In this document: in pieces, positions 1 to 64,000 of the stretch
Numbering within the stretch: position 1 is the first letter of the stretch
Layout of the letters: each line of letters opens with the position of its first letter
Assembly: GCA_026126205.1 (NCBI GenBank)
Contig: JAHCJP010000001.1
Span: forward strand, 744,001-808,000
From: Maricaulaceae bacterium
GTDB lineage: Bacteria > Pseudomonadota > Alphaproteobacteria > Caulobacterales > Maricaulaceae
Direction of reading: 5' to 3'
Length of the DNA stretch: 64,000 nucleotides
The notes under the pieces: generated by a model
What the model saw: the letters and a program-made list of their open reading frames with translations, nothing else
Database searches by the model: none
Told to the model about the DNA's origin: nothing
Program-made: the position numbers and the translations under genes

Positions 1-213
1 CGCCGCTGAATAGACCGTATGGCCGATGCGGTTCGCCGGCACGGCGAGGAAATACTCGAACAGGGCGATGAACCAGGAGATGAAGATCACCGCCAGCAGC
101 GGCGCGGCGCGGTGTTTCAGATGGCCGTACCAGGCCAGCGTCATGAAGATGTTGGAGGCGACCAGCATCAGCACCGGCGCCACCCAGGGCGTCCATCCAG
201 GCAGGGCGAACAT
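1..213 (-). CDS. DMT family protein, DUF486 (partial, N-terminal part)
   Basis: This is the first 71 residues of a small membrane protein whose 3' end lies beyond the left edge. It starts MFALPGWTPW, has a hydrophobic segment followed by the family pattern TLAWYGHLK, a second hydrophobic segment, and the ending EYFLAVPANRIGHTVYSAA. These motifs are typical of DUF486, a family of about 115 residues with four predicted membrane spans, distantly related to small drug/metabolite transporters. The substrate is unknown. The gene is divergent from the glycosylase gene to its right. The identification rests on recalled family motifs and is fairly secure despite truncation. Confidence 0.8.
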   Translation of the reverse strand, partial: MFALPGWTPWVAPVLMLVASNIFMTLAWYGHLKHRAAPLLAVIFISWFIALFEYFLAVPANRIGHTVYSAA

Positions 214-331
214 GCGCGAAACTCCATCCGGGTTTTCGCGCGCTATCGCGCCGGGCGGCGTTTCGCGCAAGCGGGATTTTACCGGCGCGGTGCGCGCGCT
301 AGACTGGCCGCCGCAAGCGCGGGAGGCGGCG

Positions 332-1000
332 ATGCGCGACTTTCAGGCGATTTTCGATCTGGCGGCGCAGCATCATGGCGGCGCCGCGGCGGTGGAGGCG
401 AAGCTGCCGGCGCCGAAAACCCCCGCCGAACTGCGCGCCGACCCCGACGACCGCTGGCTGTCGCGCATGACGCAGGCGGTGTTCCAGTCCGGCTTTTCGT
501 GGAAGGTGATCGAGGCGAAATGGCCGGGGTTCGAGGCCGCCTTCGACGGTTTCGACCCGCGCCGGGTGGCGATGTATTCCGACGACGACATCGCCCGCCT
601 GCTCGGCGACGCGCGCATCGTGCGCAACGGCATCAAGATCGCCGCCACGGTGAAGAACGCCCAGTTCGTCTGCGACATGGCGGACGAACATGGCTCGTTC
701 GGCGGCTTCCTGGCCGGCTGGCCGCCCGCGGACCAGGCCGGGCTGATGGAGCTGTTCAAGACCCGCGCCTCGCACCTGTCCGGCTCGGCCGGGCAGTATT
801 TCCTGCGCTTTTCGGGCTGGGACGCCTTCATCCTGTCGAAGGACGTCGTCAAGGCGCTGGCGCGCGAGGGCGTCATCGACGGCCCGCCGGGATCGAAAAA
901 GGCGATGGCGGCGGTTCAGACCGCCTTCGCGCGATGGTCGAAGCAATCCGGCCACCCGCAGGCCGCGATCAGCCGCATCCTGGCGATGAGCGTGGGGTAG
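332..1000 (+). CDS. Tag-like DNA-3-methyladenine glycosylase family protein
   Basis: A 222-residue protein of the methyladenine glycosylase I (Tag) superfamily, which removes alkylated bases in base-excision repair. Recognisable segments are QSGFSWKVIEAKWPGF, the FDGFDP stretch and the helical IVRNGIKI region, which match the helix-hairpin-helix fold. The N-terminal Cys and C-terminal His zinc-snap residues of E. coli Tag are not seen, so this is a divergent branch and its substrate may differ. The ATG at 332 is chosen because GGGAGG lies just upstream (321-326); the reading frame is open further upstream but without a ribosome site. It appears monocistronic. Confidence 0.75.
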   Translation: MRDFQAIFDLAAQHHGGAAAVEAKLPAPKTPAELRADPDDRWLSRMTQAVFQSGFSWKVIEAKWPGFEAAFDGFDPRRVAMYSDDDIARLLGDARIVRNGIKIAATVKNAQFVCDMADEHGSFGGFLAGWPPADQAGLMELFKTRASHLSGSAGQYFLRFSGWDAFILSKDVVKALAREGVIDGPPGSKKAMAAVQTAFARWSKQSGHPQAAISRILAMSVG

Positions 1001-1010
1001 GCGCGCTCAA

Positions 1011-1143
1011 CCCTTCCCCTCGTCCTTCGTGGCTCGCCGCCTTTGGCAGCTCGCACCTCAGGATGAGGGTTAAGGTATTGAATCAACAAACCCCCTCACC
1101 CTGAGGAGTCCCGGCCGTCAGGCCGGGCCACGAAGGGCGAGGG
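1011..1143. repeat. Dispersed intergenic palindromic repeat, inverted pair
   Basis: Two copies of one element face each other between the glycosylase gene and fumC. The right copy (1091-1143) reads CCTCACCCTGAGGAGTCCC, followed by a GGCC-rich hairpin and CACGAAGGGCGAGGG. The left copy (1011-1070) is a diverged reverse complement. A third, close copy lies at 8600-8651. Such REP-like elements with the core CCTGAGGAGCC are common between genes in alphaproteobacteria. As a large hairpin it may also end transcripts of the two convergent genes. Confidence 0.75.
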
Positions 1144-1174
1144 TTCCAGACCGCCGCGCCCTAAACGCAGCCCC

Positions 1175-2569
1175 CTATTTCGGCTTGATCATGGTTTCGG
1201 GGCGGACGATGGCGTCGAACTCCGCCGCGGTGACAAAGCCGCCCTTCACCGCCTCTTCCTTAAGCGTCGTGCCGTTCTTGTGCGCCAGCTTGGCGACCTT
1301 GGCGGCGTTGTCGTAACCGATCTTCGGGGCCAGCGCCGTGACCAGCATCAGCGAGCGGTTCATCAGCTCGGTGATGTGGTGTTCGTTGGCCTTGATGCCG
1401 TCGACGCAGTTCTTGCGGAAGCTGTCGCAGGCGTCGGCCAGCAGGCGGATCGACTGCAGCATCGCGTCGGCCATCACCGGCTTGAACACGTTCAGCTCGA
1501 AATGCCCCTGGCTGCCGGCCACCGTGATCGCGGCGTGATTGCCCATCACCCGCGCGCAGACCATGGTCAGCGCCTCGCACTGCGTCGGGTTCACCTTGCC
1601 GGGCATGATGGACGAGCCGGGCTCGTTCTCGGGCAGGCTCAGCTCGCCGAAGCCGCAGCGCGGGCCGGAGCCGAGCAGGCGGATGTCATTGGCGATCTTG
1701 AACAGCGACGCGGCCAGCGTGTTCAGCGCGCCGTGGGCGTAGACATAGGCGTCATGCGCGGCCAGCGCCTCGAACTTGTTGGGCGCGGCGCGGAAAGGCA
1801 GCTTGGTGTACTGCGCCACCTGCATGGCGAAGCGCTCGTCGAAGCCCTTGCGGGCGTTGATGCCGGTGCCCACCGCCGTGCCGCCCTGCGCCAGCTCGTA
1901 AAGATAGGCCAGCCCTTCATTGACGCGCTTCTGGCCGTAGGTGAGCTGCGCGGCGTAGCCCGAAAACTCCTGCCCCAGCGTCAGCGGCGTCGCGTCCTGC
2001 AGATGGGTGCGGCCGATCTTGATAATGTCCTTGAACGCTTCGGCCTTGCCGTTCAGCGCCCCGTTCAGGGCCTGCAGGGCGGGCAGCAGCCGGTGGACGA
2101 TCTCCTCCGCCGCCGCGATGTGCATGGCGGTTGGAAAGGTGTCGTTGGACGACTGCGACATGTTCACATGGTCGTTCGGATGCACCGGGTCTTTCGAACC
2201 GACGACGCCGCCGAGAATCTGGATCGCCCGGTTCGCCACCACCTCGTTAGCGTTCATGTTCGACTGGGTGCCGGATCCGGTCTGCCAGACCGACAGCGGG
2301 AAGTGATCGTCCAGCTTGCCTTCGGCCACTTCCCGCGCCGCCTGTTCGATGGCCTTGCCGAGGCGTTCGTCCAGGTCGCCCTGGGCCATGTTGACGCGCG
2401 CGGCGCACATCTTGATCACGCCCAGCGCCCGGACCAGCGGTTTGGGCATCCGCTCCGTCCCGATGGCGAAATTGATCAGCGACCGTGCGGTCTGCGCGCC
2501 GTAAAGGCGGTCGTTCGGAACCTCGAGGGGGCCGAAGGTGTCGGTTTCGGTGCGGGTTTCGCGCGTCAA
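1175..2569 (-). CDS. fumC: Class II fumarate hydratase
   Basis: A 464-residue iron-independent fumarase, interconverting fumarate and malate in the TCA cycle in the cytoplasm. The aspartase/fumarase signature [13 protein letters not shown] is intact, as are the substrate-binding stretches [28 protein letters not shown] and [13 protein letters not shown], and the length is normal for FumC. The start is a TTG at 2569 preceded by a strong AGGAGG ribosome site; no in-frame ATG fits the conserved N-terminus better. It is convergent with the glycosylase gene and divergent from the RusA-like gene. Confidence 0.97.
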
Positions 2570-2714
2570 GGGAGCCTCCTTGCCGCCGGCTGTCGCGGCG
2601 GCGGACTATCGCAGCATTCGATTCGCCGGAAAAGCATCCGGGGTGTAGCATCCGCCGCCGATGGATCAAGACGGCGGACTGGTTTGGGCGGGACGGGGGC
2701 GCGTGCAGGCGGCC

Positions 2715-3044
2715 ATGAGCGAAGACAGTTTGCATCTGCGGGTGGACGCGCTGACCTCGCAGTCGCGGCGTTTCAAGCTGCTGATCGGCGAGTTCTTCCG
2801 CACCGAGTTCCGGCGCATCCGCCCGAAATGGGGCCCCTACCGCGTCGAGATCGTCATCGAACGCACGCCGAACAGCCCGAAGCACGATGTCGACAATGTC
2901 GCGAAGGCGGTGCTGGACGCGTTGTCCGGCGTGGTGTTCCACGACGACAGCCAGGTCGAGATTCTGCATGTCGAGAAACGCGACGGAGAGCGCGCCCGCG
3001 TGCGCGTCACCGCCGCGCCGCTGAAAACCCCCGAAGCGGCGTGA
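2715..3044 (+). CDS. RusA-family crossover junction endodeoxyribonuclease-like protein
   Basis: A protein of about 109 residues with the RusA signature: DVDNVAKAVLDALSGV followed by FHDDSQV, then a strand of the type ILHVEKRDG. RusA enzymes resolve Holliday junctions using clustered aspartates, and the acidic residues of DVDN and DDSQ are all present. The ATG at 2715 places the first beta strand (LHLRVDAL) near the N-terminus as expected; an upstream in-frame ATG at 2661 would add 18 residues with no family match. In phages RusA is a recombination gene; here no other phage gene is near, so a resident chromosomal copy is likely. Confidence 0.75.
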   Translation: MSEDSLHLRVDALTSQSRRFKLLIGEFFRTEFRRIRPKWGPYRVEIVIERTPNSPKHDVDNVAKAVLDALSGVVFHDDSQVEILHVEKRDGERARVRVTAAPLKTPEAA

Positions 3045-3060
3045 ACCCCCACGTTATCGT

Positions 3061-3078
3061 GATCCGTCTCACCGGATC
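3061..3078. repeat. Short inverted repeat upstream of the DoxX gene
   Basis: GATCCG-N6-CGGATC lies between the RusA-like gene and the DoxX gene. It could be a small hairpin ending the upstream transcript or a protein-binding site for the downstream promoter. No T-run follows, so the role is uncertain. Confidence 0.35.
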
Positions 3079-3139
3079 GTAACGGGCGGCGGGCGGCCGC
3101 CGCCGCTAGCCTGCCCGAAACGCGCGGGAGGGCGAACGC

Positions 3140-3559
3140 ATGAACAAGTTTCTTTTCCTCAATGGGCTGGCGCGCCATGGCGATCTCAGCCTGCTGGCCC
3201 TGCGGCTGCTGACCGGCGCCTTCCTGATGTGGGAGACGCAGGACAACATCCTCAGCGCCGAACGCATGGCCGAGTTCGAACGTTTCCTGGGCCATCACGG
3301 CTTCATGGCGCCGGAGCTGATGGCCCCGCTGTCGGTCTACGCCCAGTTCATCTGCGGCGCGCTGTTCGCGCTCGGCCTGCTGATCCGCTGGGCCGGCTGG
3401 GTGATGGTGTTCAACTTCGTAGTCGCCATCGCCATGGTGCACTGGGGGCAGGATTTCCGCGGCTGGTGGCCGGCGATCGTGCTGGTGTTCATCAGCCTGC
3501 ATTTCGCTGTGCAGGGCGGCGGCCGCTGGTCGCTGGAGCGGGCGCTGGCGAATCCCTAA
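3140..3559 (+). CDS. DoxX family membrane protein
   Basis: A 139-residue inner-membrane protein with four predicted hydrophobic helices. The first carries LALRLLTGAFLMWETQDNI, and later ones FICGALFALGLLIR and WVMVFNFVVAIAMVH. This layout is that of the DoxX/SURF4-like family, small four-helix proteins of mostly unknown function, some linked to quinone or thiol redox chemistry. GGAGGG precedes the ATG. The 3' end overlaps the convergent Rieske gene by four bases. Confidence 0.8.
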   Translation: MNKFLFLNGLARHGDLSLLALRLLTGAFLMWETQDNILSAERMAEFERFLGHHGFMAPELMAPLSVYAQFICGALFALGLLIRWAGWVMVFNFVVAIAMVHWGQDFRGWWPAIVLVFISLHFAVQGGGRWSLERALANP

Positions 3560-4641
3560 CTCCGCCAGCGCAGGGTGACCGGCTGCACCGGATTGGCGAA
3601 GGCGCGCCCCTCGGCGCGGCTGGCGGCCCATTCCTTCTTCAGGCGCTGATACCAGATCGCCTGCATGTCGGCGTCGGGGATCAGCATCAGGTTCGGGTCG
3701 TGCTTCAGGCCCTGCTGCTGCAGGTCGACCATCGACCCGTCCTGGTCGAGGAACGCCTTGCCGCCCAGCCAGGCGAAGGGCCAGATCAGGCTGAGAATGG
3801 GCGCATCCCAGAAGAACACCTGGGTGATCTCGGTGGTCTGCGCGTCCAGCGGCGTCACCGCCGTGAAGCCCAGCACGGTGTGGCGGGCGTTGCGGATCGT
3901 CTCGGTGCGCACGCCGGGAAGGCGGAAGACGATCTCGGTGGTCGGCGCGCCGCCCAGCAGGCGATAGGCGTAGCTGTTGGACGACGGCTTGTGTTCGGCC
4001 ATGGCGAAGCCGTATTCGCGCGGCTCGAACGCCTTGGCCTTGTCGTGCAGGGAATGGGCGCTGCGCCACCACCACTGCCGGTGCACGAACGGACCGTGGG
4101 CCGGGTCCATCAGGCCGACGACGGCGTGATCGACATGGCAGTCGAATATCCGCTTCAGCACCAGTTTCGGCTGGTCGCCGGTCTTCTCCTGCGCCGCGAA
4201 GCGCGGCGGGGCGTGGTCCGGCTCGCCCGTAAAACGCGGATCGGCCGGGATGAAGGCCCAGACCAGGCCGCCCTGCTCCACCGCCGGATAGCGGCGCGCG
4301 CGGATGCGCGAGGCCTCGAAATCCTGGCCCTGCACCAGCGAGGGGATGTGCGCGCACACGCCGTCGCGGGCGCGGAAACGCCAGCCGTGATAGGGGCATT
4401 CCACGGTCGCGGCGCCGTCATGGTCCAGCATCCGCCCGGCCGACAACGGCGCGGCGCGATGCGGGCAGATGTCGCGCAGGGCGAACGGCGCCCCGGTCTC
4501 GTCGCGGCCGAGCACCAGCGGTTCGCCCGCGATGCTGCGATGGACCAGCCCGCCGGCGCGGATGTCGCGCGACAGGCCGGCGAAATACCAGCAATCGCGC
4601 AGCAGGCCGTCGTCTTCACGGGTTTCGGTCTTGCTCCCCAT
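3556..4641 (-). CDS. Rieske [2Fe-2S] non-heme iron oxygenase, aromatic ring-hydroxylating type
   Basis: A 361-residue oxygenase alpha-subunit-like protein. The N-terminal Rieske domain has CPHR (C59, H61) and CPYHGW (C82, H85) as cluster ligands. The catalytic domain carries HVDHAVVGLMDPAHGPFVH, where the histidines after DH and PAHG are likely mononuclear iron ligands. Relatives include vanillate O-demethylase and choline or phthalate oxygenases; no reductase, ferredoxin or substrate-specific partner is encoded nearby, so the substrate cannot be named. GGAGCAGG lies before the ATG. The gene may be co-transcribed with the EamA gene upstream, which ends on the same strand nine bases away. Confidence 0.9.
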   Translation of the reverse strand: MGSKTETREDDGLLRDCWYFAGLSRDIRAGGLVHRSIAGEPLVLGRDETGAPFALRDICPHRAAPLSAGRMLDHDGAATVECPYHGWRFRARDGVCAHIPSLVQGQDFEASRIRARRYPAVEQGGLVWAFIPADPRFTGEPDHAPPRFAAQEKTGDQPKLVLKRIFDCHVDHAVVGLMDPAHGPFVHRQWWWRSAHSLHDKAKAFEPREYGFAMAEHKPSSNSYAYRLLGGAPTTEIVFRLPGVRTETIRNARHTVLGFTAVTPLDAQTTEITQVFFWDAPILSLIWPFAWLGGKAFLDQDGSMVDLQQQGLKHDPNLMLIPDADMQAIWYQRLKKEWAASRAEGRAFANPVQPVTLRWRS

Positions 4642-4650
4642 GCCTGCTCC

Positions 4651-5565
4651 CTAGCGCGAAGGCGGCGTTTTGCCCAGCGGCCGGGTTGACGCAGCGCCGC
4701 TGCGCCGCGCCATCCACACCCCGGCCAGCACCAGCGCCGCGCCGAGGAACTGGATGGGAACCAGCGTCTCACCGAACATCAGCCAGCCGGCGATGGCGGC
4801 GACGACCGACTGGATCAGGATGACGACCGAGGCCAGCGCGGCGGGAACCCGCCCCAGCCCGAAGGCGAGGCCGCCCTGGCCGAACACATGCACGCCCAGG
4901 CCCAGCAGCAGCAACGGAATCCATCCCGCCGCCGTGGCGGGCAGCAGGTCTTCGCCAAAGGCCAGCGTGATGACCAGCGCCGCCGGCGCCGCGCAGGCCG
5001 TGGACCACAGCATCACCGAGGCGGTCGACCCGCCCTTGCGCGCCGCGCGGATGGCGAGGATGTAGGCCCCGTACCACAGCGCCGTGATCGCCGACAGCGC
5101 GTCGCCAGGCAGGCGCTCGGGCGCGATCTCGATATTCGCCCCGGCCAGGATCGCCGCGCCGGAAATCGCCACCCCGGCGGCGAGGATGAAGGCGCGCGTC
5201 AGCCGCTCCTTGAAGATCAGCCAGGCGCCGACGGCGACGACGACGGGGGTGAGATTGGCCAGCAGGGTGGCGTTCGCCGCCGTGGTGATGCGGATGCCGG
5301 CGTGCCAGAAGGCCAGATCCCCGGCGAACAGCAGGCCCGCCAGCGCGAACAGCCGCCAGTCGCCCTTGCCGCCGCCATTGCCGCCCGTGGCCAGGACCCG
5401 CCACAGCAGCAGGCCGGGCAGCGCCAGCGTCAGCCGCCAGAAGGCCGTGGCCTGCGGCCCCAGCTCCGACAGCTTGACCAGCGGCGCGGCGAAGCCCAGC
5501 GCCGCCGCGCCCAGCACCAGGGCGATCAGCCCCAGCGTCATGGATTTTCGTTCGGAATCGCTCAC
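4651..5565 (-). CDS. EamA/DMT family transporter
   Basis: An inner-membrane transporter of about 304 residues with ten predicted helices in two EamA repeats. The first repeat begins LIALVLGAAALGFAAPLVKLSELG and the second ends WLMFGETLVPIQFLGAALVLAGVWMARR, the typical EamA signature around G-E-x-L. Such proteins export metabolites or amino acids, but the substrate is unknown. A GTG at 5565 (VSDSERKSMTLG) is preferred because GAGGG precedes it; the ATG at 5541 has no visible ribosome site. It is divergent from the aminopeptidase P gene. Confidence 0.88.
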   Translation of the reverse strand: MSDSERKSMTLGLIALVLGAAALGFAAPLVKLSELGPQATAFWRLTLALPGLLLWRVLATGGNGGGKGDWRLFALAGLLFAGDLAFWHAGIRITTAANATLLANLTPVVVAVGAWLIFKERLTRAFILAAGVAISGAAILAGANIEIAPERLPGDALSAITALWYGAYILAIRAARKGGSTASVMLWSTACAAPAALVITLAFGEDLLPATAAGWIPLLLLGLGVHVFGQGGLAFGLGRVPAALASVVILIQSVVAAIAGWLMFGETLVPIQFLGAALVLAGVWMARRSGAASTRPLGKTPPSR

Positions 5566-5679
5566 CCGCCGCCCTCGCCGGCCCCGTATGCGACTAGGCA
5601 TATCGCCGCGCGCCGCGCAAGCGGGGCCGCCCCTGCAAGCCGCTTTGACCGCCGCGCGGGCGCGGAGTAGCGTCGGCGC

Positions 5680-7518
5680 ATGACCAGACACGCGCCGCAA
5701 TCCTTCGACGTCAAGGGCGGGCCGGAGCACGGCCGCGCCCATCTGCCGCTGATCCGCGCCGGGCTGAAACAGGCCGGGCTGGACGGATTCATCGTCCCGC
5801 ACGAGGACGAATATAACAACGAATACCTGCCTGACCGGGCCGAGCGCCTGGCCTGGGCCACCGGCTTCACCGGCAGCGCCGGGGCCGCGGTGATCCTGTC
5901 CGGCAAGGCCGCGGTGTTCGCCGACGGGCGCTATACCGAACAGGTGCGCGAACAGGTGGACGCGAAACTGTTCGAGATCTGCGGCCTGCCCGATCCCGGC
6001 CCGGCGAAATGGCTGGAGGACAACGCCCCGAAGGGTGCGCGCATCGGCTATGACCCGCGCCTGCACACGCCGGACGCGCTGGCGCGCTTCCACGCCGCCG
6101 CGGACAAGGCCGGGGCGGCGCTGGTGGCGGTGGAGACCAATCCCATCGACGCCGCCTGGGCCGACCAGCCGCCGCCGCCAATGGCGCGGGCGGTCCCGCA
6201 CCCGGTCGAATACGCCGGCGAGGGGCATGGCCCCAAGCGCACGCGCATCGGCGCGGCGATCGCCAAAGACGGCGCCGAGGCCGTGGCGGTCACCGACCCG
6301 GCCTCCATCGCCTGGCTGTTCAACATTCGCGGCGGCGACGTGCGCCGCAGCCCGCTGGCCCTGTCGGCGGCGATCCTGAACGCCGACGGAACCGCCGCCC
6401 TGTTCATCGAACCGGCGAAGGTGGGCGACGACCTGCGCGCGCATCTGGGCAACGAGGTGGCGATCCGGCCCGAGGGCGAGTTCGCGCAAGGCCTGGCCGA
6501 GCTTTCCGGCAAGCGCGTGCGGGTGGACCCCGCCGCCAGCAGCGCCTGGGTGTTCGACCGGCTGGGCGAGGCCGGGGCCGAGATCGTGCGCGGGGCCGAT
6601 CCCTGCGCCCTGCCCCGTGCGGCCAAGAACCCGGTGGAGATCGAGGGCGCGCGCAAGGCGCATGTGCGCGACGGCGCGGCGGTGACGCGCTTCCTGCACT
6701 GGCTGGACACCGAGGCCCAGTCCGGCGAGATCGACGAGATCGAGGCGGCGGTGAAGCTGGAAAGCTTCCGCGCCGGGCTGGACAGCCTGCGCGACCTGTC
6801 TTTCGACACCATTTCCGGCGCCGGGCCGAACGGCGCCCTGCCGCATTACCGGGTCTCAACCGCGTCGAACCGCAAGCTGGCGCGCGGCACGCTGTACCTG
6901 GTCGATTCCGGCGGCCAGTACCCGGACGGCACGACCGACATCACCCGCACCGTGCCCATCGGCGAACCGACGGCGGAGATGAAGATACGCTTCACGCTGG
7001 TGCTGAAGGGCCATATCGCGCTGTCGCGCGTGCGCTTTCCGAAGGGCACGACGGGGGCGCAGCTGGATGCGCTGGCCCGCCTGCCGCTGTGGATGGCGGG
7101 GCTGGATTACGACCACGGCACCGGCCACGGGGTGGGCAGCTATCTCGGCGTCCATGAAGGGCCGCAGCGCATCGCCAAGGTGGGCAGCGCCGTGCCGCTG
7201 GAGCCGGGGATGATCCTGTCCAACGAGCCCGGCTATTACAAACCCGGCGAATACGGCATCCGGGTGGAGAATCTGCAGGTGGTCACCGCGCCGGCGCCGC
7301 TTCCCGGCGGCGAGCGCGAGATGATGGGGTTCGAGACCCTGACCCTGGCGCCCATTCACCGCGGGCTGGTCGACGACGCGCTGCTGACCGGCGAGGAACG
7401 CGAGTGGCTGGACGCCTATCACGCGCAGGTGCGCGCGAAGCTGGCCCCGCTGCTGGACGGCGAGACCCGCACCTGGCTGATCCGCGCCTGCGAGCCGCTG
7501 TACGGGGCGACGCCGTGA
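5680..7518 (+). CDS. pepP: Xaa-Pro aminopeptidase (aminopeptidase P family, M24)
   Basis: A 612-residue cytoplasmic metallopeptidase that removes an N-terminal residue preceding proline. Two creatinase-like N-terminal domains are followed by the pita-bread M24 domain and the C-terminal extension of the long aminopeptidase P1 type. Metal ligands are recognisable in order: LVDSGGQY (Asp), GTTDITRT (Asp), GTGHGVG (His), SNEPGYY (Glu) and IRVENL (Glu). The length matches the eukaryote-like XPNPEP1 form rather than the 440-residue E. coli PepP. It heads a three-gene operon with two lipoprotein genes; the next ATG overlaps its TGA. Confidence 0.93.
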   Translation: MTRHAPQSFDVKGGPEHGRAHLPLIRAGLKQAGLDGFIVPHEDEYNNEYLPDRAERLAWATGFTGSAGAAVILSGKAAVFADGRYTEQVREQVDAKLFEICGLPDPGPAKWLEDNAPKGARIGYDPRLHTPDALARFHAAADKAGAALVAVETNPIDAAWADQPPPPMARAVPHPVEYAGEGHGPKRTRIGAAIAKDGAEAVAVTDPASIAWLFNIRGGDVRRSPLALSAAILNADGTAALFIEPAKVGDDLRAHLGNEVAIRPEGEFAQGLAELSGKRVRVDPAASSAWVFDRLGEAGAEIVRGADPCALPRAAKNPVEIEGARKAHVRDGAAVTRFLHWLDTEAQSGEIDEIEAAVKLESFRAGLDSLRDLSFDTISGAGPNGALPHYRVSTASNRKLARGTLYLVDSGGQYPDGTTDITRTVPIGEPTAEMKIRFTLVLKGHIALSRVRFPKGTTGAQLDALARLPLWMAGLDYDHGTGHGVGSYLGVHEGPQRIAKVGSAVPLEPGMILSNEPGYYKPGEYGIRVENLQVVTAPAPLPGGEREMMGFETLTLAPIHRGLVDDALLTGEEREWLDAYHAQVRAKLAPLLDGETRTWLIRACEPLYGATP

Positions 7519-8057
7519 TGCGGTTTCTGGCGGTCCTGCTGGGCGCCGTCTGGCTGACGGCCTGTTTCGCGTCGCAGAACCCGCTGATCAGCGAGGCCGA
7601 GGCGGTGTTCCCGATCGAGCCGGGCGTCTATGCGCGGCTGGAGCCGGACGAGGACGCGGCCGGAAACCCGGTCAGCCGCGAGGTGTGGCGCGGCGCGCTG
7701 CGGCTGGAGAACGGCGTCTATGACATCGACGACCCGGACAGCGATTTCACCGCCATGCGCATCGCGCGCCTGCATGACGGCGCCTTCATCGCCCAGACCC
7801 CGCTGAACAACGACGCCGGCTGGATCTATCTGCTGCTCTACGTCTATCCGAACGGCGATTTCGGCCTGGTGCTGCCCGATTGCAGCTTGCTGGGCGAGGA
7901 AGAGGTCGCCGGGCTGGGCCTTGCCCGCGACGGCATGGGCCTGTGCGAGACCGAGGACGCCGCGGCGATGCGCGAGGCGGTGATGCTGGCCGAGCGCCGC
8001 GCCGCCGAAGGCGGAGAGCCGGTGGAATTCGCCAGCTTCTTCCGCCGCATCGAATGA
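7518..8057 (+). CDS. Predicted lipoprotein, paralogue of the next gene
   Basis: A 179-residue protein of unknown function. It begins MRFLAVLLGAVWLTAC, a lipoprotein signal with lipobox LTAC, so it should be anchored in a membrane facing the periplasm. After the Cys comes FASQNPLISEAEAVFPI, a start shared in outline with the next gene (FYSEEPLIERREADRVY). The rest is acidic beta-rich sequence with no recognisable motif. ATG overlaps the pepP stop (TGATG) and the gene ends in an ATGA overlap with its neighbour, so the three genes are translationally coupled. Confidence 0.75.
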   Translation: MRFLAVLLGAVWLTACFASQNPLISEAEAVFPIEPGVYARLEPDEDAAGNPVSREVWRGALRLENGVYDIDDPDSDFTAMRIARLHDGAFIAQTPLNNDAGWIYLLLYVYPNGDFGLVLPDCSLLGEEEVAGLGLARDGMGLCETEDAAAMREAVMLAERRAAEGGEPVEFASFFRRIE

Positions 8058-8593
8058 CCTTGCGCGCCGGCATAGCCGCGGCGCTGGCGCTGGGCCTGGC
8101 CGCCTGTTTCTACTCCGAAGAGCCGCTGATCGAGCGCCGGGAGGCGGACCGCGTCTACATGTCCGGCCATTACACCCACGCCCCCTACGACCCCGAAACC
8201 GGCGCGCAATGGGATACGCCCACCTGGGTGGGGCGCATCCTGTACCGCGGCCGGCGCTATGACTCGCCGCAGGAGAACTTCCCCCACCGGCGCGCGCGCC
8301 TGCACCGCCTGGGCGGCGACGTGTTCATCGCCGAGGTCCCGACGCCGGAGGGCGACCGCTGGATGTATGGCGTGGTGTTCCGCTATCCGCGCCAGCGCGC
8401 AGCCACCTATCACATCGCCGACTGCCACGCGCTGAACGAGGCCGCCCGCGCCGGACACGGCGTGACGCTGGACGAGGAAGGCTTCTGCCGCATCGAAAAC
8501 TTCGAGCAGTTGCAGGCGGTGATGCGCGCCTATCTGGAAGAGCACGCCGGCGAGGACCTGCGCATCGACGGCATCTACCGCCGCGAGCGGTGA
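8054..8593 (+). CDS. Predicted lipoprotein, paralogue of the previous gene
   Basis: A 179-residue predicted lipoprotein with signal MTLRAGIAAALALGLAAC. It has the same length as the preceding gene and shares an early pattern (C-F-x-S-x-x-PLI then an acidic stretch) plus a segment describing gene-wide beta strands (VFIAEVP versus AFIAQTP). The pair therefore looks like a tandem duplication that has diverged widely. Both contain two or more additional Cys near the C-terminus (DCHALNE, GFCRIEN). Function is unknown; the coupling to pepP is the only clue. Confidence 0.75.
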   Translation: MTLRAGIAAALALGLAACFYSEEPLIERREADRVYMSGHYTHAPYDPETGAQWDTPTWVGRILYRGRRYDSPQENFPHRRARLHRLGGDVFIAEVPTPEGDRWMYGVVFRYPRQRAATYHIADCHALNEAARAGHGVTLDEEGFCRIENFEQLQAVMRAYLEEHAGEDLRIDGIYRRER

Positions 8594-8599
8594 CGGGGG

Positions 8600-8651
8600 C
8601 CCTCATCCTGAGGAGCCCCGGCCTTTAGGCCGGGCCAGGAAGGACGAGGGG
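8600..8651. repeat. Dispersed palindromic intergenic repeat, single copy
   Basis: CCTCATCCTGAGGAGCCCC then a GGCC-TTTA-GGCC hairpin and AGGAAGGACGAGGG. It is the same element as the pair at 1011-1143. It lies directly after the pepP-lipoprotein operon and may act as its 3' hairpin. Confidence 0.8.
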
Positions 8652-8695
8652 AAAGCCCCGTTCCCGCGTCCGTCGCGGCGTGCTCTACTGCCGTC

Positions 8696-9919
<1,224 letters not shown>

Positions 9920-9996
9920 GGGTTTGATCGCCGCGCCATGCGCAGCGCCAACGAGCAGCGGCCCGCCTGTTTGGCGCTCTGCTGATTTTCCACCCC

Positions 9997-10929
9997 GTGA
10001 TCATCAAGCCTGACGGGGGCCAGCACGCCGCCGGCGCCAGCACGGCGCGCTACACCTATGGCCCCTATGGCGAGCCGGACGCCTGGACCGGGGCGCGCTT
10101 CCGCTACACCGGCCAGGCCGCCCTGCCCGAAGTGCAGCTCTATCACTACAAGGCCCGGGTCTACGATCCGCTGCTGGGGAGGATCCTGCAGACCGACCCG
10201 ATCGGATATCAGGATGATCTGAACCTCTACGGGTATGTGCGGAACGATCCGCTGAATCTGACAGACCCGACGGGGATGTTCAGGGATTTTGGTTTCGGCG
10301 TAGGTACGCAGCACTTGACCCATGCAATGCAAATAGCTCAAAGAGACAACGTTTCTTTTGAAAGCGCGTTTCACAAGGCCGCTACGTTTGATAGAGTTTT
10401 GGCACCGGGGGCAGCTGCTCTTGGTTTAGGGTTAGGCGCAGCCGGCGGCGCTGCCGCCTGCACAGCAGGTGGCTGCGGCGCCATCACCCTTGCAAGCGCG
10501 CGGTTTGTTGCGACGCACCCTAATACAGCATCTGGACTTGCAGGTGCTACAGCCGCATTCTCTGTAGATGCGTATTCGCAATCAAGAAATGATTCCCCAT
10601 TTAATTTTCAACAGAGCGCTATTAAAACTACAGCGGGGTTCGCTGCGGGTTTTGCCCTTCGTGGTATGGCCACAGCAAACAATACTGAGCGAGCACTGGT
10701 AGCTTTTACGTTTGGCGCTTCAGGCGCACAGGCGCTTGGTGGCGATGGGCGAGATATGGCTCTTGCCGGACTTGGGTCAATCGCTACTATGAACGCTGGT
10801 CCCTTCACAGCGGAAGTAACGATGCAGGCTTTGCAAGACGTGCAGGACTATCTTGGAAGCATGTTTTCGGCCAACGACAGAACCGCCAGCCGCCTTGGGC
10901 CACCCTCGTGCGACCCGACGATATGCTAA
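9997..10929 (+). pseudogene. RHS repeat-associated core fragment with variable C-terminal tip (5'-truncated)
   Basis: The reading frame carries only the last part of an RHS protein. The hyperconserved core is clear: [53 protein letters not shown] and [18 protein letters not shown]. The roughly 1000-residue YD-repeat shell that should precede it is absent, so expression depends on a GTG at 9997 with no clear ribosome site. After DPTG comes a tip of about 215 residues with Gly/Ala-rich hydrophobic stretches ([26 protein letters not shown]), ending CDPTIC. Base composition falls after about 10270. It could be a dead remnant or an orphan tip kept as a recombination donor. Confidence 0.8.
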
Positions 10930-11276
10930 TGAAGGAAGGAATAGATAAAAAAAGACTTTCGTTATATTGGGCTATAGTTCATATTCGAATTTTTGTAGCT
11001 TCTTCATTATTTAGCATTATATCGTATATGATTTATGGAGAAGATGTTCAGGGTATAGCTGATATTTTTGAATTTTTATTGATGAGCTCGCTTATAGTTT
11101 ACGCTGTGTTTTTAGTTTTTTTTTACATCCCCAACTATGCCGCTTACAAGCAGATTAAGCAACGTGGCTCAGAGGATAGATTAATATCAGATATGAGAAA
11201 TGAAGACAAAAAACTAAGGTTCAACTTATTAGTTGAATTTTATATACCAAGAAAAATGATTGAGTATGGGCATTGA
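10929..11276 (+). CDS. AT-rich small membrane protein, candidate immunity protein for the RHS tip
   Basis: A 115-residue protein starting MKEGIDKKRL, with two strong hydrophobic helices (IFVASSLFSIISYMIYG and FLLMSSLIVYAVFLVFFYI) and a charged C-terminal tail. Its start overlaps the stop of the RHS tip (TAATG), the usual arrangement for toxin and immunity genes in polymorphic toxin loci. The DNA is strikingly AT-rich compared with all neighbours, a sign of transfer. No family is recognised. If the tip acts on membranes, a membrane-embedded immunity protein would make sense, but that is inference. Confidence 0.6.
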   Translation: MKEGIDKKRLSLYWAIVHIRIFVASSLFSIISYMIYGEDVQGIADIFEFLLMSSLIVYAVFLVFFYIPNYAAYKQIKQRGSEDRLISDMRNEDKKLRFNLLVEFYIPRKMIEYGH

Positions 11277-11280
11277 CGTA

Positions 11281-11454
11281 CCCACCACCACCAACGGCCA
11301 GCTCACTTTCGTCTACGACCGCTCCGAACAGCCGGTGAGCATGTCCGGCGGCGCGGCGGCGAGCTTCGTCTAGGACGCCCACCGGCGCCGGGTGCGCCAG
11401 ACCATCGACGGCGAGACGATCTACTCGGTCTACACCTCCGGCGGGGGGCATTGT
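11281..11454 (+). pseudogene. Displaced RHS YD-repeat remnant with in-frame stop
   Basis: Reading in the frame beginning at 11281 gives TNGQLTFVYDRSEQPVSM, then a TAG at 11371-11373, then DAHRRRVRQTIDGETIYSVY. The pattern Y-D-A-x-x-R-R-V-R-Q-T is the standard RHS unit, so the TAG replaces the expected TAC tyrosine codon. High GC returns abruptly at its left end. It matches the part of an RHS protein that comes before the core, so it sits out of order, after the tip and membrane-protein genes. Confidence 0.75.
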
Positions 11455-11503
11455 CAGACAAAACCGGCTTGAGGCGGGAAGGGCGGTTTCGTAGCATCTG
11501 CGG

Positions 11504-11749
11504 ATGAGAAACCCCTTCCGCTATTTCAAGTCATCGCCCGAGGTCATCCGCCTCGCGGTGATGATGTATGTCCGGTTTCCGCTGTCGCTGCGCAATGTCG
11601 AGGATCTGCTGCACGAGCGCGGCATCGACCTTTCACACGAAACCGTACGCTTCTGGTGGAACCGGTTCGGGCCGATGTTCGCGGCGCAGATCCGGCGCCG
11701 TCCGGCTGATTTCCCGAGCCCTTCGGAGATTCCGGGCGCACCAGGATAA
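11504..11749 (+). mobile_element. IS6-family transposase, N-terminal fragment
   Basis: The first 65 or so residues match IS6-family (IS26/IS6100 type) transposases: FRYFKSSPEVIRLAVMMYVRF, SLRNVEDLLHERGIDLSHET and RFWWNRFGPMFAAQIRR. After residue 65 the match stops and the frame runs out as unrelated PADFPSPSEIPGAPG. The DDE catalytic domain is missing, so the element is dead. It directly borders the RHS remnant, which ends at GGCATTGTCAGACA, a possible left terminal repeat of the insertion sequence (not confirmed). Confidence 0.8.
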
Positions 11750-11798
11750 CCTCGCCCTTCCCCCGTCATTCCGGGCGCATTAACCGCCGCCCCGCGCC

Positions 11799-12185
11799 CT
11801 ACGCCTTCGGCGGTTGCCAGAGTTCGATCTTCACGCCGTCGGGGTCGATCACCCAGGCGAAGCGGCCGTATTCGTAATCCTCCGGCCCGCCGGCGAGAGC
11901 CACGCCCTTGCCGCGCAGCCGCTCCATCATCCCGTCGAGGTCGTCGACCATCAGATTGACCATGAACGGCGCCTGCGACGGGCCGAAATAGTCCGTATCG
12001 GCCCGGAAGGCGCTCCACACCGTGCGCCCGCCCGCGCCGAAGGCGGCGGCGCTGCCGGCGTGCATGAACTCGGCGCTGTCATGGGGCGTGAACTCGAAGC
12101 CCAGCATCTCGCGGTACCAGGCCCGCGCCGCCGCCGGGTCGGCGGATTTGAAGAACACGCCGCCCACGCCCATCACTTTCGCCAT
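11799..12185 (-). CDS. VOC family protein (glyoxalase/bleomycin-resistance fold)
   Basis: A 128-residue vicinal-oxygen-chelate protein. It shows the paired beta-alpha-beta-beta-beta modules: GGVFFKSADPAAARAWYREMLGFEF and, in the second half, VNLMVDDLDGMMERLRGKG ending YGRFAWVIDPDGVKIELWQP. The last motif, D-P-D-G-x-x-I-E-L-W-x-P, is typical of the family. Substrate cannot be predicted. Start ATG at 12185 follows an AAGGG-type site. Confidence 0.88.
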   Translation of the reverse strand: MAKVMGVGGVFFKSADPAAARAWYREMLGFEFTPHDSAEFMHAGSAAAFGAGGRTVWSAFRADTDYFGPSQAPFMVNLMVDDLDGMMERLRGKGVALAGGPEDYEYGRFAWVIDPDGVKIELWQPPKA

Positions 12186-12585
12186 GCCGGACCCTTTCCC
12201 CGAACCTCGCAGATCATACCCCATCCCCGGCAGGGTGCGGATAACTTTCCCGCCCATCCTGGCCCGGCGCGGCCGGACGCGGCGCCGGGGCGGGGACAAG
12301 CGCGGTTTCCGGCCGCGCGGCGGGCGAAACGGCCGCCGCCGGGGCGGCGGAGGGCGGCGCGAGGCGCCGGAGGGGCGTCTTTCGCACCATGGAAGCGACG
12401 TCATAACGACATCATAGCGCAGTTAAAGATGGAGTTTCACACCATTGAGACACCATGTTCGAAGCCGCGAATGCGGGGAAAGCGGCGCGGTTATCCCCGC
12501 TCGCCGCCCGCCGCGGGCGCCCCGCCCTTGACCTTCGGCGCTGCGCGGCGTTCCTTGCCGCGCAAACCGCAGGAGCCGCGCGCCG
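12186..12585. other. Intergenic region between the VOC gene and purB
   Basis: About 400 bases without a supportable gene. It probably holds the divergent promoters of the VOC gene and purB. A locally AT-richer stretch at 12405-12465 contains the near-direct repeat ACGTCATA / ACATCATA. AGGAG precedes the purB ATG. No tRNA or riboswitch fold was recognised by eye. Confidence 0.5.
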
Positions 12586-13890
<1,305 letters not shown>

Positions 13891-13907
13891 GGGGCGTAAG
13901 GCGCCAG

Positions 13908-13936
13908 TTGACACATGTAAGCTGCTAGCTTACACT
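13908..13936 (+). promoter_or_regulatory. higBA promoter with overlapping operator palindrome
   Basis: TTGACA (13908-13913) and TACACT (13931-13936) are 17 bases apart, a near-consensus sigma-70 promoter. Between and over the -10 box lies a perfect palindrome, TGTAAGCT-GCT-AGCTTACA (13916-13934). The arrangement fits autorepression by the HigA-type antitoxin encoded two genes later. The start codon of the toxin gene follows only seven bases after the -10 box, so the mRNA would be leaderless or nearly so. Confidence 0.85.
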
Positions 13937-13942
13937 CTTTGT

Positions 13943-14221
13943 GTGATCCGGTCGTTCAGGAGCAAGGCCCTGCGCCGTTTCGCCGAAAAGGGCGACCCGT
14001 CAAAGCTGAGCGTCCAGAACCCGGACCGGATACGGCGCATTCTGGCGCGGCTGGACGCCGCCCGCCGCCCCGAAGACATGAACGCGCCCGGATACCGCTT
14101 TCACGCGTTGAAGGGCGCCGCCAGGGGGCGTTACGCCGTCGACGCCAGCGGCAACTGGCGCATCACCTTCGGCTGGGATGGCGAAGACGCCATAGATGTT
14201 GATCTGGAGGATTATCACTGA
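13943..14221 (+). CDS. higB: HigB-type toxin of a type II toxin-antitoxin system
   Basis: A 92-residue RelE-fold protein, predicted ribosome-dependent mRNA endonuclease. The features are IRSFRSKALRRFAEKGD at the start, the central RILARLDAARRPEDMNAPGYRFHALKGAARGRYAV and the ending NWRITFGWDGEDAIDVDLEDYH, which is the standard HigB/plasmid-maintenance killer pattern. GTG start at 13943. It comes before its antitoxin gene, the reversed order typical of hig modules, with a TGATG overlap. Confidence 0.93.
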   Translation: MIRSFRSKALRRFAEKGDPSKLSVQNPDRIRRILARLDAARRPEDMNAPGYRFHALKGAARGRYAVDASGNWRITFGWDGEDAIDVDLEDYH

Positions 14222-14532
14222 TGAACCGCAACCCGCTGCTGGCCGGCCTGCGCCCCACACATCCCGGCGAGATGCTGCGCGAGGACGTGCTGCCCGCGCT
14301 GGGCCTGCCGAAGGCCGAGGTCGCCCGTCTGCTGGGCGTTTCGCGCCAGACCCTCTACGACATCCTGAACGAGAAACAGCCGGTGACGGCGCAAATGGCG
14401 CTGCGCCTGGGCAAGCTTTGCGGCGACGGGCCGGACATCTGGCTGCGCATGCAGCAGGCCTATGACCTCGCCATGGCGGAGGCGGAACTTGGCGAGGCCC
14501 TGAAAGGCATTCCCACCATCAGGGCCGCCTGA
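14221..14532 (+). CDS. higA: HigA-type antitoxin, XRE/HTH family
   Basis: A 103-residue antitoxin and DNA-binding repressor. It begins with the typical LRPTHPGEMLREDVLPALG and contains a helix-turn-helix at about residues 33-55 (KAEVARLLGVSRQTLYDIL), followed by QPVTAQMALRLGKLCGDGPDIWLRMQQAYDL. It should neutralise HigB and bind the palindrome at 13916-13934. ATG overlaps the toxin stop codon, giving coupled translation. Confidence 0.93.
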   Translation: MNRNPLLAGLRPTHPGEMLREDVLPALGLPKAEVARLLGVSRQTLYDILNEKQPVTAQMALRLGKLCGDGPDIWLRMQQAYDLAMAEAELGEALKGIPTIRAA

Positions 14533-14542
14533 CCCCGGGCGT

Positions 14543-14866
14543 TCAGCCCTCCTGCTTCACCTGCCGGCGCGCCTCTTCCAGAAGTTCGTCCATGCGGCGG
14601 CGGATCTGGTGGTCGGACTGCTGCACGCCGTGTTCGTCGAAGTCCTTGCGGATCTTGCGGAACACGTCGGCGTCGCCCGCTTCCTCGAGATCGGCCTTGA
14701 TCACCGCCTTGGCGTAGGCGTCGGCCTGTTCGCCGCCCAGCCCCATCAGCTCCGCCGCCCACAGGCCCAGCAGCTTGTTGCGGCGCGCATGGGCCTTGAA
14801 CTCCATCTGCTGCTCGTGCGCGAACTTGTTTTCAAAGCCTTTTTCGCGCTCGTCGAAGGTGCTCAT
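14543..14866 (-). CDS. F1FO-ATPase inhibitor zeta subunit (DUF1476)
   Basis: A 107-residue all-helical protein starting MSTFDEREKGFENKFAHEQQ, followed by FKAHARRNKLLGLWAAELMG, the hallmark of DUF1476. In Paracoccus denitrificans this family was shown to be the zeta subunit, a natural inhibitor of ATP hydrolysis by the F1FO-ATPase of alphaproteobacteria, acting through its N-terminus. It is encoded convergently with higA and divergently from purC, away from the atp operon. The link to adenine nucleotide synthesis genes is suggestive only. Confidence 0.9.
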   Translation of the reverse strand: MSTFDEREKGFENKFAHEQQMEFKAHARRNKLLGLWAAELMGLGGEQADAYAKAVIKADLEEAGDADVFRKIRKDFDEHGVQQSDHQIRRRMDELLEEARRQVKQEG

Positions 14867-15079
14867 CGGGCTCTCCCGGTCAGGCGGTGAAATCGGGTTC
14901 TCGTTAGCCCGCGGCGGCGTGCAAATCAATCGCGTGCAGCGGCGCGGGATAGCGATGTTGCAGGCGCGAAGCGCGGGGAGTAGGTTCCCCGCTCGCAGCG
15001 CGGCCCGGGCGATCCGATTCGGGCCGCGACGCGCTTTCCGGCGCCCGCGACGCGCGGGACAGGTGGAGGAGCGCAGGCC

Positions 15080-15838
15080 ATGGCCCGCCGCAAGAAAATC
15101 TACGAAGGCAAGGCGAAGATCATGTACGAGGGGCCGGAACCCGGAACCCTGGTGCAGTACTTCAAGGACGACGCCACCGCCTTCAACGCCCAGAAGCGCG
15201 CGACGCTGGAGGGCAAGGGCGTGCTGAACAACCGCATCAGCGAGTTCATCATGACGCAGCTGAACCGGATCGGCGTGCCGACGCACTTCATCCGGCGGCT
15301 GAACATGCGCGAACAGCTGGTGCGCGAGGTGGAGATCATCCCCGTCGAGGTGATCTGCCGCAATGTCGCCGCCGGCACGATCTGCAAGCGGCTGGGGCTG
15401 GAGGAGGGCGAGCCCCTGCCCCGCTCCATCGTCGAGTTCTGCTACAAGAACGACGCGCTGCAGGACCCGCTGGTGGCCGAGGAGCACATCACCGCCTTCA
15501 ACTGGGCGACGACGCAGGAAATCGACGACATCATCTCGCTGACCCTGCGCATCAATGATTTCATGTCCGGCATGTTCGCCGCCGTCGGTATCCGTCTGAT
15601 TGATTTCAAGCTGGAGTTCGGCCGCCTCTACGAAGGCGACATGGTCCGCACCGTGCTGGCCGACGAGATCAGCCCCGATTCCTGCCGCCTGTGGGATATC
15701 GAAACCAACGAGAAGATGGACAAGGACCGCTTCCGCCGCGACCTCGGCAACGTCACCGAAGCCTATGCCGAAGTGGCCCGCCGCCTCGGAATCATGCGTG
15801 AAGGACCGCGCGCCGCAAACGACGAGACCCTGCAGTGA
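15080..15838 (+). CDS. purC: Phosphoribosylaminoimidazole-succinocarboxamide synthase
   Basis: A 252-residue SAICAR synthase, joining CAIR and aspartate with ATP in purine synthesis. Motifs: [18 protein letters not shown] (nucleotide-binding), [24 protein letters not shown] and IDFKLEFGR followed by [21 protein letters not shown] precedes the ATG. It starts the purC-purS-purQ-purL operon and overlaps purS by four bases (GTGA). Confidence 0.98.
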
Positions 15839-16074
15839 AAGCCAAAATCCACGTCTATCTGAAACCCGGCGTTCTGGACCCGCAAGGGGTCGCCGTCTCC
15901 GTCGCCCTGCAGAACATGGGCTTTCCGGAGGTGAAGAGCGCCCGCCAGGGCAAACTGATCGAACTGGACCTGCACGGCGTCAGCGGCGAGCAGGCCAAGG
16001 CCCGCGCTGATGAAATGTGCAAGCGCCTGCTGGCCAATCCGGTGATCGAAAGCTACTCGATCGAGATCGAGTAG
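15835..16074 (+). CDS. purS: FGAM synthase subunit PurS
   Basis: A 79-residue subunit that bridges PurQ and PurL in the three-part formylglycinamidine synthase complex. The pattern [20 protein letters not shown], then [18 protein letters not shown] and [18 protein letters not shown], is diagnostic. GTG start overlapping the purC stop; purQ begins seven bases later. Confidence 0.96.
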
Positions 16075-16081
16075 GCCGCCG

Positions 16082-16744
16082 ATGAAATCCGCCGTCATCG
16101 TCTTTCCCGGATCGAACTGCGACCGCGACGCGGCCGAGGCGATCCGCGCCGTCACCGGTCAAGCGCCGGCCATGGTCTGGCATCAGGAAAGCGCCCTGCC
16201 CGCCGGAACAGAGTTCGTGATGATCCCCGGCGGCTTTTCTTATGGCGACTATCTGCGCTGCGGCGCTATGGCCTCGCGCGCGGCGATCATGCCGGCGGTG
16301 ATGGCGCATGCGAAGCGCGGCGCGCCGATCCTTGGCGTCTGCAACGGCTTTCAGATTCTCACCGAGACCCAACTGCTGCCCGGCGCGCTGATGCGCAATT
16401 CCGGCCTGCTGTTCGTATGCGAGAAAACGCCACTGACGGTGGAGAACGGCAACACTCGCTTCACCGCCGCCTATCAGGGCGGGCGCGAGGTGGCGATCCC
16501 GATCGCTCACCATGACGGCAATTATTTCGCCGACGCCGACACGCTGGACCGGCTGGAAGGCGAAGGCCAGGTGGTGTTCCGCTATCGCGCCAACCCCAAC
16601 GGTTCGGCCCGCGATATTGCGGGCGTCATCAACACGCAGGGCAATGTCATGGGCATGATGCCCCACCCCGAACGCGCCGTTGATCCCGTCCACGGCGGAA
16701 CCGACGGCCTTGGCGTGTTCGAAAGTATCCTGGGGAGCGCGTGA
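16082..16744 (+). CDS. purQ: FGAM synthase glutaminase subunit PurQ
   Basis: A 220-residue class I glutamine amidotransferase supplying ammonia to PurL. The catalytic Cys is in [11 protein letters not shown] and the His/Glu pair in [11 protein letters not shown]. The oxyanion region [18 protein letters not shown] is also present. Its TGA overlaps the purL ATG (TGATG). Confidence 0.97.
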
Positions 16745-18948
16745 TGACCCAGTATGCCCCCGGCGTCACGCCCGAGATCGCCGCCGAGCACCTACCGACG
16801 GACGAATACGCCAAGGCCGTGGAGATTCTTGGCCGCGCGCCCAACCTGGTCGAGCTCGGCATTTTCTCGGTGATGTGGTCGGAGCATTGCTCCTACAAGT
16901 CGTCCCGCGTGCATCTGAAGAAGTTTCCCGTCTCCGGCCCGCTGGTCATCCAAGGGCCGGGGGAGAACGCCGGCGTCATCGACATCGGCGATGGACAGGC
17001 CTGCATCTTCAAGATGGAGAGCCACAACCACCCCAGCTTCATCGAACCCTATCAGGGGGCGGCAACGGGCGTGGGCGGCATCTTGCGCGACGTGTTCACC
17101 ATGGGCGCGCGCCCGGTGGCGCTGATGAACGCGCTGCGCTTCGGCGCCCCGGACCATCCGAAAACGCGCGGCCTCGTCGCCGGCGTCGTCGCCGGCATCG
17201 GCGGCTACGGCAATTGCGTCGGCGTGCCCACCGTGGGCGGAGAGACCAATTTCCACCCCGGCTACAACGGCAACATCCTGGTCAACGCCATGGCCGTGGG
17301 CCTGGCCGATCAGGACCGCATCTTCTACGCCCGCGGAGCCGAGGCGGGCCAGCCGATCGTCTATGTCGGCTCCAAGACCGGGCGCGATGGCATTCATGGC
17401 GCCACCATGGCCTCGGCCGAATTCGACGACGCCAGCGAGGAAAAACGCCCGACCGTGCAGGTGGGCGACCCCTTCGTAGAGAAGAAGCTGATCGAGGCGT
17501 GCCTGGAGCTGATGGCCACCGACGCCATCGCCGCCATTCAGGACATGGGCGCGGCGGGGCTGACCTCGTCTTCCGTTGAGATGGCGGGCAAGGGCGGCGT
17601 CGGGCTGGAGATCGACCTCGACAAGGTTCCCCAGCGCGAAGACGGCATGACCGCCTACGAGATGATGCTCTCCGAAAGCCAGGAACGGATGCTGATGGTC
17701 CTCAAGCCTGGCAAGGAGCCGGTGGCCGAGGCGATCTTCCGCAAGTGGGAGCTGGACGTGGCGACCATCGGCGTCACCACCACGACCGGTCGTATGGTGC
17801 TGAAGCATGGCGGCGAAACGGTGTGCGATATTCCGCTGGACCCGCTGTCGGAAGACGCGCCGCTCTACCGCCGACCCTACGAGATTCCACCTTCGCGCCC
17901 CGCCGTCGATCCGGCCTCTGTCGCCGCGCCGGCGCATCTGGGCGAGGCGCTGAAAACCGTCATGGCCTGCCCGGACATGGCGTCGAAGGCCTGGATCTGG
18001 CGCCAGTACGACCGGCATGTGATGGCCGACACCGCCGCCAGCTCCGAAGACCCGTCAGACGCCGCCGTGGTGCGCGTGCATGGAACGAACAAGGCGCTGG
18101 CCATCACCACCGACTGCACACCGCGTTACTGCCTCGCCGGCCCGGTCGAGGGCGGCCGGCAGGCGGTGGCCGAGACCTGGCGCAACATCACCGCCACCGG
18201 CGCCTGGCCCATCGCCATCACCGACTGCCTGAATTTCGGCAACCCGGAACGCCCGGACATCATGGGCCAGTTCGCCGGATGCGTGGAGGGCATGGCCGAA
18301 GCCTGCGCCGCGCTCGACTTCCCGGTCGTGTCCGGCAATGTCTCGCTTTACAACGAAACCAATGGCGTCGCGATTCCGCCCACCCCCGCCGTCGGCGGCG
18401 TCGGCCTGATCGAGGACGTCACGAAACGCACGGGCTTCGGCGCCATGAAGGATGGCGATGTGCTGCTGCTGGTCGGCGAGACGCAAGGCTGGCTGGGCGC
18501 ATCGCTTTACCTGCGTGAGATTGAGGGGCGCGAGGAAGGTGGCCCGCCGCCGGTGGACCTGGCCGCCGAACGCCGCAATGGCGATTTCGTCCGCGCCGTG
18601 ATCCTTGAAGGGCTGGCCAACGCCGTTCACGATCTGTCAGACGGCGGCCTCGCCGCCGCTGCGGCGGAAACGGCCATGGCCTCAAGCGTCGGCGTGAAGC
18701 TCGCTTATGACGGTCCCTTGCCCCCGCACGTCTTCTTCTTCGGCGAAGACCAGGGACGTTACCTGATCGCCGCCAGCGTCGAACACGCCGAGTCGATCCG
18801 CGAGGCGGCGGAGGCCGCAAGCGTGCCTGTGTCGGTGGTCGGAATAGCGGGAGGAGACGCCGTCAGCTTCAATGGCGGCGACACGGCGGCGCTGGCTGAT
18901 CTGCGCGCCGCTCACCAAGCCTTCATGCCGCGCCTGATGGCGGGCTGA
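16744..18948 (+). CDS. purL: FGAM synthase large subunit PurL
   Basis: A 734-residue ATP-dependent synthetase subunit of the small PurL type, which works with separate PurS and PurQ. Features include [10 protein letters not shown], the metal/ATP-binding stretch [23 protein letters not shown] and the second-half repeat [18 protein letters not shown]. The length is right for the three-subunit form. ATG at 16744 overlaps the purQ stop. It is the last gene of the operon and is convergent with the M28 peptidase, four bases away. Confidence 0.98.
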
Positions 18949-18952
18949 GACC

Positions 18953-19942
18953 TTATTTCACCGCCCTCTGCCGCGTCTGCGCCGCAGCCCGCGCCGCCAC
19001 GATTTCCGGCAAGGCCTCGTCAAACCTCAGCACGGTCAGCAGCGCGGTCTGCGCCGCGGCGGCGAAGAAGTCGTGCGTCAGGTTCTCATAGGTGTCCGAC
19101 GGCTGGTGATAATGCGGGTGGAAATCCACCCCCAGATAGATGAACGGCACGCCCGCAGCGTGAAACGGACCATGATCCGACATCATCGTCCAGTCGCCCT
19201 GCGGGCCGTATTCCGGGCTGTCATGCCCCTGGATCAGAGTGACGGGCGCGATCGCCGCAACCTCGTCAATATACCCCCCCAAAAACGGATAATGATACGC
19301 CCCTGCGGCCACCAGTTCACCGTCATAACTTATACCCAGCATATCCAGGTTTATGTTCATCGCCACGCGGTCCATCTGCAGTTGGCCATCTGCGATCGCC
19401 GCGCGTGCGCCGCGCAGGCCGACCTCCTCGGCGTCGAAGGCTGCGAAATACAGCGTGTGGCGCGGCTGATTCTGCGCGAACCACGCCGCCACCGCCAGCA
19501 TCCCGGCGGTGCCCGAGGCGTTGTCGTCGGCGCCGTTATAGATCGTCCCTCCCGAACGCATGCCGAGATGGTCGTAATGCGCCGAGACGACGATCACCGG
19601 ACCATCCGGCTCGCGCCCCTCGATCACGCCCAGCACGTTCACGCCGGTTCGTGGGCCGGTGCGTATCTGGTGAAGGTATTCGAACACGTGCTCGTAGGCG
19701 CCGTTCACCGGCGCAAGACCGATTTCGCGATAGCGTTCCAGAATATAGGCCCGCGCCCGTTCCGCCCCCGGTGTTCCGGTCTCGCGCCCTTCCATCGCGT
19801 CAGAGGCGAGAATGCGCACGTCATCGAGCAGCGCGGCGGCGTCGATCTGCGGATCACGCGCCGGCCCGGCGGCCGGCAGGCTGGCGCAAGCGGCCAGCAA
19901 CAGGGCTGCGGCAAGCGCCGCAAAACGGAAAGGCGCGGTCAT
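18953..19942 (-). CDS. M28 family zinc metallopeptidase, predicted lipoprotein
   Basis: A 329-residue secreted aminopeptidase-like protein. The lipoprotein signal FRFAALAAALLLAAC is followed by an M28 domain with zinc-site motifs: SAHYDHLGMRSG (His, Asp), NGADDNASGTAGM (Asp), FDAEEVGLRGA (Glu-Glu), INLDMLG (Asp) and a terminal HYHQPSD (His). All ligands appear intact, so it should be active in the periplasm or on the outer membrane. GGGAGGAG precedes ATG at 19942. It probably digests peptides for nutrition. Confidence 0.92.
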   Translation of the reverse strand: MTAPFRFAALAAALLLAACASLPAAGPARDPQIDAAALLDDVRILASDAMEGRETGTPGAERARAYILERYREIGLAPVNGAYEHVFEYLHQIRTGPRTGVNVLGVIEGREPDGPVIVVSAHYDHLGMRSGGTIYNGADDNASGTAGMLAVAAWFAQNQPRHTLYFAAFDAEEVGLRGARAAIADGQLQMDRVAMNINLDMLGISYDGELVAAGAYHYPFLGGYIDEVAAIAPVTLIQGHDSPEYGPQGDWTMMSDHGPFHAAGVPFIYLGVDFHPHYHQPSDTYENLTHDFFAAAAQTALLTVLRFDEALPEIVAARAAAQTRQRAVK

Positions 19943-20038
19943 CGGAACTCCTCCCGGCGGCGTGGCCACCCTTGCGAAGACGACTCAAACGTATTCTGAT
20001 CGCTTGTCAAAGCCTCATTCCTGATCCGGACTCACGCC

Positions 20039-20269
20039 ATGCCGATGCTCGCCGAACAGATCTCCGCCCTGATCCGCGAGGGCATTCCCGGGGCCGAAGT
20101 GGAGATCATCGACCTGGCCGGCGATGGCGACCATTACAAGGCCGTCGTCGTCGCCGAAGCCTTCCGCGGCCTGCCGCGGGTGCGCCAGCACCAGATGGTC
20201 TATGCGGCGCTGCAAGGACGGATGGGCGGCGAACTGCACGCCCTGGCGCTGGAGACGCGAACCCCATGA
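20039..20269 (+). CDS. BolA/IbaG family protein
   Basis: A 76-residue protein with the class II KH-like BolA fold: the GAEVEIIDLAGDGDHYKAVVVAEAF core and the C-terminal LPRVRQHQMVYAALQGRMGGELHALALET. BolA-type proteins bind monothiol glutaredoxins through a shared [2Fe-2S] cluster and help iron-sulfur handling. The gene grxD is two genes downstream on the same strand, which supports that role. It is closer to IbaG/YrbA than to BolA because it is short and has the DGDHYKAVVV motif. Confidence 0.92.
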   Translation: MPMLAEQISALIREGIPGAEVEIIDLAGDGDHYKAVVVAEAFRGLPRVRQHQMVYAALQGRMGGELHALALETRTP

Positions 20270-20279
20270 GCTTGTGTGT

Positions 20280-21140
20280 ATGAGCGCGTATCGGCTCCTC
20301 GGGCGCACGGGCGCCAAAGTTTCCAGCCTCGGTTTCGGCGTCAGCGGACCGCACGCCAGCCCCGCCGTGTCCCGCGCGGCGACAATCACCCTGGTGCGCC
20401 GCGCCGTGGAGCTGGGGGTGACGGCGTTCGACACCGGGCCGTCCTATGGCGATGGCGAGGCCGAACGGCGTTTGGGCGCCGCCCTGAAAGGGCTGGAACG
20501 TGACCGCCTGTTCGTCATCACCAAGGCCGGGGTGTCATCCAACGGCGGCGCCGGGCGGCGGATGCGCGATTTTTCGCCGGACGGCATTGAACGATCCTTG
20601 CTGGACAGCCTTGGCCGGCTGGGCCTGGACCAGGCCGACGCGCTGATGCTGCACGGCCCGTCGCCCGGCGACCTGACCCCGGCCCTGCTCGACCGGGTAG
20701 ATGCGTTGAAGGCGCGCGGACTGCTGCGCTTCACCGGCGTCTGCGGCCGCGGGGCGGAGCTTGACGCGGCCATAGATACCGGGCGCCTCGACCTGCTGAT
20801 GGCGCCGCTGAACGCCGGCCTGCCTGCGGCCGCTCTCGCCCGCTTCGCCCGCGCAAAGGCGGCCGGTATAGGCGTAATCGGCATAGAGGCGATGAGCGGC
20901 GCCCGGCGCGACGTGCGCGCCCCGGCCTCGCTCGCCGATCTCTGGTATCTGGCGCGCAGCGTCAAACAGGTGGTGACCGGCGCCGCACCGGCCGCTGCGA
21001 CAACTGATCCAGCCGAGGCGCTGGCCTGGGCCCTGGGCCGGCCGGATGCTGATTGCGTCCTGATCCAGACCACGCGGCTGGCGCATCTGGAAGCGAACGC
21101 CCGCAGCGCCGCCCTTGACCCCGCGCCCGCGCCCGCCTAG
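20280..21140 (+). CDS. Aldo/keto reductase family protein
   Basis: A 286-residue TIM-barrel oxidoreductase. The start SAYRLLGRTGAKVSSLGFGVSG is typical; the active-site Asp/Tyr region is FDTGPSYGDGEAERRLGAAL and the lysine region LFVITKAG. Substrate unknown. The usual QxxYN motif is replaced by APLNAGLP, so substrate binding or catalysis may be altered. It lies between bolA and grxD, whose products normally act together, and could be co-transcribed with both. Confidence 0.85.
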   Translation: MSAYRLLGRTGAKVSSLGFGVSGPHASPAVSRAATITLVRRAVELGVTAFDTGPSYGDGEAERRLGAALKGLERDRLFVITKAGVSSNGGAGRRMRDFSPDGIERSLLDSLGRLGLDQADALMLHGPSPGDLTPALLDRVDALKARGLLRFTGVCGRGAELDAAIDTGRLDLLMAPLNAGLPAAALARFARAKAAGIGVIGIEAMSGARRDVRAPASLADLWYLARSVKQVVTGAAPAAATTDPAEALAWALGRPDADCVLIQTTRLAHLEANARSAALDPAPAPA

Positions 21141-21169
21141 CTGATCAGGCGAGCCAGGAGCCCGCTCCC

Positions 21170-21493
21170 ATGACCGATATTCAGGACGAAATCCGCGATC
21201 TGGTGACCGGACGCGACGTGGTGCTGTTCATGAAAGGCACGCCGATGATGCCGCAATGCGGCTTCTCTTCGGTCGTCGCCCGGGTGCTGGACCATCTGCA
21301 AGTCGAGTATGACAGCGTCAATGTGCTGGAGCGCGGCGACATCCGCGAGGGGATCAAAACCTATTCCGACTGGCCGACGATTCCGCAACTGTACGTGAAG
21401 GGCGAGTTCGTCGGCGGCTGCGACATCGTCAAGGAGATGTTCCAGAGCGGTGAATTGCAGGCCTATCTGAAGGACAAGGGCGTGCTGGCCTGA
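21170..21493 (+). CDS. grxD: Monothiol glutaredoxin, Grx4 type
   Basis: A 107-residue CGFS glutaredoxin. Motifs: VVLFMKGTPMMPQCGFSSVVARVL with the single active-site Cys, TYSDWPTIPQLYVKGEFVGGCDIV for glutathione binding. These proteins carry and transfer [2Fe-2S] clusters, often with BolA proteins. AGGAG precedes the ATG. The third gene of the bolA-AKR-grxD group. Confidence 0.97.
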   Translation: MTDIQDEIRDLVTGRDVVLFMKGTPMMPQCGFSSVVARVLDHLQVEYDSVNVLERGDIREGIKTYSDWPTIPQLYVKGEFVGGCDIVKEMFQSGELQAYLKDKGVLA

Positions 21494-21513
21494 GGGGCTG
21501 AGCCTGCCTGAGC

Positions 21514-21891
21514 CTACCGCCCGATCACCGGGTTCATAATCACGATCTGGTCGGCGCTGCGCACGCCCAGCTCCTCGAAACCGAAACCCAGCTCAGTGCC
21601 TTGCGGTTCATGCGCATCGCAATAATCGTCGCGCACGCGGCGGAAGGTCAGCTCGCGCCGGTCGCCGCGGCGCGTCACCTGCACCTCGATATCCACCCGC
21701 ACCGTGCAGCCGCTGGACGGCACACGGACGACCAGGATGTCGCCGCTGACGATGCGGTGGCCCAGGATCGGCATCAGCGGCTCCGGCTCCGCCCGTTCGC
21801 CGCCCGGCACGAAGGGCAGGCGCTGCGCGGCGCCGCAAGCGGAAAGCGACAGCGCCGCGGCGGCGAGAACGAGAAGGCGAAACGGGCTCAT
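21514..21891 (-). CDS. Small predicted lipoprotein of unknown function
   Basis: A 125-residue protein with the lipoprotein signal FRLLVLAAAALSLSAC. After the Cys it is Pro/Glu-rich, then shows a beta-strand-rich region (HRIVSGDILVVRVPSSGCTVRVDIEVQV) and a second Cys in DDYCDAHEPQGTELGFGFEELG. The two non-lipobox Cys could form a disulfide in the periplasm. No family is recognised. It is convergent with grxD and lies just downstream of rpsD on the same strand, separated by a strong terminator. Confidence 0.7.
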   Translation of the reverse strand: MSPFRLLVLAAAALSLSACGAAQRLPFVPGGERAEPEPLMPILGHRIVSGDILVVRVPSSGCTVRVDIEVQVTRRGDRRELTFRRVRDDYCDAHEPQGTELGFGFEELGVRSADQIVIMNPVIGR

Positions 21892-21964
21892 GGGCTGTCC
21901 TGTGCATCGGGTGGTGGACCGCTTGATAGCGCCGGCGCGGGCGCGCGCAAAGGGCGGAAATGCA

Positions 21965-21992
21965 AAAGGGCCCGCGCGGCCGCGGGCCCTTT
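21965..21992 (-). terminator. Rho-independent terminator of rpsD
   Basis: A perfect 12-base stem, AAAGGGCCCGCG paired with CGCGGGCCCTTT, with a four-base loop, lies 26 bases after the rpsD stop codon. A-rich and T-rich arm ends make it usable in either direction. Confidence 0.88.
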
Positions 21993-22017
21993 CGGGTCTC
22001 ATTAGGCGAAACCGGCC

Positions 22018-22635
22018 TTACGAGGCGTAGTATTCCACGACCAGGTTCGGCTCCATCTTCGCCGCATAAGGCACTTCGGCGAACTCCGGCGTGCGCACAT
22101 AGGTCGCCTTCATCGCCTTGGGATCAAGGTCGATATAGTCCGGCACGTCGCGCTCCGGGCTCTGCAGCGCCTCCAGCACCAGCGCCATGTTGCGCGACCG
22201 GTCGCGCACCTCGATGACATCGCCGGGCTTGCAGGTGTAGCTGGCGATGTTCACGCGTTTGCCGTTCACCTTGACGTGGCCGTGGTTCACGAACTGACGC
22301 GCGGCGAACACGGTGGGCACGAACTTGGCGCGATAGACGATGGCGTCCAGGCGGCTTTCCAGCAGGCCGATCAGGTTCTCGGCCGTGTTGCCCTTGCGGC
22401 GCTGGGCCTCGGTGTAGATGCGGCTGAACTGCTTTTCGGTGATGTTGCCGTAATAGCCCTTTAGCTTCTGTTTCGCCATCAGCTGCAGGCCGAAGTCGCT
22501 CATCTTGCCCTTGCGGCGCTGGCCATGCTGGCCGGGGCCATAGGGGCGGGAATTGAGCGGCGATTTCGGACGGCCCCAGATGTTCTCGCCCATCCGGCGG
22601 TCGATCTTGTACTTTTGCGACTGGCGCTTCGACAT
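22018..22635 (-). CDS. rpsD: 30S ribosomal protein S4
   Basis: A 205-residue primary rRNA-binding protein of the small subunit. The N-terminus [24 protein letters not shown] and the S4 RNA-binding domain ([40 protein letters not shown]) are exact family features. Length is standard. The four-Cys zinc site of some S4 proteins is absent, as is usual in this group. It stands alone rather than in the alpha operon, as in other alphaproteobacteria. A GAGAGA-type ribosome site precedes the ATG. Confidence 0.98.
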
Positions 22636-22729
22636 GTCTCTCTCTTCTTCGGCGCGGCCCGGCGCTGGCTCCCTCATGCCAGCGCGATCTCAACGGCGGT
22701 TCACGCGCCCTCCCGTGGGTTCAACACGC

Positions 22730-22746
22730 AAGGCCCGATGGGCCTT
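22730..22746. promoter_or_regulatory. Hairpin in the likely rpsD leader
   Basis: AAGGCCC-GAT-GGGCCTT forms a seven-base-pair stem about 95 bases upstream of rpsD. S4 autoregulates through mRNA structures in some bacteria, so this could be part of a leader; it could also be a stray terminator. Evidence is weak. Confidence 0.3.
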
Positions 22747-22855
22747 TGACGAGGGAAGCGGGGGTTCTACTGCCCCGGCGAGGAAAGTCAATGCGACAGG
22801 GCGGTATGCAAGCGTCTGCTTTGCCTTGCCTTCCGCTGCGACCACGATGCGCGCA

Positions 22856-23461
22856 ATGACGCGCAGGCTATCCATTGTCGCTCTTGTCGCCAGTTTGCTG
22901 CTGGGTACTGCCGAAGCGTCGACAGCCCCGGTTATCAACCGGTGCCTGGCCGAGGCTGAAGCCGCCGGATGGCGGGTTCATACGCGCATCACCGGGCCGT
23001 ACCGCGCCCCCCAGTTGCGGTCCTATGTCGAGCGCGATGGCGTTCGCGTCCGTCTGGAGAGAAATCTGCCGCACCCGTTCCGCTACGTTTTCGAACTACA
23101 GGCGCATCTCCCCGGCGCCGGACCGCAGCCCAGACGCGTCGATCTGACGCTTGCGAACGCGGACGGCGAACTGATGCGGGTTTCACTCGCGGAAACGGTT
23201 CTGCGCCGCGCATGGCGCAGCCGCGCCTTCCTGGCGCGTGCCGAGCGCGAAGTGGAGGTGGAAGAATTGAACGCCCTGCTCGCCGCCGCGAGCGGTCCGG
23301 TTATTATAGAGGCCGAAGCCGTGTCAGGATCAGGCCCGCACAGCCTGACGCGAAGCGAGGGCAACCTGTCCGGCCTCGACGAAGCCCTCGAAACCCAGCG
23401 GCAGCAGGTCGCCGAGATGTTGCAGCGCCATCGCGGAATCGGTTGCGCCCACGTCGATTGA
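22856..23461 (+). CDS. Secreted protein of unknown function
   Basis: A 201-residue protein with a clear signal peptide, RRLSIVALVASLLLGTAEA, probably cleaved before STAP. The mature part is mixed alpha/beta with a Cys near each end (INRCLAEAEAAG and GIGCAHVD), which could form a disulfide in the periplasm. The middle has RSYVERDGVRVRLERN and many arginines. No domain is recognised. An alternative ATG at 22847 would add three residues. It stands alone between rpsD (divergent) and queD (convergent). Confidence 0.65.
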   Translation: MTRRLSIVALVASLLLGTAEASTAPVINRCLAEAEAAGWRVHTRITGPYRAPQLRSYVERDGVRVRLERNLPHPFRYVFELQAHLPGAGPQPRRVDLTLANADGELMRVSLAETVLRRAWRSRAFLARAEREVEVEELNALLAAASGPVIIEAEAVSGSGPHSLTRSEGNLSGLDEALETQRQQVAEMLQRHRGIGCAHVD

Positions 23462-23492
23462 AGCTCTCGCCCGCCCGGCGCTGTTCTAGGGT

Positions 23493-23933
23493 TCAGGCCC
23501 GCGCATCCGCGTAACAGTTCGGCGTCTCCCAGACGCGGACGCGGATCACCCGCACGCCGTCGTCCTTCAACAGCTCAGCCGAAACGCGAAGCAGCTCAAG
23601 CGCGATGTTCTCGGCTGTCGGGGCCGCGTCCATCAGATACACCGGGCGGCCATAGCGGGCGTTCGAGTCGCACACCGCCTGCACCGCCGGGTCGGGGTCG
23701 CCGCGCATCAGGATCGCCGTATGGTCCCAGTGGGCGTCGATCCAGCCGCCGACCTTGCGCTTGACGACGCCGAAATCGACCACGCGCCCGGCGGCGTCGA
23801 GGCCCGCGTCCGCCGCGCAGACGATCTCGGCGGTATAGCGGTGGCCGTGAAAGGCGCGGCAGATGCCCTCATGCCCCGGAATGCGGTGCAGCGCGTCCCA
23901 GGATATCAGCCGCGCGCAGGTGATCTCGCTCAT
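23493..23933 (-). CDS. queD: 6-carboxy-tetrahydropterin synthase QueD family protein
   Basis: A 146-residue T-fold enzyme of the PTPS/QueD family, which makes the pterin intermediate of queuosine (tRNA wobble base) synthesis. The zinc histidines are in DALHRIPG and CRAFHGHRY; the same CRxxHGH holds the catalytic Cys. DHTAIL and PTAENIALEL match the family. The partner queC or queE is not in the window. Its start overlaps the trmJ stop (ATGA), so it is translated after trmJ, giving a two-gene tRNA-modification operon. Confidence 0.9.
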   Translation of the reverse strand: MSEITCARLISWDALHRIPGHEGICRAFHGHRYTAEIVCAADAGLDAAGRVVDFGVVKRKVGGWIDAHWDHTAILMRGDPDPAVQAVCDSNARYGRPVYLMDAAPTAENIALELLRVSAELLKDDGVRVIRVRVWETPNCYADARA

Positions 23934-24670
23934 CGCTGTCCGTCCTTCTTTCCCCGCCGCCCGCGCCCGTGCGCCAGCGCCTTGATGGCGCCGCGGAAGG
24001 TGCGGGCTTCCTGCTCCGTAAACCGGGCGCGGCCAAGCGCCGTGCGCAGGTTATGGACCATCAGCGGGGTTTTTTCAGGGGGGAAGAAGAAACCGGCGGC
24101 GTCCAGCTCTGTCTCGAAATGCTCGAACAGGCGCAGCATCTCCTGCTTCGGGGCGGCGGGGGAAAGCTCCCTGAACGCTCCCGGCGCGTCCTCCCCCGCC
24201 CGCCATTCATAGGCCGCCAGCGCGACGGAAACGCCGAGATTGAGCGAGCGGAAAGCCGGGTCGACCGGAAAAGTCAGGATCGCGTCGGCGCTCGCCACGT
24301 CCTCGTTTTCCAGTCCCTGGCGCTCGGCCCCGAACAGGATGCCGGTCTTTTCGCCGCTTGCGGCCGCCGCGCGCAGTTCGGCCATCGCCGCGCGCGGGGT
24401 CAGCACCCGCTTCTCCATGCCGCGCGGCCGGGCGGTGGCGGCGAAGACCAGCGTCAGGTCCGCCATGGCTTCCGCCGTGGTCTCGAACACCTTCGCGCTG
24501 TCCAGCACCGGCGAACCGGCGGCCATGGCCTCGGCCTGCGGATTCGGCCAGCCGTCGCGCGGGGCGGCGAGGCGCAGGTCCGATAGCCCGAAATTGCCCA
24601 TGGCGCGCGCCGCGGCGCCGATATTCTCGCCCATCTGCGGGGCGACCAGGATGAAGGCCGGCGCGGTCAC
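23930..24670 (-). CDS. trmJ: tRNA (cytidine/uridine-2'-O-)methyltransferase TrmJ family
   Basis: A 246-residue SPOUT methyltransferase. The knot motifs are visible: [24 protein letters not shown] (motif 1), [16 protein letters not shown] (motif 2) and [23 protein letters not shown] (motif 3). This pattern is TrmJ/LasT, which methylates ribose at position 32 of tRNA. GTG start. Together with queD it forms an RNA-modification pair. Confidence 0.9.
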
Positions 24671-24757
24671 AGCCCCGCCCCTTCCGGTCGCGGTCGCGCG
24701 ATGCTAGGAACCGCGCGGCCGCATTCGGGGCCGGACCAGCAGGGAAAGCGGAGCGTC

Positions 24758-25975
24758 ATGGCGAAGATCAAAGTCGACAACCCTGTCGTCGAGCTCGACG
24801 GCGACGAGATGACCCGAATCATCTGGGCGATGATCAAGGAACGCCTGATCCTGCCCTATCTCGACATTGATCTGAAATATTACGACCTGTCGATCGAGAA
24901 CCGCGACGCCACCGGCGACCAGGTGACCATCGACGCCGCCGAGGCGATCAAGAAGCACGGCGTCGGCGTGAAATGCGCCACCATCACCCCCGACGAGGCG
25001 CGGGTGGAGGAATTCGGCCTGAAGAAGATGTGGAAGTCGCCCAACGGCACCATCCGCAACATTCTCGGCGGCGTGGTGTTCCGCGAACCGATCGTGATCT
25101 CCAATATTCCACGTCTGGTGCCAGGGTGGACAAAGCCGATCGTGATCGGCCGCCATGCCTTCGGCGACCAGTACCGCGCCACCGACTTCCTGGTCCCCGG
25201 CCCCGGCAAGCTGACCATGCGCTGGGAGGCGCGCGAGGGCGGCGAGACCAAGGAGTTCGAGGTTTATGACTTCCCCGCCGCCGGCGTCGCCATGGGCATG
25301 TACAATCTGGATGACTCGATCCGCGACTTCGCGCGCGCCTGCCTGAATTACGGGCTGCAGCGCGGCTGGCCGGTGTATCTGTCGACCAAGAACACGATCC
25401 TGAAAGCCTATGACGGGCGCTTCAAGGACCTGTTCCAGGAAGTCTATGACGCCGAGTTCGCGCAAGGCTTCGAGGCCAAGGGCATTTCTTACGAACACCG
25501 CCTGATCGACGACATGGTCGCCGCGGCGATGAAATGGTCCGGCGGCTTCGTCTGGGCGTGCAAGAACTATGACGGCGACGTGCAGTCCGACACCGTGGCG
25601 CAGGGCTTCGGCTCGCTGGGCCTGATGACGTCGGTGCTGATGACGCCGGACGGCCAGACGGTGGAGGCCGAGGCCGCCCACGGCACCGTCACCCGCCACT
25701 ACCGCCAGCACCAGCGCGGCGAGCAGACCTCGACCAACTCCATCGCCTCCATCTTCGCGTGGACGCGCGGCCTCGCCCATCGCGGCCGCATGGACGAAAA
25801 CCAGGCGCTGGTCGATTTCGCCAGCAAGCTGGAAGAGACCGTGATCGGCACGGTCGAGGCCGGCTATATGACCAAGGATCTGGCGCTGCTGGTCGGCGAC
25901 CAGCAGGGCTGGCTCAGCACCGAGGGCTTCCTGGAGAAGGTCGGCGAGCGTTTCGCGCAGGCGATGAAGGGCTAG
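24758..25975 (+). CDS. icd: NADP-dependent isocitrate dehydrogenase
   Basis: A 405-residue dimeric eukaryote-like (type II) isocitrate dehydrogenase, converting isocitrate to 2-oxoglutarate in the TCA cycle. Motifs: [16 protein letters not shown], the substrate loop [34 protein letters not shown], and [18 protein letters not shown] with the NADP-binding residues. The ATG at 24758 gives the family's standard start ([10 protein letters not shown]). It is convergent with the anti-sigma gene, nine bases away. Confidence 0.98.
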
Positions 25976-25984
25976 GCCGGAGGC

Positions 25985-26890
25985 CTATTCCCCGCGGATC
26001 GGCTGCGGTTCCGGCTCCGCATCGGGTTGCGGCCGCCCCGGCGTCTCGGCGCCGGGCGCGGAAACCACCACGGTCTCTCGCGCGCGGTCCGGCTCCGGCC
26101 GCGACGGCGCCGGCTGAACCGCCGGCTGAACCGGCGTGCGCTGACGGTGAATGTCGGCGGCCAGCGCGCGCAGCTCCGCCCCCGGCAGCGAGCCGGCCAG
26201 CCCGAAGGCGAGATCGCCGTCGGTCCAGTAGGCGAGGTCCGCATCGCCGAAAGCGGTCAGACGTGGCCCGGTGGTTCCATTCGCCGCCGGCAGCGAAGAC
26301 ATGAACATCACCGAACGTCCCGATGCATCGCGATAGCGGATACGCCGCACCTGGCGTTCGCCGGCCGTAACCGTCTCCGCCGAAACCGGCGTCAGCCCGT
26401 GATGGCTGAGATCCGGCGCCCCGGCCATGATCGGCGAGTCGGCGACGAAGTCGCCCGCCGCAGCCGCCGTCTGCGTGCCGCCCGCCGGGAACAGCACCAT
26501 GGCGAGGCTATGGGATTCGGCGGCGCGTTCATGCGCGCCTCCCGCCCCGCCGGCGAACCAGCCGAGCCCGAAAACGGCGACCGCCGCGGCGGCGGCGGTC
26601 AGCGCAAGGCGCGGCTCGATCACGCTCCATTCTATTAATGGCCGCTTGCGCAGCACCGCGTCCACAAGCCGGCGCGGCGGTGGCTGCAGCATCGCCGGGG
26701 CGAAAGCATCGCGTATTTCGGCGTTCTGACGGGCGTAGGCCTGCAGCTTCGCGGCCAGCGCCGGGCGGAGGCTCAGATGCTTCTCGACCAGCGCCTTGCG
26801 GGCGGGGCTGTCGTCCAGCCGCCCGTCGGCGTACGCCAGCAGGTCCAGCTCTCCAACGCCGTCTTGTTCAGTTTCAGCTTCCGGTTTCAT
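25985..26890 (-). CDS. Membrane-anchored anti-sigma factor (predicted)
   Basis: A 301-residue protein with a soluble N-terminal part starting GELDLLAYADGRLDDSPARKALVEKHL, as in many anti-sigma domains. One membrane helix (ALTAAAAAVAVFGLGWFAGG) lies near residue 100, and a periplasmic domain and Pro/Glu-rich tail follow. The His-Cys-Cys zinc motif of ZAS proteins is missing. It begins one base after the ECF sigma stop codon and so is co-transcribed with it; it most likely holds that sigma factor at the membrane until a signal is sensed. Confidence 0.85.
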   Translation of the reverse strand: MKPEAETEQDGVGELDLLAYADGRLDDSPARKALVEKHLSLRPALAAKLQAYARQNAEIRDAFAPAMLQPPPRRLVDAVLRKRPLIEWSVIEPRLALTAAAAAVAVFGLGWFAGGAGGAHERAAESHSLAMVLFPAGGTQTAAAAGDFVADSPIMAGAPDLSHHGLTPVSAETVTAGERQVRRIRYRDASGRSVMFMSSLPAANGTTGPRLTAFGDADLAYWTDGDLAFGLAGSLPGAELRALAADIHRQRTPVQPAVQPAPSRPEPDRARETVVVSAPGAETPGRPQPDAEPEPQPIRGE

Positions 26891-26891
26891 A

Positions 26892-27410
26892 TCATTTCAC
26901 TCTGCGGAGCCGTGCTCCGCCCCCCTCTTCGCCTCCAGACTCCCCCTCAATCATCTGTCTTATCGCCTCACGTCCGCGCGACAGGCGCGAACGGATGGTG
27001 CCGATCGGCGCGTCCAGGATTTTCGCCGCCTCGTCGTAGGCGAAACCCTCCAGCGCCACCAGCGTCACCGCCGCGCGCTGGTCCTCCGGCAGGCTTTGCA
27101 AGGCCTCGACCACATCGCGGCAATGCGCCTGTTCGAACTGCCGCGCCGGTTCGGCCAGCGCCGCGCCCGCATCCTCCAGCACCGTTTTCGGCGCCCGGTC
27201 GATCTTGCGCCGCCGCTGGCTGACGAAGATCCGGTACAGGATCCGGAACAGCCAGGACCGCAGCGAGCCGCGGCGCATCCATAGATTATGCTTCCGCAAC
27301 GCCCGCTCCAGACAATCCTGGACCAGGTCATCGGCCGAAGCCTGATTTCCCGTCAGCGACCATGCATAGCGCCGCAAGTGCGGAATCTCTTGCACGATCA
27401 GCCATTTCAC
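26892..27410 (-). CDS. ECF-family RNA polymerase sigma factor
   Basis: A 172-residue sigma factor with sigma-2 (YAWSLTGNQASADDLVQDCLERAL, RGSLRSWLFRILYRIFVS) and sigma-4 (LPEDQRAAVTLVALEGFAYDEAAKILDAPIGTIRSRLSRGR) domains. GTG start. It is upstream of its anti-sigma gene in one operon and divergent from the DUF4168 gene. Both directions carry a GGAAC/CGTC promoter, so it probably activates itself and that neighbour. Confidence 0.93.
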   Translation of the reverse strand: MKWLIVQEIPHLRRYAWSLTGNQASADDLVQDCLERALRKHNLWMRRGSLRSWLFRILYRIFVSQRRRKIDRAPKTVLEDAGAALAEPARQFEQAHCRDVVEALQSLPEDQRAAVTLVALEGFAYDEAAKILDAPIGTIRSRLSRGREAIRQMIEGESGGEEGGGARLRRVK

Positions 27411-27495
27411 ATCCGATTCCGGTATCGGTCCGCCCTCCGTTCCGGCCTCCCCGGCCCGGCGCGCCGCAGACCCGCGGCCGCACCTTGAACGTATC

Positions 27496-27521
27496 GACGC
27501 GCAGGCAGCGGCGAAAGTTCC
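27496..27521 (-). promoter_or_regulatory. ECF-type promoter of the sigma/anti-sigma operon
   Basis: On the minus strand GGAAC (27521-27517) is followed after 17 bases by CGTC (27499-27496). The three bases after GGAAC are TTT, as in the divergent promoter. It ends about 85 bases before the GTG of the sigma gene, indicating autoregulation. Confidence 0.75.
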
Positions 27522-27561
27522 GGCGCCGATATCGGTTTGTACAATTTATCGCAACGGCTGC

Positions 27562-27586
27562 GGAACTTTTTCGTCCCTCCTGCGTC
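27562..27586 (+). promoter_or_regulatory. ECF-type promoter of the DUF4168 gene
   Basis: GGAAC (27562-27566) and CGTC (27583-27586) are separated by 16 bases, with TTT after GGAAC. It matches the opposite-facing promoter at 27496-27521. The downstream ATG is at 27651, giving a leader of roughly 60 bases. Confidence 0.7.
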
Positions 27587-27650
27587 CCCGTGAACAGCCG
27601 CGGCGATGCGCGCCGTGGCGCACATTCAGCAACCCGTCTGGGGAAATCAT

Positions 27651-28025
27651 ATGTCTTTCAAGAGCTTGTTCGTTTCGGCCGCTGGCGCGGCTTTGATGTT
27701 CGGCGCCGCGGCCGTGGCGCAGCCAGCCGAGTATCAGATGCAGCAGCCCGGAGCGGCGGCGGAAACCCCGCAGTTCACTGACGCGCAAATCGAGGCCTAC
27801 GCCAACGCGGTGACGCGCGTCAGCGAGATCACCTCTGAATGGCTTCCGCGCATGGACGCCGCAGAGAACGACCAGGCGCGCATGGAGATCCAGCAGGAGA
27901 TGCAGGAGCCGCTGGTCGCTGCGGTGGAGGCCGAGGGCCTGTCCGCGCAGGAATACAACGAAATCACCTTCGCCGCGCAGAACGACCCCGCACTGGCGCA
28001 GCGCATCTCGGCGCTTCTGGAGTAG
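27651..28025 (+). CDS. DUF4168 family secreted protein
   Basis: A 124-residue protein with signal peptide FKSLFVSAAGAALMFGAAAVAQ, a Gln/Pro-rich linker and a helical DUF4168 domain (FTDAQIEAYANAVTRVSEI ... LSAQEYNEITFAAQNDPALAQRI). The function of this family is not known; it is periplasmic. GGGGAAA precedes the ATG. It faces away from the ECF sigma operon and has a matching promoter, so it is a likely target of that sigma factor, perhaps an envelope-stress protein. Confidence 0.85.
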   Translation: MSFKSLFVSAAGAALMFGAAAVAQPAEYQMQQPGAAAETPQFTDAQIEAYANAVTRVSEITSEWLPRMDAAENDQARMEIQQEMQEPLVAAVEAEGLSAQEYNEITFAAQNDPALAQRISALLE

Positions 28026-28051
28026 GCGGCAAGCCGAAACCGGAAGAGAGA

Positions 28052-28079
28052 ACGGCGGGTCCCCCGGCCCGCCGTTTTT
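28052..28079 (+). terminator. Rho-independent terminator after the DUF4168 gene
   Basis: ACGGCGGG and CCCGCCGT form an eight-base stem followed by TTTTT, 27 bases after the stop codon. Confidence 0.9.
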
Positions 28080-28154
28080 CTTTGTCTGCAAGCCTGTCCC
28101 GCGCAATGATGCGCCGGGGCCGATTCCCTTTTCGGCTACGTTGCGGGCGGGCGC

Positions 28155-29879
28155 ATGAACGAACTGATCACTCAGTCGGTGTTTTACGAGATCGCCCTGC
28201 TGCTGGTGGTCGCCGCCGGGGTGGGCCTGATCGGCCATCTGCTGCGTCAGCCGCTCATCGTCAGCTTCATCGTCGTCGGCATTCTGGTCGGCCCGGCGGG
28301 CATGGACATCGTCCGCTCCGGCGAACACATCGAGCTTCTGGCGCAACTCGGCATCGCGCTGCTGCTGTTTCTGGTCGGCATCAAGCTGGACGTGAAGCTG
28401 ATCCAGTCTCTCGGCGTGGTGTCGCTGATGACCGGGCTGGGGCAGGTCGCCTTCACCTCTATCATCGGTTTCTTCATCGCGCTGGCGCTGGGGCTGGACC
28501 CGGTCACCAGCCTCTATGTCGCCGTGGCGCTGACGTTTTCGTCGACGATCATCATCGTCAAGCTGCTGTCCGACAAACGCGAGGTCGACAGCCTGCACGG
28601 GCGCATCGCGCTGGGATTCCTGATCGTTCAGGACATCGTGGTGGTGTTTGCGATGATCGTGCTGTCCGCCCTCGGCGTCGGCGGCCAGGAAGACGCCGGC
28701 GTGCGCGAGATTCTCACCGTGCTGCTGGCCGGGATCGGCATGCTGGCGCTGGTGCTGGTGTTCATCCGCTGGATCGCCAACCCGCTGACCGCCATTCTCG
28801 CCCGCTCGCCGGAACTGCTGATCTCATTCGGCATCGCCATGGCGGCGATGTTCGCCGCCGCCGGCGACATGTTCGGGTTGGGCAAGGAACTGGGCGGCCT
28901 GCTGGCCGGGGTGGCGCTGGCCTCCACCCCCTATCGCGAGGCGATCTCGGCGCGGCTGTCGCCCTTGCGCGACTTTCTGCTGCTGTTCTTCTTCATCGGC
29001 CTTGGATCGCGCCTCGACCTGTCGCTGCTGGGCGAGAACGTTCCGGCCGCGCTGATCTTCTCGGTCTTCGTGCTGATCGGCAATCCGCTGATCGTCGTCG
29101 TGATCATGGGGCTGATGGGCTATCGCAAGCGCACGGGTTTTCTCGCCGGTCTCACCGTGGCGCAGATCAGCGAATTCTCGCTGGTGTTCATGGCCATGGG
29201 TGTGACGCTGGGCCATGTCACCAACGAGGCTCTGGGGCTGGTGACGCTGGTCGGGCTGATCACCATCGCCGCCTCGACCTACATGATCACCTATTCGCAT
29301 CGGCTTTATCCGCTGGTCGAACCTCTGCTTGGTCCGTTCGAGCGCCGAAACGGCAAGACGGTCGAGGAAAGCGACGGCGCCGACGCCAAGAAAAAATACG
29401 ACGTCATCCTGTTCGGCCTCGGCCGCTATGGCGGCGCCATCGCCCAGCGCCTGCTGCGCAAGAACATCTCCACCCTTGGCGTGGACTTCAATCCGGTCGC
29501 CGTGCGCCTGTGGCGCGAACAGGGGCTGGATGCGATCTATGGCGACCTGACCGATCAGGAGTTCGTCAGCGGCCTGCCGCTGGCCAGTGCGAAATGGGTG
29601 ATCTCCACCACGTCCGATCATGACACTGGTATTACCCACGAAGACAACAGGGTGGCCATGATCCAGACCCTGCGCAAAGCGGGGTGCCAGTCGAAAATCG
29701 CCGTCGCCTCGCAACGCGGCGTGGGCGCCGACCGGCTGAAAGCCGCCGGGGCCGATCTGGTGCTGGAGCCGTTCCAGGACGCCGCCGACCAGGCCGTGGC
29801 CCTGCTGGCCGCGCCGAAGGAGCCGGAACGGCTGGAACCGCCACCCGACGAAGGCCAGCAGGATATTTCGCCGGGCTGA
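28155..29879 (+). CDS. KefB/YbaL-like cation:proton antiporter with TrkA-N domain
   Basis: A 574-residue CPA2-family transporter. About twelve helices span residues 10-390, including VGLIGHLLRQPLIVSFIVVGILVGPAG, GIALLLFLVGIKLD and FLIVQDIVVVFAMIVL, where the Asp is likely ion-binding. A cytoplasmic RCK/TrkA-N domain follows (YDVILFGLGRYGGAIAQRLL ... LGVDFNPVAV), with the G-x-G-x-x-G nucleotide site. It probably exchanges K+ for H+. The glutathione-regulated KefF partner is not found nearby. Convergent with alaS. Confidence 0.92.
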   Translation: MNELITQSVFYEIALLLVVAAGVGLIGHLLRQPLIVSFIVVGILVGPAGMDIVRSGEHIELLAQLGIALLLFLVGIKLDVKLIQSLGVVSLMTGLGQVAFTSIIGFFIALALGLDPVTSLYVAVALTFSSTIIIVKLLSDKREVDSLHGRIALGFLIVQDIVVVFAMIVLSALGVGGQEDAGVREILTVLLAGIGMLALVLVFIRWIANPLTAILARSPELLISFGIAMAAMFAAAGDMFGLGKELGGLLAGVALASTPYREAISARLSPLRDFLLLFFFIGLGSRLDLSLLGENVPAALIFSVFVLIGNPLIVVVIMGLMGYRKRTGFLAGLTVAQISEFSLVFMAMGVTLGHVTNEALGLVTLVGLITIAASTYMITYSHRLYPLVEPLLGPFERRNGKTVEESDGADAKKKYDVILFGLGRYGGAIAQRLLRKNISTLGVDFNPVAVRLWREQGLDAIYGDLTDQEFVSGLPLASAKWVISTTSDHDTGITHEDNRVAMIQTLRKAGCQSKIAVASQRGVGADRLKAAGADLVLEPFQDAADQAVALLAAPKEPERLEPPPDEGQQDISPG

Positions 29880-29907
29880 GCCGCCGCCAAGCCCAGGAAA
29901 CGATGAA

Positions 29908-32583
<2,676 letters not shown>

Positions 32584-32652
32584 GGCGATGCAATTCCCTT
32601 GTCGCGCCGCAGCGGGCGGCGCGGATGATACGCGTTACGCGCTGATATACGA

Positions 32653-32681
32653 ACGGGCGCCCGGCCTCGCCAAGCGCCCGT
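32653..32681 (-). terminator. Possible hairpin between recA and alaS
   Basis: ACGGGCGC and GCGCCCGT pair over a 13-base loop 42 bases after the recA stop. No clean T-run follows on the minus strand, so it may be only an attenuating hairpin. Confidence 0.4.
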
Positions 32682-32722
32682 CCGATATTTTCTCAGCGCG
32701 CCCGCCGGGGGCGCAGGCTTGC

Positions 32723-33835
<1,113 letters not shown>

Positions 33836-33904
33836 AGTGCGTTCCCCTTATTCCACGTCCCCCGGACGGGGGCAACGAAGCCCCGCCGGGGGGCGCCGGC
33901 GATT

Positions 33905-33940
33905 TTTGTACCAGCTTTGTTCCGGGAACGCAACAAGAAC
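33905..33940 (-). promoter_or_regulatory. recA promoter with LexA (SOS) box
   Basis: On the plus strand GAAC-GCAACAA-GAAC (33926-33940) is the alphaproteobacterial LexA box (GTTC-N7-GTTC on the other strand). On the minus strand TTGCGT (33933-33928) and TACAAA (33910-33905) are 17 bases apart and look like -35 and -10 elements. The box covers the -35, so LexA would block polymerase. Confidence 0.9.
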
Positions 33941-33965
33941 AATATTGCGTGCGAAAGCGCCGGAA

Positions 33966-36503
33966 TCAGGCGTTCAGTTCAGCTTTCACGCGCTCGGCCA
34001 GTTCCACAAGGGTGAAAGGCTTGGGCAGGAAACTGACGTTCTTTTCGCGCGACAGGGTTTCGGAGAACTGCTCCTCGGCATAGCCGGAGATGAACACCAC
34101 CCGTGTCGAGCCCAGCCGGTCGCGCGCTTTCTCCAGCAAGCCCGGCCCGTCCAGCCCCGGCATCACCACGTCGGTTATCAGCAGGTCGAAGCCGCCGTCC
34201 TCGGCGCAAAGAATGTCCAAAGCTTCCTCTCCGTCCGCCGCTTCCACCACCTCATAACCGCGCTTCGCCAGCGTCTTCGCGGCTATAGCGCGCACCGCGT
34301 CCTCGTCCTCCACCAGCAGGATGCGGCCGCGGCCGGCGAGATCGGCCGGCGGCTTCTCGGCCACGGCCTCGGCGCGGGTGCGGGCCAGTTCGGCGCGCTC
34401 TTCCTCGGCCGGGTGATGGGCGGGCAGGAAAATGCGGAATGTGGAGCCCCGTCCCGGCTCGCTGTCCACGAACAGATAACCGCCGGATTGCTTGACGATG
34501 CCATACACGGTGGCGAGGCCAAGGCCGGTGCCGTGGCCCGGCGCCTTGGTGGTGAAGAAGGGTTCGAAAATCTTGGCGCGGGTTTCGGCGTCCATGCCGC
34601 AACCCTCGTCAGTCACTTCGATCATCACCCAGTCGCCATCCGCTTCCGGCGCCCCGGCCTGGCGTACGGCGTCACCGTCCGCGCGGGCGGTGCGGATGGA
34701 CAGGGTTCCGCCGCCCTTGCCGCGCATGGCGTCGCGGGCATTGACAGCCAGGTTGACGATGGCGGTCTCCAGCTGGCCCTTGTCGGCGCGGATCGCCGGT
34801 ACGTCGCGGCCATGAACGATCTCGAGCCGCACCGACTCCTCCAGGATCTGCCGCAGCAGCGCGGAGCAGTCCGACAGCATGTCGGGCAGGTCCAGCGTCT
34901 CCACCCGGAAGGTCTGCTTGCGCGAGAAGGCAAGCAGCTTGCGGACCAGCCCGGCGGCGCGCGCCACCGTCTGGTTGATCGCCTGCAATTCAGCGTAGGA
35001 CGGATCGCCCACCGGGTGGCGGCCCAGCAACTCGTCGGTGTTCAGGCGGATCGCCTGCAGCAGGTTGTTGAAGTCATGCGCCACGCCGCCGGCGAGCTGT
35101 CCGACGGATTGCAGCTTCGCGCCCTGCGACATCTGGCGCTCCAGCTCTTTCCAGTCGGTGACGTCGATGACATAGGCCGCCCGCTTGCCGCCGCGCGCCG
35201 GAGCGAACACCAGATGCGCCTCGCGCCGCGGATCGCCCTTGATCACCACCTCGCCCGGCTCGCCGCGGCCAGAGCCGGCGGCGGCGAACGCCTCCTCGAC
35301 GCTGCGGCCATCCGACCAGTCGAACAGGTCCGAAAACCGCACTCCCGGCGTCGCCGCGCCGCCGCACATCTTCAGCAGGGCGGCGTTGGCGTCTTCGACG
35401 ATTGCGGTTTCGGGATCGGCGCCGTCCAGCCGCGCCACGCCAAAGGGGGCGTTGGCGAACATTTCATCGAAACTGCCGCCCGCCCGGCGCCCTGCCTCCT
35501 TAAGCGTCTGCGCCAGACCCGGCGGCGCGCCGGTGGCGGACAGACCATACATCACGGCCCGCGCCAGCGGCGCCTTGCCGTCCTCCCACTCCAGGGCGAG
35601 GACCACCGGCGTCTCCACGCCTTCGCGGGCTTTCAGCCGCGCATCGACACGGGCGACGCCCTCCGCCCCTCGCGTACGCATCACCGCCCGGGCGCCGTCA
35701 CCGGCCAGTGCCTGCTGCAGCGGTGGTAGAGAATCGCCAGCGGACAGGCCCAGCCAGTCCCGGAAAGTAGCGTTGGCGTCAATGATGCGGCCATCGCCAT
35801 CCAGCGCAAACAGCGCCGCAGGCGCCTGATCCGCCCAGCCGGGAATCCCGGCGGGCGGCGCCCCTTCGCCGCCCGGACGCACCAGCGTCAGCCGCCACAG
35901 CAGATGCTCTACGCCGCTGGGCCGGGCCTCGGCGTCGAAGCGCAGCGCCGAACCTCCGTCCACGCCGGGCAGCGCCGGCAGCCGTTCGCGCCGCGCCTGC
36001 CCGATGGCGGCGCTGCGTGACAGACGATAGATGGCGCCGTCGGCGCCCGGAACCCCGGCCCACAGCCGCTCCGGCCCCGGCAGGGCCAGGCTTTGTCCGA
36101 ACAGGCGGCGGTCGCGCACCAGTTCACGCCAGGCGGCGTTGCCCCAGCGCGGCGCGCCCTTGCGGTCGGTGATCAGAACCGGATCGGCCAGCGATTCCAG
36201 CGCCTCGAAAGCCAGGCGTGGCGGCCCGGCGGCGTCCGCGCGCTCGGCGCGCTCGCGCAGGCCGCGGCCCGCCGCCTCACCGGCCGCCAGCGCGTAGAGC
36301 AACAGGAACGCCACCGCCGCTACGCCGGACAGCAGCACGAAACCGTGCCATCCCGCCGCCGAAGCGGCGAACAGCGCCATGCCCGCCGCAGCCAGCGCGC
36401 CGAATCCGCCGGCCCAGAAGGCGAACCGCGCCGCCGGCCGCGCCCACATGGGCGCGCGCATCTCTTTCGGCGTCTCGCTCAGGTGGTCAGCGGCGTCGGA
36501 CAT
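33966..36503 (-). CDS. cckA: Hybrid sensor histidine kinase, CckA type
   Basis: An 845-residue kinase with two membrane helices near residues 28-47 and 54-74, PAS-like sensor regions to about 440, a HisKA domain with the phospho-acceptor H476 in [11 protein letters not shown], an ATPase domain ([34 protein letters not shown]) and a C-terminal receiver whose acceptor is D778 in [13 protein letters not shown]. In Caulobacter CckA feeds phosphate through ChpT to CtrA and CpdR, controlling the cell cycle and flagellar genes. The location next to flhB-fliR-fliQ also matches Caulobacter. ATG at 36503 has GGAGG seven bases upstream; a longer frame to 36563 would overlap flhB. Confidence 0.92.
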
Positions 36504-36543
36504 CTGTGCCTCCAGATACGAATCATGTCTTGGCGCTGCGAGA

Positions 36544-37638
36544 CTAACCCGGCTGACGCGCACGCGCCCGTCCGCGATCGCGGGCGACCGACAGCACGAA
36601 GCCGATCACGCGAGCCACGGCCTTGTAGTGTTCGAGCGGAATCGGCTCGTCGATCTCGACGCTGGCGTGCAGCGCGCGGGCCAGCGGCGGATCCTCCACC
36701 ACCGGCACGTCGTGTTCTTCAGCCAGTTCGCGGATGCGCAACGCAACCGCATCAACGCCCTTGGCGACGCAGACCGGCGCGTGGCCCCGCCCCTCCTCGT
36801 ATTTCAGCGCCACGGCGAAGTGGGTGGGGTTGGTGATCACCACCGTCGCCTCCGGCACCGCCGCCATCATCCGCCGCCGCGCCCGTTCCTGCCGGATCTG
36901 GCGCAGCTTGGCGCGGATCATCGGGTCGCCCTCGGTTTGTTTCAGCTCGTCGCGGATCTCACGCCGCGACATGCGATTGCGCTTCATGAAGCTCTGACGC
37001 TGGAACAGATAGTCCAACGCCGCGATGACGGCGTAGGCGGCCAGCGCCGCGAACAGCAGTTCCACCGCCGCACCGCGCACGGTGAACAGGATCTGCGACA
37101 GGTCCATGCCCGGCAGGCCGGCCAGCATGTCGCGCTTTGGCCACAGAACCAGCAGCGCCGCGCAGGAAACCACCGTCAGTTTGCCGATGCCTTTCAGGAA
37201 GTTGGCCACGCCCTGCGGTCCGAAAATACGCTTGAAGCCCTCCACCGGCGAGATTTTCGACAGTTTCGGCTTGATCTTCTCGGCCGTGAACAGCACGCCG
37301 TGCTGCACCAGATGCCCGGCCAGGCCCGCCGCCGCCAGCAGGAAAAAGGCGAAGAACACCACACCGGCCACATTCAGCGCCGCGCTCTGGATCAGCGCCA
37401 TGGCCGCGCCTCGGTCCAGCCCGATCTCGTGCGCCTGGGCCAGGAAACGGCGCAGCACGCCCGACATGTTCCCGGCGATGGCGGGACCCAGCAGTCCGAT
37501 CACCCCTAGCCCGGTGGCCAGCACGAACCAGGCCGGAATCTCCTGCGATTTCGGAACGTCGCCCTTTTTGCGCGCCTCCTGAAGTTTGCGCGGCGTCGGC
37601 TCTTCTGTCTTCTGGCTCTTGTCCTGATCGTCGGCCAT
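36544..37638 (-). CDS. flhB: Flagellar type III export protein FlhB
   Basis: A 364-residue export-gate protein that switches substrate from rod/hook to filament. The N-terminus DDQDKSQKTEEPTPRKLQEARKKGDVPKSQEI is classic; four membrane helices follow, then the cytoplasmic domain with the autocleavage site NPTH in TVVITNPTHFAVAL. The C-terminal tail is short and basic (DRGRARARQPG). It lies last in fliQ-fliR-flhB and just upstream of cckA on the same strand, so may share its transcript. Confidence 0.98.
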   Translation of the reverse strand: MADDQDKSQKTEEPTPRKLQEARKKGDVPKSQEIPAWFVLATGLGVIGLLGPAIAGNMSGVLRRFLAQAHEIGLDRGAAMALIQSAALNVAGVVFFAFFLLAAAGLAGHLVQHGVLFTAEKIKPKLSKISPVEGFKRIFGPQGVANFLKGIGKLTVVSCAALLVLWPKRDMLAGLPGMDLSQILFTVRGAAVELLFAALAAYAVIAALDYLFQRQSFMKRNRMSRREIRDELKQTEGDPMIRAKLRQIRQERARRRMMAAVPEATVVITNPTHFAVALKYEEGRGHAPVCVAKGVDAVALRIRELAEEHDVPVVEDPPLARALHASVEIDEPIPLEHYKAVARVIGFVLSVARDRGRARARQPG

Positions 37639-37650
37639 ACCCTCGCGTCC

Positions 37651-38403
37651 CTACTGGAACTCGACAGCGAAGCGCTCGATGCGCTCCAGCCAGACCACGG
37701 CCATCGTCCCCAGCGCGATGGCGGTGATGAAGAAGCCGGCCATGATGTTGGACGGCAGGGCGATGAAGAATATCTGCGCCTGCGGCATCAACCGCGACAG
37801 CACCCCCAGCGACAGGTAGAAGAGCAAACCGAACACGATCAGCGGCGCGGCGATCTGCACGCCGATACGGAAGGCGTCGACGAAGGCGTTCAGCGCCCAG
37901 GCTGTCATATCCGCCACCATCGGCGGCGCTCCGGCCGGAAACAGCATGTAGGAGCCATGCGCCGCCTGCAGCAGCAGATGGTGCAGATTGGTGGCGAAGA
38001 TAAGCAGCACGAAGGTCAGGTTCAGGAACTGGCCCATCAACGCGCCCTGCTGGCCCTGGGTGGGGTCGAAGGCCTGCGCCATGGCCAGCCCGGACTGCTG
38101 GCCGATCACCTGCCCGGCGACCGAAGCCGCGGTCAGGAACAGCCGCGCCACGGCGCCGATCATCAGACCGATGATCACTTCGTTGGCGACCAGCCCGGCC
38201 AGTTGCAGCGGCTGGTCCGGCATCGGCGGCAGCGCCGGCGCCAGCACAGGCCCCAGCGTCATCGCGAACATCAATGCGAACATCAGCCGGATGCGCGGCG
38301 ACACCGATGGCTCGCCGAAGCCCGGCAACAGCATCAGGATCGCGCCAAGCCGCGCGAACACCAGCCCGGCGGCGAAAACCAACGCCGGCAGCTCCATCGT
38401 CAC
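37651..38403 (-). CDS. fliR: Flagellar export protein FliR
   Basis: A 250-residue export-gate membrane protein with about six helices. Typical features are FARLGAILMLLPGFGEPSVSPRIRLMFAL, the NEVIIGLMIGAVARLFLTA segment and LLFYLSLGVLSRLMPQAQIFFIALP. GTG start overlapping the fliQ stop by four bases; flhB follows 12 bases after its stop. Confidence 0.97.
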   Translation of the reverse strand: MTMELPALVFAAGLVFARLGAILMLLPGFGEPSVSPRIRLMFALMFAMTLGPVLAPALPPMPDQPLQLAGLVANEVIIGLMIGAVARLFLTAASVAGQVIGQQSGLAMAQAFDPTQGQQGALMGQFLNLTFVLLIFATNLHHLLLQAAHGSYMLFPAGAPPMVADMTAWALNAFVDAFRIGVQIAAPLIVFGLLFYLSLGVLSRLMPQAQIFFIALPSNIMAGFFITAIALGTMAVVWLERIERFAVEFQ

Positions 38404-38663
38404 GGCGCCAGGATCCGGTCGACCATGCCCGCCATAAAGGCGTTCATCAGCGCCCCCATCAGCGGCAGGAACAGCAGCAGGGCGATGAAGATGGCGATGA
38501 TCTTCGGTACGAAGACCAGCGTCATCTCCTGCACCTGGGTCAGAGCCTGGAACAGCGCGATCATCACGCCCACGGCCAGCCCCACCAGCATCACCGGAGC
38601 GGCCATGGCCAGCATCAGCCAGATGGCGGAACGGGCGATGTCCAGGACTTCAGCGCCAGTCAC
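38400..38663 (-). CDS. fliQ: Flagellar export protein FliQ
   Basis: An 87-residue, two-helix export-gate subunit. AIWLMLAMAAPVMLVGLAVGVMIALFQALTQVQEMTLVFVPKIIAIF is the whole-family pattern. GTG start; first gene of fliQ-fliR-flhB. A near-consensus CtrA box lies 72 bases upstream. Confidence 0.97.
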   Translation of the reverse strand: MTGAEVLDIARSAIWLMLAMAAPVMLVGLAVGVMIALFQALTQVQEMTLVFVPKIIAIFIALLLFLPLMGALMNAFMAGMVDRILAP

Positions 38664-38734
38664 GCGGCGTCTCCGCGCTGTGGGGACATGGCCCCAAGGT
38701 TAACAAATCTTGAGGTGACGCTGGGCTGCGCCGC

Positions 38735-38750
38735 GTTAAGAAAGAGTCAA
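38735..38750 (-). promoter_or_regulatory. Candidate CtrA box for the fliQ operon
   Basis: On the minus strand TTGA-CTCTTTC-TTAAC differs from TTAA-N7-TTAAC at one position. It is 72 bases upstream of fliQ, and fliQ is a known CtrA target in Caulobacter. It sits between fliQ and the first DUF885 gene, so it might serve either. Confidence 0.5.
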
Positions 38751-38776
38751 TTAACGTAAACGCGAGGGGAGTTCAC

Positions 38777-40624
38777 ATGCGTTTCCGACACCTGCTCGCT
38801 GGCGCCTGCGCGCTGGCGATTACCGGCGCTCCGGCCTGGACGCCGGCGCTTGCCCAGCCTGCGGCGGAGACCGCCGCCGAGCAGACCGAGACCCAGCGGC
38901 TCTACGCCTGGTTCCAGCAGGTCTTCCTGGAGGACCTGGAGCTCAATCCGATCACCAAGACCTATCTCGGCATGTACGACGATCTTGAAGCGCTTGGCAG
39001 CTGGGGGCGCGTCGACGACGCCTTCCAGGTGGAGCAGTTCGAACGCGGCCAGCGGCTTCTGGCCCATATGCGCGCGACATTCGACTTCGATTCGCTCGAT
39101 CTCGCCGGCCAAGCCTCCTATCGATTGTTCGAACACCTGCGCAGCGTCGAGGCCAGCAATTTCCCGCTGCGCGACCAGTCATACACCTTCAACCCGCTGT
39201 TCCCGCCGCACACCATGGCGGCGACGTTCCTGATGAACTTCCACCGCATCAGCGCCCCGGCGCACGCCGAGGCCTATGTGCGCCGCATCGCCGGGGTCGG
39301 TCCGCTGATGGATGAGGTGATCCTACAATCCGACGAACGGGCGGCGAACGGCGTGATGCTGCCGCGTTTCGCCTATGCGGGGCTGATAAGCTCCGCCCGC
39401 AACCTGATCGCCGGCGCGCCGTTCGACGATTCGGGAGAGGACAACGCCATCCTCGCCGACTTCCGCGGCAAGGTGACGGCGCTGAACCTGCCGGAAGACG
39501 AGGCCGCGGCGCTGATCGCCTCGGCTGAAGCGGCGCTGACGGATGCATTCGGCCCCGCCATCCGCCGTCTGATCGACACCCTGGAACGGCAGGAGGCGAT
39601 GGCCGATGACCGCGACGGCGTATGGAAACTGCCGCGCGGCGAGGAATACTACGCCGCCCAGCTCTACAACTTCACCACCCGTCACGACCTCGACGCCGAG
39701 ACCATACACAATATGGGCCTGCGCGAGATCGAGCGAATCCATGGCGAAATGCGCGAGATCATGACCCGGGTGGGCTTCGAGGGCACACTGCAGGACTTCT
39801 TCGAATTCATGCGCACGGACGAGCAGTTCTATCATCCCGACACGCCGGAAGGCCGCCAGGCCTACATCGACCAGGTGCAGGTGGTGACCGACCGCATGTA
39901 TGCGGCGCTGCCGGAGTATTTCGGCGTCCTGCCGCAGGCGGGGCTCGAGGTGCGCGAGGTGGAGGCGTTCCGCGCCGCGACTTCGCCGACTGCTTTCTAC
40001 CAGGGTCCGCCGCCGGGTTCGGGCCGCCCCGGCATCTACTACGCGAACACCGCCAACATGCGGAACCTGCCGATCTACTCGCTGGAGACGCTGGCCTATC
40101 ACGAGGGTGTTCCGGGCCATCACCTGCAGCTGGCGATCACGTCCGAGCTGGATGCGCCGATGTTCCAGCGCATGAGCGGCATCTCCGCTTATTCCGAAGG
40201 CTGGGGGCTTTACGCCGAACGGCTGGGCAAGGACATGGGCTTCTTCGAGGACCCGTACCAGGACTTCGGACGACTGAGCTACGAGCTGTGGCGCGCCGGC
40301 CGGCTGGTGGTCGACACCGGCGCCCACCACTTGCGCTGGACCCGGCAGGACATGATCGATTTCCTGATGCAGAACACCTCCTTCACGGAAGAGGAGATCG
40401 TCCGCGAGGTCGAACGCTATATCGTCTGGCCGGGACAGGCGGTGTCGTACATGACCGGGATGCTGACCATCCTTGAACTGCGTGACCGCGCCATGCAGGC
40501 TCTCGGCGATGACTTCGACTGGGGCGAGTTCCACGACGTGGTGCTGACCGCCGGCGCCGTGCCGATGCCGTTCCTGATCGAGCGCGTCGACGGTTATATC
40601 GCCCGTACGCTGGCCAACCGCTAG
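38777..40624 (+). CDS. DUF885 family protein, putative zinc metallopeptidase (copy 1)
   Basis: A 615-residue secreted protein with signal peptide RHLLAGACALAITGAPAWTPALA, cleaved probably after ALA. The DUF885 domain has HEGVPGHHLQL (H442, E443, H448) and, about 30 residues later, SEGWGLYAERLGKDMGF, giving plausible zinc ligands and a second Glu. Family members are predicted metallopeptidases; activity is generally not tested. It is the first of three tandem copies and the only one without a lipobox. It is divergent from fliQ. Confidence 0.87.
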   Translation: MRFRHLLAGACALAITGAPAWTPALAQPAAETAAEQTETQRLYAWFQQVFLEDLELNPITKTYLGMYDDLEALGSWGRVDDAFQVEQFERGQRLLAHMRATFDFDSLDLAGQASYRLFEHLRSVEASNFPLRDQSYTFNPLFPPHTMAATFLMNFHRISAPAHAEAYVRRIAGVGPLMDEVILQSDERAANGVMLPRFAYAGLISSARNLIAGAPFDDSGEDNAILADFRGKVTALNLPEDEAAALIASAEAALTDAFGPAIRRLIDTLERQEAMADDRDGVWKLPRGEEYYAAQLYNFTTRHDLDAETIHNMGLREIERIHGEMREIMTRVGFEGTLQDFFEFMRTDEQFYHPDTPEGRQAYIDQVQVVTDRMYAALPEYFGVLPQAGLEVREVEAFRAATSPTAFYQGPPPGSGRPGIYYANTANMRNLPIYSLETLAYHEGVPGHHLQLAITSELDAPMFQRMSGISAYSEGWGLYAERLGKDMGFFEDPYQDFGRLSYELWRAGRLVVDTGAHHLRWTRQDMIDFLMQNTSFTEEEIVREVERYIVWPGQAVSYMTGMLTILELRDRAMQALGDDFDWGEFHDVVLTAGAVPMPFLIERVDGYIARTLANR

Positions 40625-40645
40625 GCGCGCCGGGTTTCGCATTCA

Positions 40646-40673
40646 GCTCCCGGGCGTCTTCGCGTCCGGGAGC
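40646..40673. repeat. Hairpin between DUF885 copies 1 and 2
   Basis: GCTCCCGG and CCGGGAGC, 12 bases apart, form an eight-base stem between the stop of copy 1 and the start of copy 2. There is no T-run. It may tune expression of the downstream copies or protect the mRNA. Confidence 0.5.
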
Positions 40674-40700
40674 GCTGCCATTCATCCACAGGGGACCGCA

Positions 40701-42557
40701 ATGACGCTCCGTTCGCTTCTCGCCGCTGCATGTTCCGCCTTCGCGCTCGCCGCCTGCGGCCAGCCTGCTGCACAACAGGCCGAACCCGCGCCGCCGTCCG
40801 CCGCGGCCGAGACGGCGCAGAGCGAAAGCGAGCGCCTGAGCGCGTGGTTCGAGGAGCAGTTCCAGATCGAACTGGCCTATTCGCCCGAGGGGCAAACCTA
40901 TCTCGGCCTGATCGACGATCTCGACGCATATGGCCGCTGGGACGACCCGACGCGGGAGGCGTTCGACGCCTCGATGGCGCGCGCCCGGGGCCGCCTGGCG
41001 CACATGCACGAGGCCTTCGACTACGAGGCGCTGGACGAACAGGCGCAGGTCTCGTGGCGCTTCTTCGAATTCATCATCGAGAACCAGATCCGGCAGGAGC
41101 CGTTCTGGGGGCATTCCTACATCTTTCACCAGTTCTTCGGCCCGCATACCGAGATGGCGACGCTGCTGATCGGCTATCACCGCGTCGAGACCGCCGATCA
41201 CGCCCGCGCCTTCGTGCGCCGGCTGGAGGGGATGGGCCCCGTGCTGCGCGACCAGATCGCGCTCGCCGAGGAGCGGGCGCAGGCCGGGGTGCTGCCGCCG
41301 CGCTTCGCCTATCCGGTGATCATCCGCACCGCGGAAGGCATGATCACCGGCGCGCCTTTCGACGATTCCGGCGAAGATTCGCCGCTGTGGGCCAGCCTGC
41401 AGGAGAAAGTCGCGGCGCTTGAACTGCCGGAGGCGGAAGCCGGGGAGATCCTTGAGACCGGACGCGCCGCGCTGCTGAACTCGGTCGGTCCCGCCTACCA
41501 GGCGCTGGCCGAGACCATGGAGCGGCATCTGGAGATGGCGACCGACGACGACGGCGTCTGGAAGCTGCCGGACGGCGAGGAATACTACCGCGTCATGCTG
41601 GCCAACTTCACCACCCGTGATGACCTGACCGCGGAGCAGATCCACCAGACCGGGCTGGACGAAGTGGCGCACATTCATGGCGAAATGCGCGAGATCATGG
41701 CCCGGGTGGGTTTCGAGGGCTCGCTGCAGGATTTCTTCGCCCACCTGCGCGACAGCGAGGAATTCTACTACCCCAACACCGACGAGGGCCGCGCCCGCTA
41801 TCTTGCCGAAGCGACGGCGATGATCGACCGTGTCACCGGACGCCTGCCGGAATATTTCGGCCGTTTGCCGCAGGCGCCCATGGAAGTGCGGGCGGTGGAG
41901 CCCTACCGGATCGAGACCGCCACCGGCGCCTTCTACGAGCCTGCGCCGCTCGACCGGTCGCAGCCGGCGGCCTATTACATCAACCTGGCCGACATGGGCG
42001 AAACGCCGGTCTACCAGATGGAGACGCTGGCCTATCACGAAGGCAATCCCGGCCACCACATGCAGATCGCCATTTCGCAGGAACTGGAGAACACGCCGAT
42101 GTTCCAGCGCCTGACCTGGTATTCGGCCTATGGCGAAGGCTGGGCGCTGTACGCCGAGGCGCTGGGCAAGGACATGGGCTTCTTCGAAGATCCGTATCAG
42201 GACTTCGGACGATTAAGCTACGAGGTGTTCCGGGCGGCGCGGCTGGTGGTGGACACCGGCATTCACCACCACCGCTGGACCCGCCAGCAGGCCATGGACT
42301 ACATGCTGGAGAACACGCCGATGACGCGCGGCGACCTCGACAGCGAGGTGATGCGCTACATCGTCTGGCCAGGTCAGGCTGTGTCCTACAAGATCGGCAT
42401 GCTGACCATTCTGGAGCTGCGCGAACGGGCGCGCGCCGAACTGGGCGAAGCGTTTGACATCCGCGGCTTCCATGACGTGGTTCTGGGTTCCGGCTCCGTC
42501 CCGCTGTCGCTGCTGGAGGAGCTGGTCGAGGCCTGGATCGAGGAGCGCCGCGGCTGA
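40701..42557 (+). CDS. DUF885 family lipoprotein, putative metallopeptidase (copy 2)
   Basis: A 618-residue paralogue of the previous gene. The signal LLAAACSAFALAAC gives a lipoprotein. The zinc motif is [11 protein letters not shown] (H446, E447, H452), followed by YGEGWALYAEALGKDMGFFEDPYQDFGRLSYE. Many blocks are shared with copy 1, such as HGEMREIMxRVGFEG-LQDFF and IVWPGQAVSYKIGMLTILELR. AGGGGA precedes the ATG. A head-to-tail duplication origin is clear. Confidence 0.9.
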   Translation: MTLRSLLAAACSAFALAACGQPAAQQAEPAPPSAAAETAQSESERLSAWFEEQFQIELAYSPEGQTYLGLIDDLDAYGRWDDPTREAFDASMARARGRLAHMHEAFDYEALDEQAQVSWRFFEFIIENQIRQEPFWGHSYIFHQFFGPHTEMATLLIGYHRVETADHARAFVRRLEGMGPVLRDQIALAEERAQAGVLPPRFAYPVIIRTAEGMITGAPFDDSGEDSPLWASLQEKVAALELPEAEAGEILETGRAALLNSVGPAYQALAETMERHLEMATDDDGVWKLPDGEEYYRVMLANFTTRDDLTAEQIHQTGLDEVAHIHGEMREIMARVGFEGSLQDFFAHLRDSEEFYYPNTDEGRARYLAEATAMIDRVTGRLPEYFGRLPQAPMEVRAVEPYRIETATGAFYEPAPLDRSQPAAYYINLADMGETPVYQMETLAYHEGNPGHHMQIAISQELENTPMFQRLTWYSAYGEGWALYAEALGKDMGFFEDPYQDFGRLSYEVFRAARLVVDTGIHHHRWTRQQAMDYMLENTPMTRGDLDSEVMRYIVWPGQAVSYKIGMLTILELRERARAELGEAFDIRGFHDVVLGSGSVPLSLLEELVEAWIEERRG

Positions 42558-42588
42558 ACCACGCGCCGCAAACCCCGGGGAGGATGAC

Positions 42589-44451
42589 ATGAGCCGATTT
42601 GACTGGAAGCTGACGGGCGCCGCGGCGGTCGCCGCGTTGCTGGCCGCCTGCTCGCCGCAGGCCGCGAACGGCGGCGCACCCGCCCCCGCATCTGAAACCT
42701 CTGCCGCGCAGACCGCCACGGAGCAAACTGAGAGCGAACGTCTGAACGCCTGGTTCGACCAGATCGAACAGGAGGATCTCGACCGGTCGCCGATGACCAA
42801 GACGATGCGCAACATCGTCGATGAGGATTACGGACGCTGGAACGACCCTAGCGACGCCTTCGCGGTGGAGACATTCGAGATCGGCGAGGCTCGCCTGGCC
42901 TACATGCGCGACAATTTCGACTTCGGCGCGCTGGAGCCGTCGGCGCAGCTGTCCTGGCGGCTGTTCGAGTACCAGCAGGAAAACGCCCGGCGCAATTTCC
43001 CCTTCCGCCGGCACAGCTACATTTTCAACCAGATGTTCGGCGCTCACGCCAACATCCCCGTGTTCCTGACCACCATGCACCAGATCCGGTCGCTGGAAAC
43101 CGCTGAGGCGTGGATCAGCCGGGCGGCCGGAGTCGGCGGCTATCTCGGCGCGCTGATCGACGAAGCGGATGTGCGCTTCGAGATGGGCGTCCAGGCGCCG
43201 CGCTGGGTGTATCCGCACATCATCGACACCTCGCGAAACATCCTGACCGGCGCCCCGTTCGATGATGGCGAGGACAATATCGTCTGGGCGCATTTCCAGG
43301 CCCGGGTCGCGGCGCTGGACGTCGATGACGACACCCGCGGCAGGCTGCTGGCGGAAGGGCGCGAGGCGCTGCTGGGCTGGCGTCCGGTCTATGAGCGCCT
43401 GATCGCGGTGATGGAGGATCACCAGTCGCGCGCCGCCGACGGCGACGGCGCCTGGCGGCTGCCGAATGGCGGGGCCTATTACGCCGCGCGCCTGATGAAC
43501 TTCACCACCACCGACCTGACGGCGGCCGAGGTCCATGAACTGGGCCTGCGCAATGTCGCCCGCATCCATGCCGAGATGCACGACATCATGGACCAGGTCG
43601 GCTTCGAGGGGTCGCTGCAGGACTTCTTCGCCTTCATGCGTGACGATGACCAGTTCTATTACCCCGACACCGACGAGGGCCGGCAGGCCTATCTCGACGA
43701 GGCCACGGCGATCATCGAGCGCATGAATGCGCGTCTGCCGGAATACTTCATCACCCTGCCCCGGCACGAGCTGGAGGTGCGGCGGGTGGAGCCGTTCCGC
43801 GAACGCAGCGCCGGTAAGGCGTTCTACAACCGCCCGGCGCCGGACGGGTCACGTCCCGGGGTCTATTACGCCAACCTGCGCGACATGCGCGACATGCCGA
43901 TCTACCAGATGGAGGCGCTGGCCTATCACGAGGGCAATCCCGGCCATCACATGCAGCTCGCGATCATGACCGACCTTCAGGGCATTCCGGCGTTCCGGCG
44001 TTTCGGCGGTTTCACCGCCTATTCCGAGGGTTGGGGACTCTATACCGAACTGCTGCCTCTGGAGATGGGCTTCTACGAAGACCCGTATTCGAACTTCGGG
44101 CGGCTGGCGATGGAGCTGTGGCGGGCGGCGCGCCTCGTCGTGGACACCGGCTTGCATGACCTGCGCTGGTCGCGCGAGGAAGCCATCCAGTACCTGCTGG
44201 ACAACACGCCGAACCCGGAAGGCGACGCGACCAACGCTATTGAGCGCTATGCGGTGATGCCGGGGCAGGCCACGGCCTACATGATCGGGATGCTGAAAAT
44301 CCTGGAGCTGCGCGAAAGCGCGCGCGAGCGGCTGGGCGAGGACTTCGACATCCGCTGGTTCCACGAAGTGGTGCTGCGCGATGGCGCCGTGCCGCTGGAG
44401 GTGCTGGAGGAGCTGGTCGACGGCTGGGTCGCTGACACGCTGGCGCAGTAG
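42589..44451 (+). CDS. DUF885 family lipoprotein, putative metallopeptidase (copy 3)
   Basis: A 620-residue third paralogue with lipoprotein signal [13 protein letters not shown]. The metal motif is [11 protein letters not shown] (H447, E448, H453), with [18 protein letters not shown] after it. The second half is closer to copy 2 than to copy 1 at the zinc motif (HEGN versus HEGV), while the SEGWGLY stretch resembles copy 1. GGGGAGGATG is a strong ribosome site. It lies only 31 bases after copy 2, so the two are probably co-transcribed. Confidence 0.9.
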
Positions 44452-44462
44452 CGGAGCAGCCG

Positions 44463-44828
44463 GTGATCGACGGGTCATGCCATTGTGGCGTTGTGCGCTG
44501 GACTGTCCCGGCCCCGCCGGAATGGCTGACCCGCTGCACATGTTCCTACTGCGCGCGCAGCGGCGCGTTATGGGCGAGCTACGCCCCGGCCGAAGTGAGG
44601 CTGGATTATCCCATTGACGCGGTCATCCGCTACATGCAGGGCGACCGAACGCTGGCCTTCATCAGTTGCGCGCGTTGCGGCTGCACCACGCATTACGAGC
44701 CTGCCGATCCCGCGGCGGCGGAGGCGCGGATAAAAGTGAACATGCGCATGGCGCACGGCTTTGACTACGCCGCCCTGCCTGTGCGCGTGTTCGACGGCGC
44801 GGATTCCTGGCGCTATCTCGACGACTGA
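44463..44828 (+). CDS. GFA family protein (glutathione-dependent formaldehyde-activating-like)
   Basis: A 121-residue zinc-binding protein. The Cys pattern is complete: [16 protein letters not shown] and [12 protein letters not shown]. The family is named for Gfa of Paracoccus but most members have unknown substrates. GTG start 12 bases after the third DUF885 gene, suggesting co-transcription. Convergent with fliE. Confidence 0.9.
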
Positions 44829-44881
44829 CGGCGGCGCCCGTTTACGGCGCTCTGTTAGGCCCTGGAAGCCGACCCGCCGCG

Positions 44882-45193
44882 TCAGATCGGCATACGCAAA
44901 ATGTCCTGATAGGCGCGCACCACTTCGTCGCGCACCGCGATCACCGTCTCCAGCGTCACCTCGGCGGCGGCGACGGCGGTGACCACGTCTACAAGATCCG
45001 CCTGCCCCAGCGCCGCCTGCGCCGACATCGCCTCGGAAGTGCGCAGCGTCTCGGCGGCGCGGTCCATCGCCGCGCCGACCATCTGTGCGAAATCCGGCGC
45101 CGCGACACCCTGGTCCTGCGGTCCGGCCGCAGCGGTCTGCGCTGCGCGACTTGCGGCGGCGTAAGCCCTGATCGCTTCCAGTTCTCCGGCCAT
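44882..45193 (-). CDS. fliE: Flagellar hook-basal body complex protein FliE
   Basis: A 103-residue adapter between MS ring and rod. The DFAQMVGAAMDRAAETLRTSEAMSAQAALGQADLVDVVTAVAAAEVTLETVIAVRDEVVRAYQDILRMPI segment is the full family pattern, ending in the usual I-L-x-M-x-I. Last gene of flgB-flgC-fliE. Confidence 0.96.
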   Translation of the reverse strand: MAGELEAIRAYAAASRAAQTAAAGPQDQGVAAPDFAQMVGAAMDRAAETLRTSEAMSAQAALGQADLVDVVTAVAAAEVTLETVIAVRDEVVRAYQDILRMPI

Positions 45194-45204
45194 TCAAGCC
45201 TCCC

Positions 45205-45615
45205 TCAGCGCCGCAGCAGATCCAGCGCCCGCTCCTGCATGCGGCGGGCGTTCTCGATCATGTTCAGGTTCGCCTCATAGGCCCGTTGCGCATCGCGCAT
45301 GTCCATCAGCTCCACCAGCGTCTGGACATTCGGATAGCGCACATAACCGTCGGCATTCGCCGCAGGATGGCCGGGTTCGAAGCGCAGTTGGAATTCGCTG
45401 GAATCCGGCTCCGCGCCGCTCATCCGCACCATGCGCAGGCCGCTGGCGCGGTCCAGTTCGGCCTGGAACAGCGGCACCATGCGACGATATGGGTCCTCAT
45501 CGGCCGTACGGCCGGTGGAGGCCGCGTTCGCCAGGTTCTCGGCGATGATCCGCATGCGCGCGGACTGGGCCCGCATGCCCATTGCGGCCACCGCCATGGC
45601 GTCGGAATCGCTCAT
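45205..45615 (-). CDS. flgC: Flagellar basal-body rod protein FlgC
   Basis: A 136-residue proximal rod protein. The N-terminal motif (MAVAAMGMRAQSARMRIIAENLANAASTG) and C-terminal motif (VELMDMRDAQRAYEANLNMIENARRMQERALDLLRR) of axial proteins are present. Preceded by flgB and followed by fliE with small gaps. Confidence 0.98.
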   Translation of the reverse strand: MSDSDAMAVAAMGMRAQSARMRIIAENLANAASTGRTADEDPYRRMVPLFQAELDRASGLRMVRMSGAEPDSSEFQLRFEPGHPAANADGYVRYPNVQTLVELMDMRDAQRAYEANLNMIENARRMQERALDLLRR

Positions 45616-45632
45616 CTCACATCCTCACGGTC

Positions 45633-46076
45633 TCATCGCGCCGGCGACCGCGCCGCGGAGCGGATCATGCCCAGGCTCTTCTGATAGAGGCTGAGCGCAG
45701 TCTCGTAACGCATGCGAGCCTCGGTCGCCTTCAGCATCTGTTGCTCCAGCACCACGGCGTTGCCATTGGCCGTCACTTCGCCATCGGGCGCCTCCACGGC
45801 GCGGATGGTCCCCGCCAGCGAGGCGCCGGCGCCCGCCGCGCCGCCCGGTGCGATATGGCCGGGGCTGGTGCGCGTCAGCCGCACCCCGCCCGCGGCGGTG
45901 GATCCGCGCAGCTGCTGTTGCAGCGCGCGGTGGAAACTCGTCTCGGAATAGTCCGTGGGTACAAAGCCGGGCGTGGAGGCGTTGGCGACGTTCTGGGCGA
46001 TTGCGCGCTGGCGCTGGGCGTTGAACGACAGCGTCTCGCGCAGCAGGGTCAGGACGGGCGCTTCTCCAGCGGTCAT
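45633..46076 (-). CDS. flgB: Flagellar basal-body rod protein FlgB
   Basis: A 147-residue proximal rod protein with LLRETLSFNAQRQRAIAQNVANASTPGFVPTDYSETSFH and a C-terminal ALSLYQKSLGMIRSA. The Ala/Gly-rich middle (PGGAAGAGAS) is unusually long. ATG at 46076 is chosen because it starts just before the conserved N-terminus. First gene of the flgB-flgC-fliE operon; a consensus CtrA box lies 42 bases upstream. Confidence 0.95.
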   Translation of the reverse strand: MTAGEAPVLTLLRETLSFNAQRQRAIAQNVANASTPGFVPTDYSETSFHRALQQQLRGSTAAGGVRLTRTSPGHIAPGGAAGAGASLAGTIRAVEAPDGEVTANGNAVVLEQQMLKATEARMRYETALSLYQKSLGMIRSAARSPAR

Positions 46077-46117
46077 GGCGCATCCTCGGGTTCGCGTCCG
46101 AACCTGCGCCGATGCGG

Positions 46118-46132
46118 TTAACCGCATCTTAA
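46118..46132. promoter_or_regulatory. CtrA box upstream of flgB
   Basis: TTAA-CCGCATC-TTAA is an exact TTAA-N7-TTAA match. It lies 42 bases upstream of the flgB start, a typical position for CtrA activation. Confidence 0.8.
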
Positions 46133-46197
46133 GCGCCTCTTTTACTCCACCTGAACCACCCCCTAAACCACCCTCACACTCCCTCTTCAACCACGAC

Positions 46198-46213
46198 TTA
46201 ACCCCCTCTTAAC
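46198..46213. promoter_or_regulatory. CtrA box upstream of fliO
   Basis: TTAA-CCCCCTC-TTAAC is a perfect 16-base CtrA consensus, 64 bases upstream of fliO. The region around it (46130-46200) is unusually rich in C and short of G on this strand. Confidence 0.85.
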
Positions 46214-46276
46214 TCACCAGCCCGGAGATGGGCGTTAACCAAGCTTGCCGATTCGTTAGCGCGCCCGGTCCGCCAA

Positions 46277-46600
46277 ATGGATGTCGTCGATTTCGCCCGC
46301 TATGTCGCCGCCCTCGCCGTGGTGCTGGGACTGTTGGGTTTGCTCGCCCTCGGGGTGCGTCATGGCTGGCTGACCAGCCTGATCGCGCGGGCCGGCGCCG
46401 CAGCTGGCGGCGGGGGTGGGAGCGGACGCCCGAAACGCCGCCTCGCCGTCACAGAGAGCCTGGTGCTTGACCCGAGGCGGCGCGTGGTGGTGATGCGCTG
46501 CGAGGACGAGGAGTTCGTGCTGTTGCTGGGCGCCGGGGCCGAAATGGTGCTGGACCGCCGCCCGGTGAAACCGCCTGCGAAAACGGACGCCGCGGCATGA
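46277..46600 (+). CDS. fliO: Flagellar biosynthesis protein FliO
   Basis: A 107-residue protein with one N-terminal helix (YVAALAVVLGLLGLLALGV), a Gly-rich linker and the short beta domain RRLAVTESLVLDPRRRVVVMRCEDEEFVLLLG, typical of FliO. It helps assemble FliP into the export gate. Overlaps fliP (ATGA). Confidence 0.93.
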   Translation: MDVVDFARYVAALAVVLGLLGLLALGVRHGWLTSLIARAGAAAGGGGGSGRPKRRLAVTESLVLDPRRRVVVMRCEDEEFVLLLGAGAEMVLDRRPVKPPAKTDAAA

Positions 46601-47340
46601 GCGCCGCGATCCGCGCGCTGCTGGCGCTGGGCGCCGTCTTTCTGCTCGCCGCCGGCGGGGCCGAGGCGCAGAGCGTCTCCATCGACATCGGCGAGGAAGG
46701 CGCGCTGACCGAACGCGTGCTGCAGCTGATCGCGCTGCTGACGGTTCTCAGTCTCGCGCCGTCGATCGTGATCATGACCACCAGCTTCGTGCGCATCGTG
46801 GTGGTGCTGTCGCTGCTGCGCACGGCGGTGGGGCTGCAGCAGAGCCCGCCGAACGCGGTGCTGATCAGCCTGGCGATGTTCCTGACCGCCTTCATCATGG
46901 CGCCGGTGATCGCCCAGTCCTACGAGGACGGCATCCGGCCGCTGCTGGATCAGGAGATCGAACTGAACGAGGCCTTCGATCGCTCTTCGGCGCCGGTGAA
47001 GACCTTCATGCTGGCGCAGACGCGCGAGGACGACCTGGCCCTGTTCATCGGCTTCATGCCCGGCGAACGGCCGGAATCGGCCGAGGCGACGCCGTTCTGG
47101 GTCGTCGCGCCGGCGTTCATGATCTCGGAATTGCGGCGCGCCTTCGAGATCGGCTTCCTGCTGTTCATTCCGTTCCTGATCATCGACCTGGTGGTGGCGT
47201 CGATCCTGATGTCGATGGGCATGATGATGCTGCCGCCGATCGTGATCTCGCTGCCGTTCAAGCTGATCTTCTTCGTGCTGGTCGACGGCTGGCGGCTGGT
47301 GACGGGCAGCCTGGTGCAGAGCTTCAATCCGCCCGGATGA
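46597..47340 (+). CDS. fliP: Flagellar type III export protein FliP
   Basis: A 247-residue export-gate subunit. It has a signal-like N-terminus ending GGAEAQS, then LIALLTVLSLAPSIVIMTTSFVRIVVVLSLLRTAVGLQQSPPNAVLISLAMFLTAFIM and the final pair of helices around VASILMSMGMMMLPPIVISLPFKLIFFVLVDGW. Second gene of fliO-fliP; convergent with the TPR gene six bases away. Confidence 0.98.
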   Translation: MSAAIRALLALGAVFLLAAGGAEAQSVSIDIGEEGALTERVLQLIALLTVLSLAPSIVIMTTSFVRIVVVLSLLRTAVGLQQSPPNAVLISLAMFLTAFIMAPVIAQSYEDGIRPLLDQEIELNEAFDRSSAPVKTFMLAQTREDDLALFIGFMPGERPESAEATPFWVVAPAFMISELRRAFEIGFLLFIPFLIIDLVVASILMSMGMMMLPPIVISLPFKLIFFVLVDGWRLVTGSLVQSFNPPG

Positions 47341-47346
47341 TCCCGG

Positions 47347-50300
47347 TCAGGACGCGCCGCCCGCGCTGGCGTCCGCCTGGAACCGGTCCCGGAACCTGGC
47401 CATGAACGCATCCAGCGTATCGATATCCGCCAGCCGCCGCGCGAGGTCGCCGATGCGGGCGTCGCCCATCCCCGCCCGGTCGCTGGTCAGGGTGGTGAAA
47501 GCCGCCGCATCCGTCCCGTCGGCCATCGCCTCGCCATAGCGCTCCGCCAGGCGGCGCACCGAGGCCCGGTCACCCGCGAGATTGTAGGCGATGGCGGCGC
47601 GCAGCACGTCAGCCTGCTCGGCCGCGCTCAGGGGCGTTTCGTCGCGCCAGCGCTGGCCCAGCACGGCCTCGATGCGCTCCCCCGCGCGGGGCCAGTCGCT
47701 CTGCGTCCAGGAAATGTCAGCGCGCAGCCGGGCGGCGTCCGCCGACTCGTCGTGCTCGATCAGCTCCAGCGCATGAACGTGGCGGCCCAGCTCCGACAGG
47801 GCGCGGGCCTCCAGCAGGCGCCGTTCCGTAACCAACAGCTCAGGCGCGCCGGCGACCCGTGTGGCGCGCAAGGCGTTGAGCGCCTGCTCCGCGCGGTGGT
47901 CCATCAGGTAGAGAATGGCGAGATCGGCGGCGACGCGGCTGCGCGTCACTGGTTCGTAAAGGCGGTTGTCCACCTGGTGCTGCAACAGTTCCGAAGCCGG
48001 CGTCAGCAGGTCCAGCGCCACCAGCCGGTCGGTCAGGCGGCGGATCATGCGGTCGCCATCCGCGCCTTGCGGCGTCAGGTATTCGTATTCGTAGAACAGC
48101 GCCACCGCCTCGATCGGATCCATCCGGTCGGCGTCGCCGTAAAGATACAGCCGCCGGAACACCTCCATCATGTCGCTGCCCATGCGGCGGGCGGCGGGCG
48201 CGGCGGGAAAGCGCGCCTGGGCGCTGCGCATGGTCGACAGCCCCATGGCGAAGGCGCCCTCGCGCGCATATAGCGACCCCAGCAGCCGGATCGTCTCCAG
48301 CTCCAGCGTGTCGCCGCGCCAGCGATAACGGAGCGATTCCAGCTCCTCCGCCGCCTCTGTAGGGTCAATGGTCCCGGCGTCCATCCGCAGACGGATGGCG
48401 TCGAAAATCGCGCGCGCCTCGATTTCCGCGTAGCCGCTGTCCGCCAGGGCCTCGAAGCGCGCGACCGCGCCTTCCGGATCGCCGGTCGCGGCCTGCAGGC
48501 GCGCCTCCAGCCATTCGGCCTCCGCCGCCAGCGCCCCGGCCGGCGTATCCTGCCGCAGCGCCTGCAGCTGGGTGGCCGCGGCGGCGAAATCGTTCAGCTC
48601 GATGGCGGCGCGGGCGTGGGCGGCGCGAAACCTCATCCGCCAGCGGGGCGGGAAATCGTAGAGTATTTCCGAAGCGGCCTCGAACCGGCGCCGGGCCGAG
48701 GGCCAGTTTTCCTCCGCCGCGTCCAGCAAGGCCCGCCAGGGCGCCGCGGCGGGATCGGCCGCCAGCGCCGGGTCATTCAACTGCACCCGCGCCTCGGCCA
48801 GCCGCCCCATCATCAGGTTGGCGACACCGCGAACCGCGCGCACCTGGGTTCCGGCGGCCAGATGCGGGTATTCTTCGGCCAGGGTGTTCAACACGCCCAG
48901 GCTCTCAGGGGCGAGTTCATGAGCGATCAGGAACCGGGCCAGCGCCAGCCGTTCCTCCGCCCCGCCTGCGGCGGCCGTGCGCTCCAGCGCCGCCCGGCGT
49001 TCGGCGTAGCGCCCTTCACCCGCCCAGCCCTCAATGTCGATGAACGCCGGCGAGGCTTCGCCATTGTCCAGGAACCGCGCCGTCGCCTGGCTGGAGTCAA
49101 CTGCGATCGCAAGACCGTCGGGCAAAGCGAAACTCGCTTCCCCGGCCTCGAGAACGGCGGTCAGTTCATCCGCCGCCGCCTCCACCGCGGCGCCGTGCGC
49201 CGATGGCAGCAGCGCGCCGCCGACAAAATCGCGGCGCAGGGCCACGCCCTGCACCGGCGCGTGCGCCGTGACCACCGCTATGCGATCGCCCACGGCCGGA
49301 TCGTCCACCCAGTGCAGGGCGGTCGCGCTATCAAGGCCGACGATGAAGCGCGCGGGCGAACCACGGCGGGTTTCGCGGCGGATCGCGGCCGCCGCCGAGG
49401 TTGCAGCGGCGTTGTCCGCGAAGACTACGGTCCAGCTGTTCCCGTCAGATCGGACAGACGCCTGTGTCGAAAGCGGTGACACGATGCGCGCCGCCGACCA
49501 TCCGGCGCCGCGCAGGCTTTCATAACCCACTACATGGCCGCGCCGCCCGTGCGCCAGTTCGTCCAGCTGCAGGTCCGCCTCGGCGTCGAAAACGATCCAG
49601 ATCGCGCCGCCGCGCCGGAACACCGCCGCCCCGACAGGCGCGGCCCACGAGAAGCGCGCTTGCAGATCCGCCCCGGTGTCGCGGGCTTCCGCCCGCACCA
49701 CTCCGCCTTCCGGAACAGCATCGGTTAAAGGGGAAGGCCCGGCAGCGGGCTCCACCGGCGCCGCTTCCACGCCGGGCGCGGTGTCCGGCGCCGGTTCTGG
49801 TTCCGGTTCCGGTTCCGGTTCCGGTTCCGGCTCCACCGCCGCTGCGCCATTGCCAGTCCCACTGTCGTCGCCCTCATCCATCGCCCCGGAGTCCGGCGCG
49901 GCTTCCGCGGCGGCGGCCAGCGCCGCCAGGATCGCCAGCGGCGAACCGTTATCGGCGTCATGGAGGTCGATCACCACCGTAGCGCCATCGGCCCAGACGC
50001 GCGCCCGCGCCCCGGGCGTCAGCGTCAGCCGCAAACGCCAGGAGTCGCCCTCGCGCATCTCCTCGGCGTTCGCCAGGCGGCGCGGCGGAGAGGCGCGCAG
50101 CGCGGACAGGTCCACCTCCGCCGGGCGGTCGAAAACAATGTCGGCGGTCTCGCCGTCCTGACTGAGCGTATGGCCGACCGGTTCGGGCCAGCGCAGCTCC
50201 AGCCGCGAATATTCCTCCGCCTGCGCGAAGCGCAGACCCACCGGCAGCGCCGGGGCGGGCGCCGAGGCCGCAGCCGCAGCGGCGGCGGCCGCGGCGCGTG

Positions 50301-50757
50301 CGGCTTCCGCCTCTTGCCTTTCCCGCACCTCGCGCGGCGACACCACCGGCGCCGGCGCCGTCGCGCCGGGCGGGGCGAGATCAATGGCGACCATGTTGTA
50401 GGAGGCGCTGACATGCGGCTGCACCGGGCCGCGCATGGCCAGGCGCAGCGCGCCGCCATCGGGATCGATGCGCGCCAGAGCCACGCGGTCCGGGAGCGCA
50501 TCAAGGATCGCAGCCGCGTCGCCATCGATCGCCCGGCTGAGATCGATCACCAGCACCGAGGAGGCGGCGAAGCGCGCCTCGGCGCGCGGGCGGTCGTCGC
50601 CGGCGCTATCCGGATAGATGATCAGAATACGCGCCGCCGGGCCGATGCGCTCAACGCGGAACTCAACCGGATCGCCGCCCCAGGCCGGGGCGGCGCCCAA
50701 CGCCGCGATCAGCGCCCCGGCGGCCAGCCGGATACGGATGTCATCCGTCAGAGCCAA
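47347..50757 (-). CDS. Large TPR-repeat secreted protein of the flagellar fliL-fliM operon
   Basis: A 1136-residue protein of unknown function. Signal peptide LAAGALIAALGAAPAWG, then beta-rich modules (about 20-270), an acidic Pro/Glu linker (EPEPEPEPEPEPEPAP near 320), a second beta-rich region to about 560, and a long helical TPR-like part (about 590-1110; for example RAVRGVANLMMGRLAEARVQL and AILYLMDHRAEQALNALRATRVAG). It is the last gene of the operon and overlaps the MotE gene by 17 bases. A TTG start fits the overlap. A periplasmic, motor-associated scaffold is plausible, but nothing in the sequence proves it. Confidence 0.75.
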   Translation of the reverse strand: MALTDDIRIRLAAGALIAALGAAPAWGGDPVEFRVERIGPAARILIIYPDSAGDDRPRAEARFAASSVLVIDLSRAIDGDAAAILDALPDRVALARIDPDGGALRLAMRGPVQPHVSASYNMVAIDLAPPGATAPAPVVSPREVRERQEAEAARAAAAAAAAAASAPAPALPVGLRFAQAEEYSRLELRWPEPVGHTLSQDGETADIVFDRPAEVDLSALRASPPRRLANAEEMREGDSWRLRLTLTPGARARVWADGATVVIDLHDADNGSPLAILAALAAAAEAAPDSGAMDEGDDSGTGNGAAAVEPEPEPEPEPEPEPAPDTAPGVEAAPVEPAAGPSPLTDAVPEGGVVRAEARDTGADLQARFSWAAPVGAAVFRRGGAIWIVFDAEADLQLDELAHGRRGHVVGYESLRGAGWSAARIVSPLSTQASVRSDGNSWTVVFADNAAATSAAAAIRRETRRGSPARFIVGLDSATALHWVDDPAVGDRIAVVTAHAPVQGVALRRDFVGGALLPSAHGAAVEAAADELTAVLEAGEASFALPDGLAIAVDSSQATARFLDNGEASPAFIDIEGWAGEGRYAERRAALERTAAAGGAEERLALARFLIAHELAPESLGVLNTLAEEYPHLAAGTQVRAVRGVANLMMGRLAEARVQLNDPALAADPAAAPWRALLDAAEENWPSARRRFEAASEILYDFPPRWRMRFRAAHARAAIELNDFAAAATQLQALRQDTPAGALAAEAEWLEARLQAATGDPEGAVARFEALADSGYAEIEARAIFDAIRLRMDAGTIDPTEAAEELESLRYRWRGDTLELETIRLLGSLYAREGAFAMGLSTMRSAQARFPAAPAARRMGSDMMEVFRRLYLYGDADRMDPIEAVALFYEYEYLTPQGADGDRMIRRLTDRLVALDLLTPASELLQHQVDNRLYEPVTRSRVAADLAILYLMDHRAEQALNALRATRVAGAPELLVTERRLLEARALSELGRHVHALELIEHDESADAARLRADISWTQSDWPRAGERIEAVLGQRWRDETPLSAAEQADVLRAAIAYNLAGDRASVRRLAERYGEAMADGTDAAAFTTLTSDRAGMGDARIGDLARRLADIDTLDAFMARFRDRFQADASAGGAS
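49793..49834. repeat. GGTTCC hexanucleotide microsatellite coding for Glu-Pro repeats
   Basis: Five exact GGTTCC units (49799-49828) flanked by one variant on each side (GGTTCT, GGCTCC). On the coding strand they give a run of Glu-Pro pairs in the linker of the TPR protein. Unit length is a multiple of three, so slippage would change linker length without a frameshift. Confidence 0.9.
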
Positions 50758-51484
50758 GGCGGGCCTCCAGCTCGGCGACGGTCTGCGGCAAGGCGTGGCG
50801 CGTCGCCAGCAGCTGCGTCAGGCGCGCCGCCTCGCGCGGGGCCATCTCGGCCATCAGCTCGGCCAGCGTCCGCGCCGGCATGCGCGCGGCGATCTGGATC
50901 TGGTAACGCTCCTCCAGCGCGGCGAAGGCCGGGGCGGCGGCGCGCGGCTCCATATTGCCGTAGACGCTGACCAGACGCTGCACCTCGGTTTCCTCGGCCT
51001 CGTTCAACGCGCCGATCATCGCCTCGATGTCGTCGCGCAGTTCGCGCAGGTCGGCGATGCGCTGCTCCACCCGTGTCTCGGCGGCGGCCAGCAAGGATTC
51101 GCGGGTGCGGACGGAAGCCTCGCGTTCGTCCAGCGCGCCGCGGCGCTGGGCCAGAGAGCGCAGCACCTCGATCTCGGACGGGCTGGCGCCGACTCGCCGG
51201 GCGAAACGGGCGTCGTTCTCCGGTTGCGGCGCCTCGACGACCGGGCATGCCTGGCGTTCGGCGGCCAGGCGCGGCAGATAGCGCTCCTCGGCCTCCAGCA
51301 GCGGACCGTCGCCGGACTGCGAACCAGAACCGGGTGACGCATCGTCCTCAGCGTCCTGGTTGAAGCCGGCCCAGGCCTCGGAGACGCCAAAGGCGAATTC
51401 CATCCCCTTCATCACCATCAGCCCCCCGGCGAGGACGGCGGCGGCGGCGAGAAAACGGAAGGGACGGCGCATTTCGGGCCTCAC
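50741..51484 (-). CDS. MotE family protein
   Basis: A 247-residue protein with one N-terminal membrane helix (RFLAAAAVLAGGLMVMKGMEF), a long coiled coil (about 100-170) and the C-terminal MotE/MgtE-N-like pattern VYGNMEPRAAAPAFAALEERYQIQIAARMPARTLAELMAEMAPREAARL. In rhizobia MotE is a periplasmic chaperone for MotC; in other alphaproteobacteria its role is less clear. GTG start overlapping the DUF6468 stop (GTGA). An ATG twelve bases later is an alternative. Confidence 0.82.
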   Translation of the reverse strand: MRPEMRRPFRFLAAAAVLAGGLMVMKGMEFAFGVSEAWAGFNQDAEDDASPGSGSQSGDGPLLEAEERYLPRLAAERQACPVVEAPQPENDARFARRVGASPSEIEVLRSLAQRRGALDEREASVRTRESLLAAAETRVEQRIADLRELRDDIEAMIGALNEAEETEVQRLVSVYGNMEPRAAAPAFAALEERYQIQIAARMPARTLAELMAEMAPREAARLTQLLATRHALPQTVAELEARLGSDG

Positions 51485-51867
51485 CGGATGTCTTTCAGCG
51501 CGCCGAGCACGCTGTCGCGTCCCGCTTCCGGGAACAGCTCGCGCGCCGGGCGGCGGGGACGATCTGAAAACGACGCGGCGCGGCGGTCTGCGCCGGACGT
51601 GAGCAAACGCAGTTCGTCAGCGATGCCCCGGGCCTCCTTCACCTGCTCCTGCAGGTCCTTTCCGGACAGCTTCGCGGCGCGGTCAAGCACGGCCAGGCTG
51701 GCGCGGGCGCGTTCGGACGCCTGGTCCAGCGCCTCCACGGCGGCGCGCACCCCGTCCTGACCGGACTTCAGCGCCCGCAACCGGGCGTCCACCCGCCAGC
51801 ACAGGAAGGCCGCGACGGCCAGAAGCAAAACCACCAGTCCTTCGAAAACCAGGCCAGCCAGCGTCAT
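51481..51867 (-). CDS. DUF6468 membrane protein in the flagellar operon
   Basis: A 128-residue protein with one N-terminal helix (LVFEGLVVLLLAVAAFLCWRV) and a charged coiled-coil part (LDQASERARASLAVLDRAAKLSGKDLQEQVKEARGIADEL). This pattern fits DUF6468, typically found between fliM and a MotE-type gene in alphaproteobacterial flagellar clusters. Function unknown. Overlaps fliM and MotE genes by four bases each. Confidence 0.78.
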   Translation of the reverse strand: MTLAGLVFEGLVVLLLAVAAFLCWRVDARLRALKSGQDGVRAAVEALDQASERARASLAVLDRAAKLSGKDLQEQVKEARGIADELRLLTSGADRRAASFSDRPRRPARELFPEAGRDSVLGALKDIR

Positions 51868-52988
51868 GTGAACCTCATCATCGCCTTGCGGGCGTTAGGG
51901 CTGAGCGGCGCATGCAGGCGCAGGGCGACATTGCGCCCCAGCCTGCCGATGCGTCCGGACGTGAGCGGAACCGGGCCGCAGCGCAGCTCGATGGCGCTGT
52001 CCGGCCCGGCGTCGAGATAGATCGTGTCGCCCAGCTTCAGGTTCATCACCTGGCCCAGCGGCATGCGCAGCTCGTCGAGCACCGCGGCGACCTCCATCTT
52101 GGTGGACCACAGCTCGGTTGCGAGGTGGCTCTCCCAGATATTGTCGCGGCCGAACTTCTCGCCCATGAACTGCTGCAGCAGCATTTTACGGATCGGCTCC
52201 AGCGTCGCGTAAGGCAGCAGCAGCTCGATGCGGCCGCCCCGGTCTTCCATGTCGATGCGCAGCTTGACCAGGATGGCGGCGTTGGCGGGGCGCGCGATGG
52301 CGGCGAAGCGGGGGTTGGTCTCGATGCGGTCGAGGGCGAAATCGACCTCGGTCAGCGGCTCGAACGCCTGCTTGGCGTCGGCCAGCACCACTTCGATCAT
52401 CCGCTGCACCAGCGTGCGTTCGATGGTGGTGTAGGGCCGCCCCTCGATGCGCATGGCGCTGGTGCCGCGGCGGCCGCCCAGCAGCACGTCCACCACCGAA
52501 TAGATCAGGTTGGAATCGACGGTCAGAAGGCCGTAATTGTCCAGCTGCTTGGCGCGGAACACCGCCAGGATCGCCGGCAGCGGGATCGAGTTCAGATAGT
52601 CGCCGAAGCGGATCGAGGAGATGTTGTCGAGGCTGACCTCGACATTGTCGGAGGTGAAATTGCGCAAGGACGTCGTCATCAGCCGCACCAGGCGGTCGAA
52701 GACGATCTCCAGCATCGGCAGACGCTCGTAGGACACCAGCGCCGAGTTGATGATGGCGCGGATGCCGGAGCGGTCGGCGCCCTCCTCGTCCGAAACCGAA
52801 AAGCCGAGCAGGGAGTCGATCTCGTCCTGGTTCAGGATGCGCTCGGCGGTGGCGGCGGGCGCGGCCTCCTCGTTGCCGACCATGGACTCCCATTCGGCGG
52901 CGAGCGCCTCGTCGCCCTCCCCCTCGGCGGCGGGCGCGGGGGCCTCCTGCTCTGCGGCCGGGGCCTGGTCTTCGGTTGCATCAGCCAT
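51864..52988 (-). CDS. fliM: Flagellar motor switch protein FliM
   Basis: A 374-residue C-ring protein. An acidic N-terminal region is followed by LNQDEIDSLLGF, usually at the very N-terminus (CheY-binding); here it comes after about 50 extra Ala/Glu/Pro-rich residues. Then the middle domain (GDYLNSIPLPAILAVFRAKQLDNYGLLTVDSNLIYSVVDVLLGG) and C-terminal domain (LNLKLGDTIYLD, then CGPVPLTSGRIGRLG). Second gene of fliL-fliM. Confidence 0.96.
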   Translation of the reverse strand: MADATEDQAPAAEQEAPAPAAEGEGDEALAAEWESMVGNEEAAPAATAERILNQDEIDSLLGFSVSDEEGADRSGIRAIINSALVSYERLPMLEIVFDRLVRLMTTSLRNFTSDNVEVSLDNISSIRFGDYLNSIPLPAILAVFRAKQLDNYGLLTVDSNLIYSVVDVLLGGRRGTSAMRIEGRPYTTIERTLVQRMIEVVLADAKQAFEPLTEVDFALDRIETNPRFAAIARPANAAILVKLRIDMEDRGGRIELLLPYATLEPIRKMLLQQFMGEKFGRDNIWESHLATELWSTKMEVAAVLDELRMPLGQVMNLKLGDTIYLDAGPDSAIELRCGPVPLTSGRIGRLGRNVALRLHAPLSPNARKAMMRFT

Positions 52989-52990
52989 GG

Positions 52991-53530
52991 TCAGACGATC
53001 AGGAACTCTTCAATCAGCACGGCGTTGATCTGGTAGGGCGCGATGGCCAGGTTGACGCGGCGCAGCAGCTCGCGGCGCAGGCGCTCGCTGCCGGCCGAGC
53101 CCGACAAGTCCTCGATGCGCATCTCGCGCAGGAAGCCCTGGAACTGGTCGATCACCCGCGGCAGCTTCGATTCCAGCTCGCGCACCACCGCCTGGTCCGA
53201 CACCTCCAGCGTCAGGTTGAGGCTCAGAATGCTCGGCCGCCCGTCGCCGGAGGTGATGTTCACCCGGATCTCGGGCATCTCGTAGAACAACACCGTCTCC
53301 GTCGCCTGCGCCTGGCGGGTCTCGCCGTCGCCATGCTCCGCATCGCCGCCGCCGAGCAACAGCAGCGCGGCGACGCCGCCCAGAACCAGGATCAACACCG
53401 GCAGGCCGGCGAACAGGGCCAGTTTCTTGACGCCAAGCTTCTTCTTGCCCTGCGCCTCGCCGCCCTCGCCCTCGCCGTCAACGGCTTCCTCGGGGGCGTC
53501 TTCGGCCTCTTTCTCGGGTTTTTTGGCCAT
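52991..53530 (-). CDS. fliL: Flagellar basal body-associated protein FliL
   Basis: A 179-residue stator-associated protein. It has a charged cytoplasmic start (KKPEKEAEDAPEEA), one helix (LALFAGLPVLILVLGGVAALLLLGG) and a periplasmic domain with YEMPEIRVNITSGDGRPSILSLNLTLEV and a C-terminal INAVLIEEFLIV. First gene of the fliL-fliM-DUF6468-MotE-TPR operon; two bases separate it from fliM. Confidence 0.95.
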   Translation of the reverse strand: MAKKPEKEAEDAPEEAVDGEGEGGEAQGKKKLGVKKLALFAGLPVLILVLGGVAALLLLGGGDAEHGDGETRQAQATETVLFYEMPEIRVNITSGDGRPSILSLNLTLEVSDQAVVRELESKLPRVIDQFQGFLREMRIEDLSGSAGSERLRRELLRRVNLAIAPYQINAVLIEEFLIV

Positions 53531-53606
53531 GCCGCGCTCCGGATTAAACGCCTGAACCGATTAACCGCCGCGCCGGTTAATGATGCGTTGCGGACCGCTG
53601 CGGATG

Positions 53607-53621
53607 CGGCAAGTTTTGCCG
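53607..53621. promoter_or_regulatory. Palindrome upstream of the flgF sigma-54 promoter (candidate FlbD site)
   Basis: CGGCAA-GTT-TTGCCG is a perfect inverted repeat about 88 bases before the -24 element of the flgF promoter. The same layout is found before flgI. It is in the position expected for an enhancer bound by the FlbD activator. Confidence 0.65.
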
Positions 53622-53706
53622 GGCGCCGGTGCGGGCTTTGCCGCAACGGTAATGGCAGGCATGCGCGCTACATCGGTCAACCCATTGAAATACAAAGAAA
53701 TTAACC

Positions 53707-53723
53707 TTGGCACGCAGGTTGCG
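53707..53723 (+). promoter_or_regulatory. Sigma-54 promoter of flgF-flgG-flgA-flgH
   Basis: TTGGCACG-CAGG-TTGC matches the sigma-54 consensus, with GG at 53709-53710 and GC at 53721-53722, exactly ten bases between them. It lies 68 bases upstream of the flgF ATG. Confidence 0.92.
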
Positions 53724-53790
53724 ACGCGAGGGCCGGAGCGCCGCGCGAACTGCGGCGTGGCATGCGAAGCGCCAGAACGGACGGAACGCC

Positions 53791-54528
53791 ATGGACAACG
53801 CCCTGATGATCGGCCTGTCGCGCCAGATGACGCTGCGCCGCGCCATGGACGTGGTCGCCAACAATATCGCCAACGCCTCCACCGCCGGCTTCAAGGCCGA
53901 GACCCTGCTGCTTGAGGGCGCCGCGGCCCCGCGCGCCGCGGCCGAGGACGGCCCCTCGCGCCTGATGTATGTCGCCGACTGGGGGATGGGCCGCGATTTC
54001 GGCCAGGGCGCGCTGGAGCATACCGGGCGCGCCTTCGACCTCGCCCTTGAAGGCGAAGGGTTCTTCGCCCTGCAGACGGCGGACGGCGACACCCGCTACA
54101 CCCGCGACGGGCGCTTCCGCCTCGACAGCGAGGGGCGCCTGGCCGCCCCCGACGGCGCGCTGGTGCTGGGCGAAGGCGGCGCGCCGCTGCTGATGGAGGC
54201 GGGCGGAGAGCCCGTCCGGATCAGCGGCGACGGGATACTGACCCAGGGCGAGGCGGAGATCGGACGCGTGGCCGTGTTCCGCTTCGACGCCCCCGGCGCG
54301 CTGGAGAAGACCGGCGAGAGCCGCTACCGCGCCCCGGAAGGCGCCGAGGCGCTGGCCGTGGCCGAACCGCAAGTGCTGCAAGGCTTCGTGGAACGGTCGA
54401 ACGTGCAGCCGATCCTGGAGCTTACCCGGATGATGGAGGTGATGCGGGCCTATGAGTCCGTCAGCCGCTTCATCAACCAGACCGAAGAACTGAACCGCAA
54501 GGCGATCGAACGCCTTGGCCGGGTCTAG
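53791..54528 (+). CDS. flgF: Flagellar basal-body rod protein FlgF
   Basis: A 245-residue proximal rod protein. N-terminal axial motif ALMIGLSRQMTLRRAMDVVANNIANASTAGFKAETLL, middle EGEGFFALQTADGDTRYTRDGRFRLD, and C-terminal LELTRMMEVMRAYESVSRFINQTEELN. The ATG at 53791 lies after the sigma-54 promoter; an earlier in-frame ATG at 53707 lies inside it and is rejected. First gene of flgF-flgG-flgA-flgH. Confidence 0.97.
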   Translation: MDNALMIGLSRQMTLRRAMDVVANNIANASTAGFKAETLLLEGAAAPRAAAEDGPSRLMYVADWGMGRDFGQGALEHTGRAFDLALEGEGFFALQTADGDTRYTRDGRFRLDSEGRLAAPDGALVLGEGGAPLLMEAGGEPVRISGDGILTQGEAEIGRVAVFRFDAPGALEKTGESRYRAPEGAEALAVAEPQVLQGFVERSNVQPILELTRMMEVMRAYESVSRFINQTEELNRKAIERLGRV

Positions 54529-54551
54529 ACCGGCCCTGAAGGAGCGATGAG

Positions 54552-55337
54552 ATGCGAGCCCTGAACACCGCCGCCACCGGCATGCTGGCCCAGCAGATGA
54601 ATGTGGAGGTCATCTCCCACAACATCGCCAACATGAACACCACCGGCTACAAGCGCCAGCGGGCCGAGTTCCAGGATCTTCTGTACCAGAGCGTCGAGCG
54701 CATGGGGGTCAACTCCTCCGACGCCGGCACCATCGTGCCCACGGGCGTGCAGGTGGGCCTGGGCGTGCAGGCGGCCTCGATCTACCGCATCACCGAACAG
54801 GGCAATCTGGCCCAGACCGGCAACCGTTTCGACCTGGCCATCTCCGGCGACGGCTATTTCCGGGTGCAGATGCCGAGCGGCGAAGACGCCTACACCCGCG
54901 CCGGCAATTTCGCGATCAGCCCGGACGGCCAGCTGGTGACGATGGACGGCTATGTGCTGGCGCCCGGCGTCGCCATCCCCCAGGACGCCCGCGACGTGAT
55001 CGTCAACCAGCAGGGCCAGGTGCAGGTGCTGATGGACGGCGACCCGGATCCGCAGATCGTCGGCCAGCTGGAGCTGGCCACCTTCTTCAACGAAGCGGGG
55101 CTGGAAGGCATGGGCGACAGCCTGTTCCGCGAATCCGCCGCCTCCGGCCCGGCCTCTATCGGCACGCCGGGATCGCCCGGCTTCGGAGTGATCCGTCAGG
55201 GCTTCGTCGAGACGTCCAACGTCAACGCCGTGGCCGAGATCACCGCCCTGATCCAGGCCCAGCGCGCCTATGAAATGAACGCCCGCGTCATCTCCGCCTC
55301 CGACGAGATGATGGCGGCCAGCAGCAACCTGCGCTGA
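54552..55337 (+). CDS. flgG: Flagellar distal rod protein FlgG
   Basis: A 261-residue distal rod protein, standard length. RALNTAATGMLAQQMNVEVISHNIANMNTTGYKRQRAEFQDLLYQ and the C-terminal TSNVNAVAEITALIQAQRAYEMNARVISASDEMMAASSNL are near-invariant features. Follows flgF by 23 bases. Confidence 0.99.
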   Translation: MRALNTAATGMLAQQMNVEVISHNIANMNTTGYKRQRAEFQDLLYQSVERMGVNSSDAGTIVPTGVQVGLGVQAASIYRITEQGNLAQTGNRFDLAISGDGYFRVQMPSGEDAYTRAGNFAISPDGQLVTMDGYVLAPGVAIPQDARDVIVNQQGQVQVLMDGDPDPQIVGQLELATFFNEAGLEGMGDSLFRESAASGPASIGTPGSPGFGVIRQGFVETSNVNAVAEITALIQAQRAYEMNARVISASDEMMAASSNLR

Positions 55338-55350
55338 CGGAGATTAGTCC

Positions 55351-56286
55351 ATGTCCCGCGCCCTCGCCGCCCTCGCCCTGCTCGTCATCCTCGCCGCCGC
55401 GCCCGCCGCGGCGCAGGAGCCGGTGCTACTGCGCGAGCCGGTCAGCGTGCGCGGGGCCGAAATCACCCTGCGCGACCTGTTCGGCGTCGAGGGCGAAGGC
55501 GCGGACGCCGTCATCGCCCGCGCGCCGGCGCCGGGCGCGACTTTGTCGCTGGATCCTGAATATGTGCGCGAGGCCGCGGCGCGACAGGGCTATCGCTGGG
55601 CCAACCCGTCCGGCCTGCGGCGGGTGAGCGTCGCCCGCGAAAGCCGGATAATCGGCGCCGAGACGGTCCGGGAACTGATCGCCGCCGAACTGTTCGCCCG
55701 CGACCGCCGCCCGCACGAAGTGCGGCTCAGCAGCGGCGCGCTGATCCTGCACGCGCCGGCCGAATCCGCCGGCGGGCCGGAGATCCTGGCGCTGGACCAT
55801 GATCCGTCATCGGGTCTGGTCTCGGCGCTTATCGCCACCCATGACGGGGCCGAGCCGGTGCGCATCGCCGCCCGCGCCCACGCCACGGCGGACGTGCCGG
55901 TGCTGGCTCGCCCGGTGGCCGCCGGCGAGACGATCACCGACGCCGATATCGACTGGGTTCCGATGCGCGCCGATCGGCTGCGCGCCGACGCCGTAATGGA
56001 CGCCGACCGCATCGCCGGCCGCGCCGCGCGCCGCGCCCTGCGCGCCGGAGAGCCGTTGCGCGCCTATGATTTGCGCGAGCCGGTGGTGGTGTCCCGCGGC
56101 GAGGTGGTGAACCTCGTCTTCCGCTCCGGCTCCCTCACCCTCACCGCCCGCGCCCGCGCGCTTCAGGACGGCGGCGCCGGCCAGAACATCCGTTTCGTCA
56201 ACCTGCAGTCCAACCGCACGGTCGAGGCGGTGGTCACCGGCGCCGGCCAGGCGCGCGTGGGCCGCCTTCCCGCCGAAGCCTCGTAA
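55351..56286 (+). CDS. flgA: Flagellar P-ring chaperone FlgA
   Basis: A 311-residue periplasmic protein needed for P-ring assembly. Signal peptide ALAALALLVILAAAPAAA, then an N-terminal extension (ITLRDLFGVEG) and the SAF domain (VPVLARPVAAGETITDADIDWV ... GEVVNLVFRSGSLTLTARARALQDGGAGQNIRFVNLQSNRTVEAVV). Third in its operon; the P-ring gene flgI is in another operon 3 kb away. Confidence 0.93.
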   Translation: MSRALAALALLVILAAAPAAAQEPVLLREPVSVRGAEITLRDLFGVEGEGADAVIARAPAPGATLSLDPEYVREAAARQGYRWANPSGLRRVSVARESRIIGAETVRELIAAELFARDRRPHEVRLSSGALILHAPAESAGGPEILALDHDPSSGLVSALIATHDGAEPVRIAARAHATADVPVLARPVAAGETITDADIDWVPMRADRLRADAVMDADRIAGRAARRALRAGEPLRAYDLREPVVVSRGEVVNLVFRSGSLTLTARARALQDGGAGQNIRFVNLQSNRTVEAVVTGAGQARVGRLPAEAS

Positions 56287-56308
56287 CCACCCGGACCGGA
56301 GCCGCCTC

Positions 56309-57058
56309 ATGACCATCCGCCGCGTTCTCGCCGTCTGCATTCTCGGCCTCGCCGTTTCGGCATGCGGAGCCACCGCCCAGCGCCTGGCCGAAGTCGGCCG
56401 CCCCCCGGCGATGAGCCCGATCGAGGATCCATCCCAGCTGGCCGGCGGCGGAGTCACCCGCATCCCGATGCCGGCCGAGGAGGCCTTCGGCCCCAATGAG
56501 ACCAACTCGCTCTGGCGCCCCGGCGCACGGACATTCTTCGGCGATCCGCGCGCCAGCCGCCCCGGCGACATTCTGACCGTCAACATCAACATCCAGGATA
56601 ACGCCCGGGTGCAGAACGCCACCAACCGCAGCCGCACCAGCAGCGAGAACTCGCGCATCAACAATTTCCTCGGCGCGGAGACCAGCCTGGCCAACATCTT
56701 CCCGAACGCGATCGATCCGGAGAACCTGACCCGGTTCGGCTCCACCAGCTCCATGCAGGGCTCGGGCTCGGTCGACCGGCGCGAACAGATCAACATGGCT
56801 ATCGCCGCCATCGTCACCCAACGTCTGAGCAACGGGAACCTGGTCATCGCCGGCCGGCAGGAGGTGCGCATCAACAACGAGGTGCGCGAACTGCTGATCA
56901 CCGGCATCGTCCGGCCCGAGGACATCGCCGCCGACAACACCATCCGCCATACCCAGATCGCCGAGGCCCGCGTCTCCTATGGCGGCCGCGGCCATATCAG
57001 CGACATGCAGCGCCCGCGCGTCGGCCAGGAGATCTACGACATCCTGTGGCCGTTCTGA
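56309..57058 (+). CDS. flgH: Flagellar L-ring protein FlgH
   Basis: A 249-residue outer-membrane ring lipoprotein. Lipobox LAVSAC, then SLWRPGARTFFGDPRASRPGDILTVNINIQDNARVQNATNRSR and the C-terminal GNLVIAGRQEVRINNEVRELLITGIVRPEDIAADNTI and GQEIYDILWPF. Last gene of the operon, followed by a terminator. Confidence 0.98.
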   Translation: MTIRRVLAVCILGLAVSACGATAQRLAEVGRPPAMSPIEDPSQLAGGGVTRIPMPAEEAFGPNETNSLWRPGARTFFGDPRASRPGDILTVNINIQDNARVQNATNRSRTSSENSRINNFLGAETSLANIFPNAIDPENLTRFGSTSSMQGSGSVDRREQINMAIAAIVTQRLSNGNLVIAGRQEVRINNEVRELLITGIVRPEDIAADNTIRHTQIAEARVSYGGRGHISDMQRPRVGQEIYDILWPF

Positions 57059-57082
57059 GCGGCGGCGTTTACCGGACAAGCG

Positions 57083-57108
57083 AAGGGCGGCCCGCAGGCC
57101 GCCCTTTT
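57083..57108 (+). terminator. Rho-independent terminator after flgH
   Basis: AAGGGCGGCC and GGCCGCCCTT form a ten-base stem with a four-base loop followed by TT, 24 bases after the flgH stop. Confidence 0.9.
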
Positions 57109-57190
57109 CGTTTCATATGCGCCTTCCACCCTCTCCCAATCCTTATCGCTGCTTCCCGGTTCGGGTCAGGACGCGGACAGCGACGCTTCA

Positions 57191-57341
57191 TACCCTCCCC
57201 CGGCGCGGGGAGGGCCGGGCCTGCGGGCGTCAGTCCGAAGGCCCGGGGTGGGGGGAAGTTTCCGTTCGCGCCATTCGCCCCCCACCCCACTCGGGACGGC
57301 TCCGCCGCCCCTCGTGACCCTCCCCGCGCCGGGGGAGGGTG
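57191..57341. repeat. Large palindromic intergenic element
   Basis: Two arms (57191-57214 and 57318-57341) match as inverted repeats in 23 of 24 positions around CCCTCCCCCGGCGCGGGG. The spacer of about 100 bases contains further GC-rich inner palindromes (GGGCCTGCGG / GGCCCGGGG and CCCCCCACCCC). It is a type of long repeat common between genes in alphaproteobacteria. No gene was found in 57059-57567. Confidence 0.8.
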
Positions 57342-57567
57342 GGAGGCGTCAATGGCGCGCTCTCCGGGGATCGGCCGGGAAGCAGATTTGACCTTCAGGC
57401 GCCCTAAACGCCGCGCCGCGCCTGGAATGACGGCGGTTGCGTGTAGTGAAGAACAGCGCCCTTCTTGCACCGTCCCGGCAATGGCGAAAAACCGCAACGA
57501 AATTTTCCAACCCTTTTCCGGCGGCGGACGACCTTATGATTGTTAGAGGGTGAAAAAGGACCCCTGC

Positions 57568-58116
57568 ATGGCCCGCAACGCCGAGCGCGTATACGACGAA
57601 TACCTGACCGTGCTGGCCCGGTCCGGCGACCGCGGCGCCTTTGCGGCGCTGTTCCGGCGCTGGAACCCGCGCGCAGTGCGGCACGCGAACCGCCTGCTGG
57701 GTGACGCCGACACCGCCGCGGACGCCGCGCAGGAAGCCTGGCTGTCCGCCGTGCGCGGCCTGGCGCGGCTGGACGACCCGGCCGCGTTTCCGGCCTGGTT
57801 CCTCGGCATCGTCGGACGGCGCTGCGCCGACCGCATCCGGAAGAACCGGCGCGGCCGCAAGCTTGCAACCGCCGCCGCCGCAGACCCCACCTTCAACGGC
57901 GCGCAGACGCCGCCGCCCGGCGGCGAACCGGCGCTGACCGCCGCCATACGCGCCCTGCCGCCGGTGCAGCGCGCGGTGGTCGGCCTCTTTTACCAGGACG
58001 GCCTGAACACCGCCGAGACCGGCCGCGCGCTGGGCCTGTCCGAAGCCGCCGTGAAATCGCGGCTGCACGCCGCCCGCGAAACCCTGAAATCCGTCATCGC
58101 AAGGAGAGAGAGATGA
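57568..58116 (+). CDS. ECF-family RNA polymerase sigma factor (second)
   Basis: A 182-residue sigma factor. Sigma-2: YLTVLARSGDRGAFAALFRRWNPRAVRHANRLLGDADTAADAAQEAWLSAVRGL; sigma-4: LPPVQRAVVGLFYQDGLNTAETGRALGLSEAAVKSRLHAARETLK. AAGGA before the ATG at 57568 supports that start over a GTG at 57550. It overlaps the DUF6768 gene by four bases (ATGA), which should encode its regulator or partner. It is an insertion between flagellar operons. Confidence 0.93.
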   Translation: MARNAERVYDEYLTVLARSGDRGAFAALFRRWNPRAVRHANRLLGDADTAADAAQEAWLSAVRGLARLDDPAAFPAWFLGIVGRRCADRIRKNRRGRKLATAAAADPTFNGAQTPPPGGEPALTAAIRALPPVQRAVVGLFYQDGLNTAETGRALGLSEAAVKSRLHAARETLKSVIARRER

Positions 58117-58490
58117 CCCGTATCGACGACGATATCCGCGCCGCCCTGGAGGCGGAGGACGCCGAGCTGTTCGAAAAATATTCCCGAGAGCCGGGCATGT
58201 TCGAGCAGATTTTCGCCACCTTCCGCACCCGCATGGGCGGATGGATGCTGCTGCTGATGCCGCTGATGCTGGCGGTGTTCGCCGCCGGAGTATACGGCGC
58301 CTGGCGCTTCATCCATGCGCCGGAGCTGCGCGACATGCTGCTGTGGGGCGGGCTGGCCTGGATCTGTTTCACCGGCGCCTGGATCACCAAGCTGTGGTTC
58401 TACATGCAGGTCGACAAATACGCCTTGATCCGAGAGATCAAACGGCTGGAGCTGCAGGTGGCGCGGCTGGCGTCCAAACAGGCGCTGTGA
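58113..58490 (+). CDS. DUF6768 membrane protein, partner of the ECF sigma factor
   Basis: A 125-residue protein with a short acidic cytoplasmic start (DDDIRAALEAEDAELFEKYSREPGMFEQIF), two helices (WMLLLMPLMLAVFAAGVYGAW, LLWGGLAWICFTGAWITKLWFYM) and a C-terminal heptad LIREIKRLELQVARLAS. It resembles DUF6768 proteins, which often follow ECF sigma genes. It has no zinc anti-sigma motif; an anti-sigma role is inferred from position only. Confidence 0.75.
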   Translation: MTRIDDDIRAALEAEDAELFEKYSREPGMFEQIFATFRTRMGGWMLLLMPLMLAVFAAGVYGAWRFIHAPELRDMLLWGGLAWICFTGAWITKLWFYMQVDKYALIREIKRLELQVARLASKQAL

Positions 58491-58496
58491 CGCGTC

Positions 58497-58943
58497 TCAG
58501 TCGTCGCGGTGGACGCGCTCGTTGCGTTCGTGGCGCTCCTGCGCCTCAAGGCTGAGCGTGGCCACCGGGCGGGCGTCGAGGCGGGCGACGCCGATCGGCT
58601 CTCCCGTCTCCTCGCAATAGCCGTAGGTGCCTTCGTCGATGCGGCGCAGCGCGGCGTCGATCTTGGCGATCAGCTTGCGCTGGCGGTCGCGGGCGCGCAG
58701 CTCCAGCGACCGGTCGGTCTCGGTCGAAGCGCGGTCGGCCAGATCGGCCAGCACGCCCTGCTCTTCCTGGAGATTGGCGATGGTCGAGCGGCTCTCGCGA
58801 ATGATCTCTTCTTTCCAGGCCAGCAGTTTGCGGCGGAAATACTCCTTCTGGCGCTCGTTCATGAACGGCTCGTCTTCGCTCGGCGCATAGCCCGCCGGCA
58901 GCTCGATGCTGGAGTCTTTCACCTTGGCCTTGGTCGCGCCCAT
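58497..58943 (-). CDS. dksA: RNA polymerase-binding transcription factor DksA
   Basis: A 148-residue stringent-response co-regulator that works with ppGpp in the polymerase secondary channel. NERQKEYFRRKLLAWKEEIIRESRSTIANLQEE starts the coiled coil; at its tip ADRASTETDRSLELRARDR contains the D-x-x-D-x-A equivalent. The zinc-finger area YGYCEETGEPIGVARLDARPVATLSLEAQERHE has one Cys only, as usual for the alphaproteobacterial form. Convergent with the DUF6768 gene. Confidence 0.93.
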   Translation of the reverse strand: MGATKAKVKDSSIELPAGYAPSEDEPFMNERQKEYFRRKLLAWKEEIIRESRSTIANLQEEQGVLADLADRASTETDRSLELRARDRQRKLIAKIDAALRRIDEGTYGYCEETGEPIGVARLDARPVATLSLEAQERHERNERVHRDD

Positions 58944-59118
58944 TCGCTGGCTCCCCTTACGCTCGCGTCGCCCCCCGCGTCGCCGGTTTTCCGAGCGCGG
59001 CGGAGCATATTCGGCGCCGCTTTCGAGTCAACGCGCTTCAACTGTGAAGAGTCTGTGATGGTCTTTAGTAAAAGAATCAGGCGAATCAGCAGGTTGCGCG
59101 CGCGCCAGCGACTGACGG

Positions 59119-59526
59119 TCAGCCTTGGTGCTTGGCCAGCTCTACTGCGGCGCGCGTCTCGACCTCGTCCAGAACCGCTTCAAGCCGGGAATCGTTCGTG
59201 CCTTCGCGGCGCGTTTTCAGAGCGTCCATCAGCGCCACCAGCTTGTGGCGCGGCACCCCGCCCTCAAGCAGGGCCAGCTTCAGGTCGTCCAGCACGTCGA
59301 GCAGCGAAAAGGCGCGTTCGGTCGCCCGTTTTTTCGCTTCCTTGAAATCACCGACGCCCTGCAGGGCGAGGATCGCATCGACCGAGGCCAGCGCCGAAGC
59401 GCCTGCGGCCGGCGCGGTGGCGCGCGTCTCCGCACCGGTCTCAACCGAGAAGCCGTCCTTGCCGCCGCCCGCCTTGCGGCGTGCGGGCGCGGACGGAGTG
59501 ACGGAGCCGGGGCCGGTGATCTTCAT
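59119..59526 (-). CDS. fliX: Flagellar assembly regulator FliX
   Basis: A 135-residue protein with a low-complexity Ala/Gly start (GPGSVTPSAPARRKAGGG) and a conserved C-terminal half: SVDAILALQGVGDFKEAKKRA, FSLLDVLDDLKLALLEGGV and RLEAVLDEVETRAAVELAKHQG. This is FliX, which in Caulobacter couples assembly of the early flagellum to FlbD activity on sigma-54 promoters. It is divergent from flgI, as in Caulobacter. A consensus CtrA box is 56 bases upstream. Confidence 0.93.
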   Translation of the reverse strand: MKITGPGSVTPSAPARRKAGGGKDGFSVETGAETRATAPAAGASALASVDAILALQGVGDFKEAKKRATERAFSLLDVLDDLKLALLEGGVPRHKLVALMDALKTRREGTNDSRLEAVLDEVETRAAVELAKHQG

Positions 59527-59581
59527 GACGGGCGAAGCGAACCTGATTTGCGAACCGTATCCGAGGCTTCGCCGCGTCGCG

Positions 59582-59596
59582 TTAACAAGGGTTTAA
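59582..59596. promoter_or_regulatory. CtrA box upstream of fliX
   Basis: TTAA-CAAGGGT-TTAA matches TTAA-N7-TTAA exactly. It lies 56 bases before the fliX start on the minus strand. Confidence 0.8.
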
Positions 59597-59611
59597 GCTT
59601 GCGCGCCGGAC

Positions 59612-59626
59612 CGGCAGAAACTGCCG
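59612..59626. promoter_or_regulatory. Palindrome upstream of the flgI sigma-54 promoter (candidate FlbD site)
   Basis: CGGCAG-AAA-CTGCCG is a perfect inverted repeat about 107 bases before the -24 element of flgI, and closely resembles the one at 53607-53621 before flgF. It also overlaps the upstream part of the fliX promoter, so it may act on both genes. Confidence 0.65.
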
Positions 59627-59731
59627 CCTGCACGCCTGGAGGCGCGAATCCTGCCGCCCGGTCAGACTGACGCCTCTCATGTAAGTAGTTGATATTAATG
59701 ATATTATTTTCTCGCGCCCTATGCGCGCGTC

Positions 59732-59747
59732 TGGCACGGCGCTGGCA
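59732..59747 (+). promoter_or_regulatory. Sigma-54 promoter of flgI-flgJ-flbY
   Basis: TGGCACG-GCGC-TGGC has GG (59733-59734) and GC (59745-59746) with ten bases between. It fits sigma-54 with one -12 mismatch (TGGC for TTGC). It is 37 bases before the flgI ATG at 59784, which argues against the earlier in-frame start at 59721. Confidence 0.83.
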
Positions 59748-59783
59748 TTGCCCCTGGCGGACCCAGAACCGGAGCCCGCATCG

Positions 59784-60881
59784 ATGCGACTGCTGATCGC
59801 GCTGTTCGCCGCCCTCGCCCTGGCCGGACCCGCCGGGGCCAATTCGCGCATCAAGGATATCGCCGACGTCGAGGGCGTCCGCGAGAACCAGCTGGTCGGC
59901 TATGGCCTGGTCGTCGGCCTCAACGGCACCGGCGACAGCCTTCGCAACGCCGCCTTCACGCGCCAGTCGCTGTCGGCGATGCTGGAGCGCTTTGACGTCA
60001 ACACCCGCGAAGCCAACCTGAACACCCGCAACGCCGCCGCCGTGATGGTGACGGCCAACCTGCCCGCCTTTGGCACGCAGGGCACGCGGATGGACGTGAC
60101 AATCTCGGCCATCGGCGACGCGTCCAGCCTGCAGGGCGGCACGCTGATCGCCACGCCGCTGATCGGCGCCGACGGCCAGGTCTACGCGGTGGCGCAGGGC
60201 GCCATCGCCGTCGGCGGCTTCCAGGCCCAGGGCGCGGCGGCCAGCGTGACGCGCGGCGTGCCCACCGCCGGGCGCATCGCCAACGGCGCGCTGATCGAAC
60301 GCGAGTTGCGCTTCGACCTCGCCGGGCGCGAGACGGTGCGGCTGGCGCTGCGCAACCCCGATTTCACCACCGCCCGCCGCATGGCCGAGGCGATCAACGC
60401 TTACCTGGGCGCGGCCGCGGCCGCCGCCGTCGATCCCGCCACGGTGACGCTGACCCGGCCGGATTTCTTCCGTGGCGACATGGTGGCGCTGCTGGCCGAG
60501 GTGGAGCAATTGCGCGTCCGGCCCGACATGATGGCACGCGTCGTGATCGACGAAGCCACCGGCACAATCGTGATGGGCGAGAATGTGCGCGTCTCCACCG
60601 TCGCCATCGCCCAGGGCAATCTGACCATCTCGGTCTCCGAAACTCCGGTGGCCAGCCAGCCCGCCCCGTTCAGCGAACAGGGCGAAACCGTGGTGTTGCC
60701 GCGCACCCAGGTCGAGGTGACCGAGGACATTCACCAGCTGGGCGTGCTGCCCGAGAGCGTGTCCCTGAGCGAACTGGTCGACGGGCTGAACTCCCTGGGC
60801 GTCAGCCCGCGCGACATGATCGCCATCTTGCAGGCCATCAAGGCCGCCGGCGCCCTGCAGGCCGAGATCGAGGTTCTGTAG
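59784..60881 (+). CDS. flgI: Flagellar P-ring protein FlgI
   Basis: A 365-residue periplasmic ring protein. Signal peptide RLLIALFAALALAGPAGA, then SRIKDIADVEGVRENQLVGYGLVVGLNGTGDSL, NTRNAAAVMVTANLPAFGTQGTRMDVTIS, and the C-terminal LSELVDGLNSLGVSPRDMIAILQAIKAAGALQAEIEVL. All are near-invariant. Start is chosen from the signal peptide and the sigma-54 promoter position. Overlaps flgJ by one base. Confidence 0.98.
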   Translation: MRLLIALFAALALAGPAGANSRIKDIADVEGVRENQLVGYGLVVGLNGTGDSLRNAAFTRQSLSAMLERFDVNTREANLNTRNAAAVMVTANLPAFGTQGTRMDVTISAIGDASSLQGGTLIATPLIGADGQVYAVAQGAIAVGGFQAQGAAASVTRGVPTAGRIANGALIERELRFDLAGRETVRLALRNPDFTTARRMAEAINAYLGAAAAAAVDPATVTLTRPDFFRGDMVALLAEVEQLRVRPDMMARVVIDEATGTIVMGENVRVSTVAIAQGNLTISVSETPVASQPAPFSEQGETVVLPRTQVEVTEDIHQLGVLPESVSLSELVDGLNSLGVSPRDMIAILQAIKAAGALQAEIEVL

Positions 60882-61207
60882 TGGACGGACTGCCTTCATC
60901 CGACGCTTTGCTGGCGCAGGCGCTGTCCGGAGCGAGCCGCGAGACGCCGCGGATTCCGCGCGTGGCGAACGAGGCGGAAGCGCGCGAGGCGGCGCAGGCG
61001 TTCGAGGCCTTCTTTCTGTCGCAGGTGCTGGAGGCGATGTTCTCTGGCGTCGGCGAGAACAACCCGTTCGACGGCGGGCCGGGCGAACGCGCCTGGCGCG
61101 GCCTGCTGCACGAGGAATATGCATCCGTCATGGCGCGCGCCGGCGGCATCGGCCTGACCGAGCGCCTGACGGCGGAGATCCTGCGCTATCAGGAGGCGGA
61201 AGCGTGA
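60881..61207 (+). CDS. flgJ: Rod-binding protein, FlgJ N-terminal domain type
   Basis: A 108-residue protein with the rod-binding domain only: AAQAFEAFFLSQVLEAMFSGVGENNPFDGGPGERAWRGLLHEEYASVMARAGGIGLTERL. The muramidase half of E. coli FlgJ is absent, as is normal in alphaproteobacteria. GTG start overlapping the flgI stop (TAGTG) and a GTGA overlap with the next gene. Confidence 0.9.
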   Translation: MDGLPSSDALLAQALSGASRETPRIPRVANEAEAREAAQAFEAFFLSQVLEAMFSGVGENNPFDGGPGERAWRGLLHEEYASVMARAGGIGLTERLTAEILRYQEAEA

Positions 61208-61650
61208 CCCGGCTGGCGGTTTCCGGCGGAGCCGAGCGCGCCGTGGAGATGACGCGCCTGACCACGCGGCTGACGTCGCTGGTCGAGGCCGAGACAGCCC
61301 TGTTCAAGGCGCGCCGTCCGCACGAGGCCGCGGCCTTCCAGGACGAGAAGTCGCGGCTGGCGACGGTGTACCGGCGCGAAACCGCCGCCATCAAGGCCGA
61401 CCCGCGGCTGCTGGATGGCGCCGGCGCCGCGGCGCGCGAGGCGCTGGCCGCGGCGACGCGGGCCTTCCACGCCGCGCTGGCCGCCAACGGCGCCGCGGTG
61501 GAGACGATGCGCACGCTGACCGAGGGCATCGTTCGCGCTGTCGCCGACGCCGCGGAGAGCCAGCGCGCCAGCCTGTCGGGCTATGGCCCCGGCGCGGGCG
61601 CCCGCAATCCCGCCGGCGCGCCGGCCATCGCCGTCAACCGCACGGCCTGA
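61204..61650 (+). CDS. flbY: FlbY/FlgN-like flagellar protein
   Basis: A 148-residue helical protein with VEMTRLTTRLTSLVEAETALFKARRPHEAAAFQDEKSRLATVYRRETAAIKADPRLL, the pattern of FlgN-type chaperones and of the FlbY proteins that follow flgI-flgJ in Caulobacter relatives. It probably escorts hook-associated proteins; direct evidence is lacking. GTG start. Last gene of its operon. Confidence 0.75.
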   Translation: MTRLAVSGGAERAVEMTRLTTRLTSLVEAETALFKARRPHEAAAFQDEKSRLATVYRRETAAIKADPRLLDGAGAAAREALAAATRAFHAALAANGAAVETMRTLTEGIVRAVADAAESQRASLSGYGPGAGARNPAGAPAIAVNRTA

Positions 61651-61660
61651 GCATCGGCAC

Positions 61661-61692
61661 GAAAAGAAAAGGGGCGGCCCAGAGGCCGCCCC
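61661..61692 (-). terminator. Rho-independent terminator of cspA
   Basis: GGGGCGGCC and GGCCGCCCC form a nine-base stem; on the minus strand it is followed by TTTTCTTTTC. It ends the cold-shock gene from the right. Confidence 0.87.
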
Positions 61693-61702
61693 AATCCTGT
61701 CT

Positions 61703-61728
61703 CCGGCTCCGAAGAGCCGGGCGAGTTT
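61703..61728 (+). terminator. Possible terminator of flgI-flgJ-flbY
   Basis: CCGGCTC-CGAA-GAGCCGG with TTTTT five bases later. It faces the plus strand operon, though it lies beyond the cspA terminator. Confidence 0.5.
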
Positions 61729-61736
61729 TTCAACCC

Positions 61737-61946
61737 TTACGCGGAGCGCAGGTTGACGGCCTTCGGGCCCTTGCCGCGCGAGTCCGGCTCGGTGTCGAAG
61801 GAGACCTTGTCGCCTTCGTTCAGCGAGCGCAGGCCGGAGGCTTCCACCGCCGTGGCGTGGACGAACACGTCCTTGCCGCCATCGTCGGGGGTGATGAAGC
61901 CGAAGCCCTTGGTGGTGTTGAAAAACTTCACGGTGCCAGTGGTCAT
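61737..61946 (-). CDS. cspA: Cold shock protein, CspA family
   Basis: A 69-residue single-domain nucleic-acid chaperone. [32 protein letters not shown] contains RNP1 (KGFGFI) and RNP2 (VFVHA); the end is [20 protein letters not shown]. The ATG at 61946 starts the standard family sequence. About 225 bases of upstream DNA may provide a long 5' leader, common in cold-shock genes. Confidence 0.96.
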
Positions 61947-62172
61947 TGCAGTGTAAGCCTTATTCCCGTCCCGCGTCCGGAACATCGTTTTGGAGGCCGG
62001 CGCGGCGTCCCGCGCTGGCGGCATCATGGGAAGCGAAAGACGGGGGAAGGCTGAGACTGGTCTTCGGGCGAGGCCCGCAAGAGCATTCAGGTTCCGCCGG
62101 GCCTATGGGCCGCCCGCGATCCGGCGCATATGGGCGATCCGCACGCCAATAGCAAGTGAAATCGGCGTGAGC

Positions 62173-64000
62173 CTAAAGAAACAGCCCGCCGAAACCCCCC
62201 GCCGCCGGGCCGGCGTTCAGGCGCTCCAGCCCCGCCTGGTAATTGGCGAGCTGCGCCGTCAGATAGGACGGAACCGGGCCGCGCTTGCCCTGCGGCCCCT
62301 CCAGCAGCGATTTCAGCGCCGGGTCCTGGGTCAGCTCGCGGTAGGCGCGCTGGATGGCGCTCATCGCGTCCTCAAGCGCCTTCATCGCCGCCTTGGCGCG
62401 CTCCGGGCTCGACAGCGACAGCGACGACGGCAGGCCCAGCGCATACACGGGCGGCGCCGCGGCGCTCCGGTCGGCGTTCTTGTCCAGCGCCGAGGGGGTT
62501 TTCGTCACCGCGCCGGGGACCAGGCCCAGCCCGGCCAGCGCGTCGCGCCCCTCCGGCCCGGCGGACAGGTCGATGGTGACGTTGGTTTTCGGGCTGATGC
62601 GCAGGATGTCGCCATCCGCCGTGCGGCGCACGTCGGCCGAGCCGTCGAACAGCAGCACCGCGTTGATCTTGAAGGTCAGGCTGCGCAAGGTGTCGTTCGG
62701 CCCGATCACGATCTGGCGCTTGCGCCCGCCATTGACCGAAACGAAGAAGCTGTCGCCCGCGCGCACCGACGTGCGGTCGGTGACCACCCGCGTATCGGCG
62801 TAGGCCACGGTTCCGCTTGGCAGGCCCAGCTTGCCCAGCACCGAATCCCCGCCCGGATCGACCACGATGGCGGCGGCGTCGGAATGGCCGCCGCGGCCGC
62901 CGGTCTGCACCGTCCAGTCCAGCGCGCCGCTGGCGGCGTCGAACTGCGCCGCGAAACCGTTGCGGGTTCCGTTCAGCGTCTGGCCCGGCAGGTCCCCGGT
63001 TGTATTGCCGGCGACATAGACCTTGCCGTCATGCACGGCCACCGAGCGCGCCGCGTCGTCCGCGTCCGAGCCGAGAAACGCCGTCCACGCCACGGCGGGC
63101 GACGCGCCGTCGCCGATGCGGATCAGCACCGCGTCACGGCCGCCGGAATGGCCGTTGACTGCGTTTTCGGCCACGAAGCCCGCGCCCGCGGAGCCCGCCA
63201 CATAGATCGCCCCGTCGTCGCCAACCGTGATCGCGCCGATGCGGCCGCCGTCCAGCGAGCCGAGATCCAGCGACCACAGCGCCGCGCCCTCGCCGTCACC
63301 GGCGTCGAACTTGCGCAGCACCGCGCGCCCATCCTCGGCCGAGACCACCAGCAGGCCGCCATCGGCGGCCACCGCCGTGGCCAGCGCGCGCTCATTGCCC
63401 GTATCGCCGACGCGGCGGGTGTAGAGCGCCTCGCCGGAAGCCGAGATCGCGCGCACATAACCGTCCCAGGCGCCGCCCTGATGGCCCTGGCCGCCAAAGG
63501 CGGTGCTGGCCTCGCCCGCGACATAGATCGTGCCGTCGGCGGCGATGGTGACGGCGTTGGCGCGGTCGTCGCCGGTTCCGCCGAAACGCTGCGCCCACTG
63601 CTCGACGCCCGCGGCGCTGTACTTGACCACCAGGGAGTCGTCGCCGCCGATATCGTGGGTTCCGCCCATGGCGCCCTTCACGGTTCCGGCGACCACGACA
63701 TTGCCCTGCGCGTCCACGGCCACGGCGGCGCCGGAAGCCGATTCCGACGCACCCAAGACCCGGGTCCACACCAGCTTGCCGGTGGAGTCGTACTTGGAGA
63801 GCACCAGATCGGTCTCGCCCTTGATCTGCTGGCCGTCGACGCCGGCGCCCGTCTCGCCCACAACATACAGCGAACCATCGGCCGAGGCCGCGCTGGCGTG
63901 AATCTTCAGCGGGTTGACCTCGGTGCTGGTCTTGGTCTCGCCCTTGTCATTGGTGGTGGAGATGACGGCGGCGTCGGCCTCCAGCCGCCGCGTGAAGGCG
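62173..64000 (-). CDS. Large beta-propeller (SBBP-repeat) protein with hook-like C-terminal region (partial)
   Basis: The C-terminal 608 residues of a gene whose start is beyond the right edge (the frame is open to base 64000). At least six repeats of the type G-x-I-Y-V-A-G-x-(A/T) are seen, such as GTIYVAGEASTAFGGQGHQGG, GAIYVAGSAGAGF and KVYVAGNTTGDLPG. Then comes GDSFFVSVNGGRKRQIVIGPNDTLRSLTFKIN, like the hook-IN motif of flagellin-type proteins, and DILRISPKTNVTIDLSAGPEGRDALAGLGLVPG, and a helical tail. It may be related to the FlaEY-type proteins of Caulobacter; the match is from memory and must be checked. Confidence 0.6.
   Translation of the reverse strand, partial: AFTRRLEADAAVISTTNDKGETKTSTEVNPLKIHASAASADGSLYVVGETGAGVDGQQIKGETDLVLSKYDSTGKLVWTRVLGASESASGAAVAVDAQGNVVVAGTVKGAMGGTHDIGGDDSLVVKYSAAGVEQWAQRFGGTGDDRANAVTIAADGTIYVAGEASTAFGGQGHQGGAWDGYVRAISASGEALYTRRVGDTGNERALATAVAADGGLLVVSAEDGRAVLRKFDAGDGEGAALWSLDLGSLDGGRIGAITVGDDGAIYVAGSAGAGFVAENAVNGHSGGRDAVLIRIGDGASPAVAWTAFLGSDADDAARSVAVHDGKVYVAGNTTGDLPGQTLNGTRNGFAAQFDAASGALDWTVQTGGRGGHSDAAAIVVDPGGDSVLGKLGLPSGTVAYADTRVVTDRTSVRAGDSFFVSVNGGRKRQIVIGPNDTLRSLTFKINAVLLFDGSADVRRTADGDILRISPKTNVTIDLSAGPEGRDALAGLGLVPGAVTKTPSALDKNADRSAAAPPVYALGLPSSLSLSSPERAKAAMKALEDAMSAIQRAYRELTQDPALKSLLEGPQGKRGPVPSYLTAQLANYQAGLERLNAGPAAGGFGGLFL

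Follow-up and report, generated by a model that had tools for sequence, protein, structure and literature searches.

Orphan rhs-CT/rhsI modules are functional (PMC3150448). The described systems that come closest to the locus analyzed here include: (i) the orphan rhs-CT/rhsI and cdiA-CT/cdiI modules of Dickeya and E. coli (PMC3150448) and the orphan Rhs toxin of Salmonella (PMC3967940), in which a detached core end and its tip lack a start signal, a small gene stands directly behind, several modules occur per genome and the tips differ after a common core, (ii) the Rhs C-terminal tip Tse5-CT of Pseudomonas aeruginosa, which depolarizes cells and is blocked by Tsi5, an immunity protein with two predicted transmembrane (TM) regions (PMC9637101, PMC10684867), (iii) the CDI ionophores (CT-EC93 group), which are all-helical and highly sequence-variable and are neutralized by two-helix hairpins of 72-100 residues with both ends cytoplasmic (PMC11630599), and (iv) the EsxX/TelE glycine-zipper depolarizing toxins, which combine a Gly-rich C-terminal part with membrane-protein immunity (PMC12744356).

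The window, a 64,000-nucleotide stretch of a Maricaulaceae genome (2.54 Mb, 99.98% complete, 9 contigs), includes at positions 9997-11276 a module that probably (at roughly 85%) encodes a toxin/immunity pair (Table 1). This reading, already put forward in the first-pass annotation, is well supported by architecture, as the tip is swapped at DPTGM, the gene behind it overlaps and is AT-rich, and five sister cassettes carry different tips and genes; from this arrangement we infer the toxicity of the tip, the immunity conferred by the small protein and the pairing of the two. Judged from sequence, the module is an orphan rhs-CT/rhsI module sensu Poole et al. (PMC3150448), because core ends are found with swapped tips, no full-length Rhs is detected and TssC/VipB is absent.

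Table 1. Features of the candidate toxin/immunity module, its surroundings and related elements of the same genome. Positions without a locus label are those of the window.
Feature	Position	Strand	Basis or remark
Rhs core remnant plus tip frame	9997..10929	+	GTG start, 310 aa, open from 9928
Rhs-associated core remnant, end ...NLTDPTGM	10026..10278	+	TIGR03696; ~93% identity to sister fragment
C-terminal tip after DPTGM, 216 aa, candidate toxin domain	10279..10926	+	identity break at DPTGM; no family match
Most hydrophobic Gly/Ala-rich tip stretch	10402..10503	+	19-residue mean hydropathy up to 1.47
Candidate immunity gene, small (115 aa), product with two membrane spans	10929..11276	+	hydropathy, helical model, charges
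Second broken Rhs-repeat fragment, probable	11264..11445	+	reads ...FVYDRSEQPVSM...YDAHRRRVRQTIDGETIYSVYTSGG, in-frame TAG; by eye
Truncated IS6-family transposase plus terminal repeat GGGCATTGTCAGA	11446..11749	+	NF033587 E 8e-17, profile 2-62 of 202
Other five Rhs cassettes	L006 7561-8675; L007 5109-6680, 7553-8607; L008 6275-7434; L017 6700-7300		
Hairpin element, own genome	L007 6584-6614, 8650-8680; L008 6144-6174; L017 6595-6625		

The Rhs fragment has a threonine synthase gene as its upstream neighbor; its frame is without an ATG start or export signal, and no Rhs body lies upstream at the locus. Residues 21-94 of the frame match TIGR03696 at 78 bits in a profile search (cut-off 32.5). 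A sister Rhs fragment (G000:C1:706521-706783), which carries another tip with another gene behind it, was matched at 92% identity; a direct count gives 93% over the 240 bp up to DPTGM and 23% over the 60 bp that follow. By this comparison, the tip is exchanged at DPTGM between the two Rhs fragments, and the Rhs core end is joined to a polymorphic tip at DPxG as in orphan rhs-CT/rhsI modules. Six Rhs core ends are distributed over three contigs of the genome; their tips are intact and all different, and behind each tip stands a separate frame. The partners in the other five cassettes include a Sel1-repeat-like protein, two lipoprotein-like proteins and others, all of which are AT-richer than the genome.

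Full-length Rhs was not detected in the genome: a search with the Rhs-repeat family (PF05593) gave one short match, and a 641-residue Asticcacaulis Rhs body used as query returned the core ends and one short repeat only. By contrast, the described orphan modules accompany a main rhs gene (upstream for the Salmonella orphan, PMC3967940). TssC/VipB (PF05943), looked for as a sign of delivery by type VI secretion (T6SS), is absent from this Maricaulaceae genome, whereas Tse5 uses the T6SS. In genomes of the same family (G024, G014, G019, G021, G018 and G017; L166-L170 and L172-L174), 3-12 Rhs core ends are noted per genome. The frames that carry these core ends are all shorter than ~530 aa, and the ~10 kb upstream of the inspected arrays yielded no Rhs body. 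Rhs repertoires made up of orphans alone may be widespread in this family.

Downstream of the small gene are a probable second Rhs-repeat fragment and the remnant of an insertion element. The broken Rhs-repeat fragment gives no PF05593 match at E 0.01. The IS6-family remnant type has four matches in the genome, including those at window 11446-11749, G000:C1:52704-52960 and 705211-705444; every remnant of this type found is on contig C1, in the same orientation, and follows an Rhs core at a distance of 1-1.6 kb downstream. IS6-family remnants may be shapers of the orphan cassettes. A near-identical 48-bp hairpin element (GTTCGCCGGGGATTCGATCCCCCGGATCGAATCCTGATCCGGCTCACC) is present in four of the six Rhs cassettes, directly left of the Rhs core position LQTDP in three of the four; neither the window nor a 400-kb sample of the rest of the genome contains a copy. 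Variants of the hairpin occur at three loci of two relatives (L096, L097, L107), where the stems are kept by compensatory paired changes, and similar elements are found outside Rhs in Rhodobacterales plasmids (L195-L197), at least one of them inside a transposase frame. Small palindromic elements are known to insert into coding sequence (e.g., those of Rickettsia), and the 48-bp element resembles palindromic elements of this type.

The ATG of the small gene and the TAA of the tip overlap by one base (TAATG). The G+C content steps from 66% in the core remnant to 55% in the tip and 30.7% in the small gene, compared to 67.9% for the window, and the small gene is the most AT-rich window stretch of its size, with no sampled 348-bp stretch as low. 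The tip frame is open in 3 of 5000 first-order shuffles and that of the small gene in none of 5000; thus, both look like coding sequence and not an accident. A promoter search of the module found one site, compared to 1.2 expected, and none that is credible. The small protein has two hydrophobic spans (hydropathy peaks of 1.67 and 2.5) and is modeled as a helical hairpin (helices 7-36, 41-78 and 82-105; pLDDT 71). With four K/R residues at the N-terminus, none in the loop (which has three acidic residues) and ten at the C-terminus, its charge pattern fits an N-in/C-in hairpin.

Much of the first-pass annotation is borne out by these results, including the tip of about 215 residues, the small protein of 115 residues, the TAATG overlap, the drop in base composition that is strongest in the small gene and the two predicted membrane helices of its product. 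Its description of the frame as the last part of an RHS protein stands as to the core remnant, which is real by the TIGR03696 match, but the remnant is a detached fragment that lacks an ATG and not the end of an Rhs gene. Similarly, the tip is Gly/Ala-rich (33% Gly+Ala) and hydrophobic as described (whole-tip GRAVY +0.16), but only mildly so: the last 120 residues have a GRAVY of -0.09, and no stretch reaches the cut-off of 1.6 for a membrane span (best 19-residue mean 1.47).

The tip is modeled as all-helical, although at a pLDDT of 46 this single-sequence prediction is of low confidence, too poor to support a fold search, and serves as a hint only. GxxxGxxxG-type motifs number 2 in the tip compared to 1.8 expected in shuffles, which is not above chance; thus, the tip is not to be classed as a glycine-zipper toxin. 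The Gly-x3-Gly-x3-Gly motif common to the CDI ionophores (PMC11630599) is likewise not beyond chance in the tip. The locus shares with the CDI ionophores a helical polymorphic tip and a small two-helix hairpin partner, both modeled here, but differs from them in its carrier (an Rhs core and not CdiA) and in the length of the small protein (115 compared to 72-100 residues) (PMC11630599). The EsxX/TelE toxins, alike in their Gly-rich C-terminal part and in membrane-protein immunity (a candidate here), are of T7SS/LXG type, belong to Gram-positives and have an extended zipper (PMC12744356). Neither a CdiA (VENN) nor an LXG carrier accompanies the tip. The likeness to Tse5-CT/Tsi5 is that of an Rhs C-terminal tip and a candidate immunity protein with two predicted TM regions; in sequence, Tse5 is matched in the core, with which PDB chain 8cp6_B, the Tse5 sequence compared, ends.

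Searches of the tip and the small protein against Pfam, NCBIfam, PADLOC, PHROGs and PDB gave nothing above noise, in agreement with the initial statement that the tip fits no toxin family. The tip has no convincing relative among 60 close, 385 class-wide and 398 order-wide genomes, a genome-contig collection, plasmids, phages and viral contigs, and no relative of the small protein turned up in the 398 order-wide genomes, the genome-contig collection, plasmids and viral contigs; the collection scans respond to near-exact peptides and could overlook distant relatives. The first-pass annotation had also proposed to check full-length Rhs genes of relatives for this tip, and no such case was found in anything searched. 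Thus, the pair is new insofar as no family or relative was found, while its kind is known from orphan rhs-CT/rhsI modules and from a depolarizing tip with two-TM immunity.

Several candidate relatives were rejected. A weak match of the tip at L016 sits in an ATP synthase subunit c gene and reflects Gly/Ala bias, and the matches at L019-L021 and L165 are as weak, at the level of composition bias. For the small protein, DUF6056 of Pfam (16 bits compared to a cut-off of 27) and phage membrane proteins (sub-threshold matches) were set aside as hydrophobic bias. An Asticcacaulis Rhs (plasmid match H1) that seemed to reach 30 residues into the tip is convincingly aligned in the core only, and a Tse15 match that likewise seemed to enter the tip scores 23.8 bits, hardly more than the 22.6 of the core alone. 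The Asticcacaulis plasmid pASTEX02 (L052 1453-4200) encodes a 760-aa Rhs protein with an apparent Sec signal peptide. Directly behind this gene is an unannotated AT-rich multi-span frame that is likely an immunity gene.

Rhs tips were surveyed in 60 relatives and 385 class-wide genomes, yielding 121 tips in 110 sequence clusters, from which 99 other unrelated tips of Alphaproteobacteria were compared, all with a frame of 55 residues or more starting close to their stop codon. Partners were taken as ATG-initiated longest frames, and hydrophobic spans were called where hydropathy passed a simple threshold. Of the 99 partners, 25 have at least two such spans; tips with such multi-span partners have a median GRAVY of 0.07 over their last 120 residues compared to -0.57 for the others (Mann-Whitney p=1.8e-7), in a test that was devised after seeing the loci and that draws on related genomes, though the tips were clustered. 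These tips also have more Gly+Ala (0.28 compared to 0.19, p=1.7e-5) and less charge (p=6.7e-5). A multi-span partner accompanies 11 of 12 tips with a last-120 GRAVY of at least 0.1, compared to 14 of the 87 other tips (p=3.6e-7), and 13 of 21 with a whole-tip GRAVY of at least 0, compared to 12 of 78 (p=5.4e-5). The tip at 10279..10926 falls by its whole-length GRAVY into the favorable group (7/11 in its bin with a multi-span partner) and is intermediate by that of its last 120 residues (4/10). The partner genes have a median G+C of 0.39, and for 80% of them the start lies between -20 and +30 relative to the stop of the tip. The length of the tip is at the 79th percentile of surveyed Rhs tips (median 178) and, thus, within the normal range.

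Based on the survey statistics and on analogy, the toxin would seem somewhat more apt to act on membranes than by other means. The early proposal of a membrane-active toxin with membrane immunity is supported to this extent, while the mildly hydrophobic last 120 residues and the lack of a zipper excess count against it. The module is best regarded, with some reserve, as a sequence-orphan pair of the membrane-depolarizing Rhs tip/immunity kind that is kept without a delivery protein. As to mechanism, membrane action and topology, we infer the following. A full Rhs protein would carry the tip, an antibacterial toxin domain, into a neighbor cell, where the tip would insert in the cytoplasmic membrane as a Gly/Ala-rich helix bundle and dissipate the membrane potential. 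The 115-residue protein, a predicted two-helix hairpin of the cytoplasmic membrane with both ends inside, would bind the inserted tip and block its action. The Rhs body would have been lost here, leaving the module with no obvious way out of the cell. The pair may be retained as immunity against relatives that use the same tip, or as a cassette that can be joined to an incoming Rhs gene by recombination at the Rhs core.

The main alternative is a different division of labor within the tip, in which the Gly/Ala-rich helices would form an entry (pre-toxin) segment that moves the tip across the target membrane, the poison would be an unrecognized enzymatic domain in the last 50-100 residues and the small protein would keep its immunity role. 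The surveyed tips L079 and L073 have such a Gly/Ala-rich stretch followed by a recognizable enzymatic or Hint-like part, with a soluble partner for L079, and the DNase Tde1 depends on a glycine-zipper stretch for its entry (PMC10240207). In the tip analyzed here, however, the Gly/Ala-rich helical pattern continues far into the C-terminal part and leaves little room, no enzyme family is matched and the partner is a membrane protein, a type that in the survey accompanies hydrophobic C-terminal parts; the entry segment is thus considered unlikely.

Decay or truncation of the tip, in a module that no longer functions and is carried along next to IS6-family scars, would accord with the missing Rhs body, ATG start and credible promoter, as well as with the IS6 remnant and broken Rhs repeat that adjoin the module. 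Both frames are, however, intact against expectation, the tip is of normal length and in none of the genome's six cassettes is the tip or the frame behind it broken, making such decay distinctly improbable. The small gene could also be unrelated to the tip (e.g., a membrane-protein gene that strayed in from a phage or IS element), as its lack of homologs and the weak phage matches might suggest. Against this stand the one-base overlap, the shared strand and composition step, the same arrangement in the survey loci and the failure of the searches to find a viral or phage relative; a chance neighbor is thus highly improbable. The preferred reading remains that of a toxin/immunity pair.

A broader possibility, offered tentatively and more doubtful than not, is that Alphaproteobacteria have a large, unrecorded class of Gly/Ala-rich Rhs tips that are unrelated in sequence and paired with two-span immunity proteins, and that this lineage keeps a scattered bank of cassettes without Rhs bodies, either for standing immunity or as toxin-antidote units in their own right. 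None of the searched libraries recognizes the probable toxin/immunity pair described here, and the survey provides a simple rule, in which hydrophobicity of an Rhs tip is predictive of a multi-span immunity gene, for spotting membrane-acting tips without homologs. The genome, in which six Rhs tips but no Rhs body were detected, offers a clean test of whether orphan modules are retained for immunity.
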